A stretch of 64,000 nucleotides of DNA from Riemerella anatipestifer (GTDB lineage: Bacteria; Bacteroidota; Bacteroidia; Flavobacteriales; Weeksellaceae): positions 248,001 to 312,000 of the forward strand of contig NZ_CP073239.1 of the NCBI RefSeq assembly GCF_009670965.2, in the 5' to 3' direction. This document shows positions 1 through 64,000 of this stretch, in pieces (the first letter of the stretch is position 1; every line of letters begins with the position of its first letter). Below the pieces are notes generated by a model. The model did not search any database, had not been told where the DNA came from, and was given only the letters and a program-made list of their open reading frames with translations. Position numbers and translations under genes: made by a program.

Positions 1-17
1 CGCTCTGCCATCTCTCC
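1..17 (-). tRNA. tRNA-Ser, 5' end only (runs off the window)
   Basis: The reverse complement of the first 17 bases reads GGAGAGATGGCAGAGCG, which matches the acceptor stem and start of the D arm of bacterial tRNA-Ser. The anticodon lies outside the window, so the isoacceptor cannot be named and the cloverleaf cannot be tested. Confidence 0.75.
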
Positions 18-143
18 TTAACAACTCTATCGTTGTTTTTAGTGGTGCAAATATATAACTATTTTTAATTACACACAAATTTTATATTCAATTTTAGCCT
101 TAAAATAATATAAATTACTATTTATCAATAATAAAAACTTAAG

Positions 144-506
144 CTATCCTACTTTAAACCCTAAATAAACTGCCCAAAATCCTAATACCAAATTTGCTAC
201 CACATAGCTAAAAAGAGTTACATAATCCTGATTTTGCCACAACATAAGGTTTTCGTATGAAAACGTAGAAAATGTAGTAAAACCTCCGCACAATCCTACT
301 ATAAAAAAGTATCTGACAACATCTGACTCTTGTTTCATAAGAGAGTTACTTAACAATCCAATCAAAAAACAACCCAATACATTAACCACCAAAGTTCCCA
401 TAGGAAAAGTCCCCAATTTGAAAAACTGAGCGGTATAACGAGAAACAAGGAAGCGAAATACACTTCCTAATCCTCCCCCTATAAATATGTATAGTATTGT
501 TTTCAT
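144..506 (-). CDS. crcB: Fluoride exporter CrcB
   Basis: A 120-residue protein, the usual length for a CrcB/Fluc fluoride channel, which sits in the inner membrane as a dimer and lets fluoride leave the cell. It has four hydrophobic segments, the N-terminal GGGLGSVFR motif, and the family signature GGFTTFSTFS near residues 74-83, which carries the phenylalanines and polar track of the fluoride path. It starts at ATG 506. No fluoride riboswitch was recognised upstream; the 157-nt gap to trxB instead holds a Flavo-1-like structured RNA. Family membership is confident; fluoride specificity comes from family knowledge. Confidence 0.93.
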   Translation of the reverse strand: MKTILYIFIGGGLGSVFRFLVSRYTAQFFKLGTFPMGTLVVNVLGCFLIGLLSNSLMKQESDVVRYFFIVGLCGGFTTFSTFSYENLMLWQNQDYVTLFSYVVANLVLGFWAVYLGFKVG

Positions 507-525
507 TATATATATAACAAGTGCT

Positions 526-628
526 GAAACTAGACCCGATGGAAGCGGATACCCCGCAGTGAAGCCGCGGAACGAAGTGGAGCGGCAAAACGAGGAGTAT
601 GAGCGGACAGCGGGAAATAGCTCCTAAA
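526..628 (+). ncRNA. Flavo-1-like structured RNA
   Basis: The conserved ends CTAGACCCGATGGAAGCGG and AGCGGGAAATAGCTCC match, from memory, the Flavo-1 RNA motif common in intergenic regions of Flavobacteriia. Between them is a variable GC-rich hairpin region with internal repeats of the type GAAGCCGCGG/AACGAAGTGGAGCGGC. The plus orientation is my best guess because these sequences are partly self-complementary. The function of Flavo-1 is unknown. Confidence 0.55.
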
Positions 629-658
629 AAATAGAATCTATTTCCGCCTCGTTTTTTT
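613..658 (+). terminator. Hairpin and T-run overlapping the end of the Flavo-1-like RNA
   Basis: GGAAATAG (613-620) can pair with CTATTTCC (638-645), and AAAACGAGG (587-595) with CCTCGTTTT (647-655), followed by a T-run to 658. It could terminate a plus-strand RNA, converging on the 3' end of trxB. Because the GGAAATAG strand also belongs to the Flavo-1 core, the two folds would compete. Confidence 0.45.
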
Positions 659-663
659 AATGA

Positions 664-1611
664 TTATCCTTTTAATTCTCCTAAATATCTTTCGGCATCT
701 ATGGCTGCCATACAACCACTTCCCGCAGCAGTAATCGCTTGACGGTAAATGTGGTCTTGCACATCTCCTGCTGCAAATACCCCCGGAAGATTGGTTTTAG
801 ACGACTTGCCTTCGGTGATAATGTAGCCGTTTTCGTCTAGGTTGATTTGCCCTTTAAATACATCGGTATTAGGTTTGTGCCCTATCGCAATGAATATCCC
901 GTGAACTTCAATTTCAGAGGTTTCTTGCGTTTGGTTATTGATGACCACTGCACGCTCTACTAGATTATTTTCTCCTTTGATACCGATGAGTTCGTGGTTA
1001 TATTTCACTTCAATATTTGGTGTTTTTTCTACCCTTTGTGCCATTACTTTAGAGGCTCTAAAGTGGTCTTTTCTTACCAACATCGTTACCTTGTTACAAA
1101 TATTGGCTAAATAAGTAGCTTCTTCTGCCGCTGTATCTCCCGCTCCTACTACAATAACATCTTTCCCTTTATAAAAGAATCCATCGCAGGTAGCACACGC
1201 AGAAACACCTCCACCAGAGTATTTCTTTTCATCGTCTAGCCCTAAGTATTTAGCGGTAGCCCCTGTAGATATAATTACTGTCCTCGCCAAAATCTCTCTA
1301 CTTCCCGTGGATAGCTTATGAATACCTCCTACCTCTTTAGAAAACTCCACGCTGGTAATCATTTCGTAATGGATTTTGGTCTCGAATCTTTCTGCTTGTT
1401 TTTGTAAGTCCATCATCATCTCTGGTCCTGTAATACCGTTGGGATAACCTGGGAAATTTTCTACCTCTGTAGTGGTAGTTAATTGTCCACCTGGCTCTAA
1501 TCCTGTGAATAACTCTGGCTTTAAATCTGCTCTAGCTGCATAAATTGCAGCGGTATATCCTGCAGGTCCTGAACCTATAATTACACAGTCTAAGATATTT
1601 TGTTCTTCCAT
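664..1611 (-). CDS. trxB: Thioredoxin-disulfide reductase
   Basis: A 315-residue cytoplasmic flavoenzyme that passes electrons from NADPH through FAD to thioredoxin. Visible motifs are the FAD-binding GSGPAGYTAAIYAAR (residues 13-27), the redox-active CATC (about 138-141), the NADPH-binding GAGDTAAEEA (about 156-165), and the C-terminal FAD motif AAGDV near 285. The length is that of the bacterial low-molecular-weight class. It is preceded by a 130-nt AT-rich gap shared with the divergent GH3-family gene. No clear TAnnTTTG box was found for it. Confidence 0.97.
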   Translation of the reverse strand: MEEQNILDCVIIGSGPAGYTAAIYAARADLKPELFTGLEPGGQLTTTTEVENFPGYPNGITGPEMMMDLQKQAERFETKIHYEMITSVEFSKEVGGIHKLSTGSREILARTVIISTGATAKYLGLDDEKKYSGGGVSACATCDGFFYKGKDVIVVGAGDTAAEEATYLANICNKVTMLVRKDHFRASKVMAQRVEKTPNIEVKYNHELIGIKGENNLVERAVVINNQTQETSEIEVHGIFIAIGHKPNTDVFKGQINLDENGYIITEGKSSKTNLPGVFAAGDVQDHIYRQAITAAGSGCMAAIDAERYLGELKG

Positions 1612-1756
1612 TTGATAAATTTATGTTGATTTTAAGGTGGCTAATTTCGGAATTTTTTTAGGGTTCTGAAAGTTTTAGACATCTTTATTTTCAATTAATC
1701 TTATTGACTAATTAAATAACTATATAATGATTTATTCTTAGTTGGTAACAAAATCT

Positions 1757-1764
1757 TATCTTTG
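1757..1764 (+). promoter_or_regulatory. -7 box TATCTTTG of the GH3-family gene
   Basis: A perfect Bacteroidota TAnnTTTG box ending only four bases before ATG 1769. Transcription should therefore begin at or next to the start codon, implying a leaderless or near-leaderless mRNA. No TTG stands at the ideal -33 spacing. Confidence 0.6.
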
Positions 1765-1768
1765 CTCT

Positions 1769-3271
1769 ATGTTAAAATGGATTAAAAAGAAAGCCGCTCT
1801 CGTTTGGGCGAAGAAACATACTCAACAAGCTGCACTAGACCAATCTAAAGCGATTGAACACCAAGAGGCTTTATGGAGAGATTTAGTAAAAACAGCAGAA
1901 AAGACCCTGTTTGGTAGAAGCCATAATTTTGAAGAAATTAAAACTTTAGAAGACTTTCAGAATCAAGTTCCTATTGCGGATTACGAAGACCTTAAACCCT
2001 ATATAGAAAAGGTAAAAAGAGGACAAGCCAACATACTTTGGACAGATACCCCCGAATATTTCGCTAAGACTTCTGGTACTACCTCTGGAGCTAAATATAT
2101 CCCTATTTCTAAAGAAGGAATGCCTTACCAAATCAAAGCGGCACAGTCGGCTCTGTTTCAATATATTGCGAAAAAGAATAATGCCGATTTTGTAAACGGT
2201 AAAATGATTTTCTTACAAGGCTCTCCTGAACTAGAAGAAGTTAATGGAATTAAAACAGGGCGACTTTCGGGCATTGTAGCTCATCATATCCCTAAATATC
2301 TACAAAAAAACAGACTCCCAAGCTACGAAACCAACTGTATAGAAGATTGGGAAAGCAAAGTGAACAAAATTGCTGATGAAACCGAAACCCAAAATATGAC
2401 GCTTATTTCTGGGATTCCGCCTTGGCTCATTATGTATTTTGAAATTTTGGTAGAAAGACACCATAAGAAAATAAAACAACTATTCCCTAACTTACAACTT
2501 ATCGTAACTGGTGGCGTAAACTATGAACCTTACCGAGAAAAAATGGAAGAACTCCTTGGAGGCTCTGTAGATATTGTGCAGACCTTCCCTGCGAGTGAAG
2601 GCTTTTTTGCGTTTCAGGACGATTATACTAAAGAAGGTTTAAGACTACTCACCAACAATGGGATTTTCTACGAGTTTGTTCCATTAGAGCAATACGGCAA
2701 GCCCAACGCTCCTCGTTTGACTTTAAAAGATATTGAACTCAACCAAGATTACGCGATGATTCTCACTACCAACTCTGGACTTTGGGCGTATTCTATTGGA
2801 GATGTGGTGAGGTTTATTTCTAAAAATCCTTACCGTATTTTGGTGAGTGGCAGAACCAAGCACTATACCTCTGCATTTGGCGAGCACGTCATCGCTTATG
2901 AAGTGGAAGAAGCTATGAAATCTACCGTGGCTCAGCACTATGCTCAAATTACAGAGTTTCATCTTGCACCACAAGTAACTCCTCCCAACAACGAGCTACC
3001 TTATCACGAATGGTTCATTGAGTTTGAAAAAAAACCTGAAGATTTAGAAGCCTTTAGATTAACCCTAGACCAAGAGTTAAGGGCAAGAAATACCTATTAT
3101 GATGATTTAATAGAAGGCAAGGTATTACAACCGCTTAAAATATCTAAATTAAAAAGAAACGCATTCCACGAGTATGCTAAATCTGAAGGGAAACTCGGTG
3201 GGCAAAACAAAATCCCTAGACTCGCCAACGACAGAAAAATAGCCAACTTTTTAGTAAACCATATAATCTAA
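1769..3271 (+). CDS. GH3 auxin-responsive promoter family protein (acyl-adenylate-forming)
   Basis: A 500-residue protein of the GH3 family, members of the ANL adenylating superfamily; plant GH3 enzymes conjugate amino acids to acyl acids, while the bacterial substrate is unknown. The ATP/AMP-binding region FAKTSGTTSGAKYIP (about residues 102-116) is clear, as are a later YSIGDVVRF motif and an SGRTKHYTSAFGEH segment. An in-frame TTG at 1742 gives nine more residues, but the promoter box falls inside that extension and the family normally starts at MLKWIKKK, so I chose ATG 1769. It is followed 22 nt later by an MFS exporter and the two may be cotranscribed. Confidence 0.88.
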   Translation: MLKWIKKKAALVWAKKHTQQAALDQSKAIEHQEALWRDLVKTAEKTLFGRSHNFEEIKTLEDFQNQVPIADYEDLKPYIEKVKRGQANILWTDTPEYFAKTSGTTSGAKYIPISKEGMPYQIKAAQSALFQYIAKKNNADFVNGKMIFLQGSPELEEVNGIKTGRLSGIVAHHIPKYLQKNRLPSYETNCIEDWESKVNKIADETETQNMTLISGIPPWLIMYFEILVERHHKKIKQLFPNLQLIVTGGVNYEPYREKMEELLGGSVDIVQTFPASEGFFAFQDDYTKEGLRLLTNNGIFYEFVPLEQYGKPNAPRLTLKDIELNQDYAMILTTNSGLWAYSIGDVVRFISKNPYRILVSGRTKHYTSAFGEHVIAYEVEEAMKSTVAQHYAQITEFHLAPQVTPPNNELPYHEWFIEFEKKPEDLEAFRLTLDQELRARNTYYDDLIEGKVLQPLKISKLKRNAFHEYAKSEGKLGGQNKIPRLANDRKIANFLVNHII

Positions 3272-3293
3272 AGAAAACACCTGCATTCTCCCC

Positions 3294-4526
3294 ATGAACC
3301 TAGAACCTCTAAAAACTTTAAAAAACATTGAGTTTAGACACCTTCTATTTGGTAGGTTTTTTCTCATTTTGGCGTTCAGAATGTTAGCCACGCTTCTAGG
3401 TTGGTGGGTTTATCAGCTTACCAAAGACCCTCTTTCTATTGGGTTTATTGGGCTTTCGGAGGTTATCCCTGCCGTATCTACTGCCCTATACGCAGGCTAT
3501 GTAATAGATATGAACGAAAAGAAACGAATGCTACTTATTTGTAATTATATCTATGTGCTTCTCATTAGTGCATTAGTGGCTTTGGCGTTCTTAGAAAACT
3601 CTTATCATCTCACAGGACACCAGATTTCTTATTTCATCTATGCGGTGATATTTCTAACAGGGATTTGCCGTGCTTTTATAGGACCATTAGTCCCTTCTAT
3701 GATACCTAAAATGGTAAAAAAGGAAAACTTAGCTAATGCTGTTACCCTAAATCAGGCAACATTCCTTACTTCTTCAGTATTTGGACACGCATTGGGAGGC
3801 TTTTTAATCGCACTTATTACCATTAAATGGACACTCGTGGTTATTGTAAGTCTGATGACCTTAGCTTCTGTATTCTTTTGGCAATTAAAACCGCAACATT
3901 CCGAGTACAATAAAAAAGAAGTAAAGATGCTAGAAAGTATGCGTGAAGGACTTACCTACATCTATAAAACCAAAGAAATATTGGGAGCTTTATGCTTGGA
4001 TATGTTTGCGGTTTTGTTTGGTGGAGCGGTGGCTATGATACCCGTCTATGCTAGTGATATTCTTAAAGTAGGAGCCGAAGGCTTTGGACTACTTAATGCG
4101 GCATCTGACATTGGGTCTATGTGTATTATTATTTTGCTTTCATTTATTCCGTTGAGGAGAAATCAAGGTAAAATACTACTGGTGGCGGTGGCTGGTTTTG
4201 GTATGTGCATCATTGGTTTTGGGCTGTCTAAACTCTACTGGCTTTCGTTCTTTTTCTTGATGCTTAGTGGTATGTTAGACGGTATTTCTGTAGTGATAAG
4301 AGGTACGATAGTACAACTGAAAACCCCTGACAAAATAAGAGGTAGAGTTCTAAGTGTTAATTCTATCTTTATTATGTCTAGTAATGAGATGGGGCAGTTT
4401 GAAAGTGGTCTAGCCGCTAAACTTCTAGGTGTGGTGCGTTCTGTAATATTTGGGGGAAGCATGACTTTAGCCATTGCCCTTATAGTAGGACTTACCAATA
4501 AAAAGCTAAGAAAAATGGAGTACTAA
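3294..4526 (+). CDS. MFS transporter, MFS_3/EntS-like exporter
   Basis: A 410-residue integral membrane protein with about twelve hydrophobic segments. The segment DMNEKKRML in the cytoplasmic loop after TM2 and the duplicated half-structure fit the major facilitator superfamily, closest in style to the MFS_3 group (enterobactin exporter-like, macrolide-efflux-like). The substrate cannot be read from sequence. It lies 22 nt after the GH3-family gene on the same strand, so export of a GH3 product is possible but unproven. No terminator hairpin is visible in the next 60 nt. Confidence 0.85.
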   Translation: MNLEPLKTLKNIEFRHLLFGRFFLILAFRMLATLLGWWVYQLTKDPLSIGFIGLSEVIPAVSTALYAGYVIDMNEKKRMLLICNYIYVLLISALVALAFLENSYHLTGHQISYFIYAVIFLTGICRAFIGPLVPSMIPKMVKKENLANAVTLNQATFLTSSVFGHALGGFLIALITIKWTLVVIVSLMTLASVFFWQLKPQHSEYNKKEVKMLESMREGLTYIYKTKEILGALCLDMFAVLFGGAVAMIPVYASDILKVGAEGFGLLNAASDIGSMCIIILLSFIPLRRNQGKILLVAVAGFGMCIIGFGLSKLYWLSFFFLMLSGMLDGISVVIRGTIVQLKTPDKIRGRVLSVNSIFIMSSNEMGQFESGLAAKLLGVVRSVIFGGSMTLAIALIVGLTNKKLRKMEY

Positions 4527-4596
4527 CTCCCATTGCCTCTCCCCTATCTAAAATAAACACCTATATTAAGTTTTGCATAAAATATTTTCTAAACAC

Positions 4597-5005
4597 TTGC
4601 ATACTTCCTTAAAAGGTAATAAGTTTGCTTCAGTTTTATGACACACGATACCAATTACATACAAACAAGTATAAAAAAGTACCCGAATTATTTGGCTATC
4701 TCAAATAATTTCGTAAACACACACAAATAGTTTCGTGGGTATGCGTCGTATTATCTAGAAAATTACTTCAACTTTTATCGTTAATTATAAATATAATTCC
4801 ACCAACTTTCGTTGGCGGATTTTCGTATTTACACCATTCTAAATTTAGCTTTCATAAATACATGCTAAAAGCACCATTGTTTTGTCTTATAACATGGTCG
4901 TTTTTGTTAGGTGCTTTTAGCGTTCAGAGAGGGAGTTTTTACTTTCTTTCTGCTTTAGCCTTTCCTCTCGTTTTGTGTGTGTTTAGAGGGGGAAGGCGTT
5001 TTTTT
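4597..5005 (+). ncRNA. Triplicated structured leader RNA, copy 1, with its promoter
   Basis: A promoter TTG (4597-4599), N20, TAAGTTTG (4620-4627) is followed by a conserved transcribed region. Hairpins: AATTATTTG/CAAATAATT (4686-4694/4702-4710); CCACCAAC/GTTGGCGG (4799-4806/4811-4818) with a short T-run; a 12-bp GCTAAAAGCACC/GGTGCTTTTAGC stem (4864-4875/4910-4921); and a fully paired 12-bp terminator stem (4958-4969/4986-4997) followed by seven Ts. An AC repeat of four units lies at 4717-4724. An open frame from 4862 runs through the terminator into the next gene but has no plausible ribosome binding site. The element recurs at 37476 and 52401. It may be a free small RNA or an attenuating 5' leader. 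Confidence 0.8.
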
Positions 5006-5140
5006 AGGTTAGAGGTGAGATATGAGAGGTTAGAGCTTAGTATCTCCTCAACCTTTAAGTCTAGAATACAATCTCTAAAATCTAAAATCCAATATCTAAC
5101 ATCTATAAACTTTAAATATCAACTTCTAAAATTAAACATT

Positions 5141-6343
5141 ATGAAAAAAACAACCAAACTAAGTGTAGGTGCCTTTTTAGGTCTAAGTCTAATAGCTTAC
5201 GGACAAACCGAAGGTAAAGTGGGGATTAACACCTCATCTCCCAATGCTACTTTAGAGATAAAACCCAATACAACTAACTTGTTAGGCGCAACTAACGAGG
5301 GTATTATTGTGCCTAAGTTATCTAAAACAAGAGTCGCTAAGATGCCTTCCCCTCAAGAGGGAACATTAGTCTATGTAGTAGATGATGCTAAAGCAGAAGA
5401 TGGCGGTGGCACAATAGCATCTTATACTGGTACCGATGCTAGAGTAACAGATATTACAGAAAAGGGCTATTACTATTACAATGGTACCAAGTGGGTTAAG
5501 AGTGCAGCTGGCACAGGCGTAAGTAACAATATCTACACTGCCGATGGTACATTAACTGGTACTAGACGAGTAAATATGGCGAATAATAATTTGTTGTTTT
5601 TAGGAGGTAAATTAGGGATAGGGACTTCGTCTATAGGTAATGCTTTATTAACATTAGATGCTGGAGTAGAGGGAATATCTATTAAAGGCAGTCAACAAAG
5701 TGGAAACACACAATTTTCAATTTCAGATGGAGCTTTGGAGCTTTATCGTAATCCAGACGCTAATATAATAGACCCAAAGGTTTTTGGTTATACAGACTAT
5801 AAGTATAATACTTCACATGACTATAATGTGAGAATAGAAACAAGACTTTCGTCGCTAGGACAGAGATTTATCTCTTTTGCAGATAATCCCACTGGTGTAA
5901 TTGGTGCAGGAGTTAGAACTATTAACTTTAATGTGACAACAGGACAAATACATGCATCAGAGTATAATGTCAGTACAGGAGCATTTATTATACCTGATTA
6001 TGTTTTCCAAAAGTATTATACGGGGACCTCTAGCTTAAAGTCTGATTATAGCTTTAAAACATTGAACCAAGTTGAAGATTTTATTAAAGAAAAGGGACAT
6101 TTACCTGGTTATAAATCGGCTGAGGAAATTAATAGACAAGGCTATATCAATTTAGCAGAAATGCAATTGAATCATCTAGAAAAGATAGAGGAACTCTATT
6201 TACATTCGATTGAACAAGATAAAGCAATTAAATCTCAAAAAGAAGAGCTAAAAGCTAAAGATACCATTATTAAAGAACTGAAATCAGAAGTTTCTAACTT
6301 AGAAACTCGTTTACAGAAGCTAGAAGCCTTATTAGTAAAATAA
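5141..6343 (+). CDS. Secreted surface protein with KVGIN repeat and endosialidase-chaperone-like C-terminus (module 1)
   Basis: A 400-residue exported protein. MKKTTKLSVGAFLGLSLIAY is a signal peptide; next come GKVGINTSSPNATLEIKP and a GKLGIGTSS repeat of the kind found in tail-fibre-like surface proteins of Flavobacteriia. The C-terminus PDYVFQKYYTG...GHLPGY...LEKIEELYLHSIEQDK ends in a heptad coiled coil (last ~70 residues), resembling chaperone-of-endosialidase tails. The frame is open upstream to 4862, but that would bury the signal peptide 93 residues inside, so ATG 5141 is chosen. The ends are almost identical to the pseudogene at 37998 while the middle is not. The exact role is unknown. 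Confidence 0.75.
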   Translation: MKKTTKLSVGAFLGLSLIAYGQTEGKVGINTSSPNATLEIKPNTTNLLGATNEGIIVPKLSKTRVAKMPSPQEGTLVYVVDDAKAEDGGGTIASYTGTDARVTDITEKGYYYYNGTKWVKSAAGTGVSNNIYTADGTLTGTRRVNMANNNLLFLGGKLGIGTSSIGNALLTLDAGVEGISIKGSQQSGNTQFSISDGALELYRNPDANIIDPKVFGYTDYKYNTSHDYNVRIETRLSSLGQRFISFADNPTGVIGAGVRTINFNVTTGQIHASEYNVSTGAFIIPDYVFQKYYTGTSSLKSDYSFKTLNQVEDFIKEKGHLPGYKSAEEINRQGYINLAEMQLNHLEKIEELYLHSIEQDKAIKSQKEELKAKDTIIKELKSEVSNLETRLQKLEALLVK

Positions 6344-6354
6344 TTTAATCTTTT

Positions 6355-6387
6355 CCTACTGTGATAGTATTGCAGTGAGGCTTTTTT
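6355..6387 (+). terminator. Terminator after the module 1 surface gene
   Basis: CCTACTG pairs with CAGTGAGG (one bulged G) and is followed by CTTTTTT. The equivalent site after module 2 (39841-39874) has a perfect 11-bp stem. It separates the surface gene from the HU-like gene, so the latter needs read-through or its own promoter. Confidence 0.6.
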
Positions 6388-6403
6388 ATACTTCACAAAG
6401 TAT
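6388..6403. promoter_or_regulatory. Inverted repeat ATACTT-CACA-AAGTAT upstream of the HU-like gene
   Basis: A perfect 6-bp inverted repeat with a 4-bp spacer, 38 bp before the HU-like start, kept in module 2 at the matching place (39875-39890). It is a possible operator for the gene; no -7 box of consensus quality is visible nearby. Confidence 0.35.
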
Positions 6404-6441
6404 TATAAACATCTAACACTAACATCAAAAATTTATACATT

Positions 6442-7161
6442 ATGAATACCTTAAAAGCGTGGTTGCGTCCCAACCTACTCACGAAAGATGACCCAAACGA
6501 TTTTGTAGCCGTACCTCTTCTAGGTGGTAGCCTCGGCATTACAGAAATCGTAGAAGCCCTCAAAAAAGAAGGTATGGAGATACAAACCGAAACCGCGGTA
6601 GATATCATTACCCGTTTTAACCGCAAAGCCTCGGAGTTGGTACTCAACGGGTATAGTGTGAATACTGGACTGGTGTATATGCGTCCTGCCATTAAGGGCG
6701 TGTTTTACGACAAAACTTGGGATAAAGAGAAACACTCCGTATATGTAAATGTAAACCAAGGTCTAGACCTTAGAAAAGCGGTAGCAGACACTAAGGTAGA
6801 AATCCTAGGCGAGCAGTCTAGCCCAATGAGCGTGTTCAGCATCACCGACAAAGCCACAGGCAAGGCAGACGGCACCCTTACCAAAGGTAAGAATGCCGAA
6901 ATCAAAGGTACTTACATTAAAATAGATGGCAATGCCCCTAAAAACGGTATCGTATTTAAAAACTTAGACAATCAGCAAGAAGTGAAACTCTCAACAGAGC
7001 ATATTGTGCTTAACGAGCCGTCAAGGTTACTTATACTGGTTCCTACAGATTTAGAAGCGGGTAACTATGAGCTAAGTATTACCACGCAATATGCTAAAGG
7101 TGGGGTTACCACTAAAGAGCCTAGAGTGGGTGTACTTTCGGCACCAGTGGTTATTGGCTAA
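6442..7161 (+). CDS. HU-like DNA-binding protein with C-terminal DUF4469 domain (module 1)
   Basis: A 239-residue cytoplasmic protein. Residues 1-125 resemble the HU-like fold of the Bacteroidota HU-DNA_bdg family (LTKDDPNDFVAVPLLGGSLG, then a helix pair, then a RPAIKGVFYD arm-like strand). Residues 130-239 (ILGEQSSPMSVFSITDKATG...RLLILVPTDLEAGNYELSITTQY) match the immunoglobulin-like DUF4469. Its targets are unknown. A near-identical but frameshifted copy lies at 39929-40647. Within each of the two modules the HU-like gene follows a surface-protein gene. A cluster of inverted repeats starts right after the stop codon. Confidence 0.82.
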   Translation: MNTLKAWLRPNLLTKDDPNDFVAVPLLGGSLGITEIVEALKKEGMEIQTETAVDIITRFNRKASELVLNGYSVNTGLVYMRPAIKGVFYDKTWDKEKHSVYVNVNQGLDLRKAVADTKVEILGEQSSPMSVFSITDKATGKADGTLTKGKNAEIKGTYIKIDGNAPKNGIVFKNLDNQQEVKLSTEHIVLNEPSRLLILVPTDLEAGNYELSITTQYAKGGVTTKEPRVGVLSAPVVIG

Positions 7162-7163
7162 AT

Positions 7164-7250
7164 AGGGAGCCATTCCCTAGCGTAATGAGGAGAGCCTCCC
7201 CACGGTCGTGGGGAGGCGTTCCCTATATCCATAGGGAGGTCTTCCCTAAA
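7164..7250. repeat. Inverted-repeat cluster after the module 1 HU-like gene
   Basis: The gap holds a perfect GCCTCCCCACG/CGTGGGGAGGC hairpin (7194-7204/7207-7217), a TCCCTAT/ATAGGGA hairpin (7220-7226/7231-7237), and further AGGGA/TCCCT units at about 7164 and 7243. It has no T-run, so it is not an ordinary terminator. Confidence 0.65.
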
Positions 7251-7312
7251 TTTCATTGAGGTTCTATTTTGATATGGCATCAGACCACCTCATCTTAGAA
7301 ATTAGTGATACC

Positions 7313-7786
7313 TCAATCGTTATGATAAGGTTTGCCTTGCAAGATTTGGTCTGCACGGTAGATTTGTTCTACAAAGAATAGCCTTATCATCTGGTGGGTA
7401 AAGGTCATTTTAGAAAGAGCAAGTTTATCGTTGGCTCGTTGGTAAATCTCTTCCGAAAAACCATACGCCCCGCCTATCAAGAAACACACCCGCTTAATAG
7501 ACACATTCATATAATGATGGATTTGCTCCGAAAAAGCCCTACTGGTGAACTGCTTGCCCTTTTCGTCTAACAAAATAATGGTATCCGTACTTTCTATATG
7601 GTTGAAAAATAGTTTGGCTTCCTCTTTTTTAATCACTTCTGGGGTGAGGTTCTTAGCGTTTTTAATATCTGGAAGCTCTACGATGTCAAAATTATAGTAT
7701 TTGGGTAGCCTTTTATGGTAGTAACTAATGAGGTTTTGTATTTCCTTTTGGTCTGTTTTTCCGATACATATCAATTTGAACTGCAT
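7313..7786 (-). CDS. rlmH: 23S rRNA pseudouridine(1915) N3-methyltransferase RlmH
   Basis: A 157-residue SPOUT-class enzyme that methylates pseudouridine 1915 in helix 69 of 23S rRNA using S-adenosylmethionine. Visible family features are the N-terminal KLICIGK strand, LLDEKGKQFTSRAFSE, the knot loop FLIGGAYGFSEE, and the C-terminal FVEQIYRADQILQGKPYHND, which ends in the invariant YH. ATG 7786 is preferred over a TTG at 7792 because it gives the family's usual length. It is transcribed divergently from the BrkB-family gene through overlapping promoters. Confidence 0.96.
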   Translation of the reverse strand: MQFKLICIGKTDQKEIQNLISYYHKRLPKYYNFDIVELPDIKNAKNLTPEVIKKEEAKLFFNHIESTDTIILLDEKGKQFTSRAFSEQIHHYMNVSIKRVCFLIGGAYGFSEEIYQRANDKLALSKMTFTHQMIRLFFVEQIYRADQILQGKPYHND

Positions 7787-7807
7787 AAGCAAAAGATTTA
7801 TTTTTAA

Positions 7808-7828
7808 TATATTTGCGGTACAAATATA
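7808..7828. promoter_or_regulatory. Divergent promoters with two overlapping -7 boxes
   Basis: TATATTTG (7808-7815) on the plus strand and the same octamer on the minus strand (7828-7821) flank a 5-bp centre, forming a 21-bp palindromic arrangement. Each fits TAnnTTTG and points at one of the two flanking genes. Polymerase could hardly occupy both at once. Confidence 0.6.
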
Positions 7829-7834
7829 GATTTA

Positions 7835-8740
7835 ATGGCGCTAAAGACCCCTAAATTTCTTTTAAAAATTCACCGTTTTTTAGATTCTATCCACCTTCCT
7901 GTTTTAGAAATTTCTTTGTGGAAGATGTTTGAAATCTACGGGCAAGGGGTATTTAAAAATAATGTGGTAAAACAAGCTGCTAGTATCTCGTGGAGCTTCT
8001 TTTTGAGTATTTTCCCATTCCTGCTGTTTCTACTGTCTATTTTGCCTTATATGCCTCATTATGATAAACTCCAGTTCTATATTTTTGAGGTGTTTATGGC
8101 TAATATACTCCCCACCCATATGCTGCACGATGTTACGGAGTATATACAGAACAGCATTATCCCCAATATGAAAAGCATTAGCAAACTTACCATACTTTTT
8201 GCTTTGGTATTTGCTACTAATGGCACATTTTCCCTCATCAATGGGTTTAATGAAAATACCGACTCCAAAAGGACTTTCATCAGAGAATACACCATTTCTA
8301 TCTTGGTTACTCTAGCCTTTGTAACCTTGATATTTCTCTCTCTTTTTGGGATTTACTACTCCGAAGTGGTGCTTAAACTATTCACGCCTAAATACAATCT
8401 CAACTGGCTTATTGTTAATCTATCTAAGATTATTGGGTTTATCTCGTTCCCGTTGTTTTATTTTATTTTGTTGAGCCTTTTCTATTGGGTAGGGTGTGTA
8501 AAAGTGAAAAGGTGGCTGTCTGCCGTTCCTGGAGCAGTACTCACCACCTTGTTATTTGTACTCATTACCTATGGATTTATCTTCTACGCTGCAAATTTCG
8601 CCAGATACAATGTACTCTACGGCTCAATAGGAACTATTATTTTAGCGATGATTTGGGTTAATCTCAACATTATCCTCATACTCCTAGGCAACGAGCTCAA
8701 CCTCGCTATAGACCGAGTGAAAAGAAATAAGCTCCCTTAA
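7835..8740 (+). CDS. YihY/BrkB family inner-membrane protein
   Basis: A 301-residue protein with about six transmembrane segments and the family hallmarks: an N-terminal amphipathic region, AASISWSFFLSIFPFLLFLLS near residue 50, and a C-terminal YGSIGTIILAMIWVNLNIILILLGNELN. The older name ribonuclease BN for YihY is an error; the true function is unknown, with transport or envelope roles proposed. It starts at ATG 7835, 19 bp after its -7 box, and ends one base before the convergent btuG-like gene. Confidence 0.9.
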   Translation: MALKTPKFLLKIHRFLDSIHLPVLEISLWKMFEIYGQGVFKNNVVKQAASISWSFFLSIFPFLLFLLSILPYMPHYDKLQFYIFEVFMANILPTHMLHDVTEYIQNSIIPNMKSISKLTILFALVFATNGTFSLINGFNENTDSKRTFIREYTISILVTLAFVTLIFLSLFGIYYSEVVLKLFTPKYNLNWLIVNLSKIIGFISFPLFYFILLSLFYWVGCVKVKRWLSAVPGAVLTTLLFVLITYGFIFYAANFARYNVLYGSIGTIILAMIWVNLNIILILLGNELNLAIDRVKRNKLP

Positions 8741-9787
8741 CTACTCCACTACGCTGTTAGGATAAAGCCCTGTAGAAATGGTTTTCTGTAAACCTGCTTC
8801 GTTAAAGAATAAAGCCTTAGCATTTCTGCCATCTAGCCCTACCGCAAAAATCTCATCTAGTTTAGATAATCTATAGAAAGAAGTTTCGGAAACTTGGGTA
8901 CTCTTGGTAAGGTCAGAGCCTACCGCTGCCTTGTGTAGTTTGCCATCTACTAAGAAGAAATAAGACTGATTAACCTTTACAATTTCCTGAATACTTTCCT
9001 TTTTGTCGGGAGTTTGAGCCCAGTCGTAAGTTTTTTCTACTCCAGAGGCAGTAAGCGTCCAAATGCTACCGTCCACCGTGCTAGTGTAAGCCCAGTTAGC
9101 ACTAGCATCGTAAAAGCCATCTCCCTTACAAGTAATAAGCACTTTGTTATCCTCTATTAAATAACCATTAGGATTGTAACCAATAGTGTAATATTTTTCC
9201 ACCACATTGCTAGACGGATTAACAACGGCTAGTTTGTTATTTTTACCCCACCCCCCTTCTAGCAATGCATAAATCTTGTTTTGGAACGAGAATATCTTCT
9301 CTACCCCATAATCTACCGATATTTTAGCTACTTCTTTTAAAGTTGTTGCGTCTAGCACCAATATATAGTCGTCTGTATTATCAAGACCTTCGCCCCAATT
9401 GGTAATGTAAAGTTTACCATTAACTACCGTCATATATCTAGGATTTTTAAGCCCTGTGGTTACTTCAGCTTGTTTTTTCATGGTGTATCTGTTCACTTTT
9501 ACCAATTTGTTGCTGTTATTAACAACAATGTAAAGGTCGTCTCCATTTCGGTAAGAAGACTGTGGCGTATCTCCTAGAGCTTCGCTGTTTACCTTCTGAT
9601 ACACCTTTTCTTCTGTGTTAGAAAAACCATAAGAAACATAATCTAAACTCCCATTGTTCTGACCGAAATAGCCTTCATTCAAAATAAAAAAGCCATTTTC
9701 ATAATCTCCTTTTGGAGTGTAGTCTTCGTTTCTGTTACACGCTGTAAGTAATACTACAGCCGATAAAAAAGCTAGTGATTTCTTCAT
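8741..9787 (-). CDS. BtuG-like surface lipoprotein, DUF5074/YncE-type beta-propeller
   Basis: A 348-residue lipoprotein: MKKSLAFLSAVVLLTAC is a signal peptide with lipobox LTAC. The rest (NGFFILNEGYFGQNNGSLDYVS, then repeated blades such as VVNGKLYITNWGEG) is a DUF5074-type propeller. In Bacteroides, BtuG lipoproteins of this class cap BtuB and bind vitamin B12 with very high affinity. Here the gene lies 12 nt after a btuB-like receptor under a cobalamin riboswitch, so B12 capture at the cell surface is the likely job. The assignment rests on context and fold type. Confidence 0.78.
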   Translation of the reverse strand: MKKSLAFLSAVVLLTACNRNEDYTPKGDYENGFFILNEGYFGQNNGSLDYVSYGFSNTEEKVYQKVNSEALGDTPQSSYRNGDDLYIVVNNSNKLVKVNRYTMKKQAEVTTGLKNPRYMTVVNGKLYITNWGEGLDNTDDYILVLDATTLKEVAKISVDYGVEKIFSFQNKIYALLEGGWGKNNKLAVVNPSSNVVEKYYTIGYNPNGYLIEDNKVLITCKGDGFYDASANWAYTSTVDGSIWTLTASGVEKTYDWAQTPDKKESIQEIVKVNQSYFFLVDGKLHKAAVGSDLTKSTQVSETSFYRLSKLDEIFAVGLDGRNAKALFFNEAGLQKTISTGLYPNSVVE

Positions 9788-9799
9788 AAAATATGGATA

Positions 9800-11626
9800 T
9801 TAAAAATTAGTTTTTAAAGTAGTTAAAAAATACCTGCCTGGCATAGGATAGCCTTGCATTGTGTTATAAGACTGGTCTAGAATATTCTGAGCTCTAATGT
9901 TAAGAGAATTACTAATGTTCTTTAATTTGAAATCAAACCCTAAACCTACATTCCACAAGTGATAAGGTGCTAAAAAATCTCTATTTATCTGGTCTGTGGC
10001 TCTCTCCGAAGTGAACAAATGTTCTAGCTCTAAGTGGTATTTTTTCCAATCTAAACTAAATGTATTAGAGTAGTTCCACCTAGGAATATAGATAAGTGAT
10101 TTTTGAGTTCGCTGATTATAGGTTTCGGTGTAGGTCAGTAAATTATTAAAATTAAGCCCCACGCCCCCCCAAACAAAACGATGAGAAGACCTTGCTTGTC
10201 CACCTTTGGTAATAACAAAATCTAAATTAGTAGGTGTCCAAAAACCCATATCGTTAGGATACCATAATATCCAATCTTTTACCTCACCATAATGCACAGA
10301 TACTCCTACAGATTGTGTGTTTCTGTATTTATAGCCTACACTCAACTCCCCCATCTTCCCTGCTTCGGGCTTTAGTTGTGGGTTTCCACCTTGTTTCCAA
10401 TACAAATCGTTAAAGGTAGGTAGCCTGTAAGAAGTGGCATAAGAAGCCTTGATACTTAAATGTTTCAGAGGCTCTAATTCCACCCCCACATCGTAAGTAA
10501 TAGGAATGCTAAACAAAGATGAGAACGACTTTCGCAAGTTAGCAGAAACCACACTCCAATCGTTAAAATTATAACGGTAATTCACAAACGAATGCCACTC
10601 TTTAAGCGGACTAATCCTTAGATTATCGCCACCTCCTGTGGTATATTTGGACTGAAGCCCCAGCGTTACCAATGATTTACTAAACGCTAACTTTGCAATA
10701 TAGTTGGCAAAATAGTTTTCGGCAAAACTAACCGTCCCACCATCTTTGGCATTCATTCTAAACCTAAAAAACTCTTTGGTATAGGCAGATTGCAACTGCT
10801 GTTCAAAACCTCTATTATGATAAAACCAAGACACTTGCATACGAGTGCTTTCGTCATCTTGAATTTGCTGTGCTATGGGTTGTGCTTCGGTAGCTCCTAC
10901 ATTTCTAGACGCCCACTGATTCCAAATATTAAAGGAGATTTTATGCTTCCCACTAAGTTTATAGATGCTATTAAGATAAATATCCGCAATATCAAATCCT
11001 GAATTTCTTGTTTTACCTTTCTTACCAAATTTATCTCGGAACGGAAATTCGTTATCCGAACGAAGGTAATTCGCACCCACATTCCAGCTCCATCTAGAAG
11101 TATTGTTCTGTACCGAAAAGCTATTTCTGCTAAGTCCAAAACTGCCTAAGGCATTCTCTAACCTGTATTGCGTTGGCTCGTTAAAATTGGGATTAAATTC
11201 TAAAGCGAACACTCCGCCCAACGCTCCACTCCCGAAACCACTGCTCCCCGAGCCACTACGATAGGTTAAACTACTGCTTACATTAGAGCTGATAATATTA
11301 GCATCTACTTGCCCATTTAAAGAGGAGTTGATAGGAATGCCTTCCCAAGTAAATAAATGTTGAGATGGCGAAAGTCCCTTTATAGAAACTGATGCTAAAT
11401 TGCCATAGCCGTAGTTCCTAATAACCGCTCCCGTCTGCTTTTGGAGTAGTCCTTCTATAAAAATCTCTGGATTGTTCTTTAAATCAACTTTAACCACCTC
11501 GTGTCCCACAGAAAGCAAAGTAGGCGACACCAGATTGATGGCTACGGTATCTATAACCGTTTCCTTCTGTTGAGCTTGCACAAAAAAGACCGACGATAGG
11601 CTCGTCAGCAAAACTAATCTTACCAT
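9800..11626 (-). CDS. btuB: TonB-dependent vitamin B12 receptor, BtuB-like
   Basis: A 608-residue outer-membrane receptor with signal peptide (cut after VQAQQ), a plug domain (ILLQKQTGAVIRNYG region, residues ~55-160, with IKGLSPSQHLFTWEGIPINS), and a 22-strand-type barrel ending in the aromatic LTTLKTNF. No TonB box was picked out with certainty, and there is no N-terminal carboxypeptidase-like domain. The cobalamin riboswitch immediately upstream and the BtuG-like gene downstream identify B12 as the substrate; the receptor sequence alone would not. Confidence 0.87.
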   Translation of the reverse strand: MVRLVLLTSLSSVFFVQAQQKETVIDTVAINLVSPTLLSVGHEVVKVDLKNNPEIFIEGLLQKQTGAVIRNYGYGNLASVSIKGLSPSQHLFTWEGIPINSSLNGQVDANIISSNVSSSLTYRSGSGSSGFGSGALGGVFALEFNPNFNEPTQYRLENALGSFGLSRNSFSVQNNTSRWSWNVGANYLRSDNEFPFRDKFGKKGKTRNSGFDIADIYLNSIYKLSGKHKISFNIWNQWASRNVGATEAQPIAQQIQDDESTRMQVSWFYHNRGFEQQLQSAYTKEFFRFRMNAKDGGTVSFAENYFANYIAKLAFSKSLVTLGLQSKYTTGGGDNLRISPLKEWHSFVNYRYNFNDWSVVSANLRKSFSSLFSIPITYDVGVELEPLKHLSIKASYATSYRLPTFNDLYWKQGGNPQLKPEAGKMGELSVGYKYRNTQSVGVSVHYGEVKDWILWYPNDMGFWTPTNLDFVITKGGQARSSHRFVWGGVGLNFNNLLTYTETYNQRTQKSLIYIPRWNYSNTFSLDWKKYHLELEHLFTSERATDQINRDFLAPYHLWNVGLGFDFKLKNISNSLNIRAQNILDQSYNTMQGYPMPGRYFLTTLKTNF

Positions 11627-11670
11627 ATAAAATACTCTTCCTCCGAAAGTTTTTATTAAAATATCATTCG

Positions 11671-11832
11671 TTTGGCAGGTCTCCTGACTTTTGCATTTCT
11701 ACGCCTTCCCGCATAACAATAATACAGTGGCAATAATGTAGAAACTTTATTAAAGCAATTTACAGTTGCGGGGACAGTTCAAGACTTTCACTTGATTCCC
11801 TTTTAATTAACCCAGTAGGCTAAACCAAAACT
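11671..11832 (-). ncRNA. Cobalamin riboswitch
   Basis: On the minus strand the core is clear: AAAGGGAATCAAGTGAAAGT, then GAACTGTCCCCGCAACTGTA, a GCCACTG segment and the closing AAGTCAGGAGACCTGCC (plus-strand 11674-11690). It lies between a TATCTTTG box (11844-11837) and the btuB start at 11626. Binding of adenosyl- or other cobalamin should lower expression of btuB and the btuG-like gene. Confidence 0.95.
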
Positions 11833-11836
11833 TCGG

Positions 11837-11844
11837 CAAAGATA
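11837..11844 (-). promoter_or_regulatory. -7 box TATCTTTG of the B12 uptake operon
   Basis: A consensus box directly upstream of the riboswitch; transcription would start within the first bases of the aptamer leader. Confidence 0.6.
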
Positions 11845-11894
11845 GTTTTATTTTTTGATGTCTAGGCTCTAAATCACTGCAAAATATTCACTAT

Positions 11895-13751
11895 TTAGCT
11901 TTTTTCTTCTTCCACCTCTTCCTCTTCGTCTAGCCAGTGTTCATCTTCAAACGAGATATTATCATCGGCTAATAAACGAGCTTCTCTTTCTAGAGATTCT
12001 TTAATGGTAAATGTCGTATCGCTGTCTATATCTTGCTTAGCTAAACGAATGGTAGAATCATTATCTATGGCGATAAATCTATTCGCTAATCTTCTTGCAG
12101 CGTATTTTCTAAAGCCTGATGCGTTTAAAATATCCACTCCCATATTAACCGCCGTTTCCAAGGTCTCTCTATAAATATTGTGGATACCGTCGTTAATAAA
12201 ATCGTAAGCGTCTAAACGGTTTCTAGCCCTAACAAATATTTGCAAATGAGGAAAATGAGCCTTTGCCATTCTAATCATATACTTATTGCTTTCAGGGTCG
12301 TCTAAACATAGTACCAATATTTCGGCATTTTCAGCACCTGCTGCTCTCATAATTTCAACCCTTTTGGCATCGCCGTAATACACTTTAAAACCTTTCTGTC
12401 TAAGAAGATTCACACGGTTAGAATCGTTATCCAAGACCGTGGCTTTTATACCACTTACCTTTAACAAACGACCAACGGTACTCCCAAAATGCCCAAAGCC
12501 TACAATAATTATTTTTTTCTGTTTGATAGGTTCTGAAATTAAATCTGATACAGGTTCTTCAAATTTAACATTGAAATTAGGAGCGATAACCCTTTCATTT
12601 AGTAATAGTAAAAATGGCGTAATCATCATAGAAATCGCCACAACAGAAATCATTTGAGAGCTTATCTCTAAATCTAGTAAATTAAGTTTAACGGCAAAAG
12701 TGATAATCACAAAGGCAAACTCTCCCACTTGGGACATTCCGAAGGAATAGAGGAAGTTTTGGTCGTTGCTCATTTTAAACATCTTCCCTACCAAGAACAA
12801 CACTCCAAACTTAACCAATGTTGCCAAAACAACCATTGAGAATATAAATAATGGGTCTTGCTGTATCACATTAAAGTTAATTGTAGAACCTACACTCACA
12901 AAGAAAACCGCCAAAAGCAAACCTTTAAATGGGTCTATTTGGCTTTCTAATTCGTGTCTAAATTCGGTATTGGCTAGCATCACACCTGCCAAAAAGGCTC
13001 CCAAAGCGGGGCTTAATCCTGCGAGTAGCATCAACTCGGAAACTCCTACCACCAAGAATAATGACGATGCGGTAAGCAACTCATTCATTCCTGAACGAGA
13101 TACATATCTTAAAAAGGGCACAAAGAGATATCTACCTAAAAGAATAAGCACTCCCACACCTAATATCACCGAAAAGGGTTGCAGCCATTCTGGTAAATAA
13201 GTAATCAGTACTGATTTTTCTCCGCCACCTTCGGATTGCCCTGCCAACATCGGTAACAACGCCAAAATAGGAATTACCGCTATATCTTGAAATAATAAGG
13301 TGGAAAATGAAGCCTCTCCAGATACGGTATTAAATAGGTTTTTTTCCTTTAATGTTTGTAAAACAATCGCTGTGGAAGACATTGCAAATGCTATAGAAAC
13401 TACAATATTAGTGGTAACCTCCCACCCTGCCAAATGCAATATCGGGAATATCAATCCGGAGGTAAATGCCATCTGAGAAAAGCCAAGCCCCAAAATACTT
13501 TTTCTCATAGCCCAAAATTTACGAGGCTCTAACTCCAAACCAATAATAAAGAGTAACATCACCACTCCAAATTCGGTACTGTGCATCACATCTTCTGCAT
13601 TACCTGTAAGTTTCAATGCAAAAGGTCCCACCAAAATACCTCCTAAAATATAGCCTATAACCGAACTAAAACCAAACTTCCTTACAATAGGCACTAAAAA
13701 AATAGCAGCCCCTAGATAGACTAAAGTAATCTTAAATAAACTCTCTGACAT
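11895..13751 (-). CDS. CPA2 cation:proton antiporter, KefB/KefC type
   Basis: A 618-residue membrane protein. Residues 1-385 form a Na+/H+ exchanger domain of about twelve helices, including GYILGGILVGP, SSTAIVLQTLKE and LAGVMLANTEFRHELE. From about residue 398, KIIIVGFGHFGSTVGRLLK with its GxGxxG and a following DNDSNR start an RCK/TrkA-N domain that binds NAD(H) or similar ligands. The C-terminal tail is very acidic (DEEEEVEEE). Its ATG overlaps the stop of the upstream oxidoreductase (TAATG), as in kefF-kefC pairs. Glutathione gating is known for the E. coli proteins and not established here. Confidence 0.9.
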   Translation of the reverse strand: MSESLFKITLVYLGAAIFLVPIVRKFGFSSVIGYILGGILVGPFALKLTGNAEDVMHSTEFGVVMLLFIIGLELEPRKFWAMRKSILGLGFSQMAFTSGLIFPILHLAGWEVTTNIVVSIAFAMSSTAIVLQTLKEKNLFNTVSGEASFSTLLFQDIAVIPILALLPMLAGQSEGGGEKSVLITYLPEWLQPFSVILGVGVLILLGRYLFVPFLRYVSRSGMNELLTASSLFLVVGVSELMLLAGLSPALGAFLAGVMLANTEFRHELESQIDPFKGLLLAVFFVSVGSTINFNVIQQDPLFIFSMVVLATLVKFGVLFLVGKMFKMSNDQNFLYSFGMSQVGEFAFVIITFAVKLNLLDLEISSQMISVVAISMMITPFLLLLNERVIAPNFNVKFEEPVSDLISEPIKQKKIIIVGFGHFGSTVGRLLKVSGIKATVLDNDSNRVNLLRQKGFKVYYGDAKRVEIMRAAGAENAEILVLCLDDPESNKYMIRMAKAHFPHLQIFVRARNRLDAYDFINDGIHNIYRETLETAVNMGVDILNASGFRKYAARRLANRFIAIDNDSTIRLAKQDIDSDTTFTIKESLEREARLLADDNISFEDEHWLDEEEEVEEEKS

Positions 13752-14281
13752 TAATTCAAAAATTTAGAAATTTCCTGTTGAATTTCACTAACTTCTTCTA
13801 TTGTTTTTTGCTTTGCGGCATACACACAAATCGTTTTCTCTACTGATACGCCTAGAGTTTCTAAACTCTTGGTAAGAGGCAATATAAAATCTTCTATAGA
13901 CCTTTCATACATTCCTCCTTGGGTATAGGAATTTTCGGAGCCACCTGCACTTACAATTATCATGGCTTTTTTCCCTGCGAGTGGATTTTCATTCTGTTTA
14001 CCAAGCCACTTCATATCCAATACCTCGCTTAACCATAAATTAAGCAGTGGTGGAATACCTAACCATATCAGCGGAAACTGAAAGATGAGTTTATCGTAAT
14101 TCCTAATCCTTTTTCGTTCCCTAAATGCAGCGATATGAAAATTAGGATACTCTTCGTACAAATCTCTAAAAGTAATATTTTCTTTATCTTGGTAAAATGA
14201 AATAAGATGAGTATTAAATACCGAATATTCTAAAAACGGATGTGCAAATAATACTAAGGTTTTTTCTACTTTACTTTCCAA
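13751..14281 (-). CDS. NAD(P)H-dependent oxidoreductase, KefF/KefG-like
   Basis: A 176-residue flavodoxin-fold protein (Flavodoxin_2 family): KTLVLFAHPFLEYSVFN binds the flavin phosphate, FQFPLIWLGIPPLLNLWLSEV is the typical WYS/WLG stretch, and IIVSAGGSENSYTQGG follows. It overlaps the antiporter start by one base, so translation is coupled. In enterobacteria the ancillary oxidoreductases KefF and KefG are needed for full antiporter activity and detoxify quinones or electrophiles; this pair probably works the same way. Confidence 0.88.
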   Translation of the reverse strand: MESKVEKTLVLFAHPFLEYSVFNTHLISFYQDKENITFRDLYEEYPNFHIAAFRERKRIRNYDKLIFQFPLIWLGIPPLLNLWLSEVLDMKWLGKQNENPLAGKKAMIIVSAGGSENSYTQGGMYERSIEDFILPLTKSLETLGVSVEKTICVYAAKQKTIEEVSEIQQEISKFLN

Positions 14282-14343
14282 TTTTATAGCGTTTGGCGTA
14301 AAGGTAATATTTTAAAACTTAAAAAGCAAATACGAGCTAAAGG

Positions 14344-14925
14344 CTATTTGTGTTTGTTTAACTGATTCCAAAAATCTAAGAACTCTGTTTTAACCTTCTT
14401 TGGCAAAGTTTTAAAATCATCATCAAAAATAGTATCAGAAAACTGACTTTCTACAGTTGTCCACATTTTGTAGGCTTTATTTTTATAAACAACTATTCCC
14501 CACACACGCTCTAATGGGCTATCCATACCATTTTTATACTCATCTATAATGTAAATAAACTCTGCATAGCCATCTTTGTCTATATCACTATACATCATTC
14601 TATTATTCACAAACGCCAAAGATTTATTTACGGGGTGTTCTAACTTTGTGCTAAACACTCTCTCAAAAACATTTTCTTGCTTTTTCTCAAATTTCTCTAT
14701 ATATAACAAATCATTTTCTGCTCCTGCCTTGTTTTTGGAAACTACAATATAGTTATTCGTAAGTCTATCATTAAACCCTATGGCAAACAATTTTCTATCA
14801 CCTGAAAAAGGTAAATCATTTTTGGTTAAGTGAGTAGAAAACCCGTCTATAACGGTAGTTACTTGCGACTTAATAATTACATTTGATAGCAGTGCTAACA
14901 CTAGAAGAATGTTTTTCATTTTCAT
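14344..14925 (-). CDS. Exported protein of unknown function
   Basis: 193 residues with a signal peptide (MKMKNILLVLALLSNVIIKSQ) and no transmembrane segment after it. The phrase MMYSDIDKDGYAEFIYIIDEY resembles the calcium-loop motif of FG-GAP/integrin-like repeats, DxDxDG. It is the last gene of a likely operon after the ECF sigma factor and the membrane protein (24-nt gap). A second Met (MKNILL) two codons in is an equally good start. I do not recognise the family. Confidence 0.7.
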   Translation of the reverse strand: MKMKNILLVLALLSNVIIKSQVTTVIDGFSTHLTKNDLPFSGDRKLFAIGFNDRLTNNYIVVSKNKAGAENDLLYIEKFEKKQENVFERVFSTKLEHPVNKSLAFVNNRMMYSDIDKDGYAEFIYIIDEYKNGMDSPLERVWGIVVYKNKAYKMWTTVESQFSDTIFDDDFKTLPKKVKTEFLDFWNQLNKHK

Positions 14926-14949
14926 ACTTTTTATAGATTTGTTCTTTTT

Positions 14950-15609
14950 TTAAGACAATGCTTGAAGTTGTTTTAGTTTCTCATTTAGTCTTTTAATAAT
15001 AATACCGTAAATCAGCCTATAATAAAGCCATATAAACCCAACTCCCAAAAAGATAGACACAACATAACTTACCAAAAACACCAAGAACTTCGGCTCTGAA
15101 AATGAAATATTTTGCACATAAGCCAAGTAAATAATTTCTGCCAAATACCCCAACATAATCACAAGAAACATCGCCAAATTAGCTAAGATAAAAGCATTTA
15201 CTATTCTTCTAAATTTAATAATCTGAGTGATAAATTTCTTAAGGTTAGATTCTATACTTATCTTTTGATAACTGTAATAAAAAAGCAACACAAACAAAAG
15301 CGTAAGAATAAGACTTGCCCCTTTAATAAACAACTCTATATTATGATAGTTTTCAATTAAATGTGTGCCTATTTTAATATTCATTTTATCAAAAATATTC
15401 AGTAAGGCTGGCTCCCTCCTAACGGAACAAAACCCATAGATATTGAAAGCCAATATTACAAGAAATTCAGCAACACCTATCCAAAAAATAGTTTTTACAT
15501 AATTGCGAGATTTCCTATTCAGCATTTGTTCTATCTGCCGATTATCGTAAGTAGGTTTAGGTTGCTCTCTCCAAACCTCTTTCATTTTATCTATATCAAA
15601 ATTAGGCAT
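14950..15609 (-). CDS. Membrane protein paired with an ECF sigma factor
   Basis: 219 residues: a hydrophilic N-terminus with MKEVWREQPKPTYDNRQIEQML (residues ~9-30), then about five transmembrane helices. It overlaps the sigma gene by 8 bp, the layout of a sigma/anti-sigma pair. No zinc-binding HxxxCxxC of classical ZAS anti-sigma factors is present, so an anti-sigma role is inferred from position only. Homologues in Flavobacteriia are, as I recall, often mislabelled as beta-carotene monooxygenase. Confidence 0.72.
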   Translation of the reverse strand: MPNFDIDKMKEVWREQPKPTYDNRQIEQMLNRKSRNYVKTIFWIGVAEFLVILAFNIYGFCSVRREPALLNIFDKMNIKIGTHLIENYHNIELFIKGASLILTLLFVLLFYYSYQKISIESNLKKFITQIIKFRRIVNAFILANLAMFLVIMLGYLAEIIYLAYVQNISFSEPKFLVFLVSYVVSIFLGVGFIWLYYRLIYGIIIKRLNEKLKQLQALS

Positions 15610-16096
15610 ATTGTTCCATTAGTGTTTTTAAAGTTTTTTTAAGACGGTTCATCTTCACCCTTGCATTAACCTCCGTTATCCCCAGAGTTTCTGCGATTTC
15701 TTTGTAGGACAATTCATCCAAGTACATCATTACAATAGCTCGCTCTACCTCGGGTAGCTTTTTTATCACTTTGTAAAGAAGTTCTACTTGTTGCCTTTGC
15801 TCATGCTGATTATCCTCGGGAGTATTATAAAAACCTTCATTAAGTTCGTTTGTTTTAGGTGATTTTGAGGATTTTCTAAAAAGTGTAATGGCTGTATTCA
15901 AAGACACACGATACATCCAAGTAGATATTTTGGACTGACCATTAAAAGAATCAAAAGAACGCCATAATTGTAGCACTATTTCTTGAAACAAATCTTGCTC
16001 ATCTTCTAGCGTATTGGTGTACATTCTAGAAACTTTAATGATAAGCCCTTGATGGATTTTAATAAGTTCCGAAAAGTCTTTTTCTTTTTGAGACAT
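15602..16096 (-). CDS. RNA polymerase sigma-70 factor, ECF subfamily
   Basis: 164 residues from ATG 16096; a GTG at 16114 would add six. Region 2 is EDEQDLFQEIVLQLWRSFDSFNGQSKISTWMYRVSLNTAI (about residues 30-69) with its DLFQEI core-binding and ISTWMYR promoter-melting parts. Region 4 is LPEVERAIVMMYLDELSYKEIAETLGITEVNARVKMNRLKK (about 115-155), the helix-turn-helix for the -35 element. It is translationally coupled to the membrane protein that follows. Its targets are unknown; autoregulation of this three-gene unit is likely. Confidence 0.95.
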   Translation of the reverse strand: MSQKEKDFSELIKIHQGLIIKVSRMYTNTLEDEQDLFQEIVLQLWRSFDSFNGQSKISTWMYRVSLNTAITLFRKSSKSPKTNELNEGFYNTPEDNQHEQRQQVELLYKVIKKLPEVERAIVMMYLDELSYKEIAETLGITEVNARVKMNRLKKTLKTLMEQYA

Positions 16097-16157
16097 TACT
16101 ACTTTTATCGGCACGAAGATAACAAATTACCCCAATATATCTCATATCTAAATCAAT

Positions 16158-16188
16158 AAAAAAACAGACCAATTTCTTAACTGGTCTG
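16158..16188 (-). terminator. Terminator after the nucleoside permease
   Basis: On the minus strand CAGACCAG, a short loop and TTGGTCTG are followed by a run of seven T. It separates the permease from the sigma-factor unit downstream. Confidence 0.75.
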
Positions 16189-16214
16189 CCTTCTGTATTT
16201 ATAAATATAAAATT

Positions 16215-17474
16215 TTAATGTTTTACTGTTGCTACTTCTTCTGGCTTATGTTTATGCTTAAACATCACCGCAAAAAGAACCGTAATTATTAAGGCATATA
16301 TCGCAAATACCAGCCATATCTCGTGCCACATTTTATTCCCCGAAGCATCTAAAAAGAACGCATCTATCATTTTACCACTCACTACACTACCCATAATCGC
16401 CCCAAAGCCATTCGTCATCATCATAAACAACCCTTGTGCAGAAGAACGAATTTTCTCGTCTGTTGTCGCCTCTACGAATAACGAACCCGACACATTAAAG
16501 AAGTCAAACGCCATACCGTACACAATACACGATAGAATAATAAGCACCAATCCAAAGCCTTCTGGAGTACCATAAGCAAAGAATCCAAAGCGAAGTACCC
16601 ACGCTCCCATACTCATCAACATTACTTTTTTGATACCAAATTTCTTTAAGAAAAACGGTATTGCTAAAATGAATAGCGTTTCAGATATTTGAGAAATAGA
16701 CATAATAATGGTAGAACGCTCTACTACTAAGCTATTTTTGTATAATGGATTTTTACCAAAGTCTGATAAAAAAGTATCTCCATAAGCATTCGTAAGTTGT
16801 AACGCGGCACCCAAAAACATAGAGAACAAGAAGAACAACGCCATCTTATAACTCTTAAATAGTTTAAAAGCATTGAAGCCCATTTTCTCTTGCCAAGAAG
16901 CCTCTTTAGGAATCAAGTTCTGTGGTGGACACTTTGGAAGTGTAAAGGCATAAACACCCAACAACACCGCTACTATCGCCGCAATATAAAACTGATTTTC
17001 AGACGCCTTATTTCCTGTAAGATTGGTAGCCCACATCGCTGCGATAAACCCAACTGTTCCCCAAACTCTAAGACTAGGGAACACCTTAACTACATCATAA
17101 TGATGCTCCTTAAGAATATGATAATTGATTGAATTGGACAACGCAATTGTAGGCATATAGAATACCATCGCTACCAACATTACCCAAAAAAAAGCCGTAG
17201 GGTCTGAAGCATGAGGCAAATAGAAAAGCGTCCCCGCATACGCAATGTGTAATATCCCGTAAAGTTTTTCAGCGTTTATCCACCTGTCTGCTACTATCCC
17301 TGCCAAAGTAGGCATAAAGATAGAGGCAATCCCCATTGTGGAGAATATAACCCCAAACTCTGCACCTCCCCATTGCTTAGTATCAAACCAAAAAGTAGCC
17401 ATCGTAATAAGCCAAGCTCCCCAAACGAAATACTGTAAAAAATTAAGTACAGTAAGTTTTAGTTTTATATTCAT
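16215..17474 (-). CDS. Nucleoside:H+ symporter, NupG/XapB type MFS
   Basis: 419 residues, about twelve transmembrane helices. The N-terminus KLTVLNFLQYFVWGAWLITM and the motif GVIFSTMGIASIFMPTLAGIVADRW (TM2 with the MFS GxxxDRxxR-like loop) are typical of the nucleoside symporter family PF03825; the C-terminal half includes FFNVSGSLFVEATTDEKIRSSAQGLFM. It likely imports purine or pyrimidine nucleosides across the inner membrane with protons. It starts 11 nt after the DUF151 gene and is probably cotranscribed with it. Confidence 0.88.
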   Translation of the reverse strand: MNIKLKLTVLNFLQYFVWGAWLITMATFWFDTKQWGGAEFGVIFSTMGIASIFMPTLAGIVADRWINAEKLYGILHIAYAGTLFYLPHASDPTAFFWVMLVAMVFYMPTIALSNSINYHILKEHHYDVVKVFPSLRVWGTVGFIAAMWATNLTGNKASENQFYIAAIVAVLLGVYAFTLPKCPPQNLIPKEASWQEKMGFNAFKLFKSYKMALFFLFSMFLGAALQLTNAYGDTFLSDFGKNPLYKNSLVVERSTIIMSISQISETLFILAIPFFLKKFGIKKVMLMSMGAWVLRFGFFAYGTPEGFGLVLIILSCIVYGMAFDFFNVSGSLFVEATTDEKIRSSAQGLFMMMTNGFGAIMGSVVSGKMIDAFFLDASGNKMWHEIWLVFAIYALIITVLFAVMFKHKHKPEEVATVKH

Positions 17475-17484
17475 TTTAGTATGT

Positions 17485-18081
17485 TTAGTCTATTGGTCTT
17501 TGTCGTTTCTTAATCTCTTCTTGCAACTGAAAAGCCAAGTCAAAATCTTCGTTTTTCACGGCTTCGTCTAGTTGCATTCTTAACTCTTCTAAAGATACTC
17601 TATTATCCCGTTTTTCATTATGAAATTCTGTAACTATATCCTCCTCTTCACTTAATTGTTGTATCTCTAAAAGAATACCTGCTTCTTCCAAAACCTCCTT
17701 AGTGGTATAAATAGACACCCCGAATCTCACCGCCATTGCTACTGCATCAGAAGTTCTCGCATCTAAGAACAAGGTTTCCCCTGTAGAATTATTTTTAAAA
17801 TGGATATGAGAAAAGAAAACACCATCTATAATTTGATAAATTACAATATATTCTAAACTATAATTGGTATCTCTAATAAAACTAGCAAACAAGTCGTGCG
17901 TAAGAGGACGAACAGGTTTCAAATCTTTCTCCAAAGCTAAAGATATAGATTGAGCCTCAAAACTACCTATTACTACTGGTAATTTTATAGAACTCTCCAC
18001 CTCTTCTAAAAGCAAAGCATAAGCCCCCGATTGTGTTTGGCTGTAAGAAATACCTCTAATAACTAGCTTTTTATAATCCAT
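17485..18081 (-). CDS. Bifunctional nuclease (DUF151) with C-terminal UVR motif
   Basis: 198 residues from ATG 18081. Residues 1-140 are a BFN/DUF151 domain (LVIRGISYSQTQSGAYALLLEE, LPVVIGSFEAQSIALALE-like stretch, LDARTSDAVAMAVRFG), a family with reported DNase/RNase activity. The C-terminus RVSLEELRMQLDEAVKNEDF to LQEEIKKR is a UvrB/UvrC (UVR) interaction helix pair. An in-frame start at 18108 is rejected because the TATCTTTG box (18093-18086) lies inside it. With only four bases between box and ATG, the mRNA should be leaderless. Confidence 0.88.
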   Translation of the reverse strand: MDYKKLVIRGISYSQTQSGAYALLLEEVESSIKLPVVIGSFEAQSISLALEKDLKPVRPLTHDLFASFIRDTNYSLEYIVIYQIIDGVFFSHIHFKNNSTGETLFLDARTSDAVAMAVRFGVSIYTTKEVLEEAGILLEIQQLSEEEDIVTEFHNEKRDNRVSLEELRMQLDEAVKNEDFDLAFQLQEEIKKRQRPID

Positions 18082-18085
18082 AGAG

Positions 18086-18129
18086 CAAAGATATATAAAA
18101 AACACCATACCCTTGAATAAGTATGGTGT
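18086..18129 (-). promoter_or_regulatory. Terminator of etfA fused to the promoter of the DUF151 gene
   Basis: On the minus strand a perfect ACACCATAC/GTATGGTGT hairpin (18129-18102) with a T6 run ends etfA transcripts. It is followed within a few bases by TATCTTTG (18093-18086), the -7 box of the next gene. The hairpin therefore fills the -33 to -15 zone of that promoter. Confidence 0.65.
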
Positions 18130-18154
18130 CTTTTCTTCAATTTTATGATAAAAT

Positions 18155-19099
18155 TTAGGCTCCTTTTATTGCTTTTATTTTTTCGGTAAGAGCAGGTATC
18201 ACTTGGAAAGCATCGCCTACCACACCGTAATCCGCAGATTTAAAGAATGGTGCTTCAGGGTCATTATTGATAACCACAATGGTTTTAGACGAGTTAACCC
18301 CTGCTAAGTGCTGAATAGCCCCAGAAATACCTATTGCAATATATAAATTAGGTGCTATCGCTTTACCTGTTTGTCCCACGTGCTCAGAGTGAGGTCTCCA
18401 ACCAATATCAGAAACTGGTTTAGAACAAGCAGTAGCCGCTCCTAACACTTGAGCCAACTCTTCTACCATTCCCCAATTTTCAGGACCTTTCATTCCTCTA
18501 CCTGCTGAAACCACTACTTCGGCTTCTTTAAGGTCTAATTTTCCAGAAGATTGTTCATGGCTTACCACTTTTACATCTGTATTAGCCACACCTAAAGTCA
18601 TCTCTTCCTCCGAACCTGAAACTGAATTTTCTTTTACTCCAAATGCGTTTTGGGAAACTGTTAATACTACATTACCATCAGCTTTAGCTACCATAAAAGC
18701 CTTTCCTGAAAAAGCTTTTCTTTTAACCTCTAAAGGTGCTACCGAAGTAGGTGCTTCTACCACATTAGTAATAAGAGGACTATTTTTAAGAACCGCCAAC
18801 ATTGGTGCCACAGAAGCCGCATCAGTAGTGTGAGGAAAAACCACTATTCCATCTACTACTTCCGCTATAGCTTTAGCATAAGCCTTAGCACTGAAAGACT
18901 TTAACCCTTCATCTTTAATATGGATAACTTTCTCTGCTCCATATTTATATAATAATTCTGAACTATCTGTAGCATTGATGCTTACAGCCGTTACGCTAGT
19001 TCCTGCTTTATCTGCTACAGCTTTAGCGTAAGATACCGCTTCAAAAGCTGCTTTTTTATAAACACCGTTTATATTTTCTGTATATACGAATATTGCCAT
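18155..19099 (-). CDS. etfA: Electron transfer flavoprotein subunit alpha
   Basis: 314 residues. The C-terminal FAD domain is unmistakable: VVSAGRGMKGPENW, ACSKPVSDIGWRPHSEHVGQ, TGKAIAPNLYIAIGISGAIQ and VVINNDPEAPFFKSADYGVVGD. The N-terminal half is the ETF alpha/beta fold. With EtfB it forms a heterodimer that carries electrons from acyl-CoA and other dehydrogenases to the quinone pool through ETF:quinone oxidoreductase. It lies 44 nt after etfB and is closed by its own terminator. Confidence 0.97.
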   Translation of the reverse strand: MAIFVYTENINGVYKKAAFEAVSYAKAVADKAGTSVTAVSINATDSSELLYKYGAEKVIHIKDEGLKSFSAKAYAKAIAEVVDGIVVFPHTTDAASVAPMLAVLKNSPLITNVVEAPTSVAPLEVKRKAFSGKAFMVAKADGNVVLTVSQNAFGVKENSVSGSEEEMTLGVANTDVKVVSHEQSSGKLDLKEAEVVVSAGRGMKGPENWGMVEELAQVLGAATACSKPVSDIGWRPHSEHVGQTGKAIAPNLYIAIGISGAIQHLAGVNSSKTIVVINNDPEAPFFKSADYGVVGDAFQVIPALTEKIKAIKGA

Positions 19100-19143
19100 T
19101 ATTTTTGTTTTTATATGTTAAATTATATTATAATAAAACTCCC

Positions 19144-19890
19144 TTAGATTACCTTAGCTTCTTCGTGAAGAGCCTTTACAAGGGCATCTAAATCGTCTGG
19201 TGAGAATAGCTTAACAGAAGCTCTTGGCGGAACACTGTCAAAAGATACTGCACTTACCTTCACTTCGTTTTGAGACGGCTCTTGCACATTAAGAGGCTTA
19301 GTTCTTGCAGACATAATACCTCTCATATTTGGAATAATGAGTTCTTTTTCGTCCACTAAACCTTTCTGACCAGCAACTACCAATGGAAGTGATACAGAAA
19401 CTGTTTCTTTACCACCATCAATTTCTCTTACTGCGGTAACTTCAGAACCGTTTACTTCTAACCCAACACAAGCATTAACGAAAGGTTGGTCTAAAAACTG
19501 AGCCAACATTGCTGGTACTGCTCCACCGTTATAATCAATAGATTCTTTACCACAAAGAACTAAATCATAACCACCTTCTTTAGCTACATTTGCGATTTCT
19601 TTAGCTACCGAAAAACTATCCTGCGGCTCTGCATTGATACGGATAGCATCATCTGCACCTATAGCCAACGCTTTTCTAATAACCGCTTCTGTACCTGCAT
19701 CTCCTACATTAACTACGGTTACTTTTGCTCCGTTTGATTGCTGTAATTTAATCGCTTTAGTAAGTGCAAACTCATCTAATGGATTGATAACCCACTGAAT
19801 TCCGTTTTTATCAAAAGCTGATTTATCTGCTGCAAAGTTGATTTTAGATGTAGTATCTGGAACACTACTAATACAAACTAATATTTTCAT
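19144..19890 (-). CDS. etfB: Electron transfer flavoprotein subunit beta
   Basis: 248 residues of the ETF beta family: MKILVCISSVPDTTSKI at the start, GIQWVINPLDEFALTKAIKL, and the AMP-binding LVLCGKESIDYNGGAVPAMLAQ and REIDGGKETVSVSLPLVV. It binds AMP and pairs with EtfA. It is preceded by a TATTTTTG promoter box (minus strand, 19939-19932) with a perfect 18-bp palindrome right against its upstream edge, so a repressor probably controls the pair. Confidence 0.97.
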   Translation of the reverse strand: MKILVCISSVPDTTSKINFAADKSAFDKNGIQWVINPLDEFALTKAIKLQQSNGAKVTVVNVGDAGTEAVIRKALAIGADDAIRINAEPQDSFSVAKEIANVAKEGGYDLVLCGKESIDYNGGAVPAMLAQFLDQPFVNACVGLEVNGSEVTAVREIDGGKETVSVSLPLVVAGQKGLVDEKELIIPNMRGIMSARTKPLNVQEPSQNEVKVSAVSFDSVPPRASVKLFSPDDLDALVKALHEEAKVI

Positions 19891-19931
19891 ATTTTCTCTA
19901 TTTTTATGTTTATAAATCGTTGCTAATATAA

Positions 19932-19957
19932 CAAAAATATATTATGCATGCATAATA
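19932..19957 (-). promoter_or_regulatory. etfBA promoter with 18-bp palindromic operator
   Basis: TATTATGCATGCATAATA (19940-19957) is a perfect palindrome abutting the minus-strand -7 box TATTTTTG (19939-19932), so it fills the spacer between the -7 and -33 elements. That is the usual place for a dimeric repressor site. The regulator is not in view. Confidence 0.65.
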
Positions 19958-19986
19958 CTGTATGTTAAAATTTATTTATTGCATAA

Positions 19987-20706
19987 TTATTTATTTGGAT
20001 TAGATGGTCTTACCTCTATTTTGCTAGGTAAAGTACGAGGATTCATTCTAAGTAAATCTACTACAATTTCCCCTAGGTCTTCTGGTTGAATCTTCCAAGA
20101 ATCTTTATCCGAAGGCTCGTTACCATTAAAATGAGAGGCTACAGAACCTGGCATAATGGTAGAAACTTTAATATTATACTTTCTTAAATCTAACATTGCG
20201 GCTTGAGTAAAACCTACAAGACCAAATTTAGACGCATTATACCCTGACGCTTTTTCAAAAAAGTACGCTCCTGCCAAACTAGCAATACTAATGTAATATC
20301 CTTGTGTTTTCTTTAGAGACTCTACTGTTGCTTTCATCGTATGGAAAGCTCCCGTAAGATTAGTATCTATCATAGCATTCCATTCTTCCAAAGAAATTTC
20401 GTCTACTGGTTTAAAGCAACCTAAACCTGCATTAGCTACCACTACATCTATATTGCCTAGCTTAGTTTCCACATATTTAACCGCCTCTTGTTCTGCCTGA
20501 AAATCTTTCACATCAGATACTACGCCTATGATTTTGTCTTCATACTCTGATAATTCAGAAACTGCTTTTTCCACAGCTTCCTTACTTCTCCCACTAATAG
20601 CGACTTTCAATCCATTTTTCAAGAGTTCTTTTGCAATTCCAAAACCGATACCTTTAGTACCTCCTGTGATATATGCTACCTTGTTTTTTAAATCCATTTT
20701 AGACAT
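19987..20706 (-). CDS. Short-chain dehydrogenase/reductase (SDR)
   Basis: 239 residues of the classical SDR family: TGGTKGIGFGIAKELLK binds NAD(P), VVANAGLG is the NAG motif near residue 92, and the catalytic Tyr-Lys pair is in SGYNASKFG (about 158-166) with its serine in ISIASLAG. The substrate is unknown; it may be a 3-oxoacyl reductase-like or sepiapterin-type enzyme. It is transcribed towards etfB but separated from it by the etfB promoter, and is divergent from the DUF3822 gene. Confidence 0.9.
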   Translation of the reverse strand: MSKMDLKNKVAYITGGTKGIGFGIAKELLKNGLKVAISGRSKEAVEKAVSELSEYEDKIIGVVSDVKDFQAEQEAVKYVETKLGNIDVVVANAGLGCFKPVDEISLEEWNAMIDTNLTGAFHTMKATVESLKKTQGYYISIASLAGAYFFEKASGYNASKFGLVGFTQAAMLDLRKYNIKVSTIMPGSVASHFNGNEPSDKDSWKIQPEDLGEIVVDLLRMNPRTLPSKIEVRPSNPNK

Positions 20707-20812
20707 TTTTTATTGTGCTTAAAGATAATTATTTTTTATGAGTATGAAAATAATCAAAAAGAATACCCTTTTATTAAGCCCTACCGCTTTATTCTAAGTA
20801 AAAAAATATTAG

Positions 20813-20820
20813 TAACTTTG
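20813..20820 (+). promoter_or_regulatory. -7 box TAACTTTG of DUF3822-rsmD
   Basis: A consensus TAnnTTTG box 19 bp before ATG 20840. No TTG at the expected -33 distance. Confidence 0.5.
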
Positions 20821-20839
20821 CACGAGTTCATTATGGGTT

Positions 20840-21556
20840 ATGCAAAAATTAGTTTTACTTTTTACTAAAGGAGGACTCCAATACCAAATTATTAGTGGTA
20901 AGGAAGTACAAGAAGAAAAAGTTTTTTTTATCACAGAAGATTCCCCTAGTGATTATTTAATCAATAAGTTAGAGGAAATTTTAAACCACCCTTCTATAGT
21001 AAGTATAGATGTAATTTCTGCTCTCAATCATTTTACATTAATGCCTTCTACTTTTTCTCAGCACGATGTCGCTCACGAGCTTATCTCTTACAATGCTCTA
21101 GTAGATAAAGACAAAGAGGAAGTAATGCTTTCTGTAAATAAGAAATATGGCGTTCAGTTTTATTATACGATGCCTGACTTATTTTATAAAAAAATTAAAA
21201 ACAAAGGTATTTCTACGCATTTTAATTTCTCTGGAGAAAAATTCTTAAATACACTTGATGCTGGGAATAAAAAGGAAATCCACATCAATCTGTATCATCA
21301 TCAGTGCGAGTTTTTTGCTTTAGATAATAGAAAGGTAATTCTTTATAACAATCTAGATGTAAATTCGGAGGTAGATTTTCTTTATTTCGTTATGTTTACC
21401 CTTAGCAAAATAGGATTTAATATTACAGACACTCAGTTCTATGTATACGGAGAAACCACTGAAAACGAAACCTTTATATCGGAGCTTAGGAAGTTTGTCA
21501 AAAATTTAAAAGTAGTTTTTGATAACTTACCTCAAAAGAACTTCATTATGAGCTAA
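20840..21556 (+). CDS. DUF3822 family protein
   Basis: 238 residues, no signal peptide or membrane helix. The sequence has the alternating alpha/beta pattern of an actin-like or ribonuclease H-like fold (LLFTKGGLQYQIISG; IHINLYHHQCEFFALDNRKVILYNNLDV), the pattern expected for DUF3822. Members usually sit directly before rsmD in Flavobacteriia, as here (25-nt gap). The function is unknown. Confidence 0.8.
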   Translation: MQKLVLLFTKGGLQYQIISGKEVQEEKVFFITEDSPSDYLINKLEEILNHPSIVSIDVISALNHFTLMPSTFSQHDVAHELISYNALVDKDKEEVMLSVNKKYGVQFYYTMPDLFYKKIKNKGISTHFNFSGEKFLNTLDAGNKKEIHINLYHHQCEFFALDNRKVILYNNLDVNSEVDFLYFVMFTLSKIGFNITDTQFYVYGETTENETFISELRKFVKNLKVVFDNLPQKNFIMS

Positions 21557-21581
21557 ATACTCTTTAATAACAACTAAAATT

Positions 21582-22142
21582 ATGTATAGAATTATCTCTG
21601 GAAAGTGGAAAGCTAAACGAATATTAGCCCCAAAAAATTTTGAAGTTCGCCCTACAACAGATTTTGCTAAAGAGGCTTTATTCAGCATATTAGAACATAG
21701 GCTAGAGCTACCTTACATCTCTGCATTAGACCTTTTCGCAGGGATTGGCTCCATATCGTTGGAATTAGCTTCTAGAGATTGCCAAGATATTACTTCGGTA
21801 GAGTTTAACCCTAAACACGCTGCATTTATACAATCTACAGCCCAGGAGCTAGATTTCGGCTTACAAATAAACGTCCAAAGGAGTGATGTTTTTGAATGGT
21901 TAAAAAAGAGTAGAAATCATACTAAATCATTCAATTTGATATTTGCTGACCCACCGTTTGATTTGCCCGAAAAAAAATATTACGATTTAATCAATCTGGT
22001 TTTAGACAGTCCTATTCTTGCGGAAAACGGACTTTTCGTACTAGAGCATCAAAGCCGAATGGTATTGGAACATCAGCACCTAAAAGAAACCAGAAAATAC
22101 GGAAATGTGAGTTTCTCCTTTTTTGAAAAAGAAACCGTTTAA
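21582..22142 (+). CDS. rsmD: 16S rRNA (guanine(966)-N2)-methyltransferase RsmD
   Basis: 186 residues: MYRIISGKWKAKRILAPKNF and VRPTTDFAKEALFSIL open the family, ALDLFAGIGSISLELASR binds S-adenosylmethionine, and the catalytic FADPPFDLP (DPPF motif, about residues 126-134) follows. It methylates G966 of 16S rRNA during 30S assembly. It is the second gene of the DUF3822 operon and is followed by a CCTCAAC/GTTGAGG terminator. Confidence 0.95.
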   Translation: MYRIISGKWKAKRILAPKNFEVRPTTDFAKEALFSILEHRLELPYISALDLFAGIGSISLELASRDCQDITSVEFNPKHAAFIQSTAQELDFGLQINVQRSDVFEWLKKSRNHTKSFNLIFADPPFDLPEKKYYDLINLVLDSPILAENGLFVLEHQSRMVLEHQHLKETRKYGNVSFSFFEKETV

Positions 22143-22157
22143 AACACAATAAATTTA

Positions 22158-22215
22158 CCTCAACTTAACTATCAAACTTCAAAATTGATTATTACAGTTG
22201 AGGTTTTTATTTTTG
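22158..22215 (+). promoter_or_regulatory. rsmD terminator overlapping the kdsA promoter
   Basis: CCTCAAC (22158-22164) pairs with GTTGAGG (22197-22203) ahead of a T5 run. Inside the loop lies TTG (22185-22187), 20 bp before the -7 box TATTTTTG (22208-22215), so the kdsA promoter is built into the terminator. Confidence 0.55.
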
Positions 22216-22288
22216 TGCCATTAGAAAATCTGTATTTCGTCATTCAAAAAAATACTTTAACTTTATACCTCAATTAAATTTCAAAAAA

Positions 22289-23098
22289 ATGATACAACAT
22301 TTAGATAATATCAGTCATAAGAATTCTTCTAATTTCTTCCTAGTGGCAGGACCTTGTGCCATAGAAAACGAGGATATGGCAATGAAAATAGCAGAACATA
22401 TTGTAAAACTTTCGGACAAATATAAAATCCCTTATATCTTTAAAGGAAGTTTTAAAAAAGCCAATAGGTCTAGGATAGATTCCTTTACAGGAATAGGAGA
22501 CGAGAAAGCTCTTGAAATACTTAAAAAAGTAGGCGATAATTTCGGAATTCCTACAACAACAGATATTCACGAAAACGAACACGCTACTCTTGCCGCACAA
22601 TATGTAGATGTATTACAGATACCAGCCTTCCTAGTAAGACAAACGGATTTACTCGTATCTGCTGCCAAAACAGGAAAGTGTATTACTCTAAAAAAAGGAC
22701 AGTTCCTCTCTCCCGAAGCAATGAAATTTGCAGTGCAAAAAATAAAAGATTGTGAAAATGATAAAGTTGCCATTATAGAACGAGGCAATTCTTTTGGCTA
22801 TACCGATTTGGTAGTAGATTTTAGAGGTATCCCAACAATGCAAAATTACGCTCCTGTGATATTAGATGTTACCCACTCTTTACAGCAGCCTAACCAAGAG
22901 TCTGGTGTAACTGGTGGAAAACCTCAACTCATAGAAACCATTGCTAAAGCAGGGATTGCCGTAGGTGCAGACGGACTATTTATAGAAACCCACCCAGACC
23001 CTAAAAATGCAAAATCTGATGGTGCTAATATGCTCCCTTTAGAACAACTAGACGCACTTCTAGCTAAACTTACCAAAATAAGAGAGGCTATTATTTAG
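22289..23098 (+). CDS. kdsA: 3-deoxy-8-phosphooctulonate synthase (KDO-8-P synthase)
   Basis: 269 residues of the DAHP/KDO-8-P synthase TIM-barrel family: VAGPCAIENEDMAMKIAEH near the start, FKGSFKKANRSR (substrate phosphate contacts), GQFLSPEAMKFA, ERGNSFGYTDLVVDFRG and ETHPDPKNAKSDGANML. It joins phosphoenolpyruvate and arabinose-5-phosphate to give KDO-8-phosphate for the LPS inner core. It has its own promoter and is followed 26 nt later by a TonB-dependent receptor. Confidence 0.97.
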   Translation: MIQHLDNISHKNSSNFFLVAGPCAIENEDMAMKIAEHIVKLSDKYKIPYIFKGSFKKANRSRIDSFTGIGDEKALEILKKVGDNFGIPTTTDIHENEHATLAAQYVDVLQIPAFLVRQTDLLVSAAKTGKCITLKKGQFLSPEAMKFAVQKIKDCENDKVAIIERGNSFGYTDLVVDFRGIPTMQNYAPVILDVTHSLQQPNQESGVTGGKPQLIETIAKAGIAVGADGLFIETHPDPKNAKSDGANMLPLEQLDALLAKLTKIREAII

Positions 23099-23124
23099 TA
23101 TCAAAATCATTAAAAATATCGCTT

Positions 23125-25302
23125 TTGAAAAAGATATATCTTATCTTAGCTGTATTGCCCTATCTAGCAGTAGCTCAGAAGACTAAAGAGATAGAAGAAG
23201 TGGTTTTCCAAAAGAGAGCCAAGAAAAAAGTAACCGACCTTACCAATACTAATATTTCGGCTAAAGAAGCACAACAAATTGCTTCTATTTCAGGTGATAT
23301 TGAGGGACTTATTAAAACTTTGCCTTCGGTAAACTCCAATACCGAACTTTCTTCCCAATATATGGTAAGAGGTGGAAATTATGACGAAAATTTAATCTAC
23401 ATCAATGATGTGGAACTTTATCGCCCTTTCCTTATTAGAAATGCCCAACAGGAAGGTATGAGCATCATCAATCCTGATATGGTTTCTACCGTTAATTTTT
23501 CTTCAGGTGGATTTGAAGCGAGATACGGCGATAAGATGTCGTCTGCTCTTAATGTTTATTATAGAGAACCCGAAAAAACAGAACTATCAGGAGAAGCCAG
23601 CCTTATTGGAGGTAGGCTAACGCTAGGCGGTACATCTAAAGATAAAAAATTAACCACCTTGATTTCAGGGCGTTATCGTAATACCAATCTGGTACTTAAC
23701 ACGCTAAATGAAGATACAGATTTCAATCCTCAAAACTTTGATATTCAAACCTTCATCAATTACCATATCAATCCTAAATGGCAATTATCTTTCATTGGAT
23801 ATTATGCTAAAAATGACTACACGATGCTTCCCAAACAACGAAAAGTTAATTTTGGGACTTTGCAAACCCCAATGACGCTTACCGTGTTTTACAACGGAAG
23901 AGAAAACGACACTTATAAAAATATGATGGGGACAGCTTCTGTTCATTTTAAACCTAATAAAAATTGGAGGTTTTCATTAGATAATTTTGCTTATCAAAAC
24001 CGAGAGAAAGAATATTATACCATCGCTTCTGCCTACGAATTACAGGCTTACAACCCTGCTACTGGAGAACCAACCGTTTCTTACGATATAGGTGGACAGA
24101 TAGACCACGCTAGAAATGATTTATTAGTAAGAACTTTAGGAACTCAATTTAGGGCGAGATTTTCGCCTGATGTAAACACTGATTATGAGGTGGGAATTAA
24201 ATACGAAAAGGAATTTATACAAGACTATACCAATGAATGGCAACTTGCCGACTCTTTAGGTTACAGTACACCTAGAGCCTCTGCAGTTATTGGACAGCTA
24301 GACCCATCGGACTTAAAGTTAAAATTCAATATTAGAGGGCAAAATGAAATACAGCCTAGCCGACTTTCGGCTTATGTTCAGGTTTCTAAAAAATTCTTTT
24401 GGCAAACGCACAAAGTTTTCATCAATGGAGGCGTCAGGGCTCAACATTGGAGCTTTAATAATCAAACCATTGTTTCTCCTAGATTACAAATAGCCATTAA
24501 GCCCGATTGGGATGCGGATATGCTATTTAGACTAGCGGGAGGCGTTTACTACCAAGCTCCTTTTTATAGAGAAATAAAGGATTTGGAAGGCAATTTTAAT
24601 TCTAATATAAAAGCCCAACAATCTTTGCAACTCATCTTGGGCAACGACTACGAGTTTCAATGGAAAGACCGCCCATTTAAGCTCACTACGGAAGCCTATT
24701 ATAAAAAGATGAACCACCTTATCCCTTACTATGTGGATAATGTTCGTATAAGATATTCTGGACAAAATAATTCTGAAGGTTATGCCTATGGTATAGATAC
24801 GAGGTTGTTTGGCGAGTTTGTTCCTGGGGTAGATTCTTGGCTGTCTTTAAGCTATGCTAGAGTATTTGAAAATATTGATAACAAAGGCTATATCCCAAGA
24901 CCAACAGACCAAAGATTTAGAGCTGCTATGTTCTACCAAGACTATATGCCTAAGTTCCCTAGTATGAGAGTTAATCTTACTTTAATCTACGCTAGTGGAC
25001 TACCTAACGGAGCGTCTGTTTTTGCCGACCCTTATCAATACCAAAAAACACTCCCTGCTTACAAAAGGGTGGATATAGGATTATCCAAAGTTTTTATAGA
25101 CCAAAAAGACTTTAAAGCTCACGCTCCTTTTTGGCGAAATTTTAAAGAATTGATTTTAGGCGTTCAAGTGTTTAATGCGTTCAACATTAACAATACCATT
25201 TCTAACCAATGGATTAACGATGCCAATACAGGTTACATTTACCCCGTACCTGTAAGGCTTACAGGACGCTTCTTTAATGTAAAACTAGAGTTTAAATTGT
25301 AA
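23125..25302 (+). CDS. TonB-dependent outer-membrane receptor
   Basis: 725 residues from a TTG start (MKKIYLILAVLPYLAVAQ signal peptide). The plug domain covers about residues 30-160 (IEGLIKTLPSVNSNTELSSQ, YMVRGGNYDENLIYINDVEL) and the rest is a barrel ending in FFNVKLEFKL with a terminal aromatic-rich strand. EIEEVVFQKR may be the TonB box. It lacks the N-terminal CarboxypepD_reg domain of SusC types. The substrate is unknown; the kdsA neighbour gives no hint. Confidence 0.88.
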   Translation: MKKIYLILAVLPYLAVAQKTKEIEEVVFQKRAKKKVTDLTNTNISAKEAQQIASISGDIEGLIKTLPSVNSNTELSSQYMVRGGNYDENLIYINDVELYRPFLIRNAQQEGMSIINPDMVSTVNFSSGGFEARYGDKMSSALNVYYREPEKTELSGEASLIGGRLTLGGTSKDKKLTTLISGRYRNTNLVLNTLNEDTDFNPQNFDIQTFINYHINPKWQLSFIGYYAKNDYTMLPKQRKVNFGTLQTPMTLTVFYNGRENDTYKNMMGTASVHFKPNKNWRFSLDNFAYQNREKEYYTIASAYELQAYNPATGEPTVSYDIGGQIDHARNDLLVRTLGTQFRARFSPDVNTDYEVGIKYEKEFIQDYTNEWQLADSLGYSTPRASAVIGQLDPSDLKLKFNIRGQNEIQPSRLSAYVQVSKKFFWQTHKVFINGGVRAQHWSFNNQTIVSPRLQIAIKPDWDADMLFRLAGGVYYQAPFYREIKDLEGNFNSNIKAQQSLQLILGNDYEFQWKDRPFKLTTEAYYKKMNHLIPYYVDNVRIRYSGQNNSEGYAYGIDTRLFGEFVPGVDSWLSLSYARVFENIDNKGYIPRPTDQRFRAAMFYQDYMPKFPSMRVNLTLIYASGLPNGASVFADPYQYQKTLPAYKRVDIGLSKVFIDQKDFKAHAPFWRNFKELILGVQVFNAFNINNTISNQWINDANTGYIYPVPVRLTGRFFNVKLEFKL

Positions 25303-25316
25303 TCACAATACAAATG

Positions 25317-26094
25317 TTAGCAGCAATATCATGAAACAACGTCTACAAACACTTATTGTATTATTTTTCGTAATTTCTTTAAATGCTCAGAGTTCAAATT
25401 GGATTGAAATCAAGAAAAATTATTTTCAAAAAGTTATTATTGAGAATTCAAAGGAATTCTTGGCACAAAATGACAGTCTTGAAATATCAACATTCGAGGT
25501 TGAAGAAATGACAGGAAAAACCGAAAGTTTTGAATTTGGAAAATTTTTATTTGGTGAAAAAATAGTTTTTGAAGATTTAAAATCAAAATTAGAAATAAAA
25601 GATTTTAATCCTAACCTTAAAAAAAACTCTGAATATTTAATCAAAATTGATATTCCGAAAGCAAAAGCCCTTGAGTATAATATTTATTTAAAAGACTCAA
25701 CAAAAATTGAAGAATTAAATAATCTCAAGGAATTTTTAAAAGAAAATTTTCAACCACAAAAAATAATTTATATTTCTAAAGAAGATGCTACAAAAGAAGC
25801 AAAAAAACAACTTGGAATAACTACAGATTTATTTGAAGAAAATATTTTTCCTGCAAGTATTAAAATCACTACAAAAAACCGTATTAATCTCAAAGAATTA
25901 AAAGAAAAATATCCAGAAATAATTGACGATATAACAAGTAATGAACCGCAAATTAAGTCAATGACTTTAAAAATAAAAACTTAAAAGATACTGCTGCTAA
26001 TATAGTATTTGCAAAAGGCAGAATTTAGGGAATAATAGAATTTTTAGTGATATATTACTTTTCATTACCACAATTTTGTTTAATCTAGCAGTAT
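25317..26094. mobile_element. Possible single-gene cassette bounded by related short repeats
   Basis: TTAGCAGCAATATC (25317-25330) stands just before the ATG and its near-perfect inverse GATACTGCTGCTAA (25987-26000) just after the stop. A second copy of the arm, AGCAGTAT (26087-26094), pairs with ATACTGCT (25988-25995) to enclose a 106-nt imperfect hairpin with a TTTGCAAAAGGC element. This resembles the recombination hairpin of integron-type gene cassettes in Bacteroidota. The segment sits between the TonB-receptor gene and a terminator that would otherwise directly follow it. No integrase is nearby. Confidence 0.4.
25331..25984 (+). CDS. Exported FtsX-ectodomain-like protein
   Basis: 217 residues: a signal peptide (MKQRLQTLIVLFFVISLNAQ) and no later membrane helix. 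Residues ~110-205 read like the extracellular domain of FtsX (YNIYLKDSTKIEELNNLKEF; IIYISKEDATKEAKKQLGI; FPASIKITTKNRINLKELKE), the part that activates murein hydrolases in complete FtsX. Transmembrane helices and the ABC partner are absent, so this is a free domain. Its codons are richer in A and T than the neighbouring genes. It is enclosed by related short repeats, suggesting acquisition as a cassette. The role is unknown. Confidence 0.65.
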   Translation: MKQRLQTLIVLFFVISLNAQSSNWIEIKKNYFQKVIIENSKEFLAQNDSLEISTFEVEEMTGKTESFEFGKFLFGEKIVFEDLKSKLEIKDFNPNLKKNSEYLIKIDIPKAKALEYNIYLKDSTKIEELNNLKEFLKENFQPQKIIYISKEDATKEAKKQLGITTDLFEENIFPASIKITTKNRINLKELKEKYPEIIDDITSNEPQIKSMTLKIKT

Positions 26095-26095
26095 T

Positions 26096-26135
26096 AAAAA
26101 AGGTATCTCATTATAAAACAAGATACCTTTTTTTA
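26096..26135. terminator. Bidirectional terminator between the cassette gene and uvrA
   Basis: AAAAAGGTATCT and AGATACCTTTTTT form a long hairpin with A-run and T-run on opposite sides, able to end transcription from both converging directions. Confidence 0.85.
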
Positions 26136-26137
26136 TT

Positions 26138-28921
26138 TTAAAGTTTTTCGGCTACGAATTTAGCGGTCTTGGATTTTTCATCTTTTGCTAAATCTTCAGG
26201 CGTTCCCGCAAAAACCACTTCTCCGCCATATTTACCTGCGTTAGGACCTATATCTATTATCCAATCAGCCGACTTAATAATATCTGGCTGATGCTCTATA
26301 ACCACTACAGAATGCCCCAACTCTATAAGTGCCTGTAATGAGGTTAACAACTTCTGTATATCGTGAAAATGAAGCCCTGTGGAAGGTTCATCAAAAATGA
26401 AAAGTGTTTTCTCCGTAGTTACACCCTTTACTAAAAACGAAGCCAACTTTACCCTTTGAGCTTCCCCACCCGAAAGCGTAGAAGAGCTTTGCCCTAGTTT
26501 AAGATAGCCTAGTCCTACCTCTTGCAATGGTCTTAGTTTCGTAACTATTTTATCTTGTTTATTATCACTAAAGAAATCAATCGCTTCATCTACCGTCATT
26601 TGTAGAATATCCGCAATGTTTTTTTCATCAAATTTAACTTCCAATATCTCGGACTTAAATCTTGCTCCTTTACAATGCTCACATTCTAGTTCCACATCTG
26701 CCATAAATTGCATAGATATGGTAATAACGCCCTCTCCTTTACACTCATCACATCTCCCACCATCTACATTGAACGAAAAGTGCTTAGGCTTTAAATTCAT
26801 AGTTTTAGAATGACGTTGCTTAGCGAACAAATCTCTAATATCATCATAAGCCTTAAGATAGGTTACCGGGTTAGACCTAGACGATTTTCCGATAGGATTC
26901 TGGTCTATCAATTCTATATGCTTCACAAGTTGAGGCGGAAATTCTACATAATCATAGTCGCCTTTTTTACCTCCCATTCCTAACTGGATTTGAATATCGT
27001 TAGCCAAAACCTCTTTCATCAATGTAGATTTACCAGAACCCGACACTCCCGTAACCACCACCAAATTCTCCAAAGGAATATCAACATCTATATTTTTAAG
27101 GTTATTTTGTCTTGCTCCTTTGATATTGATGAACGATTTAGCTCTCCTTCTCCTTTTTGGCACTGCTATTTCTAGCCTTCCTGTAAGATATTTAGAAGTT
27201 AAAGTATCAGCTTCTTTGAGGTCTTTAAAATCGCCTGCGAAGACCAGCTCTCCCCCAAGAAAACCTGCTTCTGGACCTATATCTATAATATAATCTGCGG
27301 CACGCATAATATCCTCATCGTGTTCCACAACAATAACGGTATTGCCTAAATCTCTTAAATTCTTTAGAACTTCTATTAAATTCTCGGTATCCTGTGAATG
27401 TAGCCCAATGGAAGGCTCGTCCAAAATATAAATAGACCCTACCAAAGAACTCCCCAAGCTAGTCGCTAAGTTAATCCTTTGACTTTCTCCACCTGACAAA
27501 GTATTAGAAGTACGGTTTAGCGTTAAATATCCCAAGCCTACTTTTAACAAAAACTCTAGTCTAGTAGTAATTTCGTAGAGTAGCCTTTTAGCAATTTCTT
27601 GCTCGTGTTTGGTAAGTTTAAGGTTCTTAATTAAAGGGAGAAGTTCGTCCAATGGTAATTCCATTAACGATTGTATATTATGCCCTCCCACTTTTACCCA
27701 TTCGGTTTCTTTTCTTAATCTTAGACCTTCGCAGTCGGGACATTTGGTTTTACCTCTGTAACGAGAGAGCATCACTCGGTATTGTATCTTATACAAATTC
27801 TCCTCCAGCATACGGAAAAACTGGTCTATACACGGAAAGTTTTTAGCTCCCGTTCCTCTCCATAAGAGTTGTTTTTGCTCTTTAGTAAGTTCAAAATAGG
27901 GTTTATGGATTGGAAAATCTGGAGCGTTTTTGATAAAGTGCATTTTCCACTCGCTCATCGTTTCTCCTTTCCAACAAGCGACAGCATCTTCGTAAACCGA
28001 AAGCCTTTTATTAGGAATTACCAAGTCTTCGTCTATCCCAACCACTTTACCATAACCCTCGCAAGTAGGACACGCTCCGTAAGGATTATTAAAACTGAAA
28101 AAGTGGAGATTAGGTTCTAAAAACGAAATCCCATCAGCCTCAAAAAGGTTAGAAAAGTGTTTTATTTTTTGTGTTTCGATATTTTTTAAAGCACAAGAGC
28201 CGTGCCCCTCGTAGAACGCCGTTTGGATAGAATCTGCTAAGCGTTGCAGAAAATGCTCATCGTCCTCGTAAACAAAGCGGTCAATAACCAAATTAAGCGA
28301 CATCTCTTTTTCAGGAACGAAGCCAAAACTCTCTAAATCTTCTATTTCAGCGATATTTCCGTTAATTTCTAATCTAGTAAATCCTGAAACTTTCAATGTA
28401 TTTAATAGTGATTTAAAATCACCATCAGCAAAAGAAAGCGGCGCTGTGAGTAGAAACTCTTGATTAGGATTTTCTTCTATATAAGAAATAACATCAGAAA
28501 TGCTGTCCTTTTTCACCTCATCACCAGATACAGGTGAATAGGTACGCCCCACACGAGCAAACAATAATTTAAGATAATCGTAAATTTCGGTGGAAGTTCC
28601 TACTGTGGACCTTGGATTAGAAGAAATTACTTTCTGTTGTATGGCGATAGATGGTGCTAAGCCTTTAATATCGTCTATCTTTGGTTTCTCTAAACGCCCC
28701 AAAAACTGCCTAGCATAAGAGCTTAAACTCTCCACATAACGCCTTTGCCCTTCGGCATAAATAGTATCAAAGGCTAAAGACGATTTCCCACTACCAGACA
28801 CTCCAGTTACCACCACTAGTTTGTTTTTAGGTATGAGAACATCTATATTTTTAAGGTTGTTAAGATGTGCGTTTTTAACGAAAATATTATTTTTAATATC
28901 CATAAAATCCTTTGGCTGCAT
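26138..28921 (-). CDS. uvrA: Excinuclease ABC subunit UvrA
   Basis: 927 residues, close to the usual ~940. Two ABC ATPase modules are visible with Walker [17 protein letters not shown] and [16 protein letters not shown], signatures [12 protein letters not shown] and [12 protein letters not shown], and Walker [12 protein letters not shown] and [11 protein letters not shown]. Zinc-binding [14 protein letters not shown] and CDECKGEG...CEHCKG clusters are all kept. It recognises bulky DNA damage and loads UvrB. A second in-frame ATG at 28903 (MDIKNN) matches the common family start and may be the true one. Confidence 0.97.
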
Positions 28922-28944
28922 TAAAAAATTTAATAAGAAATAAC

Positions 28945-30468
28945 TTACTCAAAAATATTCATTTCTTCGGTGTAGATGGGACTTTCTATCCCTAAAAAAT
29001 TAAGCACACTGTGAAATACATTGTTTTGAGATAATACCTCATTTGGCTTTAGTTTTTTATTGCTATTATCCGACAGCCAAACAATAAACGGTATTTCGTA
29101 CTGCTCTTTAGGTGCAATACTTAAAGGTACTCCGTGCATATATAAGTTTTTCTCCCCCAAAGATTCGCCGTGGTCAGAAACGAATAACATTGTGCTTTTG
29201 TAATCCTTTAACTCTTTTAAATTCTCGATAACATTATGTAAGATATAATCTGTATAAACAATCGTGTTATCGTAAGCGTTTACCAATTCTGTTTGAGAAC
29301 ATTTGCCCAACTCTACGCTATTGCAAACAGGTTTAAATACTTCAAATTTTGATGGATATTTTTGACTATAAGTAGGTCCGTGGCTGGTACTTGTATGTAA
29401 TACCACCAACACTTTATTCTTTTTACTTGCCAATATTTGCTCCTTTAATCCGTTTACAAGCACCTCATCATAATCACATTCGGGCTTGTTGCAGTCTTTC
29501 ATCAGAGCTTCTTTGTTTTGATAATTTGCAATATGTAGTGGTGGTTCGCCCCAATTGGTCGTTCTCCAAATCACTTCTACATCGTTACGATATAAATAGT
29601 TGGGTAGTATTTCATACAAATCATCAGTATTGGTATGTTCTAAAATACATTTAACTCCTGCCGTGGTATAAGTAGCACACGAGTTGGCTTTGAAATGAAA
29701 AACATTGCTCGTTTTTGATAATAATGGATTGGTATTTTTATTATAGCCATAAAGCGAAAAATTCTGACTTCTCGCCGATTCTCCTATCACCAATACCACC
29801 ACCGACTTTTCGTTGTCTTTTATCTTGGCATTCGGTAGCAAAATTTCCTTTTCATTCTTTTTATACTTGTGAATGTGATACAACGCCGTGTTTACACTAT
29901 AAGACCAAGGCATTGCCAAACCACCTAACTGTTTAGAGTTTTTGTCCACCCAAAGCCAATTACTCGCGTTTACAAAAGCCATCACCACCATAAACAACAA
30001 CGCCATCGCCATCGTCTTAGCAAACTGCTTGAAGGTGCTTGGGATAATTTTAGTCCTAACAATATAAATACTCGGCAAAATGCCTAACAGAACTAGATAC
30101 AACACCAACTTAATTGAAAAGAAACTACTAGACTCTTCATAATTGGTATTAAATACATTGCTTATCATACTTTCGTCTATAATCACACCATAAGTAGTGA
30201 TAAAATAGACTGAAACCGCATTGATAAGGAAGAATAACACTAATAAAAACTTACCCACAAAGCGTGATAAATACAAAAATAAATAGAATGCAAAAAAATT
30301 AGCCACTACCATTACCACCACTAAACTTGCAATAAGCAGCACTCCATTAAAACTTGTATAATCTATATTATTAACCACATAAGTGTAAAACGGAATGTGA
30401 AATAATAACAAATGTAACACACTCATCAAAAGTGCGAAGTGAGTTACTTTTAAACTACTTTTTAACAT
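28945..30468 (-). CDS. Phosphoethanolamine transferase, EptA/CptA type
   Basis: 507 residues: five N-terminal transmembrane helices (to ~175), then a periplasmic sulfatase-fold domain. VVLVIGESARSQNFSLYGY is the metal-binding start, the nucleophilic threonine lies in SCATYTTAGVKCIL (about residues 270-283), and FVSDHGESLGE and MHGVPLSIAP carry later metal ligands. The family moves phosphoethanolamine from phosphatidylethanolamine to lipid A or core sugars. It overlaps the upstream PAP2 phosphatase by 14 bp, suggesting a lipid A dephosphorylation-and-decoration pair. Confidence 0.9.
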   Translation of the reverse strand: MLKSSLKVTHFALLMSVLHLLLFHIPFYTYVVNNIDYTSFNGVLLIASLVVVMVVANFFAFYLFLYLSRFVGKFLLVLFFLINAVSVYFITTYGVIIDESMISNVFNTNYEESSSFFSIKLVLYLVLLGILPSIYIVRTKIIPSTFKQFAKTMAMALLFMVVMAFVNASNWLWVDKNSKQLGGLAMPWSYSVNTALYHIHKYKKNEKEILLPNAKIKDNEKSVVVLVIGESARSQNFSLYGYNKNTNPLLSKTSNVFHFKANSCATYTTAGVKCILEHTNTDDLYEILPNYLYRNDVEVIWRTTNWGEPPLHIANYQNKEALMKDCNKPECDYDEVLVNGLKEQILASKKNKVLVVLHTSTSHGPTYSQKYPSKFEVFKPVCNSVELGKCSQTELVNAYDNTIVYTDYILHNVIENLKELKDYKSTMLFVSDHGESLGEKNLYMHGVPLSIAPKEQYEIPFIVWLSDNSNKKLKPNEVLSQNNVFHSVLNFLGIESPIYTEEMNIFE

Positions 30469-31300
30469 AGAGAAATCCTATTTTAAATAATGATATTGCT
30501 AAACACACCAGTGGGAGATAAAACACCACTAAGCCTTCGGTAAAGATATTTTTTGAAATAATGATGATACAAGCGGTAAATAGTATCATAAAGATGGGAG
30601 AATACTTCTTATCAGCTATCCAACCCCAGATTTTATATTTTTGGCTAAAGAGTATTCCCAAAACTCCTGAAATATAACCTATAATACCACCAACAATAGT
30701 GTCAAGAGGATAATGAGCTCCCACGCCTACCCTTGTAGATACTAGCATTAAACCCATAATGATAATAAAGAAAGACCACAGCATCTTATAAATTAAATTC
30801 CTCGGCATAAAACTGAACATCAGCACTGTAAGTATCGTAAAAACAGTAATAGAATGTCCCGACGGCAAACTACTGTGTCCCGTAAGTTTTTCACCAACAA
30901 TAATAAAAGTGTCAGCATCAAACATAGCAGCTGGTCTTGGCACCGAAAATAAGTTTTTAAGTGTACTTGAAAATAAAAGCGAAATAAGTGATGCCGAAAT
31001 TAAAGCCTCCCAAAGTTTCGGAGCATAAATGATAAAAATACTCAAACACGATAAGAATACCAACGCATTTCCGAATTGTGTAAGATTTATCATCAAGCTA
31101 GGATATTGCCCCAACTGATGATTGATATAAAGAAATACTTCCTTCTGAATTCCTGTATAACCATTGATGGATAGTGCCTCTTTATTCCAAAGAAATAAAA
31201 CTATCATCAATAACAACACTATTGGCAAATAAAGATATGATAACGCAACCCTAGGCTGGTTCTTTATAACACTTGTATTCATTATCCCGCTGTTAAACAT
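30455..31300 (-). CDS. PAP2-family membrane phosphatase, possible lipid A phosphatase
   Basis: 281 residues, about six to seven transmembrane helices. The phosphatidic acid phosphatase motifs are present in order: the K...RP segment in FSVPRPAAMFD, then SSLPSGHSITVFTILT, then STRVGVGAHYPLDTIVGG. A second ATG at 31282 is equally plausible. Coupling to an EptA-type gene matches the LpxE/LpxF plus EptA arrangement known from Helicobacter, where lipid A loses a phosphate and gains phosphoethanolamine. An undecaprenyl pyrophosphate phosphatase is the alternative. Confidence 0.85.
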   Translation of the reverse strand: MFNSGIMNTSVIKNQPRVALSYLYLPIVLLLMIVLFLWNKEALSINGYTGIQKEVFLYINHQLGQYPSLMINLTQFGNALVFLSCLSIFIIYAPKLWEALISASLISLLFSSTLKNLFSVPRPAAMFDADTFIIVGEKLTGHSSLPSGHSITVFTILTVLMFSFMPRNLIYKMLWSFFIIIMGLMLVSTRVGVGAHYPLDTIVGGIIGYISGVLGILFSQKYKIWGWIADKKYSPIFMILFTACIIIISKNIFTEGLVVFYLPLVCLAISLFKIGFLYVKK

Positions 31301-31329
31301 ACTTCTACAAAAATACAGATTATTTAATC

Positions 31330-31950
31330 TTACTTATCTTGAACATAAAATTTAGGCATCTGCCAATGGTATTTAACCGCTAAAGTTCTTATGGTTACAA
31401 TAAGCAGAATAGTAAAAATCTGAACCACGGGATAAGACAAACGAGTATAGGTTGCCAAAAGTATAAAGGTAGCACCACCTAATATACAAGCTGTTGCATA
31501 GATTTCTTTTCTAAATATCAACGGAATTCTATTCAGTAGAATATCTCTAATAATCCCTCCAAAACACCCTGTGATAGTACCTAGAGTAATGCATATAATA
31601 GGGTGAAGTTCGGAACTCATACCTTTCTGTATACCTATAATTGTGAATAATCCTAACCCAAAACTATCAAATATAAAAAGTGTTACCCTAAAATTTTGCT
31701 CAATAGATTTAAAAATCATTGAAATAACACAGGTAACAAAGATAACACCACATATCCACAAATCATGCATCCAAAATACAGGTTTAGCTAAAAGTAAATC
31801 CCTCACTGTACCACCTCCTACAGAAGTCACAAAAGCGATGATAAGAATCCCAAAAGGGTCTAATCTTCTTTGCATTGCAGCAAAACTGCCAGACATAGCA
31901 AAAGATATAGTCCCTAGAAATTCTATTAAAAAATTGATATTTGCATGCAT
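31330..31950 (-). CDS. TRIC/UPF0126 family cation channel (YadS-like)
   Basis: 206 residues with about seven transmembrane helices. The duplicated motif SVGGGTVRDLLL (residues ~42-53) and GCFGGIIRDILLNRIPLIF (~128-146) marks the prokaryotic TRIC channel family; these form trimeric potassium-permeable channels, and some have been linked to glycine transport. No functional hint comes from the neighbours coaD and ddl, which are separated by a 31-nt gap. Confidence 0.88.
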   Translation of the reverse strand: MHANINFLIEFLGTISFAMSGSFAAMQRRLDPFGILIIAFVTSVGGGTVRDLLLAKPVFWMHDLWICGVIFVTCVISMIFKSIEQNFRVTLFIFDSFGLGLFTIIGIQKGMSSELHPIICITLGTITGCFGGIIRDILLNRIPLIFRKEIYATACILGGATFILLATYTRLSYPVVQIFTILLIVTIRTLAVKYHWQMPKFYVQDK

Positions 31951-31981
31951 TGTTTGTGCTAAAAATAATTTTAAATTCGTT

Positions 31982-32440
31982 TTATACTCTTACAGCATCA
32001 GGCACTAGCAATTCATACTCACCACCGTGGCTTATAATTTCTCTCACAATACTACTGCTAATAAATGACTTACCTGAAGAAGTCAAAAGGAAAACCGTTT
32101 CCAACTTTTTGTGTGCCAAAGTTCTATTTGTATGTGCGATGGCTTTTTCAAACTCAAAATCGGCAGGGTTTCTCAATCCTCTTAGGATAAACTGAGCATC
32201 TTTCTCCATGCAATAGTCTATTGTAAGCCCTTCAAATGAGTCCACTTCTACATTTCCAAAGTGAGACACCGATTTTTCTATAAACTCTATCCTTTTCTCA
32301 AGTGGAAACATATAATGCTTTTGAGAGTTTTGCCCAATAGCAATAATAAGACGGTCAAAAAGTTTAGACGCTCGTTCTATAATATCATAATGCCCTAGAG
32401 TAATAGGGTCAAAAGACCCTGGAAATACAGCTACCTTCAT
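31982..32440 (-). CDS. coaD: Phosphopantetheine adenylyltransferase
   Basis: 152 residues. VFPGSFDPITLGHYDIIERA holds the HxGH-type nucleotidylyltransferase motif (TLGH), QFILRGLRNPADFEFEKAIAH contacts phosphopantetheine, and FLLTSSGKSFISSSIVREI is the ISSS loop. It makes dephospho-CoA from 4'-phosphopantetheine and ATP, the fourth step of CoA synthesis. It follows ddl by 6 nt and is clearly cotranscribed with it. Confidence 0.97.
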   Translation of the reverse strand: MKVAVFPGSFDPITLGHYDIIERASKLFDRLIIAIGQNSQKHYMFPLEKRIEFIEKSVSHFGNVEVDSFEGLTIDYCMEKDAQFILRGLRNPADFEFEKAIAHTNRTLAHKKLETVFLLTSSGKSFISSSIVREIISHGGEYELLVPDAVRV

Positions 32441-32446
32441 ATTTTA

Positions 32447-33430
32447 TTATTTTGCTAGAGCTTTTTCTACCTCGTTTCCACACAAATCTTTAATAGAGAT
32501 ACCATAAATTCTCGCTTGTTGAGGAAGAATACTCGCAGGTGAAAACCCAGGGTTGGTATTCATCTCTAGCATATAAGGCACACCGTCCATAATAATATAT
32601 TCACTTCTAGAGAAACCTTTCATTCCTAAAGAGTTATAAGCTCTTTTTGCAACCTCCTCTACTCTTAATCTAGTAGTCTCATCTAGCCTTGCAGGGGTAA
32701 TCTCTTGAGACGCTCCTTGATACTTCGCTTCATAATCAAAAAATTCTGTCTCTGGGATAATTTCTGTAATGCCTAAAACAATAGTCTCGCCTTTGTAATC
32801 TAGCACACCCACAGATACCTCCATACCGTCTAAGAAACTTTCTACTAAAACCTCATCGTCTTCCAAAAACGCTTTTTCTAAAGCTGCTTCAAACTCCGAA
32901 GCCTCTTTTACCTTAGAAATTCCTAAAGAAGAACCACTTTGGTTAGGCTTTACAAATAGAGGCAGTTTTAACTCACTGATAATTTCATCTTTATTATAAG
33001 CCTCTCCTTTTTTTATGTAGAAACTTTTAGCGGACGGAATACCATACTTTGCTAATACAGCCAAAGTATCTTTTTTATTAAAGGTAAGTGCACTTTGGTA
33101 AAAATCACACCCTGTATATTTTTGACCTATGGCGTCCCAATATGCCTGTAACACACCGTTTTCCCCCGGTATCCCGTGAATGGTATTAAAACAAACATCA
33201 AAGCGTAACACTTCTCCACTAGGTAAATTTACAGAGAAATCTCCCTTTTGTATTGGTAGTTTAGCCTCATTTTCATCTAAATAAAACCAACCTTCTTTAA
33301 GAACCACCACTTTATAAACATTATATAAATCACGGTCTAAAGAATCATAAATTAGTTGTCCACTTTTTAGGGAAACTTTGTACTCATCGGAGTATCCGCC
33401 CATGACTACGGCTATATTTTTTTTGCTCAT
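32447..33430 (-). CDS. ddl: D-alanine--D-alanine ligase
   Basis: 327 residues of the ATP-grasp ligase family: AVVMGGYSDEYKVSLKSG at the start, GENGVLQAYWDAIGQKYTGC, FVKPNQSGSSLGISKV, and the metal- and ATP-binding EMNTNPGFSPASILPQQAR. It makes the D-Ala-D-Ala dipeptide for peptidoglycan. A TAACTTTG box (minus strand, 33464-33457) lies 27 bp upstream of ATG 33430. It shares its upstream region with the divergent methionine operon. Confidence 0.96.
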   Translation of the reverse strand: MSKKNIAVVMGGYSDEYKVSLKSGQLIYDSLDRDLYNVYKVVVLKEGWFYLDENEAKLPIQKGDFSVNLPSGEVLRFDVCFNTIHGIPGENGVLQAYWDAIGQKYTGCDFYQSALTFNKKDTLAVLAKYGIPSAKSFYIKKGEAYNKDEIISELKLPLFVKPNQSGSSLGISKVKEASEFEAALEKAFLEDDEVLVESFLDGMEVSVGVLDYKGETIVLGITEIIPETEFFDYEAKYQGASQEITPARLDETTRLRVEEVAKRAYNSLGMKGFSRSEYIIMDGVPYMLEMNTNPGFSPASILPQQARIYGISIKDLCGNEVEKALAK

Positions 33431-33505
33431 CAGAATCTATAAATAAAAGTTGAATGCAAAGTTAGTTAATTTTAAACGCAAGGTTTTATTTTTTCACTGA
33501 AAATA

Positions 33506-33535
33506 TTGTTTAAAACAAAAAATAGTCTATCTTTG
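33506..33535 (+). promoter_or_regulatory. Promoter of the SAM-riboswitch operon
   Basis: TTG (33506-33508), 19 bp, TATCTTTG (33528-33535): an ideal Bacteroidota promoter. Transcription starts about 25 nt before the riboswitch P1 stem. Confidence 0.75.
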
Positions 33536-33565
33536 CTCTGTATTAGTTCGTTGAAAAACTAGGAA

Positions 33566-33694
33566 ATGTTATCAAGAAAGGTGGAGGGAATAGACCCTGC
33601 GAAACCTTGGCAACCCTTCCTCATGGAAGAAGGTGCTAAATTCTACCAAAGTTTTTTGGATAGATAACATCAAGAAAATACCTCTTATTTCTTG
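33566..33694 (+). ncRNA. SAM-I (S-box) riboswitch with downstream hairpin
   Basis: The aptamer is textbook: P1 ATGTTATC/GATAACAT (33566-33573/33663-33670), AAGAAAGGTGGAGGGA, AGACCCTGCGAAACC, TTGGCAACC, and GGTGCTAAATTCTACC. Right after it CAAGAAA (33671-33677) pairs with TTTCTTG (33688-33694) without a T-run, which may be part of the expression platform; control could be translational. It governs metX-like, homoserine dehydrogenase and metZ/metB genes, shutting them down when S-adenosylmethionine is plentiful. Confidence 0.96.
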
Positions 33695-33730
33695 GCAACA
33701 TTTCAGTTATTTAAAATTTATAATAAAAGA

Positions 33731-34669
33731 ATGTTGCATCACCTCAAAATTAAAGACTACTTAACAACTACTGGATATAATGTAGGTATCTCGCTTAGCT
33801 ATGAGCTATTTGGGTTGCCTTTACATACAGCTCCGATCGTACTCATCAATCATGCTCTAACGGGAAACTCTAATGTGGCAGGAACAAAAGGCTGGTGGCA
33901 AGATTTGGTAGGAGCAGGAAAAACTATTGATACCAACAAACTCACGGTCATCTGTTTTAATATTCCTGGTAATGGTTATAATGATTTCTTTATTGATAAT
34001 CCACGAGACTTCACTACTCAAGATGTGGCTCAGCTATTCCTTTTAGGATTGGAACAACTTAAAATTAAACAATTAGACTATCTTATAGGTGGTTCCATTG
34101 GTGGTGCTATAGGTTGGGAGATGCTCAATCTTAATAAAAACTTATCTAAAGTATTTGTGCCTGTAGCCTCGGATTTTAAAACAACCGATTGGCTGAATGC
34201 CCAATGCTTAGTTCAGAAATACCTCCTAGAAAATAGTGAGAAACCTCTACAAAAAGCGAGAACTCACGCTATGCTTTGCTATAGAACTCCCTTTTCACTC
34301 AATAAAAGATTTAAAAGGCAAAAAGGAGACGATACAGACCTACTGCAATCTCACGAATGGCTCAACTTCCACGGAGAAAGCCTTAATGAAAGATTTACTC
34401 TAAAGGCTTATCTACTAATGAACCATCTGCTAACCACCATTGCGGTTGATGAGTCTTCGTTAGAAGAAATAAAAACAGAATTCCATTTGGTAGCAGTGGA
34501 TAGTGATTTATTCTTCCCTGCCTTTGAAATTGAAGAAACCTATCAACTTTTAAAAACCAATAATGCCAATGCCTACTACCACGAAATAAAATCGGTACAC
34601 GGACACGATGCCTTCCTTATGGAATACGAGCAAATGAAACATATATTCAAATCAATTATTAAATATTAA
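33731..34669 (+). CDS. metX: Homoserine O-acetyltransferase-like alpha/beta hydrolase (MetX family)
   Basis: 312 residues from ATG 33731; a TTG at 33692 lies inside the riboswitch platform and is rejected. HALTGNSNVAG and GGSIGGAIGWEML (nucleophile elbow GGSIGG, about residue 122) are typical of MetX, with a later acid in VDSDLFFP and histidine in VHGHDAFLMEY. It activates homoserine by acylation for methionine synthesis. At 312 residues it is shorter than usual MetX (~350-380), missing part of the lid. First gene under the SAM riboswitch. Confidence 0.9.
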   Translation: MLHHLKIKDYLTTTGYNVGISLSYELFGLPLHTAPIVLINHALTGNSNVAGTKGWWQDLVGAGKTIDTNKLTVICFNIPGNGYNDFFIDNPRDFTTQDVAQLFLLGLEQLKIKQLDYLIGGSIGGAIGWEMLNLNKNLSKVFVPVASDFKTTDWLNAQCLVQKYLLENSEKPLQKARTHAMLCYRTPFSLNKRFKRQKGDDTDLLQSHEWLNFHGESLNERFTLKAYLLMNHLLTTIAVDESSLEEIKTEFHLVAVDSDLFFPAFEIEETYQLLKTNNANAYYHEIKSVHGHDAFLMEYEQMKHIFKSIIKY

Positions 34670-34690
34670 ATCAACTTTAAAAATTATATT

Positions 34691-36229
34691 ATGCCTAATC
34701 AAGAAAACCTTAACATATATCCAAACAAAGCCATCATCAATTTTGAAGGCAAAGACTTTCTAGGTCAAATAGGGATAGACTCTCGTATATTTAACGCTCT
34801 TAATAGAGCCAACATTAGCGTTGGTGTTATCTCTCAACAGGCGATAGAAAACGGCATCTCTGTACTCGTAGATGAAAGCAATGCCGAGGATGCGGTACAA
34901 TGCCTAAAAGAAGAGTTTAACAACGAAATTAGCCAAGGGATTGTAAGCCAAATTTACAGCGTAGATGGCATTACTGTGATTGGTCTGGTAACGCCTGATT
35001 TCAACAAGATACTTACCGAACTCCAGCGTAATAAAATTTTCCCGTTACTTCTTAACCAAGTGGCTTCGGCGGGGCGTGTAAACATTGTAGTAGCGACCAA
35101 CCAAGCCGAAAAAACCAAAAACATTATAGAAACCGAACTTTATGGCAAACCTAAAGCCGTACATTTGGTATTGTTTGGGCACGGTAATGTGGGTGGTACT
35201 TTGATAGAGCAAATCTTAGATTCTGCTTATGATATTTTGCAACGGAAGAGAATAGACCTTAAAATCGTAGCGATAGCCAACTCTAAAAATATTGTGTTTA
35301 ACAAAGGAGGCTTCGGAAGCGATTGGCGACAAAAGGTTAAGTTTGCCAATACCCAAAATACTTTGGAAGACTTATTTCAATTCGTAAAAGAACATCAGTT
35401 TGAAAATCTAATTGCTGTGGATAATACCGCTAGTAAAGACTTTGTAAAAAACTATCTAGAACTAGCGGAACAAGGCTTCGATTTGGTTTCTTCCAACAAA
35501 ATTTACAACACTCTTCCGATTGGAGAATACAAAAAACTAAGGCGTACCCTAGAGAAAAACAAAAAGAAATACCTCTACGAAACCAATGTAGGAGCAGGGT
35601 TACCGTTGATAGACACCATTAAGCTCCTTCATCTTTCTGGCGAAGACATTACACGAATTAAAGGGGTATTTTCGGGGTCGCTTAGCTATATATTTAATAA
35701 TTTTTCGGTGAGAGGAGATGCCTTTTCTACTATTATTAAAGAAGCGATGGAGAAAGGCTTTACCGAGCCTGACCCAAGAGAAGACCTTTCAGGAAATGAT
35801 GTCGCGAGAAAACTACTAATCTTAGCACGAGAACTAGACTTAGTAAATGAATTTGAGGACATCAATATCCAAAACCTCATTCCTGAAAACCTTTCTGATA
35901 TTAGTAAAGAAGATTTTATTTCAAGACTAAATGAGCTAGATGACACCTATCAAAAGATTAAAGACAACCAAGAAACAGGCTATGTTCTGCGTTATGTAGG
36001 CGATTTGCATGGCAACCTAAGAGAAGACAAAGGTGTACTTGATGTAAAACTTGTTTCAGTGCCTGCCCATTCTGCGTTAGGACAGCTCAAAGGCTCTGAC
36101 TCTATCTTTGAAATCTATACCGAAAGCTACGGCGAAAACCCTATCGTTATTATGGGTGCTGGTGCTGGTGCTAAGGTAACTGCCAGAGGTGTCTTTGGTG
36201 ATATTTTAAGACTAAGTGAAACTAAATAA
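34691..36229 (+). CDS. Homoserine dehydrogenase with N-terminal ACT region, no aspartokinase domain
   Basis: 512 residues. Residues 1-150 resemble the ACT regulatory part of aspartokinase-homoserine dehydrogenase (IGIDSRIFNALNRANISVGVISQ; ITVIGLVTPDFNKILTELQR). Residues ~155-512 are the dehydrogenase: VLFGHGNVGGTLIEQI binds NAD(P), then VSSNKIYN, YETNVGAGLPLIDTIKLL, GSLSYIFNNF and DPREDLSGNDVARKLLILAR. The layout equals the C-terminal two-thirds of ThrA, with the kinase domain missing. It reduces aspartate semialdehyde to homoserine; being inside the SAM-controlled operon, it feeds methionine synthesis. Confidence 0.92.
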   Translation: MPNQENLNIYPNKAIINFEGKDFLGQIGIDSRIFNALNRANISVGVISQQAIENGISVLVDESNAEDAVQCLKEEFNNEISQGIVSQIYSVDGITVIGLVTPDFNKILTELQRNKIFPLLLNQVASAGRVNIVVATNQAEKTKNIIETELYGKPKAVHLVLFGHGNVGGTLIEQILDSAYDILQRKRIDLKIVAIANSKNIVFNKGGFGSDWRQKVKFANTQNTLEDLFQFVKEHQFENLIAVDNTASKDFVKNYLELAEQGFDLVSSNKIYNTLPIGEYKKLRRTLEKNKKKYLYETNVGAGLPLIDTIKLLHLSGEDITRIKGVFSGSLSYIFNNFSVRGDAFSTIIKEAMEKGFTEPDPREDLSGNDVARKLLILARELDLVNEFEDINIQNLIPENLSDISKEDFISRLNELDDTYQKIKDNQETGYVLRYVGDLHGNLREDKGVLDVKLVSVPAHSALGQLKGSDSIFEIYTESYGENPIVIMGAGAGAKVTARGVFGDILRLSETK

Positions 36230-36241
36230 CAACTTTATAAT

Positions 36242-37405
36242 ATGAAAAACTTTGAAACCCAAGCCATCAGAAACCAAATCGCTAGAACTGATTTTCAGGA
36301 GCATTCGGTGCCGTTGTATCTTACCTCTAGCTTTGTTTTTGAAGATGCCGAACAGATGCGTGCCGCCTTTGCAGAAGAGGTAGAACATAATATCTACAGC
36401 CGTTACAGTAACCCTAACACCAATGAGTTTACTGAAAAGATAGTACAAATGGAAGGCGCCGAGGCAGGATATGCCTTTGCTTCGGGTATGGCGGCTGTTT
36501 TTGCTTCGTTTAATGCTTTGCTTAAACCCAACGACCATATTTTGAGTTGCCAGTCGGTATTTGGTTCTACACACTATTTATTTAAGACCCATTTCCCGAA
36601 ATGGAATGTGGAAACCACTTACTTTAAAGCTGATGAAGTAGAGCTAGAAAAGTATCTAAAACCCAATACCCGTTTTCTCTATTTAGAAACACCTACTAAC
36701 CCTGCGATTGAGATTTTAGACTTAGAGTTTTTTGGCAACTTTGCTAAAAAGCACAATCTTATTTTTGTAGTAGATAACTGTTTTGCTACCCCTTATTTAC
36801 AACAACCCATCACTTATGGAGCCGACCTAGTCATACACTCTGCTACCAAAATAATAGACGGACAAGGACGTGTGTTAGGTGGTATTGTGGTTGGAAAAAA
36901 AGAACTGATTAGAGAAATCTATCTCTTTTCTAGGAATACAGGACCGTCTTTATCTCCGTTTAATGCGTGGGTGCTTAGTAAAAGTTTAGAAACTTTGGCT
37001 GTGCGTCTGGAGAAGCATTGCGAAAACGCTCTAGCAGTTGCAGAGTTCCTAGAACAACACCCTAAAGTTTCTTTAGTTAAGTATCCTTTTCTACCTTCAC
37101 ACCCAAGCTACGAAATCGCCAAAAAACAAATGAAACACGGCGGCAATATTGTGGCATTTGAAGTTAAGGGTGGTATTGAAGGTGGCAGAAACTTCCTCAA
37201 CAAGATAAAGTTATGCTCACTTTCGCCTAATTTGGGAGATACTAGAACTATTGTAACGCACCCTGCCTCTACCACCCACTCTAAACTCACCGAAGAAGAC
37301 CGTTTAGAAGTAGGCATTACCCCAGGATTGGTGCGTTGTAGTGTAGGTTTAGAAAATGTAGAAGACATCATTTCTGATTTAAAACAAGCCTTAGATTTAA
37401 CCTAA
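36242..37405 (+). CDS. metZ: O-succinyl/O-acetylhomoserine sulfhydrylase or cystathionine gamma-synthase (MetZ/MetB)
   Basis: 387 residues of the Cys/Met metabolism PLP family: SRYSNPNTNEFTEKIVQMEG near the start, ASGMAAVFASFNALLKP, and the PLP lysine in VIHSATKIIDGQGRVLGG (about residue 205). The DGQGR sequence after the lysine is typical of MetZ-type sulfhydrylases. It probably adds sulfide directly to activated homoserine; cystathionine synthesis cannot be excluded. Third and last gene of the SAM-riboswitch operon, ended by a strong terminator. Confidence 0.9.
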   Translation: MKNFETQAIRNQIARTDFQEHSVPLYLTSSFVFEDAEQMRAAFAEEVEHNIYSRYSNPNTNEFTEKIVQMEGAEAGYAFASGMAAVFASFNALLKPNDHILSCQSVFGSTHYLFKTHFPKWNVETTYFKADEVELEKYLKPNTRFLYLETPTNPAIEILDLEFFGNFAKKHNLIFVVDNCFATPYLQQPITYGADLVIHSATKIIDGQGRVLGGIVVGKKELIREIYLFSRNTGPSLSPFNAWVLSKSLETLAVRLEKHCENALAVAEFLEQHPKVSLVKYPFLPSHPSYEIAKKQMKHGGNIVAFEVKGGIEGGRNFLNKIKLCSLSPNLGDTRTIVTHPASTTHSKLTEEDRLEVGITPGLVRCSVGLENVEDIISDLKQALDLT

Positions 37406-37434
37406 AAGCCTAAGAAAAACTCTTAGGCTTTTTT
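37405..37434 (+). terminator. Terminator of the methionine operon
   Basis: AAGCCTAAGA and TCTTAGGCTT form a 10-bp hairpin followed by a T-run. Confidence 0.85.
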
Positions 37435-37475
37435 GCACTAAATAGTGCTTATCTAAAAAATATAAGACTAAAAAC

Positions 37476-37898
37476 TTGCATACTTCTACAAAAGGTTATA
37501 AGTTTGCTTCAGTTTTATGACACACGATACCAATTACATACAAACAAGTGTAAAAAAGTGCCCGAATTATTTGGCTATTTCAAATAATTTCGTAAACACA
37601 CACACACACACACACACAAATAGTTTCGTGGGTATGCGTCGTATTATCTAGAAAATTCTTTGGACTTTTATCGTTAATTATAAATACAATTCCACCAACT
37701 TTCGTTGGCGGATTTTTTCGTTTATACCATTCTAATTTTAGCTTTCATAAATACATGCTAAAAGCACCATTGTTTTGTCTCATAACATGGTCGTTCTTGT
37801 TGGGTGCTTTTAGCATTCAGAGAGGGAGTTTTTACTTTCTTTCTGCTTTAGCCTTTCCTCTCGTTTTGTGTGTGTTTAGAGGGGGAAGGCGTTTTTTT
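37476..37898 (+). ncRNA. Triplicated structured leader RNA, copy 2, with its promoter
   Basis: Same layout as the copy at 4597: TTG (37476-37478), N20, TAAGTTTG (37499-37506), the AATTATTTG/CAAATAATT hairpin, CCACCAAC/GTTGGCGG followed by a T6 run, the GCTAAAAGCACC/GGTGCTTTTAGC stem, and a terminator with seven Ts ending at 37898. The AC microsatellite has grown to eleven units (37596-37617) against four in copy 1. It stands before a surface-protein pseudogene whose frame is open back to 37755. Confidence 0.8.
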
Positions 37899-37997
37899 AT
37901 ATCAGAGCTTAGAGGTGAGATATTAGAACCTAGTATCACCTCAACCCTTAAGTCTAAAATCTATAATCTAAATATTAACAATTTTAAATTAAATGCT

Positions 37998-39830
37998 ATG
38001 AAAACAAAGACTACAAAATTAAGTGTGTTAGCCTTTTTAGGTTTAGGGCTAGTGGTTTATGGACAAAGTGGTAAAGTAGGGGTTAATGTTTCCTCGCCTA
38101 GAGCTACTTTAGATGTTCAACCTAATGCAACTAATAGCCAAGGTGACGCCAAAACTAATGAGGGAATCTTAGCTCCTCAACTAAGTAAAACCCGTGTAGC
38201 AAGCATTGAGGCTCCCGTAGAGGGAACTTTAGTCTATGTAATAGATGATGCTACTAAAACCAATGGAGCTATAAGTAATTATACAGGTAATGATACCAAA
38301 GTAGCCAAAATAACAGAGAAAGGTTACTATTACTACAATGGCATAGAGTGGGTAAAATCTAGTGCGGAAACATCAGGGCAACTATGGAATAAAACAACAA
38401 GTTCTGCTGATACTTATACATATCTAATACCTGCTAACGAAACAAATGTGGATTTTGGATATAAAAAAACGAACCCAAATGTGAGGGCTTTACTTTTAAA
38501 TATGAAAAACAATAATGGTACCGCAGTGGGAGGAGGTCTATGGTTGCCTAATCCTAATGGAGTAACACCTGAGTATGGTTTTAAAAAGAATTTTTCATCA
38601 GATATTCTTCCGCTCTCTTTACCTGCGTCTAATACTATTTGGGCTCCAGGGTATACCTTTGAAGAAACAGGAATAATGATTAACGGGAGTCATACCAATA
38701 CTATAGCTTCAAATATCAGAAATTATAGAGGGGTTAACTCATCAATTACAACAAACCCTGATGTTGTTGATTTAGGAGATGTTATGGGAGTGAGGGCAAG
38801 TGTGGATTTAGGTATGGAAACGAGTTCTCAGTCAAACAGCTCTAATGTTTCAACCGTTACAACTACAACAGCTAAGAGTATAATGGGAGGTGCCTTTGGA
38901 GCAACCTCATTTTCTGTAGGAAAAGTAAATACCATAAGAGGATCTGCTATTTATTCGAATAGCTACCAAGGTGGGGAAGTAGGAAGAATGAACGCTTTAA
39001 ACACATCCACTAAAATGAAGCGAGGAGGAAAAGCTGATGTTATGGAAGGAATAACTAATGAGGTGTACACTCAGCTAGCTGATAACGGAAGTTATGCATC
39101 GTCATCAGTAAGAGCAGTAGCTGGATTAAGAAATATGGTATTTATTAATGATAATACAACCGTAACAGACGGATGAGCTTCTGCTAGGTTTGATGTTACT
39201 TTTGGCAATAATACAACTGCCCCCTCTTTTGCAGGACTTTTTTATATGCTAAAGATGGATGGTAACGCAGAGGTTGGTAGATTGTATGGAAGCAGATTAA
39301 ATACTGAGATTGCTACAACAGCTAAAGTAACAGATATGTACGGTATCTATTTGGATAATGTAAAGGCAGGAGCCGATAAGAATTATGCTATTTATACCAA
39401 TGCAGGAAAAGTTCGTTTTGGGGATAATGTAGGTATAGGGGTAGATACTCCAGCAGAAAAACTAGAAGTTGCGGGTAATGTTAAGGCAACAGGCTTTATT
39501 GGCTCTAATGCCGCTATCTTCCCAGACTATGTATTCCAAAAGTATTACACAGGTACTTCTAGTTTAAAATCAGATTATAGCTTTAAAACCCTTAGCCAAG
39601 TAGAAGACTTTGTAAAAACTAATGGGCATTTGCCAGGGTATCAGTCTGCAGAAGCTATCAAAAAACAAGGTTATATAGACCTTATGGCAACTCAACTGAC
39701 GAATGTAGAGAAAATAGAAGAACTTTATCTGCATAGCATAGAGCAAGATAAAGCTCTAAAAGCTAAAGATGCCAAAATAGCAGAATTAGAAGCTCGTTTA
39801 CAGAAGCTGGAAGCTTTATTAGTAAAATAG
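37998..39830 (+). pseudogene. Secreted surface protein, interrupted by one in-frame TGA (module 2)
   Basis: A signal peptide (MKTKTTKLSVLAFLGLGLVV), a GKVGVNVSSPRATLDVQP repeat and a C-terminus (PDYVFQKYYTG...SYSFKTLSQVEDFVK-like region, coiled coil) nearly match the module 1 protein, while the middle ~350 residues differ. A single TGA at 39174-39176 stops the frame; the same frame then stays open to 39830 with sensible sequence (ASARFDVTFGNNTTAPSFAG). Without the stop the product would have about 610 residues. Read-through or recoding is possible but a plain nonsense mutation or sequencing error is more likely. Confidence 0.75.
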
Positions 39831-39840
39831 TTTAACTTTT

Positions 39841-39874
39841 CCCCATTGTGACGGTATCACAATGGGGCTTTTTT
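39841..39874 (+). terminator. Terminator after the module 2 surface pseudogene
   Basis: CCCCATTGTGA and TCACAATGGGG form a perfect 11-bp stem followed by CTTTTTT. Confidence 0.85.
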
Positions 39875-39928
39875 ATACTTCACAAAGTATTATAAACATC
39901 TAATACTAACATCAAAAATTTATACATT

Positions 39929-40647
39929 ATGAATACACTAAAAGCGTGGTTGCGTCCCAACCTACTCACCAAAGATGACCCTAACGATTTTGTAGCCGTG
40001 CCACTTTTAGGTGGTAGCCTTGGTATTACAGAAATTATAGAAGCCCTCAAAAAAGAGGGTATGGAGATACAAACTGAAACGGCGGTAGATATTATCACCC
40101 ACTTTAATCGCAAAGCCTCGGAGTTGGTACTCAACGGGTATGGTGTAAATACAGGGCTGGTGTATATGCGTCCTGCCATTAAGGGTGTATTTTACGATAA
40201 GACTTGGGATAAAGAGAAACACTCCGTTTATGTGAATGTGAACCAAGGCACTGACCTAAGAAAAGCCGCCAACGATACCAAAGTGGAAATCCTTGGTGAG
40301 CAATCCAGCCCAATGAGCGTGTTCAGCATCACTGATAAAGTTACTGGCAAAGCAGACGGCACCCTTACCAAAGGCAAAAACGCAGAAATCAAAGGTACTT
40401 ACATTAAAATAGATGGCGATAATCCTAAAAATGTATCGTCTTTAAAAACTTAGACAATCAAAATGAGGTCAAGTTGGCTAAAGATAATATCGTAATCAAT
40501 GAGCCGTCAAGGGTGCTTATTCTTGTGCCTGCAGATTTGGAGGCAGGGAACTATGAACTCAGCATTACAACACAAAGCAGCACGGGTTCTGTCTTACTAA
40601 AAGAACCAAGAACGGAGAAACTACCTAATCCAGTGGTTATTGTCTAA
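39929..40647 (+). pseudogene. HU-like/DUF4469 protein with a 1-nt deletion (module 2)
   Basis: Closely matches the intact gene at 6442. Reading stays in frame to about 40430, where CCTAAAAATGTATC replaces CCTAAAAACGGTATC of module 1, one base shorter. The frame then ends early at 40453, while the +1 frame continues as NLDNQNEVKLAKDNIV...LVPADLEAGNYELSITTQSS to a stop at 40645-40647. The HU-like part is intact (about 160 residues) and only the DUF4469 part is lost, so a shortened DNA-binding protein might still be made. Confidence 0.8.
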
Positions 40648-40670
40648 TAAGGTATTTTAATTTTAAAACC

Positions 40671-40695
40671 AAGGCTACTCATTTAACGAGTAGCC
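40671..40695 (+). terminator. Terminator after the module 2 HU-like pseudogene
   Basis: AGGCTACTC and GAGTAGCCT form a 9-bp hairpin followed by ATTTTATT. Confidence 0.7.
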
Positions 40696-40741
40696 TATTT
40701 TATTACCTCTTACCGAATACTACGGAACAAAGTCTCCGCAC

Positions 40742-40812
40742 TTACCGTAACGGGGTGTCTGTCCTTAGGCTAACAGAGGGTCTGTTACGGTAAGGACAGA
40801 CGCTCTGTTGAG
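40742..40812. repeat. Overlapping inverted repeats after the module 2 HU-like pseudogene
   Basis: GTTACGGTAAGGACAGAC (40784-40801) can pair through its first half with TTACCGTAAC (40742-40751) or through its second half with GTCTGTCCTTA (40757-40767); the two pairings share bases and exclude one another. An AACAGAG/CTCTGTT pair (about 40772/40803) overlaps both. Confidence 0.6.
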
Positions 40813-40821
40813 AAACACGCC

Positions 40822-41583
40822 CTATTTTAACTCTACTAAAACGGGACAATGATCCGAGTGATAAGCCTCACTAAGAATAAGCCCTCTAGACAAACGGCTT
40901 TCTAACGAGTCTGACACAAAATGATAGTCTAATCTCCAACCCTTATTATTAGCTCGTGCATTTTGTCTATAACTCCACCATGAGTATTGGTTGGGTTCGG
41001 TATTAAAATAACGGAAGCTATCTATTAACCCACATTCTTTTATAAACTCTGTCATCCATTCTCGCTCTATAGGAAGAAAACCAGATACATTTTTTAATCT
41101 TACAGGGTCGTGGATATCTATTGCTTGATGACAGATATTAAAATCTCCCGAAATAATTAAATTAGGAATGGTTTTTCTTAGCTCTTTTATATAAGCTAAA
41201 AAATCATAGCAAAACTGCATTTTGAAATCCAGTCTATCTATATTAGTAGCGGAAGGCACATATACAGATATTACCGAAAAATCTTCAAAATCAGCTCTTA
41301 TCACTCGTCCTTCTTTATCGTATGGCTCCATATCACAACCATATTCTACATGCTTAGGCTGAATTTTAGTAGCGATACCTACCCCGCTATACCCTTTCTT
41401 TTCCGCAGAAAACCAATAGGTATGGTAGCCCTCTTTCTCAAAACTTGCTATATCTATTTGGTCTTTTTGAGCCTTGCTTTCCTGAAAACAAATAACATCG
41501 GGAGCGGCATGTCCTAACCAACCGATTAAATCCTTATTAAAAGCTGCCCGAATACCATTGACATTATAAGATATTATCTTCAT
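40822..41583 (-). CDS. xth: Exodeoxyribonuclease III (AP endonuclease)
   Basis: 253 residues of the exonuclease III family: MKIISYNVNGIRAAFNKDLIGWL at the start, ICFQESKAQ (catalytic Glu), YSGVGIATK, ISGDFNICHQAIDIHDP and the C-terminal YHSDHCPVLVEL with the active-site Asp-His. It cuts DNA at abasic sites in base excision repair. It follows dusB by 15 nt on the minus strand. Confidence 0.96.
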   Translation of the reverse strand: MKIISYNVNGIRAAFNKDLIGWLGHAAPDVICFQESKAQKDQIDIASFEKEGYHTYWFSAEKKGYSGVGIATKIQPKHVEYGCDMEPYDKEGRVIRADFEDFSVISVYVPSATNIDRLDFKMQFCYDFLAYIKELRKTIPNLIISGDFNICHQAIDIHDPVRLKNVSGFLPIEREWMTEFIKECGLIDSFRYFNTEPNQYSWWSYRQNARANNKGWRLDYHFVSDSLESRLSRGLILSEAYHSDHCPVLVELK

Positions 41584-41598
41584 TATTTTGTTTTAGCT

Positions 41599-42576
41599 TT
41601 AATTATTTGCCTCTATGATTTGACTGATGAGGCTATCCATTTCCTCCAAAGTAAGTATTTCTAAAAACCTTTTTCTATACTCCTTAAAATGTGGTACCCC
41701 ACGGAAATAATTACTGTAATGTTGCCTCATTTCAATAAGTCCAAGGCGTTCACCTTTCCATTCGGCACTCCATTCGGCGTGTTGTCTTACTGCGGTTAAA
41801 CGGTCTTGCAAAGTAGGTTCTGGAAGTAACTCTCCTGTTTGGAAAAAATGTTTTACTTCATTAAAAATCCAAGGATAACCAATGGCAGCCCTACCAATCA
41901 TAACCCCATCACAAGCATATTTGTTTTTATAATCTAAGGCTTTTTGAGGCGAATCTATATCTCCGTTCCCGAAAATAGGAATCTCAATATTAGGGTTTTG
42001 TTTAATGCGAGAAATATGCTCCCAGTCGGCTTCCCCTTTATACATTTGAGCCCTCGTTCTTGCGTGTATGGTAAGGGCTTTAATGCCTGCCTCTTGCAGT
42101 CGTTCCGCTACTTCATCTATATTGATGCTACTAGTATCCCAGCCCAACCTTGTCTTAACCGTTACAGGTAAATGGGTGGAATTCACTACGGCTTTAGTAA
42201 GCCTTACCATTAGGTCTATATCTTTTAAAACCCCTGCTCCTGCCCCTTTGCAAACCACTTTCTTCACAGGACACCCAAAGTTAATATCTACCAAATCGGG
42301 TTGTACCGTTTCTACTATTTTGGCAGACATCGCCATAGCTTCCTCATCTCCCCCAAAAATCTGGATACCAATAGGTCTTTCATAATCAAAAATATCTAAC
42401 TTCTTTTTAGACTTTATAGCATCTCTGATAAGCCCTTCCGAAGAGATAAACTCCGAATACATTAAATCTGCACCATGCATTTTACAAAGCCTACGAAACG
42501 GAGGGTCGCTCACATCTTCCATAGGAGCCAGCAATAAAGGAAAATCTGGCAATTCTATATTCCCTATTTTTACCAT
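41599..42576 (-). CDS. dusB: tRNA-dihydrouridine synthase DusB
   Basis: 325 residues, FMN-dependent TIM barrel: LLLAPMEDVSDPPFRRLCK near the start, VDINFGCPVKKVVCKGAGAG with the catalytic cysteine (about residue 100), VKTRLGWD, LTIHARTRAQMYKGEADW and GDIDSPQKAL plus MIGRAAIGYPWIF. It reduces uridine to dihydrouridine in tRNA. First gene of a two-gene unit with xth. Confidence 0.95.
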   Translation of the reverse strand: MVKIGNIELPDFPLLLAPMEDVSDPPFRRLCKMHGADLMYSEFISSEGLIRDAIKSKKKLDIFDYERPIGIQIFGGDEEAMAMSAKIVETVQPDLVDINFGCPVKKVVCKGAGAGVLKDIDLMVRLTKAVVNSTHLPVTVKTRLGWDTSSINIDEVAERLQEAGIKALTIHARTRAQMYKGEADWEHISRIKQNPNIEIPIFGNGDIDSPQKALDYKNKYACDGVMIGRAAIGYPWIFNEVKHFFQTGELLPEPTLQDRLTAVRQHAEWSAEWKGERLGLIEMRQHYSNYFRGVPHFKEYRKRFLEILTLEEMDSLISQIIEANN

Positions 42577-42668
42577 TCTGCAAAAGTAAGTGTTTTTAAT
42601 TTAAAGCAAATCCTATGTGAACAATTTTTTAAACACCCTCTTGCCTAGCTATAAAACCAAGATAGTTA

Positions 42669-42695
42669 CTACATATTGTAGATACTATGTAGACG
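42669..42695. promoter_or_regulatory. Putative operator upstream of the TPR-HTH regulator
   Basis: CTACATATTGTAG (42669-42681) is an inverted repeat and runs into TAGATACTATGTAGACG (42679-42695). The latter matches 15 of 17 bases of a site at 45698-45714 before the membrane-protein operon. It ends about 30 bp before a weak promoter-like TTACCTTG (42725-42732), where an activator would bind. Confidence 0.5.
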
Positions 42696-42768
42696 AAAAT
42701 AATTTATTTTAAACTATGGTTTTATTACCTTGCACCGCTAAAATAATTAGTAAAAAAGATATAATAAG

Positions 42769-44562
42769 ATGTTGAGAAGAGAAAAGTTAATTCTATTTTT
42801 TTGTTTATTCCCACTATTCTTATACACTCAGTCTGTAGATATTACACAGACACTTATTTTACTAGATAATCAAGACCAGCAAGGTAAACATCAAGAGGTG
42901 CAGAAAAAACTAGAGCAACTTATCACTGAAAATAAAGGTAACCCTAAAAATTTAACGCAACTCTATGCCCTACAAAGCAAAAGAATGACAAGGCTAGAGA
43001 ACTATAAAGAAGCACAAAAATTTCTTACCCTCACTGAAAAGACAGCACAACAATCCAAGGATAAGTATGCCCAAGCTATCTCTTATTACGCTCAAACTTT
43101 TTATTACAAATATTTAGGTATTAACGATCTTGCCATAGAATACGCCCACAAAACACTAGACACTTTACCAAAAAACTCAGATTACTATTTGGAAGCTCTA
43201 ATCTATTACTATCTCTATAGTTCACATTCTGACTGGGACAATATAAACCAATGCAGAGAGTATATAAAAAGAAGCCTAGACGCTGCACAAAAAGCCCAAG
43301 AAGGTAAATACGACCTTATGACGAATGCTTACTCTGCAAAGTCTACACTAATGAAGTTTCTTTTTAATAAAACTCAAAACCCAAAATATCAAGACAGTAT
43401 TAGGTACTATCTTAATCAAGCAGAACAAGTCTGCAACCAAAATCCTAATAAAGTTAATCCTAGAGCTTACGCCATTACCACAATCAATATCGCCAATTAT
43501 TTTTTTGAAAAATGGAATAAAGCTCCATCACCTCAACTAAAAGACAGTATTCTAGTTCAGCTCAATAAAACAGAAAAAGTTTTATCTAAGGTCTATGACA
43601 AAGATGAAATTCTGGCAAATGCTATGGGCATACGCTCTCAAATAGCTCTAAAAGAAGGCAACCCCAACGAAGCCGAACGCCTATTAACCGAAGCCTACAA
43701 TATTCTAAGCAAAAGAAATCCTATACGATACTATACCATTCAGAACATTTGCAATGGTCTAGTAGCTCTTTACACTTCACAAAACAAGTACGATAAAGCT
43801 CTCTTTTATAAGGATAAACAAATGGTATTTCAAGACTCTATCTATAAAAAAGAACAAATAGAGAATGTCTACAAAGCGGAAGCCATACACCAAAATAAAG
43901 AGATGAAAAAGGAGCTAGATGAGACCAAAGAAAACTCCAAAAATCAAAGGCTAAAAAACTATTTTCTCATAGCATTTATTATTGTTTTAATAGGAATGCT
44001 TTATTTTATATATCAATTTTTACAACAAAAAGTAAAGTTACAGCAAGAGAAGACTCTTCGTCTAAAACAAGAAAAAACCGAAGCGGAAACAAAAATAAAA
44101 CTCACCCAAGAGGAATATAAAAGACTAGAAACAGAAAAAGAGTTACTTGCACTCAAAAACCAACAAATAGAAAAAGAAAATCTTGCTAAATCTCTTAACA
44201 TAGAAAGAAAAAATGAGTTATTAGAAAAACTTAATACCGAAAACATCAAAAAGTTAGAAACTATCCTCAAACAAGAAAAAAGGATTGACAAAAGTCTTGA
44301 TAACTCTCTCAATGAGTTTAAAAACATCAATCCTCTATTTTTTGAAAAACTGCAAAGCCAAGCCAACGGGAAACTTACCCAACTAGACCAACGCTATTGT
44401 GGTTATATCTACCTTAATTTATCTACTAAAGAAATAGCCACCATATTTAATGTAGAAGCCAAAAGTGTAAGAATGACAAAATATCGCATCAAACAAAAAC
44501 TCAACTTAACCGACCTCTCTTTAGAAGAGTTCTTACACACACTAGGGAAAACTTACAAATAA
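42769..44562 (+). CDS. Transmembrane TPR regulator with C-terminal LuxR-like HTH
   Basis: 597 residues: a signal-like N-terminus (LILFFCLFPLFLYTQS), tetratricopeptide-type helices to ~390 on the periplasmic side, one transmembrane helix (YFLIAFIIVLIGMLYFIYQF, about 398-418), a long charged coiled coil (~425-530), and an HTH with YLNLSTKEIATIFNVEAKSVRMTKYRIKQKL (~563-594). This is a one-piece membrane-spanning regulator common in Bacteroidota. A shared upstream motif suggests it controls itself and the operon at 45775. The signal it senses is unknown. Confidence 0.88.
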   Translation: MLRREKLILFFCLFPLFLYTQSVDITQTLILLDNQDQQGKHQEVQKKLEQLITENKGNPKNLTQLYALQSKRMTRLENYKEAQKFLTLTEKTAQQSKDKYAQAISYYAQTFYYKYLGINDLAIEYAHKTLDTLPKNSDYYLEALIYYYLYSSHSDWDNINQCREYIKRSLDAAQKAQEGKYDLMTNAYSAKSTLMKFLFNKTQNPKYQDSIRYYLNQAEQVCNQNPNKVNPRAYAITTINIANYFFEKWNKAPSPQLKDSILVQLNKTEKVLSKVYDKDEILANAMGIRSQIALKEGNPNEAERLLTEAYNILSKRNPIRYYTIQNICNGLVALYTSQNKYDKALFYKDKQMVFQDSIYKKEQIENVYKAEAIHQNKEMKKELDETKENSKNQRLKNYFLIAFIIVLIGMLYFIYQFLQQKVKLQQEKTLRLKQEKTEAETKIKLTQEEYKRLETEKELLALKNQQIEKENLAKSLNIERKNELLEKLNTENIKKLETILKQEKRIDKSLDNSLNEFKNINPLFFEKLQSQANGKLTQLDQRYCGYIYLNLSTKEIATIFNVEAKSVRMTKYRIKQKLNLTDLSLEEFLHTLGKTYK

Positions 44563-44582
44563 TAATACAAAGTTTACAATAC

Positions 44583-44615
44583 AAAAAATCGGAGAGCTTC
44601 CCCTCCGATTTTTTT
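44583..44615. terminator. Bidirectional terminator after the TPR-HTH gene
   Basis: AAAAAATCGGAG and CCTCCGATTTTTTT form a strong hairpin between two converging genes. Confidence 0.85.
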
Positions 44616-44636
44616 GTATGATACTGTGCTAAAACA

Positions 44637-45491
44637 CTACTTAGTAACGGTTTTGTATTCTATCTTAGAGGTCTTGTATTTCTTATCATCCAAACTATTC
44701 TCAAACTCTGTAGGAAAGTTTTTATCATTATAAGTATACTTATAGGCTTCTGTATGCGTGTAAACACTCATATTATCTACCTCTTTACTACTTGTAGTCA
44801 GTACATTATTGAAACTGCCCAATGAGGCACCTAACACAAATTGAGAATACCCCAACTTACCAAAACCGCTAATATTCTTAAAAATTGAATTTTTATCGTC
44901 GTAAGTATAACTTTCTTCCTTAGTCGTTTCATAAACATACGGCGAGGAGCCATAATAATTTGTTGAGGTTTTCTTTCCTACAACCTTCATTACCTGTTTA
45001 TTAGGCGTAAGTGTGTAGGTATAAGTTCCCACATCCTCTAACCTTAGTTCACCCCCATTTACATTTTTTCTATTGTAGGTTACATTTACACTGCTCCCAC
45101 TAAGTTCATAAGTATAGATATCTGTAGTAGTAGTACCACCATAACTTGACACTAGAGTTTCTTTAACTAAATTCCCCTTACTATCATATTCAAACAACCT
45201 TTCCTCTTCATCACTTTTTACCTTAACAAGAAGATTATCTTGGTAAGAAAAAGCAGTATTCCCCTCTCCATCACGACTAACCATTTCAGTAAGTTTAGTC
45301 CCATTATAAGTAAAATCATAAACTGATGTTCTCTGCGTGTTATCGTAATTGTTGTAATAGGTTTCTTCTACCTTAGAAGGCAATAGCAACTCCTCTTTAG
45401 GAGTAGTAGGTTCATCACCATTTCGGTTACAAGACACCGCAAAAAATGCAGGCAAAACTGTCATAGATAATAAATAAAATACCTTTTTCAT
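44637..45491 (-). CDS. Lipoprotein with RHS/YD-like beta repeats
   Basis: 284 residues from ATG 45491: MKKVFYLLSMTVLPAFFAVSC has a lipobox (AVSC). The rest alternates short beta-strand phrases such as YDFTYNGTKLTEMVSRD, LFEYDSKGNLVKET and YKYTYNDKNFPTEFEN, similar to DUF4595 or YD-repeat lipoproteins of Bacteroidota. An upstream in-frame start at 45548 is rejected because the TATCTTTG box (45536-45529) lies after it. It is divergent from the membrane-protein operon and convergent with the regulator. The function is unknown. Confidence 0.8.
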   Translation of the reverse strand: MKKVFYLLSMTVLPAFFAVSCNRNGDEPTTPKEELLLPSKVEETYYNNYDNTQRTSVYDFTYNGTKLTEMVSRDGEGNTAFSYQDNLLVKVKSDEEERLFEYDSKGNLVKETLVSSYGGTTTTDIYTYELSGSSVNVTYNRKNVNGGELRLEDVGTYTYTLTPNKQVMKVVGKKTSTNYYGSSPYVYETTKEESYTYDDKNSIFKNISGFGKLGYSQFVLGASLGSFNNVLTTSSKEVDNMSVYTHTEAYKYTYNDKNFPTEFENSLDDKKYKTSKIEYKTVTK

Positions 45492-45641
45492 AGAAATAAA
45501 CTTTAAATTATACGAAATTTTGATACTACAAAGATAACTATTTGTCACTTTTTAATATGCCATTATATCCCATAATTTTAAATATTTAGATGAAAACTTT
45601 AACCTTAATACATCAATCCACACAATCGAACCTTCTAAAAA

Positions 45642-45714
45642 CTACTGTTTGTAGTTCTTTGTATTTACACTTTAAAACCAACCATTTAATAAACTTATAG
45701 ACACTTTGTAGACG
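45642..45714. promoter_or_regulatory. Putative operator region before the membrane-protein operon
   Basis: CTACTGTTTGTAG (45642-45654) matches 10 of 13 bases of the site at 42669, and TAGACACTTTGTAGACG (45698-45714) matches 15 of 17 bases of the site at 42679. The second motif ends 31 bp before the -7 box TAATTTTG (45746-45753). The region also lies upstream of the divergent lipoprotein gene. Confidence 0.5.
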
Positions 45715-45774
45715 TTTATTTTCTCTTCATTTTCGCTTTAACACATAATTTTGCTCTATCGGAAATCAACTAAA

Positions 45775-46287
45775 ATGAAACAATACCAAGATGTAAAACT
45801 ATCGGGACTCTACGCTGTACTAATGTTTTGGGCAGGTGTCTTGTTTATATTTCCTATGCTTGGACTTTTGTTTTATGCTGTCTTTTCAAGAGAACCTATA
45901 ACTATGAACGAAATTGGTTTTGGGGTACTTTTTACTATTATCACACTTATTTTCTTATGGGTTTGGGTGATGATGTCCAAGGCAGAAATCAAGAATAACA
46001 AACTGCATTTAACCAAGTTCTTCCGTCCAACTAAAGTGTATGATTTGTCTGAGGTTGTAGGGCTTAAGACTTTTGGGATTGGAAAAACAGATACCATTAA
46101 ATTTGGAAAAAATGGTGTGCAAGCAGGGAAAGAAAGTTATAATTGGCTAACCGTCGAAAAACATGGTGTGAAAGAGCACTTTGTTATCATTGCTCAAAAT
46201 ATCCATATAGACAAAGAGCCAGTGGACACACAGCAAATGTTAAAAGATATTTTCGCAGAGAGTAAAAAGTTAAAAAATCAAGTATAA
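45775..46287 (+). CDS. Small membrane protein, family A copy 1
   Basis: 170 residues from ATG 45775 (MKQYQDVKLSG); a start 24 nt earlier at 45751 lies inside the promoter box and is rejected. Two transmembrane helices (about 13-36 and 48-70) are followed by a ~95-residue soluble part (IKNNKLHLTKFFRPTKVYDLSEVVGL) resembling a bacterial PH-like domain. It is a tandem paralogue of the next gene, sharing KQYQDVKLSG, FRPTKVY and the C-terminal PVD-Q-LKDI/LKEI. The function is unknown. Confidence 0.75.
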   Translation: MKQYQDVKLSGLYAVLMFWAGVLFIFPMLGLLFYAVFSREPITMNEIGFGVLFTIITLIFLWVWVMMSKAEIKNNKLHLTKFFRPTKVYDLSEVVGLKTFGIGKTDTIKFGKNGVQAGKESYNWLTVEKHGVKEHFVIIAQNIHIDKEPVDTQQMLKDIFAESKKLKNQV

Positions 46288-46307
46288 ACTTTAAAAGAAA
46301 AATAACT

Positions 46308-46820
46308 ATGAAACAATACCAAGATGTAAAACTATCAGGAAAATACACTGATTTAAGTTTTTGGGCAGGGCTTATCTTTATGCCACCTATCTTTGCCCTA
46401 TTCTTTTATATTCTAATGGGAGGAGAACATGGTACACTCAAAACCATTATTTTCGGTTTAATTTTCGGGGGCATAGCTATACTTTTCCTATGGATATGGG
46501 CTATAATGTGCAAGGCAACCATCAAGAATAACCAGCTACATCTGAAAAAATATTTCCGTCCAACTAAAGTTTATGAACTTTCAGAAATAATAGATGTAAA
46601 AACCATGAATTTCACTAATGCTAAACATATCCAAGTATCAGGAGAAGGCATAAAATTGAGAAAGGACACCTATAATCTAGTAACCATGGAAAAGAACGGT
46701 ATCAAAGAAAAATTTATGATTGTAGGATACAACTTCTTTCTAGGTAGCGAACCTGTAGATAGTGAACAAATCCTTAAAGAGATTCTTACAGAAAATAAAA
46801 AAACCAAAGGTCAGATATAA
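46308..46820 (+). CDS. Small membrane protein, family A copy 2
   Basis: 170 residues, paralogue of the gene before it, with the same two helices and PH-like tail (IKNNQLHLKKYFRPTKVYELSEIID). The helices differ more than the soluble part. It lies 20 nt after copy 1 and 32 nt before family B copy 1. The function is unknown; two diverged copies in one operon suggest a heteromeric complex or two specificities. Confidence 0.75.
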   Translation: MKQYQDVKLSGKYTDLSFWAGLIFMPPIFALFFYILMGGEHGTLKTIIFGLIFGGIAILFLWIWAIMCKATIKNNQLHLKKYFRPTKVYELSEIIDVKTMNFTNAKHIQVSGEGIKLRKDTYNLVTMEKNGIKEKFMIVGYNFFLGSEPVDSEQILKEILTENKKTKGQI

Positions 46821-46852
46821 AAACTTTTAAACATTAACAAATATAAGCATTT

Positions 46853-47320
46853 ATGAAAAATCTATTTTTAGGACTGTGTTTTGCAGTTATGGGGTTATTT
46901 TCTAACCAAGTACAAGCGGCTAAAGTTATTCCGATAGGAACAACAGAAAAACTAGAAATGGTAGCAGACCTACCCAATACGGAAGATTACCAAGACCGTC
47001 CTGGGGAATATGTGGATTTAGGGATAAAGTATAGGTATTTCCATATAGCGTGGATGCCTGTTTGGATAACAGAAGAACCAACATTGGTAGGACTTAGCTC
47101 TATTAACAAAGAAATTTATTACGAACTAACCGACCAACAGATTAAAGACATCATCAAAGAAAACAAATTAGCTAGTGCAGAAGAGTTAGCAAAGTTAAGT
47201 TTTCTTGATAGACATTGGGGGAAATTAGTTATACTAGGAATTATTGTCTTGTATTTAGGATACAGTATGTTCTTTGGCTCTAATGAAGAAGAAGAGGAAG
47301 AGAAGAAAGAAGAAAATTAA
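46853..47320 (+). CDS. Exported single-pass protein, family B copy 1
   Basis: 155 residues: a signal peptide (MKNLFLGLCFAVMGLFSNQVQA), a ~95-residue extracytoplasmic part (ADLPNTEDYQDRPGEYVDLG, then WITEEPTLVGLSSINKEIYYEL), a C-terminal transmembrane helix (LVILGIIVLYLGYSMFF), and a very acidic/lysine tail (EEEEEEKKEEN). The gene after it is a paralogue. The family is unknown to me. Confidence 0.72.
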   Translation: MKNLFLGLCFAVMGLFSNQVQAAKVIPIGTTEKLEMVADLPNTEDYQDRPGEYVDLGIKYRYFHIAWMPVWITEEPTLVGLSSINKEIYYELTDQQIKDIIKENKLASAEELAKLSFLDRHWGKLVILGIIVLYLGYSMFFGSNEEEEEEKKEEN

Positions 47321-47324
47321 CTGA

Positions 47325-47771
47325 ATGAAGCAATTATTTTTAGGATTGTGTTTGCTGATAACAGGTTATACACAAACATACGCTGCTAGAAAATCTGGCA
47401 ATGTAGAAAGAATAAAAGTAGTAGCAGAACTTCCAAAAACTAATGATTATGCTATCGACGGAACAGATGATTACATCGATCTCGGCATACTGTATGGAGA
47501 GTTTGTAATAAAAGGCTCATCTTTTTGGATTACCAAAGAACCTGTTTTGGTTGGCGTAAGCTCCAAGTATAATGATGTTTACTACAACCTTTCTCCTCAG
47601 GACATCAACTGGATAATCAAAGAAAACCAATTACCGCCTGCTGAAGAGTTGAAAAAACTGAGTTTTTACGATAGATATTCAGGGCTTGTAATATTCATTT
47701 TGGTCATCATAGGGACTGTCATTTATGCTATCATCTATTATTCAAGAAACCCTAAAAATAAACAAGAGTAA
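47325..47771 (+). CDS. Exported single-pass protein, family B copy 2
   Basis: 148 residues, paralogue of the preceding gene, starting 4 nt after it: signal peptide MKQLFLGLCLLITGYTQTYA, then VVAELPKTNDYAIDGTDDYI, FWITKEPVLVGVSSKYNDVY, IIKENQLPPAEELKKLSFYD, and a helix near residues 120-138. The short acidic tail of copy 1 is replaced by a basic one (RNPKNKQE). The function is unknown. Confidence 0.72.
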   Translation: MKQLFLGLCLLITGYTQTYAARKSGNVERIKVVAELPKTNDYAIDGTDDYIDLGILYGEFVIKGSSFWITKEPVLVGVSSKYNDVYYNLSPQDINWIIKENQLPPAEELKKLSFYDRYSGLVIFILVIIGTVIYAIIYYSRNPKNKQE

Positions 47772-47801
47772 AAAACAACAACAAATAAAAATATTCAAAA
47801 A

Positions 47802-48122
47802 ATGGGCGAGAATTTAAACAATTATTTCATAGGCGTGATTAAAAATCATTACGCTGATTTTAAAGGGAGAAGCAGCAGAAAAGCTTATTGGACTTTTGTA
47901 GGAATCAATTTTTTATTTTCCTTTGCATCAAGTTTTGTAGAGATTTTAGGTATTTTATATTCACTGGCTTTACTACTACCTAGTTTAGCTATCGCTGTAA
48001 GAAGAATGCACGATGTAGGTAAAAGCGGTTGGTTTCTATTAATTCCTTTTTATAATATCTATTTGCTCATTATAAAAGGAGAGGAAAGAGAAAACCAATA
48101 TGGACCAGTTCCTATTGACTAA
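47802..48122 (+). CDS. DUF805 family membrane protein
   Basis: 106 residues: KGRSSRKAYWTFVGINFLF at the start and RRMHDVGKSGWFLLIPFYNI with a YGPVP end are the DUF805 hallmarks; three transmembrane helices. DUF805 proteins occur in many bacteria without a defined function. Last gene of the five-gene operon, closed by a strong terminator. Confidence 0.88.
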   Translation: MGENLNNYFIGVIKNHYADFKGRSSRKAYWTFVGINFLFSFASSFVEILGILYSLALLLPSLAIAVRRMHDVGKSGWFLLIPFYNIYLLIIKGEERENQYGPVPID

Positions 48123-48126
48123 TCAA

Positions 48127-48162
48127 CAAAAAAGACTGCTAAAATTAGCAGTCTTTTTTTAT
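48127..48162. terminator. Terminator after the DUF805 gene
   Basis: AAAAAAGACTGCTAA and TTAGCAGTCTTTTTTT form a hairpin with flanking A- and T-runs, serving both converging genes. Confidence 0.85.
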
Positions 48163-48172
48163 ATAAAGCACT

Positions 48173-51100
48173 CTAAAACCCTGCCCTCACTTGCACACTT
48201 CCTATATGTATGGTTCTATCTCCAGAGTTTCGTCCCTCATAGTTGAGGTTAAGTTTTATAAATGAATTTATAGACTGCTGCAAAAACACCGTCCATACCT
48301 GATTTTTGCCCACTTTAAGTCCTTCCAACATTTGGTTACCTACCAAACTAAAACTATTGCCTTTAAAATCATTATTGATGAACGAAAAACTTCCCCTAAC
48401 CGAAGTCTTAGAACGCTCCCATTGTAAACTTCCTGTAAGGTCAAAGGTTTTTAAAAGCTCTTCTCCGTCCAGCCTTTGTTTTTGCTTTAAAGCAGAAGAT
48501 AGCTCTGCTTGTATAGCCTCTGTAAGTTTATAGGTTAATTTTGGGCGTGTTTCTAGATGAATTAAATGATAATCTCTAGATTTAAACATCTCCGAAGCAT
48601 TGGTTAAGCTCTGATACTGATTTTCCCAATCCGCTCTAAGATTTTTATTGAACCAATAGCCAATATTCACCAAGTGAGAAGACTGCTTTTTAGACTCTAA
48701 ACTGAAATTAGCATTTATTAAGTTATCATTTAATATCAATCGGTAAGTGCCATTCCACCCCGAAACCTCATTAGGTAAAAATTGTGCCGTTGCCAAGAAG
48801 TTTTGATTTTTCAGAATTTGATTTTGTTGTTTTTCAAATGGATTCCAAACCAAAACACGGTCTTTTTTATAAAAAGAATTTTGAGATAAAAGCGAAAGAT
48901 TAAAGTTCCACCTTTTCACAAAACGATTTTGAGAGTTAAATATCTGTGCTGGACTGATGAATAACGACAGCTGAAGTTTGTTTTTATTAGAAGGTAAATA
49001 TTTTATTGTATTGGTATAAACCCTGATGTATCGCGCTAAATCGGCATACTCCGCTACCTCAAACTCGTCTAACTGCTGTACCCCATCGCCGTTGTAGTCT
49101 GTCCATTTGTAAATCCCTTGTCCATCGGTTACTTTTAGATACTGAAATTCCCTTTGTGCCTCTTGCCCATTACCCAACTCATAAAAGGCTTGGAGCCTCG
49201 CTCCGTTATTAAACAACTGCTGATGGTATAAAATATTCCCCACCACAAAATCCTGATTTTGATTCTGAACCAACGATTCCGAAGTATGATAAAACTTACG
49301 ATAATGAGCCAATGCCGTAAGAGTTGTTTTTTCATTTTTAATGATTTGGCTCTCCACCATTGCCCCAAAAATATGATTCACCTTTTCTAAACCTGCATTT
49401 CTCACAGAGTCGTTCTCTCTTAGGTAGAGTTTCGTTAAAAGTAAAGTTCTGTTTTCATCAGCTATTTTTTTCTGTACAAATAGTTCTCGCCACGCAAAAC
49501 TCGTGGCATCTGTTTTTTGGATATTATTGAAGTTTTTAAGGTTATGTTCCATTTGCCCACCCAATGTCCAGCTTCCTTTTTCGCCTAAGTATGAAGTAGA
49601 AGCAAGACCTCTTACAAAACGAGTATCCTGAAAATCCGAATTGGTATTAAGGTAGGATACATTACCTTCTGTAAGCCATTTGTTTTGTATCCATTTAAAA
49701 TTCAAATCATTTTTAATCCCTTGATAAGTACCAGCTTCGTTGAGGAAATTAAGGGTATAGTTGAGTGCAGAGCCTTGCTTCCACTCATTTAAAAAACCAA
49801 ATGTAAGTCTGTTTTGTGTTCTATGATTAAACTCTTGAGAAAGATTAAAATCCCTAGCGAACTCCACATTATTAAGACGGTCTAAGATATGAAATCGCTT
49901 ATTGATATGCTGAAACTCAAAGCTTGGCGTTCCCTTCCATTGACCTTTAGTAAAGGTTTTTGCCCCTACTATCCGAGCGGCGTAGCCTTTATTTTCATCA
50001 TTATTTTTGGAAGAGAATAAATTAACATCGTAATGACTTAACGAAACATCAGCTCCCACATAGCCTTGATTAAGTAAATAAGAAACATTCGCCGAAAGCA
50101 CCTGTGTTTTTTGAGGAGCTGGTAACTTTCGCAACGCAGAATAGTCGCCTCTACCTTGCCCTACATACTCAAAAATCCGACCGTTATTCGTGGTTTGTTT
50201 CAGTGTATAATCGCCCACATTTTGCCCTGTGTAAGAAAAGGAAACTTGATAAAGTTTTTCATTAGCATCAGTAGAAAACTCATAGTAGTCCCCATTAGCA
50301 TCGCTTACTTTTCGGTAAAGAATTTTATTAACATCGTAAGCCGTTTCAACCCCAGACGGAGCCACCATCAAAGCAGAATTACTCCCTGCCTGTGCCAATA
50401 CCTTTTGGTCGTCTTCGCTCAAATTAAGCGATAGAGGTGCATTTTTGTTATCACTTTCAAGAAACCAATTAAGCCCAAGTTTCAATTTCTCTCGCTGATG
50501 TTCCACACCTCCAGTAACTAAAAAACGCGTGTAGTTTCGGTTAGTATAATTGTATGAAATGGTAATGAAATTTTGATTGTAAATAGGTCTAAAACTCGTA
50601 AAGGCAACCTCTCCCGTATTGTAGTTGATGGTATAATCTAAGTTCTCCCCTCTCTTCATTAAAACGCCATCAATAAACACTTGTTCGGAGCCAGATATAA
50701 TGGTAATGAAGGTTTCGCCATTCTTACCTAACAGCCTATAAGGACCTTGGTTGCCTTCCACTCCCTGAAACCTAATTCTATGAAATTCGCTACGAGCCAC
50801 CCCCGCCGACAAATGAATAGAAGTTGGATTTTCCTTTCCCATTTTGGTTTGAAACTCTAGCCCTAGACTACGCCTTTGATACCTTCCGAAGTAAGTCGTT
50901 TCATCATTCAAATCCAAATGTCCCGCTCGAAGGAACGATTTTTTTTTGATGTTGAGCTGTACAAAAATTTTATCAAACTCGTCTAACGTTTGCGTATAAC
51001 CATCTGCCTGTATCGGAAGGTTATGGTCCGAGATACTGGCTAAAATAGATACCTCTTGGCTTAATTGACCCGAAATCTGTAAATCCATTGAGCTTTGCAC

Positions 51101-51403
51101 CGATGAGCCTTGGGCATTACCAAAAGAAATCCCTCTTATAATAGCTCCTTGAGCATTAAGGTTACCTAAATCCAGTTGAGGCTTACTGGCAGACGGAAGC
51201 TCTAGCTTCTCTACGATACTCCTTTGTGGTAGCTTTATAAAATCCAATGTATCTCTTGTAAAAACCTCTTTGTTGATATTAGCTATAATAAGACTATCTT
51301 TCTTTGTAGAGTCTTTAAGATAAGGGTTATGCCAAGAAAATACCTGCCCATATACCATATATGAGTTAAACCAAACTATGAGCAAAGCGACTATATACTT
51401 CAA
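48173..51403 (-). CDS. Large outer-membrane beta-barrel-like protein of unknown function
   Basis: 1076 residues from a TTG start at 51403, which gives a clean signal peptide (MKYIVALLIVWFNSYMVYGQ). The ATG at 51451 lies upstream of the -7 box TAAATTTG (minus strand, 51432-51425) and is rejected. The N-terminal ~250 residues include LGNLNAQGAIIRGISFGNAQ, SILASISDHNLPIQADGYTQ and VFIDGVLMKRGENLDYTINY; the rest is long stretches of amphipathic strands typical of a big barrel, ending in SVQVRAGF. I cannot assign a family; the C-terminal Phe fits outer-membrane insertion. Confidence 0.72.
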   Translation of the reverse strand: MKYIVALLIVWFNSYMVYGQVFSWHNPYLKDSTKKDSLIIANINKEVFTRDTLDFIKLPQRSIVEKLELPSASKPQLDLGNLNAQGAIIRGISFGNAQGSSVQSSMDLQISGQLSQEVSILASISDHNLPIQADGYTQTLDEFDKIFVQLNIKKKSFLRAGHLDLNDETTYFGRYQRRSLGLEFQTKMGKENPTSIHLSAGVARSEFHRIRFQGVEGNQGPYRLLGKNGETFITIISGSEQVFIDGVLMKRGENLDYTINYNTGEVAFTSFRPIYNQNFITISYNYTNRNYTRFLVTGGVEHQREKLKLGLNWFLESDNKNAPLSLNLSEDDQKVLAQAGSNSALMVAPSGVETAYDVNKILYRKVSDANGDYYEFSTDANEKLYQVSFSYTGQNVGDYTLKQTTNNGRIFEYVGQGRGDYSALRKLPAPQKTQVLSANVSYLLNQGYVGADVSLSHYDVNLFSSKNNDENKGYAARIVGAKTFTKGQWKGTPSFEFQHINKRFHILDRLNNVEFARDFNLSQEFNHRTQNRLTFGFLNEWKQGSALNYTLNFLNEAGTYQGIKNDLNFKWIQNKWLTEGNVSYLNTNSDFQDTRFVRGLASTSYLGEKGSWTLGGQMEHNLKNFNNIQKTDATSFAWRELFVQKKIADENRTLLLTKLYLRENDSVRNAGLEKVNHIFGAMVESQIIKNEKTTLTALAHYRKFYHTSESLVQNQNQDFVVGNILYHQQLFNNGARLQAFYELGNGQEAQREFQYLKVTDGQGIYKWTDYNGDGVQQLDEFEVAEYADLARYIRVYTNTIKYLPSNKNKLQLSLFISPAQIFNSQNRFVKRWNFNLSLLSQNSFYKKDRVLVWNPFEKQQNQILKNQNFLATAQFLPNEVSGWNGTYRLILNDNLINANFSLESKKQSSHLVNIGYWFNKNLRADWENQYQSLTNASEMFKSRDYHLIHLETRPKLTYKLTEAIQAELSSALKQKQRLDGEELLKTFDLTGSLQWERSKTSVRGSFSFINNDFKGNSFSLVGNQMLEGLKVGKNQVWTVFLQQSINSFIKLNLNYEGRNSGDRTIHIGSVQVRAGF

Positions 51404-51424
51404 GATATGACTAACAAGAAATTG

Positions 51425-51432
51425 CAAATTTA
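51425..51432 (-). promoter_or_regulatory. -7 box TAAATTTG of the large outer-membrane protein gene
   Basis: A consensus box 22 bp upstream of the TTG start; it decides against the longer frame. Confidence 0.5.
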
Positions 51433-51501
51433 CATAACAAAACATTAACAAAACTTAACATAAATCATCTTATTTTTTTTCGTGCTTTACCGTAAAGTTT
51501 T

Positions 51502-51509
51502 TATTTTTG
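51502..51509 (+). promoter_or_regulatory. -7 box TATTTTTG of the T9SS cargo gene
   Basis: A consensus box 33 bp before ATG 51543, which decides against an in-frame start at 51507. Confidence 0.5.
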
Positions 51510-51542
51510 AGGCAAATAATAACTTTTAAAATAAAAAAAATT

Positions 51543-52283
51543 ATGAGAAAATTTTATTCTTTAATTGCAAGTGTAGTCATTTCAGCTTGCATCAATGCTC
51601 AAGTTTTCCAAGAGAATTTTAACAGTATGAATGGTACTGGAGGTAATGATGGTAGCTTTAATGGCAGTATAGCTGCTACATCTCTTAGTTCGTATGGAGA
51701 TTGGACACTGAACAGAGCCTACGAAGCTAATGCCTGTGTTAAAATAGGCACAGGGAGTGGTCTAGGAAGTGTAACTACCCCAGCTATCGCATTAACAGGA
51801 AACGGAACACTTTCCTTTAGAGCTGCTGCTTGGAATACTAGTAGAGAACAAACTTCTCTTAAAATTTCAGCAACAGGAGGTACACTAAGTCTTTCAGAAG
51901 TTACATTAGACAAAGGTGCTTTTAAGACCTACACTGTGGATATTACTAATGCTACAGGAGATTTAAAGATTACCTTTGAGGGCTTTCAAGCGACTAATTC
52001 TAGATTTTTTCTAGACGATGTAGTAGTTACAGAAACTGCTATGTCTGTATTTGATGTTAATGCTAAAAAAATCAGCTTAGTTAAAAACACCGTAGTAGAT
52101 ACCCAACTACTATTCGGAACAGATGCTGACATCAAAATTTACAATGTTAATGGGCAGTTAGTAAAATCTGCTAAAGTAAATAACGGTGAGGCTCTTAACC
52201 TATCTTCTCTACCTAAAGGAGTTTACATTGTTTCTGGAGAAGTAAACGGTGAGAAAGTTTCTCAGAAAATTATCAAGAAATAA
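51543..52283 (+). CDS. Secreted protein with T9SS type A sorting domain
   Basis: 246 residues: signal peptide MRKFYSLIASVVISACINAQ, then a ~150-residue beta-sandwich (FQENFNSMNGTGGNDGSFNG; FRAAAWNTSREQTSLKIS; FFLDDVVVTE) resembling carbohydrate-binding or choice-of-anchor jellyrolls. The last ~65 residues (DADIKIYNVNGQLVKSAKVN, LNLSSLPKGVYIV, KVSQKIIKK) are a type A C-terminal sorting domain. It should be exported by the type IX system and attached to the surface or released. No catalytic domain is visible. Confidence 0.85.
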   Translation: MRKFYSLIASVVISACINAQVFQENFNSMNGTGGNDGSFNGSIAATSLSSYGDWTLNRAYEANACVKIGTGSGLGSVTTPAIALTGNGTLSFRAAAWNTSREQTSLKISATGGTLSLSEVTLDKGAFKTYTVDITNATGDLKITFEGFQATNSRFFLDDVVVTETAMSVFDVNAKKISLVKNTVVDTQLLFGTDADIKIYNVNGQLVKSAKVNNGEALNLSSLPKGVYIVSGEVNGEKVSQKIIKK

Positions 52284-52310
52284 GTCAAATTTACTTTTAA
52301 TTTATCATTA

Positions 52311-52338
52311 AAGTCTTGGATAATCCGAGACTTTTTTG
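52311..52338 (+). terminator. Terminator after the T9SS cargo gene
   Basis: AGTCTTGG and CCGAGACT pair around ATAAT and are followed by six Ts. Confidence 0.75.
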
Positions 52339-52400
52339 TTTATAAAAATCTTATTGTGAGTATAAATAACTCTTTTTTTTAGATTCTTTCCCAAAAAAAT

Positions 52401-52815
52401 TTGCACACTTCCGCAAAAGGTGATATGTTTGCCCCAGTTTATGCAGTACACTATCAACCACATACAAAAAAATGTAAAAAAGTTGCAAAATTATTTGGCT
52501 GTTCCAAATAATTTTGTAAACACACACACCACACACACAGAATAGTTGCGTGCGTACGCGTATTATACTACTTTTTATCTAGATTTTTATCATCAATTAT
52601 AAATAATGTTCCTCCAATTTCTGTTGGGGGCTTTTTTCGTTTATCCTATTTTAAATTTAGTTTTCATCAATATTTGCTACAAGCACCATTGTTTTGTCTT
52701 ACAACTTGGTCGTTCTTGTTGAGTGCTTTTAGCGTTCAGAAAGGTAGCCTTTGCTGTCTTTCTGCCTTAACCTTTCCTCTCGTTTTGTGTGTGTTTAGAG
52801 GGGAAAGGCGTTTTC
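52401..52815 (+). ncRNA. Triplicated structured leader RNA, copy 3, with its promoter
   Basis: The most diverged copy: TTG (52401-52403), N20, TATGTTTG (52424-52431); the AATTATTTG/CAAATAATT hairpin unchanged; CCTCCAAT/GTTGGGGG, where an A-C mismatch of copies 1 and 2 becomes a T-G pair; the GCTAC..GCACC/GTGCTTTTAGC stem partly weakened; and a terminator CCTTTCCTCTC/GAGGGGAAAGG, where a T-G pair becomes T-A. The T-run is broken (TTTTCTT), so termination may be weaker here. The AC repeat is 5+4 units. Confidence 0.75.
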
Positions 52816-52828
52816 TTATGAGTTCAAA

Positions 52829-52914
52829 GAGCTTTAGTTTAAGGTTTAAAGTTCAAATATTCAAGGAATCATCGGAGCTATTGAACTACGCCCCCAGAAC
52901 TTTAAACCTTAAAC
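52829..52914. repeat. Inverted repeat between leader copy 3 and the HU gene
   Basis: TAAGGTTTAAAGTTC and GAACTTTAAACCTTA form a perfect 15-bp inverted repeat spaced by about 40 nt, followed by a further partial copy (GAACCTTAAACCC) up to about 52930. Modules 1 and 2 carry unrelated but similarly placed imperfect inverted repeats. Confidence 0.6.
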
Positions 52915-52947
52915 ATTGAACCTTAAACCCTTTAAATATTATAGATT

Positions 52948-53331
52948 ATGTCAATTAAGTACAAAACCATTCAGAAAGCCCAGCCAGGTGTGGCGGGCGG
53001 AGGCGACAAAAAATTCTATGCATCGCCTGTGTATCAAGGAGAGAAAACTCTAGAGGGTCTTACCAAAGACATCGAGAAAATTTCCACCGTAAGTGGGGCA
53101 GACATTAGAGCGGTGCTTTATGCCCTCGTAGATGTGATGCAAACCTCATTATCAGAAGGGCGAATTGTAAGGCTAGGCGAACTCGGCAGTATGAGAGTAA
53201 GCCTTAGCAGTGAGGGCAAAGCTAAAGAAGAAGAGGTAACTTCGGCAGTGATTAGAAACACAAAGGTACTGTTTACCCCGGGGTCTGACCTTAAAAAGAT
53301 GCTACAAACGCTGAAGTTTGAGAAAGCCTAG
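52948..53331 (+). CDS. HU-family DNA-binding protein (HU-HIG type, module 3)
   Basis: 127 residues: MSIKYKTIQKAQPGVAGGGD, YASPVYQGEKTLEGLTKDIEK, then the HU core (DIRAVLYALVDVMQTSLSEGRIVRLGELGSMRVSL without the last part, residues ~50-85) and the C-terminal FTPGSDLKKMLQTLKFEK. This is the Bacteroidota histone-like HU-related group. It has a different domain type from the HU-like proteins of modules 1 and 2 but the same position after the leader RNA. It lies before, not after, the surface gene. Confidence 0.88.
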   Translation: MSIKYKTIQKAQPGVAGGGDKKFYASPVYQGEKTLEGLTKDIEKISTVSGADIRAVLYALVDVMQTSLSEGRIVRLGELGSMRVSLSSEGKAKEEEVTSAVIRNTKVLFTPGSDLKKMLQTLKFEKA

Positions 53332-53344
53332 CCACCCACGAAAA

Positions 53345-53436
53345 ATTTCCTAGCTAGAAAATGGTAATTCTCAAGCTAGGAAATCTTAATTCCCTAGTTA
53401 GGAAATTCTAAACGCCACGCTAGCGAATTTTAACCC
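53345..53436. repeat. Inverted-repeat cluster after the module 3 HU gene
   Basis: ATTTCCTAGCT/AGCTAGGAAAT (53345-53355/53374-53384) is a perfect 11-bp inverted repeat, followed by AATTCCCTA/TAGGAAATT and by ACGCTAGCGAATTTT. The units are variants of one TAGCTAGGAAATT-like word in both orientations. There is no T-run. Confidence 0.65.
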
Positions 53437-53493
53437 AAAGAATAACAAAGAAAAAATTAAACAAAATCATTAACAATTTTAAAATTAAATATT

Positions 53494-54333
53494 ATGAAAA
53501 CAACAGCTACAAAATTAAGTGTACTTGCCTTTCTAGGTTTAGGTTTAGCGGTTTATGGGCAAGATTACAGTGGCAAAGTAGGTATTAACATCTCCACACC
53601 TAGTGCAACTTTGGATGTAAAATCAAAATCTTCTGCTTCAAAATCGTTTCGAGTAGAAAATACTTCGGGCACAGAAACTGTTACTGTATTAGACAACGGT
53701 AATGTAGGCGTGGGTGTTGCTTCCCCTACTGTTAAATTGGATGTTGCAGGAGCCGTAAAGATAGCGGACGGTACGCAACAAGCGGGGCGGGTGCTTACTT
53801 CAGATGCAAACGGTCTTGCCAGCTGGCAGGCTTTGTCGATTGGTAATAAAATGGCTAAAATTGTTTTGTCCAACAATAACTTTACCGTGCCTACGGTTAA
53901 AAGTGGAGGAAGTTTAGTAGCGGTAAAGGAAAAAGCTAATAATACTATTATTTATTTTGATGAAATAGGAATTACTTACAATGCAGATAAAGATGCTATA
54001 CATCTTCCACAAGGAAAATACATGTTTTTTGTCGGTCATGATATTTATGGTGCGGAATATTGTTTTTTTCAAGTTAATGAAGAAAGAAATGGAACTGTTG
54101 TAGGTACCCCTTATGCAACTTTTTATGAGGGCTGGCTGAATACTTCTTTCCCTTTAATATTGAGCCAAGATGCAGATATTAGCTTTTCTATTTTAGGTTT
54201 TGCCGATGATAACTGGGTAGATGATGGGACTTCTCGTAATTTAGCTAATCCCAATCCTCGCTTTTATCTTAAAGCTTCTGAGTATGTGAACACTTCATTT
54301 TTTAATTCTATAACCATATTGAAGTTAAATTAA
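53494..54333 (+). CDS. Secreted surface protein with KVGIN repeat and jellyroll-like C-terminus (module 3)
   Basis: 279 residues: a signal peptide nearly identical to modules 1 and 2 (MKTTATKLSVLAFLGLGLAV), GKVGINISTPSATLDVKS, a second GNVGVGVASPTVKLDVAG repeat, and RVLTSDANGLASWQAL. The C-terminal ~150 residues (VPTVKSGGSLVAVKEKANNT; HLPQGKYMFFVGHDI; SFSILGFADDNWV) look like a C1q/TNF-type jellyroll in place of the endosialidase-chaperone tail. The module 3 order is RNA, HU, surface protein. The function is unknown; cell-surface display is inferred. Confidence 0.75.
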   Translation: MKTTATKLSVLAFLGLGLAVYGQDYSGKVGINISTPSATLDVKSKSSASKSFRVENTSGTETVTVLDNGNVGVGVASPTVKLDVAGAVKIADGTQQAGRVLTSDANGLASWQALSIGNKMAKIVLSNNNFTVPTVKSGGSLVAVKEKANNTIIYFDEIGITYNADKDAIHLPQGKYMFFVGHDIYGAEYCFFQVNEERNGTVVGTPYATFYEGWLNTSFPLILSQDADISFSILGFADDNWVDDGTSRNLANPNPRFYLKASEYVNTSFFNSITILKLN

Positions 54334-54574
54334 TTAGATTACTTTTGAGAGAGTAAAAGATTTGCAAACAAAGCGTTTCTAATAACAGATGATGATGAAC
54401 TCTCCAAACACAAAGTCCTAATTGGCTGAATAAGTTTTTATTCCCCATTGTATATTATAATAGAGATTTTTTTAGAGCAATTCTTTTTATAAAAGGAGAT
54501 TCTTTTTAGTTTACAATCATTTTATGTTTTCATACTTCCCAAAAAACATTAAATTTGGGATTTAAAAGATTATA

Positions 54575-55369
54575 ATGCAAAACTATCTAGACTTACTTCA
54601 ACATATACTAGACCACGGGACAGACAAAACCGATAGAACAGGCACAGGTACAAGAAGTGTCTTTGGTTATCAACTTAGATACGACCTTTCTAAGGGCTTC
54701 CCTCTAGTTACTACAAAAAAGGTACACCTCAAATCTATTATTTACGAACTCCTTTGGTTTCTAAAAGGAGATACTAATATTAAATACCTTAACGAGAATG
54801 GCGTAAGCATTTGGGACGAATGGGCAGACGAGAATGGCGACTTAGGTCCCGTCTATGGTGCTCAATGGCGAAGCTGGAAAGGTGCTGATGGTAAAGTTAT
54901 AGACCAAATTTCAGAGGTTATACACCAAATTAAAACTAATCCTGATAGCAGAAGGCTCATCGTATCTGCGTGGAATGCTGCCGAAATCCCTAATATGGCA
55001 CTAGCTCCTTGCCATGCTTTGTTTCAGTTTTATGTTGCTGATGGTAAGTTATCACTACAACTTTATCAAAGGAGTGCTGATGTTTTTCTAGGTGTTCCTT
55101 TCAATATTGCTAGCTATGCATTGCTGACTATGATGGTAGCCCAAGTATGTGGTTTACAAGTAGGCGAGTACATTCACTCGTTTGGAGATGTGCATATCTA
55201 TAACAATCATTTTGAACAAGTACAAAAACAACTCTCCAGAGAGCCTAGACCGCTTCCTACTATGAAACTAAACCCTAGCGTAAAAGACCTTTTTGATTTT
55301 AAATTTGAGGATTTTACACTAGAAAATTATCGCCCACATTCGGGTATTAAAGCACCTGTTGCTGTATAG
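54575..55369 (+). CDS. thyA: Thymidylate synthase
   Basis: 264 residues, the exact length of Thy[76 protein letters not shown] with the catalytic cysteine (about residue 146), and [20 protein letters not shown]. It makes dTMP from dUMP with methylenetetrahydrofolate. It stands alone after a 241-nt gap in which I see no promoter of consensus quality and no gene. Confidence 0.98.
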
Positions 55370-55414
55370 TCAACAATCAATTAGTAAAATGTTTAAAATC
55401 TAAATTAAGTATAT

Positions 55415-57925
55415 ATGAAAAAAATTATCATCACTGCTTTAGCTTTAGGCTGTATTATTTCTACCCAATACAGTTTCGCTCAAACCGAAACTTCTGGGAG
55501 AGAAACCGTCTATCGTGCTACACATACTAAAACTACCGAACTTAAGCATACCAAACTAAAAGTAAGTTTTGACTTTGAAAAAGAGCAACTTAACGGAGAG
55601 GAATGGCTTACTGCTTCGCCTTATTTCTATCCATCAGACTCTTTAGTTCTTAACGCTAAAGCAATGCTCATACACGAAGTGGCTTTAGATAAAAATGGAA
55701 GCAAAGCTCCTCTAAAATACAGTTACAAAGACGATATTCTGCACATTTCTTTAGATAAAACTTATCAGAAAAATCAAGATTATACAGTTTATATTAAATA
55801 TACCTCTAGACCTAACGAGGTAAAACAAAAAGGAAGTAAAGCTATAAATGATGCTAAGGGACTTTACTTCATCAATGCTCAAGGCAAAGACCCTGACAAA
55901 CCTACTCAAATATGGACTCAAGGAGAAACCGAGTCTAATTCGGCTTGGTTCCCTACCATTGATAAGCCTAATCAAAAAACTACTCAGGAAATTTATATGA
56001 CCGTTCCTGATAAATTTGTTACTCTTTCTAATGGGCTTCTAAAATCTTCTACCAAAGAGGCTAATAATCTAAGAACCGACCATTGGGTAATGGATAAAAA
56101 ACACGCTCCGTACCTTTTCTTTATGGGCGTTGGAGAATATGCCGTAATTAAGGACAAGTGGAGAGATATCCCTGTGGACTACTATGTAGAGAAAGAATAT
56201 GCAGACTATGCCAAACAAATCTTTGGAAATACCCCTGAAATGATGGAGTTTTTCTCTAAAAAGCTAGGCTATGATTATCCTTGGGCAAAATACGCTCAGC
56301 TAGTCGGGAGAGATTTTGTAAGCGGTGCAATGGAGAACACGACTGCCGTTATCCACGCCGAACACGCCCACCAAAAACCAGGAGATTTGATAGATGACAA
56401 CCGTTGGGAAAGCACTATCGCACACGAACTGTTCCACCATTGGTTTGGAGATTTGGTAACCACAGAAAGCTGGAGCAATCTCACTGTAAATGAAAGTTTT
56501 GCTAACTATTCCGAATACCTTTGGGAAGAATATAAATACGGAAAAGATGCCGCAGATTATCACCTCAATAACGATAAAAATAGGTACATACACAATCCTT
56601 CTGACTTCAACAAAGACCTCGTAAGGTTCGATTATGAGAATAGAGAGGATATGTTCGATTTAGTATCCTATAATAAAGGGGGAGCTATCCTACATATGCT
56701 AAGAAATTACTTGGGAGATGATGCCTTTTTTGCGGGTGTAACAGACTACCTCAAAACTCACGAGTATGGTACTGGAGAAGCTCACCAGCTAAGACTTTCG
56801 TTTGAAAAAGTTTCTGGCAAAGACCTAAATTGGTTCTTCAATCAATGGTACTTTAACAGTGGAAATCCGAAATTAAACATACAATACAGCTACGAACCTA
56901 TAAAAAAAGAAGTAACGGTATCTGTTTTACAAAGTCAAGAAAAGCCATTTCAATTCCCACTTACTATAGATTTACACGAAGGAAACTCTGTAAAACGCCA
57001 AGATGTATGGGTAAATGCAAAAACTAAAAATGATTTTACTTTTAGTGTGAATAAAAATCCTGATTTAATAAATGTAGATCCTGCAGGAGTTCTTTTAGCT
57101 GAAATAAACAACAGCAAAACTCCCGAACAACTCTACTTACAATACACTAAGTCTAAAGAATACAAAAGCAGATATTTAGCACTAAAAGGGGCTTCAGAAA
57201 CTGCGACTTACCCTAAATCAGTAAAAACAATAGTAGCTGCACTAAAAGATGATTTCTTCAGATTGAGAATTCAAGCACTTAATGCTTTAGATTTATCTAA
57301 CCCCGCACACGCAAAGGTAGCATTGGCTGAAGTTGAAAAAATCGCTAACAATGATCCTAAAACTTTAGTAAGAGCAGCCGCAATATTAGCTTTATCTAAA
57401 ACAAAAAACAAAAAATATCTACCTCTATATGAGAAGAATATTGATGCGGTATCTAACGCCATTAAAGGAAGTGCATTGGCTGCCATTGCACAGACCGAGC
57501 CTGAACGCGTTAAAAGTTTAGCAGACAAAATAGATCTTTCTGGTGCTTCAGAGGAATTAATTACCACATTACTACCTACCATCGTTAAAAACAAGATAGA
57601 GTCTCAGATGCCATACATTGGCGGATTGGTCACTTTTTATCCTTTCTTAAAATTTCAAAATCCTGAGTTAGGTAGTGTAGCGGAAGAAGGTTTCAACTGG
57701 ATTATGACTTCTGATAATTTAAAAGCCACAGAATCTATCACCAAAATTTTAGGTCAAGCTAAATCTGAAATCCCAAACAATCCTCAAGTTAAAATGATGA
57801 TTATACAAATGCTCCAAGATGGAGTTGCAAAAAAAATGGAACTGCTAAAAGCTCAACCTAATAGTGATAGTCTTCACAAACAAGTAGACAAAATAAATAA
57901 AGTTATTGAGCTTTACAAAAACTAA
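55415..57925 (+). CDS. M1 family aminopeptidase, exported
   Basis: 836 residues: signal peptide (MKKIIITALALGCIISTQYS), an N-terminal beta domain, the substrate motif GAMEN (GAMENTTAVIHAEHA, about residues 303-317), the zinc site HELFHHWFGDLVTTESWSNL with its third ligand in VNESFANY (about 338-366), and a C-terminal HEAT-like helical domain (~590-836). It removes N-terminal amino acids from peptides, probably in the periplasm. There is no lipobox and no T9SS sorting domain. Confidence 0.95.
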   Translation: MKKIIITALALGCIISTQYSFAQTETSGRETVYRATHTKTTELKHTKLKVSFDFEKEQLNGEEWLTASPYFYPSDSLVLNAKAMLIHEVALDKNGSKAPLKYSYKDDILHISLDKTYQKNQDYTVYIKYTSRPNEVKQKGSKAINDAKGLYFINAQGKDPDKPTQIWTQGETESNSAWFPTIDKPNQKTTQEIYMTVPDKFVTLSNGLLKSSTKEANNLRTDHWVMDKKHAPYLFFMGVGEYAVIKDKWRDIPVDYYVEKEYADYAKQIFGNTPEMMEFFSKKLGYDYPWAKYAQLVGRDFVSGAMENTTAVIHAEHAHQKPGDLIDDNRWESTIAHELFHHWFGDLVTTESWSNLTVNESFANYSEYLWEEYKYGKDAADYHLNNDKNRYIHNPSDFNKDLVRFDYENREDMFDLVSYNKGGAILHMLRNYLGDDAFFAGVTDYLKTHEYGTGEAHQLRLSFEKVSGKDLNWFFNQWYFNSGNPKLNIQYSYEPIKKEVTVSVLQSQEKPFQFPLTIDLHEGNSVKRQDVWVNAKTKNDFTFSVNKNPDLINVDPAGVLLAEINNSKTPEQLYLQYTKSKEYKSRYLALKGASETATYPKSVKTIVAALKDDFFRLRIQALNALDLSNPAHAKVALAEVEKIANNDPKTLVRAAAILALSKTKNKKYLPLYEKNIDAVSNAIKGSALAAIAQTEPERVKSLADKIDLSGASEELITTLLPTIVKNKIESQMPYIGGLVTFYPFLKFQNPELGSVAEEGFNWIMTSDNLKATESITKILGQAKSEIPNNPQVKMMIIQMLQDGVAKKMELLKAQPNSDSLHKQVDKINKVIELYKN

Positions 57926-57929
57926 GGCA

Positions 57930-57963
57930 ACAAAAAGAGAGATGAAATTCATCTCTCTTTTTC
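57930..57963. terminator. Bidirectional terminator after the M1 peptidase gene
   Basis: AAAAAGAGAGATGAA and TTCATCTCTCTTTTT form a perfect hairpin between converging genes. Confidence 0.88.
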
Positions 57964-57982
57964 ATTATAAACTATTTTGATT

Positions 57983-58651
57983 TTATTCAAAAATATAATT
58001 AAGCGTTAAACTTAGTACTTGTTCAGATTTTTTCTTCTCGGTACTTAAATCTCCCGTGTATGATTCTACCATATGACGATAGGTATTAGACAGTCCCAAA
58101 TCATACTTTAGTGCTACTTCTAATTGTCTTTTATAACTAAATCCTAGTCCCACTCCTAAACCAAAATTAAAACTACTTGCCTTTCCATTAAGATTAGGAT
58201 ATCTTGGGTCATTTCCCTCTATCGTATAAACCTGTCTAGATGGGCTCTCTACAGTTTGATTGATTAGAAAATTAAATCTAGGACCAAACATTCCAAAAAA
58301 TTCAGACTCTGCCTCTGAAAAGTAACCTTTTACATAAATAGGTACACTAATATAATCGTTATAATATTTAGTATTTTTATCACCTTCTCTTTTATTATAA
58401 CCTGTTTCCCCAGCTTGGTAGTACTGTATTTCTGGCTGCAAATATAATTGGTCATCATTATCTGCTGGAATTAAAGCTAAAGCTCCTACTTGAAAACCTA
58501 ACCTTTTACCTGATGGATTATGTGCATTTTTTACTCCAGAGTAATTCATACCAGCCCCTACTCCAAAACGAGTATTTTCAAACTGAATATTGATTTGTGC
58601 AGAAGACAACCCAAAGATTAAACCTAGCCCTGCTAAAATTACTTTTTTCAT
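57983..58651 (-). CDS. Outer-membrane beta-barrel protein, PorT/OmpA-barrel type
   Basis: 222 residues: signal peptide MKKVILAGLGLIFGLSSAQ, then alternating strands (RFGVGAGMNYSGVKNAH; LYLQPEIQYYQAGETG; YISVPIYVKGYFSEAESEFF; GPRFNFLIN; NFGLGVGLGFSYKRQLEVAL) ending in LSLTLNYIFE. The LQPEIQY...ISVPIYVKGYF pattern is the 8-stranded outer_membrane barrel (PorT-like) of Bacteroidota. A T9SS role is not implied. The ligand is unknown. Confidence 0.83.
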   Translation of the reverse strand: MKKVILAGLGLIFGLSSAQINIQFENTRFGVGAGMNYSGVKNAHNPSGKRLGFQVGALALIPADNDDQLYLQPEIQYYQAGETGYNKREGDKNTKYYNDYISVPIYVKGYFSEAESEFFGMFGPRFNFLINQTVESPSRQVYTIEGNDPRYPNLNGKASSFNFGLGVGLGFSYKRQLEVALKYDLGLSNTYRHMVESYTGDLSTEKKKSEQVLSLTLNYIFE

Positions 58652-58670
58652 ATCTATTTCTATTTAAGAA

Positions 58671-58708
58671 TAAAACTCTAATGATACACAATTCATCATC
58701 AGAGTTTT
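58671..58708 (-). terminator. Terminator after sucD
   Basis: AAAACTCTAATGAT and ATCATCAGAGTTTT form a hairpin with one mismatch and flanking A/T runs. Confidence 0.6.
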
Positions 58709-58749
58709 ACCATTGTAATTAAAATTTCAATATTTATTTTTCAAAAATA

Positions 58750-59622
58750 CTATCCCAAAACCTTTGCAATAGTAACTCCTATATCAGCTGGAGAATCTAC
58801 CACATTGATTCCGTTTTCTCTCATAATAGCCATTTTTGCCTGAGCAGTATCTTCAGCACCACCTACAATAGCACCAGCGTGTCCCATAGTTCTTCCTTTA
58901 GGCGCTGTTTGCCCTGCAATAAAACCAACTACTGGCTTCTTAGAACCACTAGCTTTATACCATTTAGCAGCCTCTGCTTCAAGGTTACCACCAATCTCAC
59001 CAATCATTACTACAGCTTCAGTTTCTGGGTCGTTAATAAACATTTCTAAAGCCTCTTTAGTGGTAGTTCCAATGATAGGGTCTCCACCAATACCTATTGC
59101 CGTAGAAATACCATAACCAGCTCTTACCACTTGGTCTGCAGCTTCATAAGTAAGTGTTCCTGATTTAGATACAATACCTACTTTACCTTTCTTGAATACA
59201 AATCCTGGCATAATACCAATCTTAGCTTCATCAGAAGTGATGATACCTGGACAGTTAGGTCCAATTAAACGGCAATCTTTATCTGCAATATAATTTTTCA
59301 CTTTAGTCATATCAGCTACTGGGATCCCTTCTGTGATACAAACAATCACTTTAATCCCTGCATCTGCAGCTTCCATAATAGCATCTGCAGCAAATGCTGG
59401 TGGTACAAAAATGATACTTACATTAGCACCTGCTTTTTCCACAGCGTCTGCTACGGTATTAAATACAGGCTTACCTAAATGCTCTGTACCTCCTTTTCCT
59501 GGAGTTACACCTCCCACTACGTTTGTTCCGTAGTCTATCATTTGACCTGCATGGAAAGTTCCTTCGTTTCCTGTAAACCCTTGTACTATTACTCTAGAAT
59601 CTTTGTTAACTAATACTGACAT
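58750..59622 (-). CDS. sucD: Succinate--CoA ligase (ADP-forming) subunit alpha
   Basis: 290 residues: [20 protein letters not shown] binds Co[21 protein letters not shown] and [20 protein letters not shown] follow, and the phosphorylated histidine is in [13 protein letters not shown] (about residue 246). With SucC it makes ATP and succinate from succinyl-CoA in the TCA cycle. sucC is not in the window. The gene lies downstream of the lpx cluster, 102 nt from lpxD2. Confidence 0.97.
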
Positions 59623-59724
59623 ATTAAATTTATTTATTTTTCTTTTTGATTATAACTACCCTTCACTAAAGGATTCTTATTTTTCGGTAAATTTAAGAAT
59701 TTTTAAATTGATGAAAAAATTATT

Positions 59725-60627
59725 TTATTTCAAATTTTTCAACCTGACTTCCTTCCTTAAATAATCACGGAATTCTTCTGCTATAGCGCCAAAATAAGTT
59801 CCTTTCTTTAAATCTCTATTTACACCACATTTAGCGAGTAGTACCGTGCCTTTTTCTACTCTAACTCCAGAAGCCATACCTACTTGTCCCCAAATGGTAA
59901 CCTCGTCCTCAATCACGCAACACCCCGCAATACCTGTTTGGGAAGCGATAAGGCATTTTTTACCAATAACGGTATCATGACCTATCTGGATTTGATTATC
60001 CAACACAGAACCTTCGCCTATTACTGTAGAGGCAGTAACTCCTCTATCTACGGTACACCCATTACCTATTTCTACATTATTTTCTATCACTACATTACCC
60101 ACCGAAATCAATCTATCAAAATTACCATCTATTTTTCTATAATAGAATGCATCTCCTCCTAAAACGGTATTAGACTGAATGATAACATTGTCTCCTATTT
60201 CGGTTCTATCACCAATAACCACATTAGGGAAAATGTGGCAATTCTTACCGATTTTAACTTGATTTCCTAACACTACAGAAGGATGAATAAAAGTCCCCTC
60301 CCCTATCTGAGCATCATTTAAATCTTTCTTAAAATTATAAATCTGTGTAAAGTGAGTATTTATTTTATTAAAATCTCTAAAAGGATCATCAGAAATAAGT
60401 AAAGCTTTCCCCTCTGGACAAGCCACTTCTTTATCTATTAAAATAATAGTAGCAGCCGAGTTTAATGCTTTATCGTAGTATTTTGGGTGGTTTACAAATA
60501 CAATATCACCTGGACGCACCATGTGAATCTCGTTAGTTCCTAAAACAGGAAAACTCTCATCTCCAACAAATTGAGCTCCTATAATATCGGCAATCGCTTT
60601 AAGCGTTTGTGGCTCTGAAAATGTCAT
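59725..60627 (-). CDS. LpxD-type UDP-3-O-acylglucosamine N-acyltransferase, second copy
   Basis: 300 residues: an N-terminal uridine-binding domain (IADIIGAQFVGDESFPVLGT; DIVFVNHPKYYDKAL) then a left-handed beta helix of hexapeptide repeats (IGEGTFIHPSVVLGNQVKIG; IGDRTEIGDNVIIQSNTVLG; VEIGNGCTVDRGVTASTVIG) including the LpxD-typical HDTVIGKKCLIASQTGIAGC. It is a paralogue of the lpxD at 63465. Divergence of the two copies suggests a specialised acyltransferase or a second lipid A acyl specificity. Confidence 0.85.
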   Translation of the reverse strand: MTFSEPQTLKAIADIIGAQFVGDESFPVLGTNEIHMVRPGDIVFVNHPKYYDKALNSAATIILIDKEVACPEGKALLISDDPFRDFNKINTHFTQIYNFKKDLNDAQIGEGTFIHPSVVLGNQVKIGKNCHIFPNVVIGDRTEIGDNVIIQSNTVLGGDAFYYRKIDGNFDRLISVGNVVIENNVEIGNGCTVDRGVTASTVIGEGSVLDNQIQIGHDTVIGKKCLIASQTGIAGCCVIEDEVTIWGQVGMASGVRVEKGTVLLAKCGVNRDLKKGTYFGAIAEEFRDYLRKEVRLKNLK

Positions 60628-60644
60628 AATTGAATATGAATTAA

Positions 60645-60681
60645 AAAATGAAATTCGGAGAGAACAACTCCCTCCGAATTT
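60645..60681 (-). terminator. Terminator after efp
   Basis: AAATTCGGAG and CTCCGAATTT form a perfect 10-bp stem, followed on the minus strand by CATTTTTTAA. Confidence 0.7.
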
Positions 60682-60691
60682 ATTAGACTAA

Positions 60692-61255
60692 TTATTTAAC
60701 TCTCTCTAAATAAGAGCCATCTTCTGTATTTACTTTTATTTTATCCCCTGGTTCTATAAATAAAGGCACCATTACTCTAGCTCCTGTTTCCACGATAGCG
60801 TTTTTAAGAGCATTAGTTGCAGTGTTACCCTTTACACCTGGGTCAGCCTCTACCACTTCTAGATAAACTGTAGGTGGAATTTCTGCTGAAAGAGGCGTTT
60901 CATCTTCCTCCTTCATAATGATAGTAACTTCTTCTCCTGCTTTCATAAACTGAGCATTCTCAATCATTTCTTTACCAATATAGATTTGAGAAAAGTCATC
61001 ATTATTCATAAAGTGGAACCCATTATCATCATCATAAAGGTACTGAAATTTACGAGTAATTACCTTTACTTCGTCTATCTTATGCCCTGCTGAGAAAGTG
61101 TTATCAATCACTTTACCATTAGTTACAGACTTAAGTTTAGTTCTCACAAAAGCAGGTCCTTTACCTGGTTTTACATGTAAAAACTCGATTACCTTGTAAA
61201 TGTCGTTGCTGTAATTGATGCAAAGACCTTTTTTAATATCAGCTGTTGTTGCCAT
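60692..61255 (-). CDS. efp: Elongation factor P
   Basis: 187 residues with the three beta-barrel domains of EF-P: TTADIKKGLCINYSNDIYKV, the loop KPGKGPAFVRTKLK with the tip lysine (about residue 32), and the C-terminal GDKIKVNTEDGSYLERVK. It relieves ribosome stalling at polyproline. The loop keeps a lysine rather than arginine; the modifying enzyme is not in the window. It sits between lpxA and lpxD2, an arrangement common in Flavobacteriia. Confidence 0.97.
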   Translation of the reverse strand: MATTADIKKGLCINYSNDIYKVIEFLHVKPGKGPAFVRTKLKSVTNGKVIDNTFSAGHKIDEVKVITRKFQYLYDDDNGFHFMNNDDFSQIYIGKEMIENAQFMKAGEEVTIIMKEEDETPLSAEIPPTVYLEVVEADPGVKGNTATNALKNAIVETGARVMVPLFIEPGDKIKVNTEDGSYLERVK

Positions 61256-61281
61256 CTATATAATATGTTATTTATTTTTAT

Positions 61282-62070
61282 TTAATCTTTACCTGTACCG
61301 TAACCTTTTACAATACCTCTAGGTGAGTTTTGTATAAATTGTAGGATTTCATCTCGTTCCGCAGTAGGAAGCATTTCTTTCTCTATATAAGAAACAGCTT
61401 GAGAAACATTCATTTTCATTTGGAAGATGATACGATAGATTTTTTGTATCTCAAATATTTTTTCATTAGAAAAACCTCTTCTTCTCAACCCTACAGAATT
61501 GATACCAGCATAGCTCATAGGCTCTCTAGCCACTTTAACATAAGGCGGAATATCCTTTCTTACCAGTGTACCTCCAGATACCATTACATGTTTACCTATT
61601 TTACCAAACTGATGAACTGCAGAAAGCCCACCCATAACAGTAAAATCTCCTATTTCTACATGCCCTGCAATACCACACCCATTCACAATAATTACATGGT
61701 CTCCTAAAACACAATCATGAGCAATGTGTGAGGTAGCCATTATCAGGCAGTTACTACCTATCTTGGTATATCCCAATGCTTTAGTACCTCTATTGATGGT
61801 AACCGATTCTCTGATTGTAGTATTATCACCTATAATCACCTGAGTATCTTCACCTTCAAATTTTAAATCTTGTGGTATTGCTGAAATCACTGTCCCTGGG
61901 AAAATTCTGCAATTTTTACCAATCCTAGCCCCATTCATAATCGTCACATTAGGACCTATCCAAGTACCTTCCCCAATTTCCACATCTGCAGCTATGGTGG
62001 TAAATGGCTCTACTACCACATTTTTATCTATTTTAGCTCGTCTATCTACGGCTGCTAACTGATGAATCAT
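61282..62070 (-). CDS. lpxA: Acyl-ACP--UDP-N-acetylglucosamine O-acyltransferase
   Basis: 262 residues: a hexapeptide beta helix (IGEGTWIGPNVTIMNGARIG; FPGTVISAIPQDLKFEGEDT), the catalytic histidine in MATSHIAHDCVLGDHVI (about residue 124), GGLSAVHQFGKIGKHVMVSG, and a C-terminal helical domain (GLRRRGFSNEKIFEIQKIYR). It carries out the first step of lipid A synthesis. It starts 8 nt after lpxC-fabZ. Confidence 0.97.
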   Translation of the reverse strand: MIHQLAAVDRRAKIDKNVVVEPFTTIAADVEIGEGTWIGPNVTIMNGARIGKNCRIFPGTVISAIPQDLKFEGEDTQVIIGDNTTIRESVTINRGTKALGYTKIGSNCLIMATSHIAHDCVLGDHVIIVNGCGIAGHVEIGDFTVMGGLSAVHQFGKIGKHVMVSGGTLVRKDIPPYVKVAREPMSYAGINSVGLRRRGFSNEKIFEIQKIYRIIFQMKMNVSQAVSYIEKEMLPTAERDEILQFIQNSPRGIVKGYGTGKD

Positions 62071-62077
62071 CTTTAAT

Positions 62078-63472
62078 CTAGATTTTAGTTTTTGCTACTT
62101 GAGCCATAAGCTCTGCCTCTACCACTACGCTATCTCCTACATAACCATACCCTTGCATATGCACAATACCTCTTCTAATAGGTTCTATAAGGTCTATTTT
62201 GAAGATAAGTGTATCTCCAGGAACTACCTTTTTCTTAAACTTAACCTTGTCTATTTTAACAAAGTAAGTAGAATAGTTTTCTGGGTCAGGCACATTAGCC
62301 AATACCAAAATACCGCCTGTCTGTGCCATTGCTTCAATCTGTAAAACCCCAGGCATTACAGGTTCTTTTGGGAAATGCCCTGTAAAGAAAGGTTCATTCA
62401 TTGATACATTTTTAAGCCCTACCACATGAGTATCAGACAATTCTAAAATTTTATCTACTAATAAAAATGGTGGACGGTGCGGAAGCAACCCCATAATCCC
62501 ATTGATATCGTAAACAGGCTCCTTGGTTAAATCAAAGTCAGGCACATTTTTTTTCTTTTGTAGTTTCCATTGGCGGTTCAGTTTTTTAGCAAACTGAGTA
62601 TTAACAAAGTGCCCTGGTTTGTTAGCAATAACTTTACCTTTTATTTTAACTCCTACCAATGCCAAATCTCCAATGACATCTAGTAACTTGTGTCTAGCTG
62701 CTTCATTAGGATAGTTTAAAGTTAAATTATCCAAAACTCCATTAGGACGGATAGATATTTCTTCTCTACCAAATGCCTTTTTGAGTTTTTCTGTGGTTTC
62801 TGGTGTAAGTTCTTTATCCACGTAAACAATGGCATTACTAATATCTCCACCCTTGATAAGTCCGTGGTCTAAAAGCATTTCCAACTCATGTAAGAAACTA
62901 AAAGTTCTAGCACTAGCAAATTCCTCTTTAAACTCAGAAATATGCTTCATAGTCGCATTTTGAGTACCCAATACCTTAGTACCAAAATCTACCATAGTTG
63001 TAATTTCATAAGTATCGGAAGGGATAATCGTAATATCAGACCCCGAATTTGGGTCAGTATAGCTCATTACTTCCTTTATCACTAGGTACTCTCTCGCTTT
63101 CTCTTGCTCTACGATACCTGCTTTCTCTATTGCTTCTACAAAAAACTTAGAAGAGCCATCTAAAATAGGTGGTTCTGCACTATCTAGCTCCAATATTGCA
63201 TTATCTAAATCCATACCTACTAGAGCCGCCAAAAGGTGCTCACAAGTATGTATTTTAACCCCTAATTTTTCTAATGTAGTTCCCCTTTCGGTAGTGGTAA
63301 CATAGTTTACATCTGCTTCCACTTGAGGGTTTCCTTCCAAATCTGTTCTTACAAATACAAAACCTGTGTTTTCTTTAGCTGGTTTTATCGTAAGATTAAC
63401 TTGTTTACCTGTATGAAGACCTATCCCTGAAAGAGAAACTTCTTCTTTTAAAGTTTTTTGCTTATCACTCAT
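62078..63472 (-). CDS. lpxC-fabZ: Bifunctional UDP-3-O-acyl-N-acetylglucosamine deacetylase / 3-hydroxyacyl-ACP dehydratase
   Basis: 464 residues, a fusion typical of Bacteroidota. Residues 1-~300 are Lpx[19 protein letters not shown], zinc ligand in [12 protein letters not shown] (about residue 78), further ligands in [18 protein letters not shown] (about 238-255). Residues ~315-464 are Fab[37 protein letters not shown] with its catalytic His and Glu, and [13 protein letters not shown]. The fusion ties lipid A commitment to fatty-acid elongation in one chain. It overlaps the lpxD stop codon by 8 bp. Confidence 0.97.
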
Positions 63473-64000
63473 TAGTATTATCTTTTGAGTTTTTTTCTAG
63501 TTGATTTAACTTTTGAACAATCTTATTAAAGTTTCGGAAGTGAACATAATTTCTTCTGAAATCACTTGCCGAAATTGCTGGAGAACCATATAAAATTTCC
63601 CCATCAGACACACTATTATTTACACCACTTTGGGCTTGTATTTTAACTTGATTACCGATGTTAATATGCCCTACAATGCCTACTTGCCCGCCCACTTGAT
63701 TCCAATCGCCTATAGTGGTAGAACCTGCAATACCTGCTTGAGCCGCAATTACATTATGTTTGCCTATCTTAACATTGTGAGCAATCTGGATTAGATTATC
63801 TATCTTGGTTCCTTCCCCTATAATGGTAGAGCCAATCGTTGCTCTATCTATACTACAATTAGAACCAATCTCTACATTATTCTCTATAATTACATTTCCT
63901 AATTGCGGAATTTTTTTAAAACCTTCTGCTGTTGGTTGGAAGCCAAAACCATCTCCTCCTATTACTGTATTAGAGTGTATGATGCAATTATCTCCTATCA
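63465..64000 (-). CDS. lpxD: UDP-3-O-(3-hydroxymyristoyl)glucosamine N-acyltransferase LpxD, C-terminal part (start beyond the window)
   Basis: The frame is open from the window end to the stop at 63465, about 178 residues, and begins outside. It reads [39 protein letters not shown], the catalytic [20 protein letters not shown], then [19 protein letters not shown] and a C-terminal helical end ([20 protein letters not shown]). It carries out the third lipid A step and overlaps lpxC-fabZ by 8 bp. It is the main LpxD; a second copy follows efp. Confidence 0.93.

Follow-up and report, generated by a model that had tools for sequence, protein, structure and literature searches.

Dinucleotide-repeat leader open reading frames as probable phase-variable attenuators of surface-protein genes in Riemerella anatipestifer and its relatives

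Introduction

Bacteroidota surface structures phase-vary through inversion of promoter DNA. Within a 64,000-nucleotide stretch of the Riemerella anatipestifer genome (hereafter the window, with positions counted from its first nucleotide), three similar sequences precede genes for surface or HU-like proteins, and an earlier note had described them as a structured RNA with its own promoter, perhaps an attenuating leader or a small RNA acting in trans. Here we ask what these sequences are. The switch that we propose would likewise give stochastic surface switching in the same phylum, with repeat length, in place of inversion, as the variable element. A switch of this kind is described for the Pil1 locus of Streptococcus gallolyticus, where GCAGA repeats set the length of a leader open reading frame (ORF) and ribosomes in the longer frames prevent a premature terminator; both architecture and switch are shown experimentally there (Danne et al. 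2014, PMC3894217).

Results

Three leaders with a repeat-containing ORF

Comparison of sequences within the window confirms three homologous copies, at 4597–5005, 37476–37898 and 52401–52815. Each has the promoter motif TTG-N20-TAnnTTTG at the same spacing, as first described (TTG at 4597, 37476 and 52401; TAnnTTTG at 4620, 37499 and 52424), and each has the 9-bp hairpin, located within a leader ORF. This ORF, with its dinucleotide repeat, had been overlooked, as had a T run directly after the CCACCAAC hairpin. The other structural elements are less uniform than had been claimed: the CCACCAAC hairpin occurs in all three copies, but a pair that is U-G in copy 3 is an A-C mismatch in the other two; the GCTAAAAGCACC stem pairs perfectly over its 12 bp in copies 1 and 2, against two uncompensated mismatches in copy 3; and the last terminator has its 12 bp and T7 run in copies 1 and 2, with 11 bp and a broken T run (TTTTCTT) in copy 3.

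The leader ATG lies 9–10 nt downstream of the promoter motif in all three copies, and the ORFs of 30, 44 and 34 aa (copies 1, 2 and 3) end in (AC)n tracts of 9, 23 and 10 nt respectively. Beyond the tract, two frames reach a stop within 5–53 nt, and the third is open across the first hairpin, the GCTAAAAGCACC stem and the main terminator. This long frame runs uninterrupted into the surface gene in copies 1 and 2, and in copy 3 it ends 28 nt upstream of the HU-HIG gene; all three copies are currently in a short frame. Matches in the window to the motif at the tract entry (at most two mismatches) number three against 0.08 expected, and those to the terminator loop TTTTGTGTGTGTTTA three against 0.00 expected. 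The features are as follows, all on the forward strand.

4597–4627 (+), copy 1 promoter, read from the sequence: TTG 4597–4599, N20, TAAGTTTG 4620–4627
4638–4730 (+), copy 1 leader ORF, 30 aa, current short frame
4717–4725 (+), copy 1 (AC)n tract, 9 nt
4798–4823 (+), copy 1 first terminator-like hairpin and T run, the CCACCAAC hairpin (helix 1)
4864–4921 (+), copy 1 GCTAAAAGCACC/GGTGCTTTTAGC stem, arms 4864–4875 and 4910–4921 (helix 2, covarying)
4958–5005 (+), copy 1 main intrinsic terminator, −19.2 kcal/mol, loop TTTTGTGTGTGTTTA 4971–4985, T7 (helix 3)
4718–6343 (+), copy 1 long frame, open across both terminators after the tract and joined in frame to the surface gene (shuffle p 0.0025)
5141–6343 (+), module 1 surface protein gene, signal-peptide-like N-terminus; most listed relatives have PF26696
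6442–7161 (+), HU-DNA_bdg + DUF4469 protein, after the module 1 surface gene
37476–37506 (+), copy 2 promoter
37517–37651 (+), copy 2 leader ORF, 44 aa, current frame
37596–37618 (+), copy 2 (AC)n tract, 23 nt
37691–37718 (+), copy 2 first terminator-like hairpin and T run
37757–37814 (+), copy 2 GCTAAAAGCACC stem
37851–37898 (+), copy 2 main terminator
37998–39176 (+), module 2 surface gene, early in-frame stop; further ORF at 39246–39830
39929–40453 (+), module 2 HU-DNA_bdg protein, DUF4469 part truncated
52401–52431 (+), copy 3 promoter
52441–52545 (+), copy 3 leader ORF, 34 aa, current frame
52520–52540 (+), copy 3 (AC)n tract, 10 nt, an interruption, then more AC
52611–52637 (+), copy 3 first terminator-like hairpin and T run
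52676–52733 (+), copy 3 GCTACAAGCACC stem, two mismatches
52771–52817 (+), copy 3 main terminator, broken T run
52948–53331 (+), HU-HIG gene downstream of copy 3; long-frame stop at 52919
53494–54333 (+), module 3 surface gene, no Pfam match

In module 1 the order is leader, surface protein and HU-DNA_bdg/DUF4469 protein, and in module 3 it is leader, HU-HIG and surface protein. By eye, the surface proteins share a signal-peptide-like start and a VGIN motif. The copy 1 surface protein has 383 matches, mostly named 'hypothetical', in Riemerella, Bergeyella and Ornithobacterium, and the best 120 of these mostly carry PF26696. Module 2 looks decayed, with an in-frame stop in its surface gene (39174–39246) and a truncated HU/DUF4469 gene (ending at 40453).

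No Rfam family matches the copies at gathering score; at a loose threshold copy 1 has a sole weak match, on the opposite strand (E 0.42). Assignment to a non-coding RNA family was thus rejected, the stems being genuine yet embedded in an ORF. The two gathering-level Rfam matches in the window lie elsewhere, a cobalamin riboswitch at 11657–11844 (−) and a SAM riboswitch at 33566–33670 (+). A transposon or other mobile-element end, a match to which the earlier note had named as refuting, is not supported either: the sites are orthologous between relatives, with conserved upstream flanks, and searches of the plasmid and phage collections with copy 1 gave no match.

Distribution of the leaders

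We analysed 124 copies, 98 from Weeksellaceae and 26 from Bacteroidales. From 37 loci outside Riemerella and Bergeyella, 26 were used; six from TAE3-ERU29 were omitted as duplicates of G034, and five (L172, L184, L193, L216 and L219) because they are cut off or do not have the layout. The contig-end copy L029 and a few copies with a variant tract entry are also outside the 124. Shuffle and terminator tests cover 105 copies (81 Weeksellaceae and 24 Bacteroidales), 13 copies with runs of N and six with no called gene being excluded, and two leaders (L090 and L268) are too long to shuffle, which leaves 79 from Weeksellaceae. Counts of frame state take in the copies with N runs, including two (L075 and L082) of the 13 in the long frame. 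Some of the gene starts, which come from a script, are doubtful (e.g. L266, L278 and L201), and since the copies are related, the p-values below are not independent.

The tract-entry motif occurs 27 times in R. anatipestifer CCUG25054 (G001), which puts the leaders counted in one genome at up to 27, 18 times in G004, 13 in Bergeyella zoohelcum ATCC 43767 (G030), 12 in R. columbina DSM 16469 (G003), twice in G005 and once in R. columbipharyngis DSM 24015 (G002). It is absent from G006 and G013, and a reversed control motif gave no matches. G034, which has the same leaders, appears to be Weeksellaceae TAE3-ERU29; a same-genus search found 11 matches in G034, 12 in G334 and none in G335 or G336, both of which have other AC tracts. 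A scan of contigs with a longer form of the motif returned 93 stretches, of which the 80 listed bear organism names that we take to be Bacteroidota, and in a phylum-wide draw of 395 genomes the motif was present in one, G001 itself. The element thus seems to be concentrated in a few genera. In the variant copy L138 (G004) the AC tract is about 118 nt long. Just behind the tract, Riemerella, R. columbina and several Bacteroidales have in common a CGCG-rich stretch that resembles a palindrome, and then TA(A/T)TATAC. The next genes in Bacteroidales resemble, by eye, outer-membrane, lipoprotein and fimbrial-type genes.

Promoter motif, repeat length and frame

Of the 97 Weeksellaceae copies with a leader ATG, 94 have TAnnTTTG, which we take to be the Bacteroidota promoter box, no more than 60 nt upstream of it (window 3/3, G001 25/27, G004 17/17, G005 2/2, G003 11/11, G030 13/13, G334 12/12, G034 11/11, G002 0/1), as do 12 of 24 Bacteroidales copies. 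When a TTG 17–23 nt further upstream is also required, the counts are 83/97 (window 3, G001 24, G004 17, G005 2, G003 10, G030 13, G334 10, G034 4, G002 0) and 4/24. As in Pil1, an ORF thus directly follows the promoter and contains a short tandem repeat, here (AC)n, with a unit length not divisible by three; the distance from ATG to tract is fixed in most copies and the peptide is conserved.

The number of repeats varies between close relatives, again as in Pil1. Tract length differs in all 12 orthologous pairs, which come from different, related genomes and not from single colonies, have upstream flanks 89–98.5% identical and include three pairs that form one triple. The tract of copy 1 has 9 nt and that of its ortholog L074 has 27, copy 3 has 10 and L078 has 29, and L079, with 31 nt, is in a short frame whereas its ortholog L120, with 79 nt, is in the long one. 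Among 94 unambiguous Weeksellaceae copies (three more are ambiguous and one has no ATG), 81 are in a short frame and 13 in the long one, a share below one third (binomial 2.5e-5, relatedness ignored). All 13 are found among the 75 copies with tracts of at least 20 nt (p 0.003), and none among the 19 with shorter tracts. By genome the long frame is seen in 2/27 copies in G001, 1/17 in G004, 1/11 in G003, 1/11 in G034, 2/10 in G030, 1/2 in G005, 0/1 in G002 and 0/3 in the window, G334 (5/12) being the exception. The short tracts of copies 1 and 3 (9–10 nt) may be locked.

A proposed ribosome-driven switch

All of the copies are, in our view, probably leader-ORF attenuators subject to phase variation. 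Transcription would start just upstream of the short ORF that ends in the (AC)n tract, and slipped-strand copying would alter the number of AC units, and with it the frame of ribosomes coming out of the tract. Two of the frames have a stop no more than tens of bases away; there translation would end, the hairpins of the terminators would fold and transcription would cease in the leader (OFF). In the third, translation would continue across the terminators to near the start of the surface or HU gene, no terminator would form and the gene would be transcribed (ON). All three window copies are in what would be an OFF frame. From the anatomy we infer that slippage occurs in the cell, that the leader is translated, that ribosomes drive antitermination and that expression is on or off accordingly. 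In the OFF state, leader RNAs with a predicted start near 4632 would terminate after about 190 or about 370 nt and be set free, so a role of the leader RNA in trans remains conceivable.

The same working principle is suggested by the match in anatomy to the Pil1 switch. In S. gallolyticus Pil1 and Pil3 (PMC3894217), as here, a promoter, a leader-peptide ORF with non-triplet repeats and a premature stem-loop terminator precede genes for surface structures, and in Pil1 the short frame stops before the terminator whereas longer frames end near, within or beyond it. The repeat differs (GCAGA in a member of the Firmicutes, AC in Bacteroidota), and two pilus loci are described there (PMC3894217), against up to 27 leaders counted in one genome here. 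Unlike in Pil1, the long frame here extends approximately to the start of the gene and in most leaders of G034 and G334 crosses two terminators, the ATG follows the promoter box by 9–10 nt, the modules include HU-like genes and the system is predicted from sequence. We intend the likeness as 'works like', and not as common descent. Slippage in a dinucleotide repeat also shifts the reading frame of Helicobacter pylori oipA, with CT repeats that belong to the 5' region of that gene (PMC10564699); in the present leaders the repeat is in a separate upstream ORF, which in most copies ends before the gene.

The open frame, the terminators and translational coupling

Compared with 400 dinucleotide shuffles per leader (p floor 0.0025), the long frame is more open than expected at p≤0.005 in 69 of the 79 Weeksellaceae leaders and at p≤0.05 in 74; ten miss the stricter limit, and L070, L107, L118, L129 and L130 also miss the looser one. 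The ORF and tract are present in B. zoohelcum, and the frame is significantly open in seven of the eight leaders tested there. Bacteroidales leaders are short, and individually their open frame is no better than chance, with 2 of 24 at p<0.05, so that the case for that order is carried by the layout alone. Long-frame leaders occur among public predicted proteins (P0006, from R. anatipestifer, and P0004).

A hairpin of −14 kcal/mol or stronger with a T run behind it is present in 75 of 105 leaders (window 3/3, G001 18/21, G004 15/16, G005 2/2, G002 1/1, G003 2/7, G334 12/12, G034 11/11, Bacteroidales 11/24), as against 4 of 420 shuffles, and 74 of the 75 leaders have their first such terminator inside the long frame. 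In all three window copies, as in Pil1, a terminator between repeat and gene is covered by the long frame only. Only this strict scan is informative, since at a looser limit of −9 the shuffles reach 106/420. By the strict scan a strong terminator is missing from five of seven R. columbina and 13 of 24 Bacteroidales leaders, and none of the eight B. zoohelcum leaders scanned (within L061–L073) has a canonical one. The Bergeyella leaders argue against a general need for a canonical terminator, and the step there must then be Rho-type polarity or translational coupling.

Could coupling explain the whole system, with ribosomes in the long frame ending before the next gene and reinitiating there and the hairpins incidental? 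The Bergeyella leaders are consistent with this, as are a long-frame stop that in 52 of 79 Weeksellaceae leaders lies −5 to +60 nt from where the gene is called to start and an overlap of the stop with the next ATG in some Bacteroidales (L177 and L212). We nevertheless consider it unlikely, because coupling does not need strong terminators, which greatly exceed their frequency in shuffles and number two or more in 9/11 leaders of G034 and 10/12 of G334, and because the stop lies at least 100 nt before the called start in 14/79 and the frame passes far beyond the start in a further four (copies 1 and 2, L280 and L288).

RNA structure within a coding leader

The check for covariation that the earlier note had proposed was run on 40 aligned R. 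anatipestifer-type leaders. The three stems are paired in 93.9% of cells, and they covary, with a score of 0.232 against 0.169 ± 0.006 in shuffles, none of 500 scoring as high (a control weakened by the relatedness of the copies). Two-sided changes occur at 10 pairs against 7.0 ± 1.0 (2/500 shuffles as high, the copies again being related), and further pair types are about as numerous as in shuffles (119/500 as high). The covarying stems are located inside the open frame, and we read the RNA structure as genuine, probably serving termination and sharing its bases with the ORF.

These observations, together with the discrete promoter motif and terminator and with a loop TTTTGTGTGTGTTTA that is near-invariant in the 40 copies even at third codon positions, would also be expected of a structured regulatory RNA acting in cis or trans with an incidental ORF, as first proposed. 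The behaviour of the frame makes this very improbable. Relative to copy 1, 46 of 48 occurrences of indels in the 39 other R. anatipestifer-type leaders are multiples of three, the exceptions being L118, whose long frame is broken, and one sequence end; the frames are open far beyond chance; and the ORF and tract are conserved where the DNA match to copy 1 comprises the leader-ORF part only (R. columbina and Bergeyella). The three copies are real elements, but they are not primarily non-coding RNA. The term 'attenuating leader' came near the best reading and the stems do covary, but the defining part is coding, with an ORF, an (AC)n tract and one open frame. A function for the long-frame peptide was considered and has little support: mean heterozygosity at codon positions 1, 2 and 3 is 0.199, 0.204 and 0.245 in the 40 leaders, and with such near-equal variation it seems that openness is kept and the peptide itself is largely free.

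Alternatives involving the downstream protein or amino acid supply

In classical coding-repeat phase variation the surface protein would have the leader as its true N-terminus, and its frame would simply be broken by slippage. In copies 1 and 2 the long frame does read straight into the surface gene, and L280, L288 and L120 are similar (the called gene of L120, the fifth fusion, is an HU gene). With only these five fusions called among 79 Weeksellaceae leaders (copies with N runs are not all callable, and L062 may be another), the others stopping before or just past the called start, and with an ATG and signal-peptide-like start of the surface gene's own, we regard a fused N-terminus as highly improbable. 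An amino-acid attenuator, with ribosomes stalling at Thr and His codons of the tract under scarcity, is hardly credible: ACACAC does encode Thr-His in every frame and a leader peptide and terminator are present, but the genes that follow in the window encode surface and HU-like proteins, not biosynthetic enzymes (those in Bacteroidales were judged by eye), and such a device requires neither a frame open to the gene nor a tract of variable length.

Implications of a phase-variable attenuator

Among the open-licence PMC papers listed we found no earlier report of such a switch in Bacteroidota, and the leaders would be a multicopy Bacteroidota variant of the Pil1-type switch. If so, Riemerella, Bergeyella and their relatives carry independent switches throughout the genome, 27 of them in one genome; the state of each could be read from repeat length, making surface-antigen expression predictable from sequence; and the S. 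gallolyticus mechanism would extend to another phylum. For annotation, such leaders can resemble non-coding RNA or unremarkable "hypothetical proteins".

A terminator loop complementary to the tract

The main terminator loops lie at 4971–4985, 37864–37878 and 52783–52797. In copy 1 the loop TTTTGTGTGTGTTTA has its complement in the tract region, TAAACACACACAAA (4714–4727), with 14 bp between the two (−18.6 kcal/mol). Four of the five third codon positions in the loop have the same base in 39 or 40 of 40 rows and the fifth does so in 31, and since these positions too are near-invariant the loop may matter as RNA. RNAfold gives the pairing of tract and loop a probability of at most 0.022, a calculation that cannot model the pairing with the terminator formed. 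It is conceivable, and in our view doubtful, that the copies belong to a class of repeat-tuned, ribosome-driven attenuators in several Bacteroidota families that selects, with a bias to OFF, which surface-antigen or fimbrial members are transcribed, and that in addition the repeat RNA pairs with this GU-rich loop and so tunes termination without ribosomes.

The sequence TGTGTGT is present in the leaders of the window (3/3), G001 (18/21), G004 (17/18), G005 (2/2) and G003 (2/9), and in all 11 leaders of G034, another genus; it is absent from those of G334 (0/12), G030 (0/8), G002 (0/1) and Bacteroidales (0/26). The loop pattern occurs 47 times in G001, G004 and G005 together. Six extra loop copies (L009, L019, L028, L027, L144 and L149) all lie behind a leader ORF with an AC tract, which in L019 is down to a few bases.
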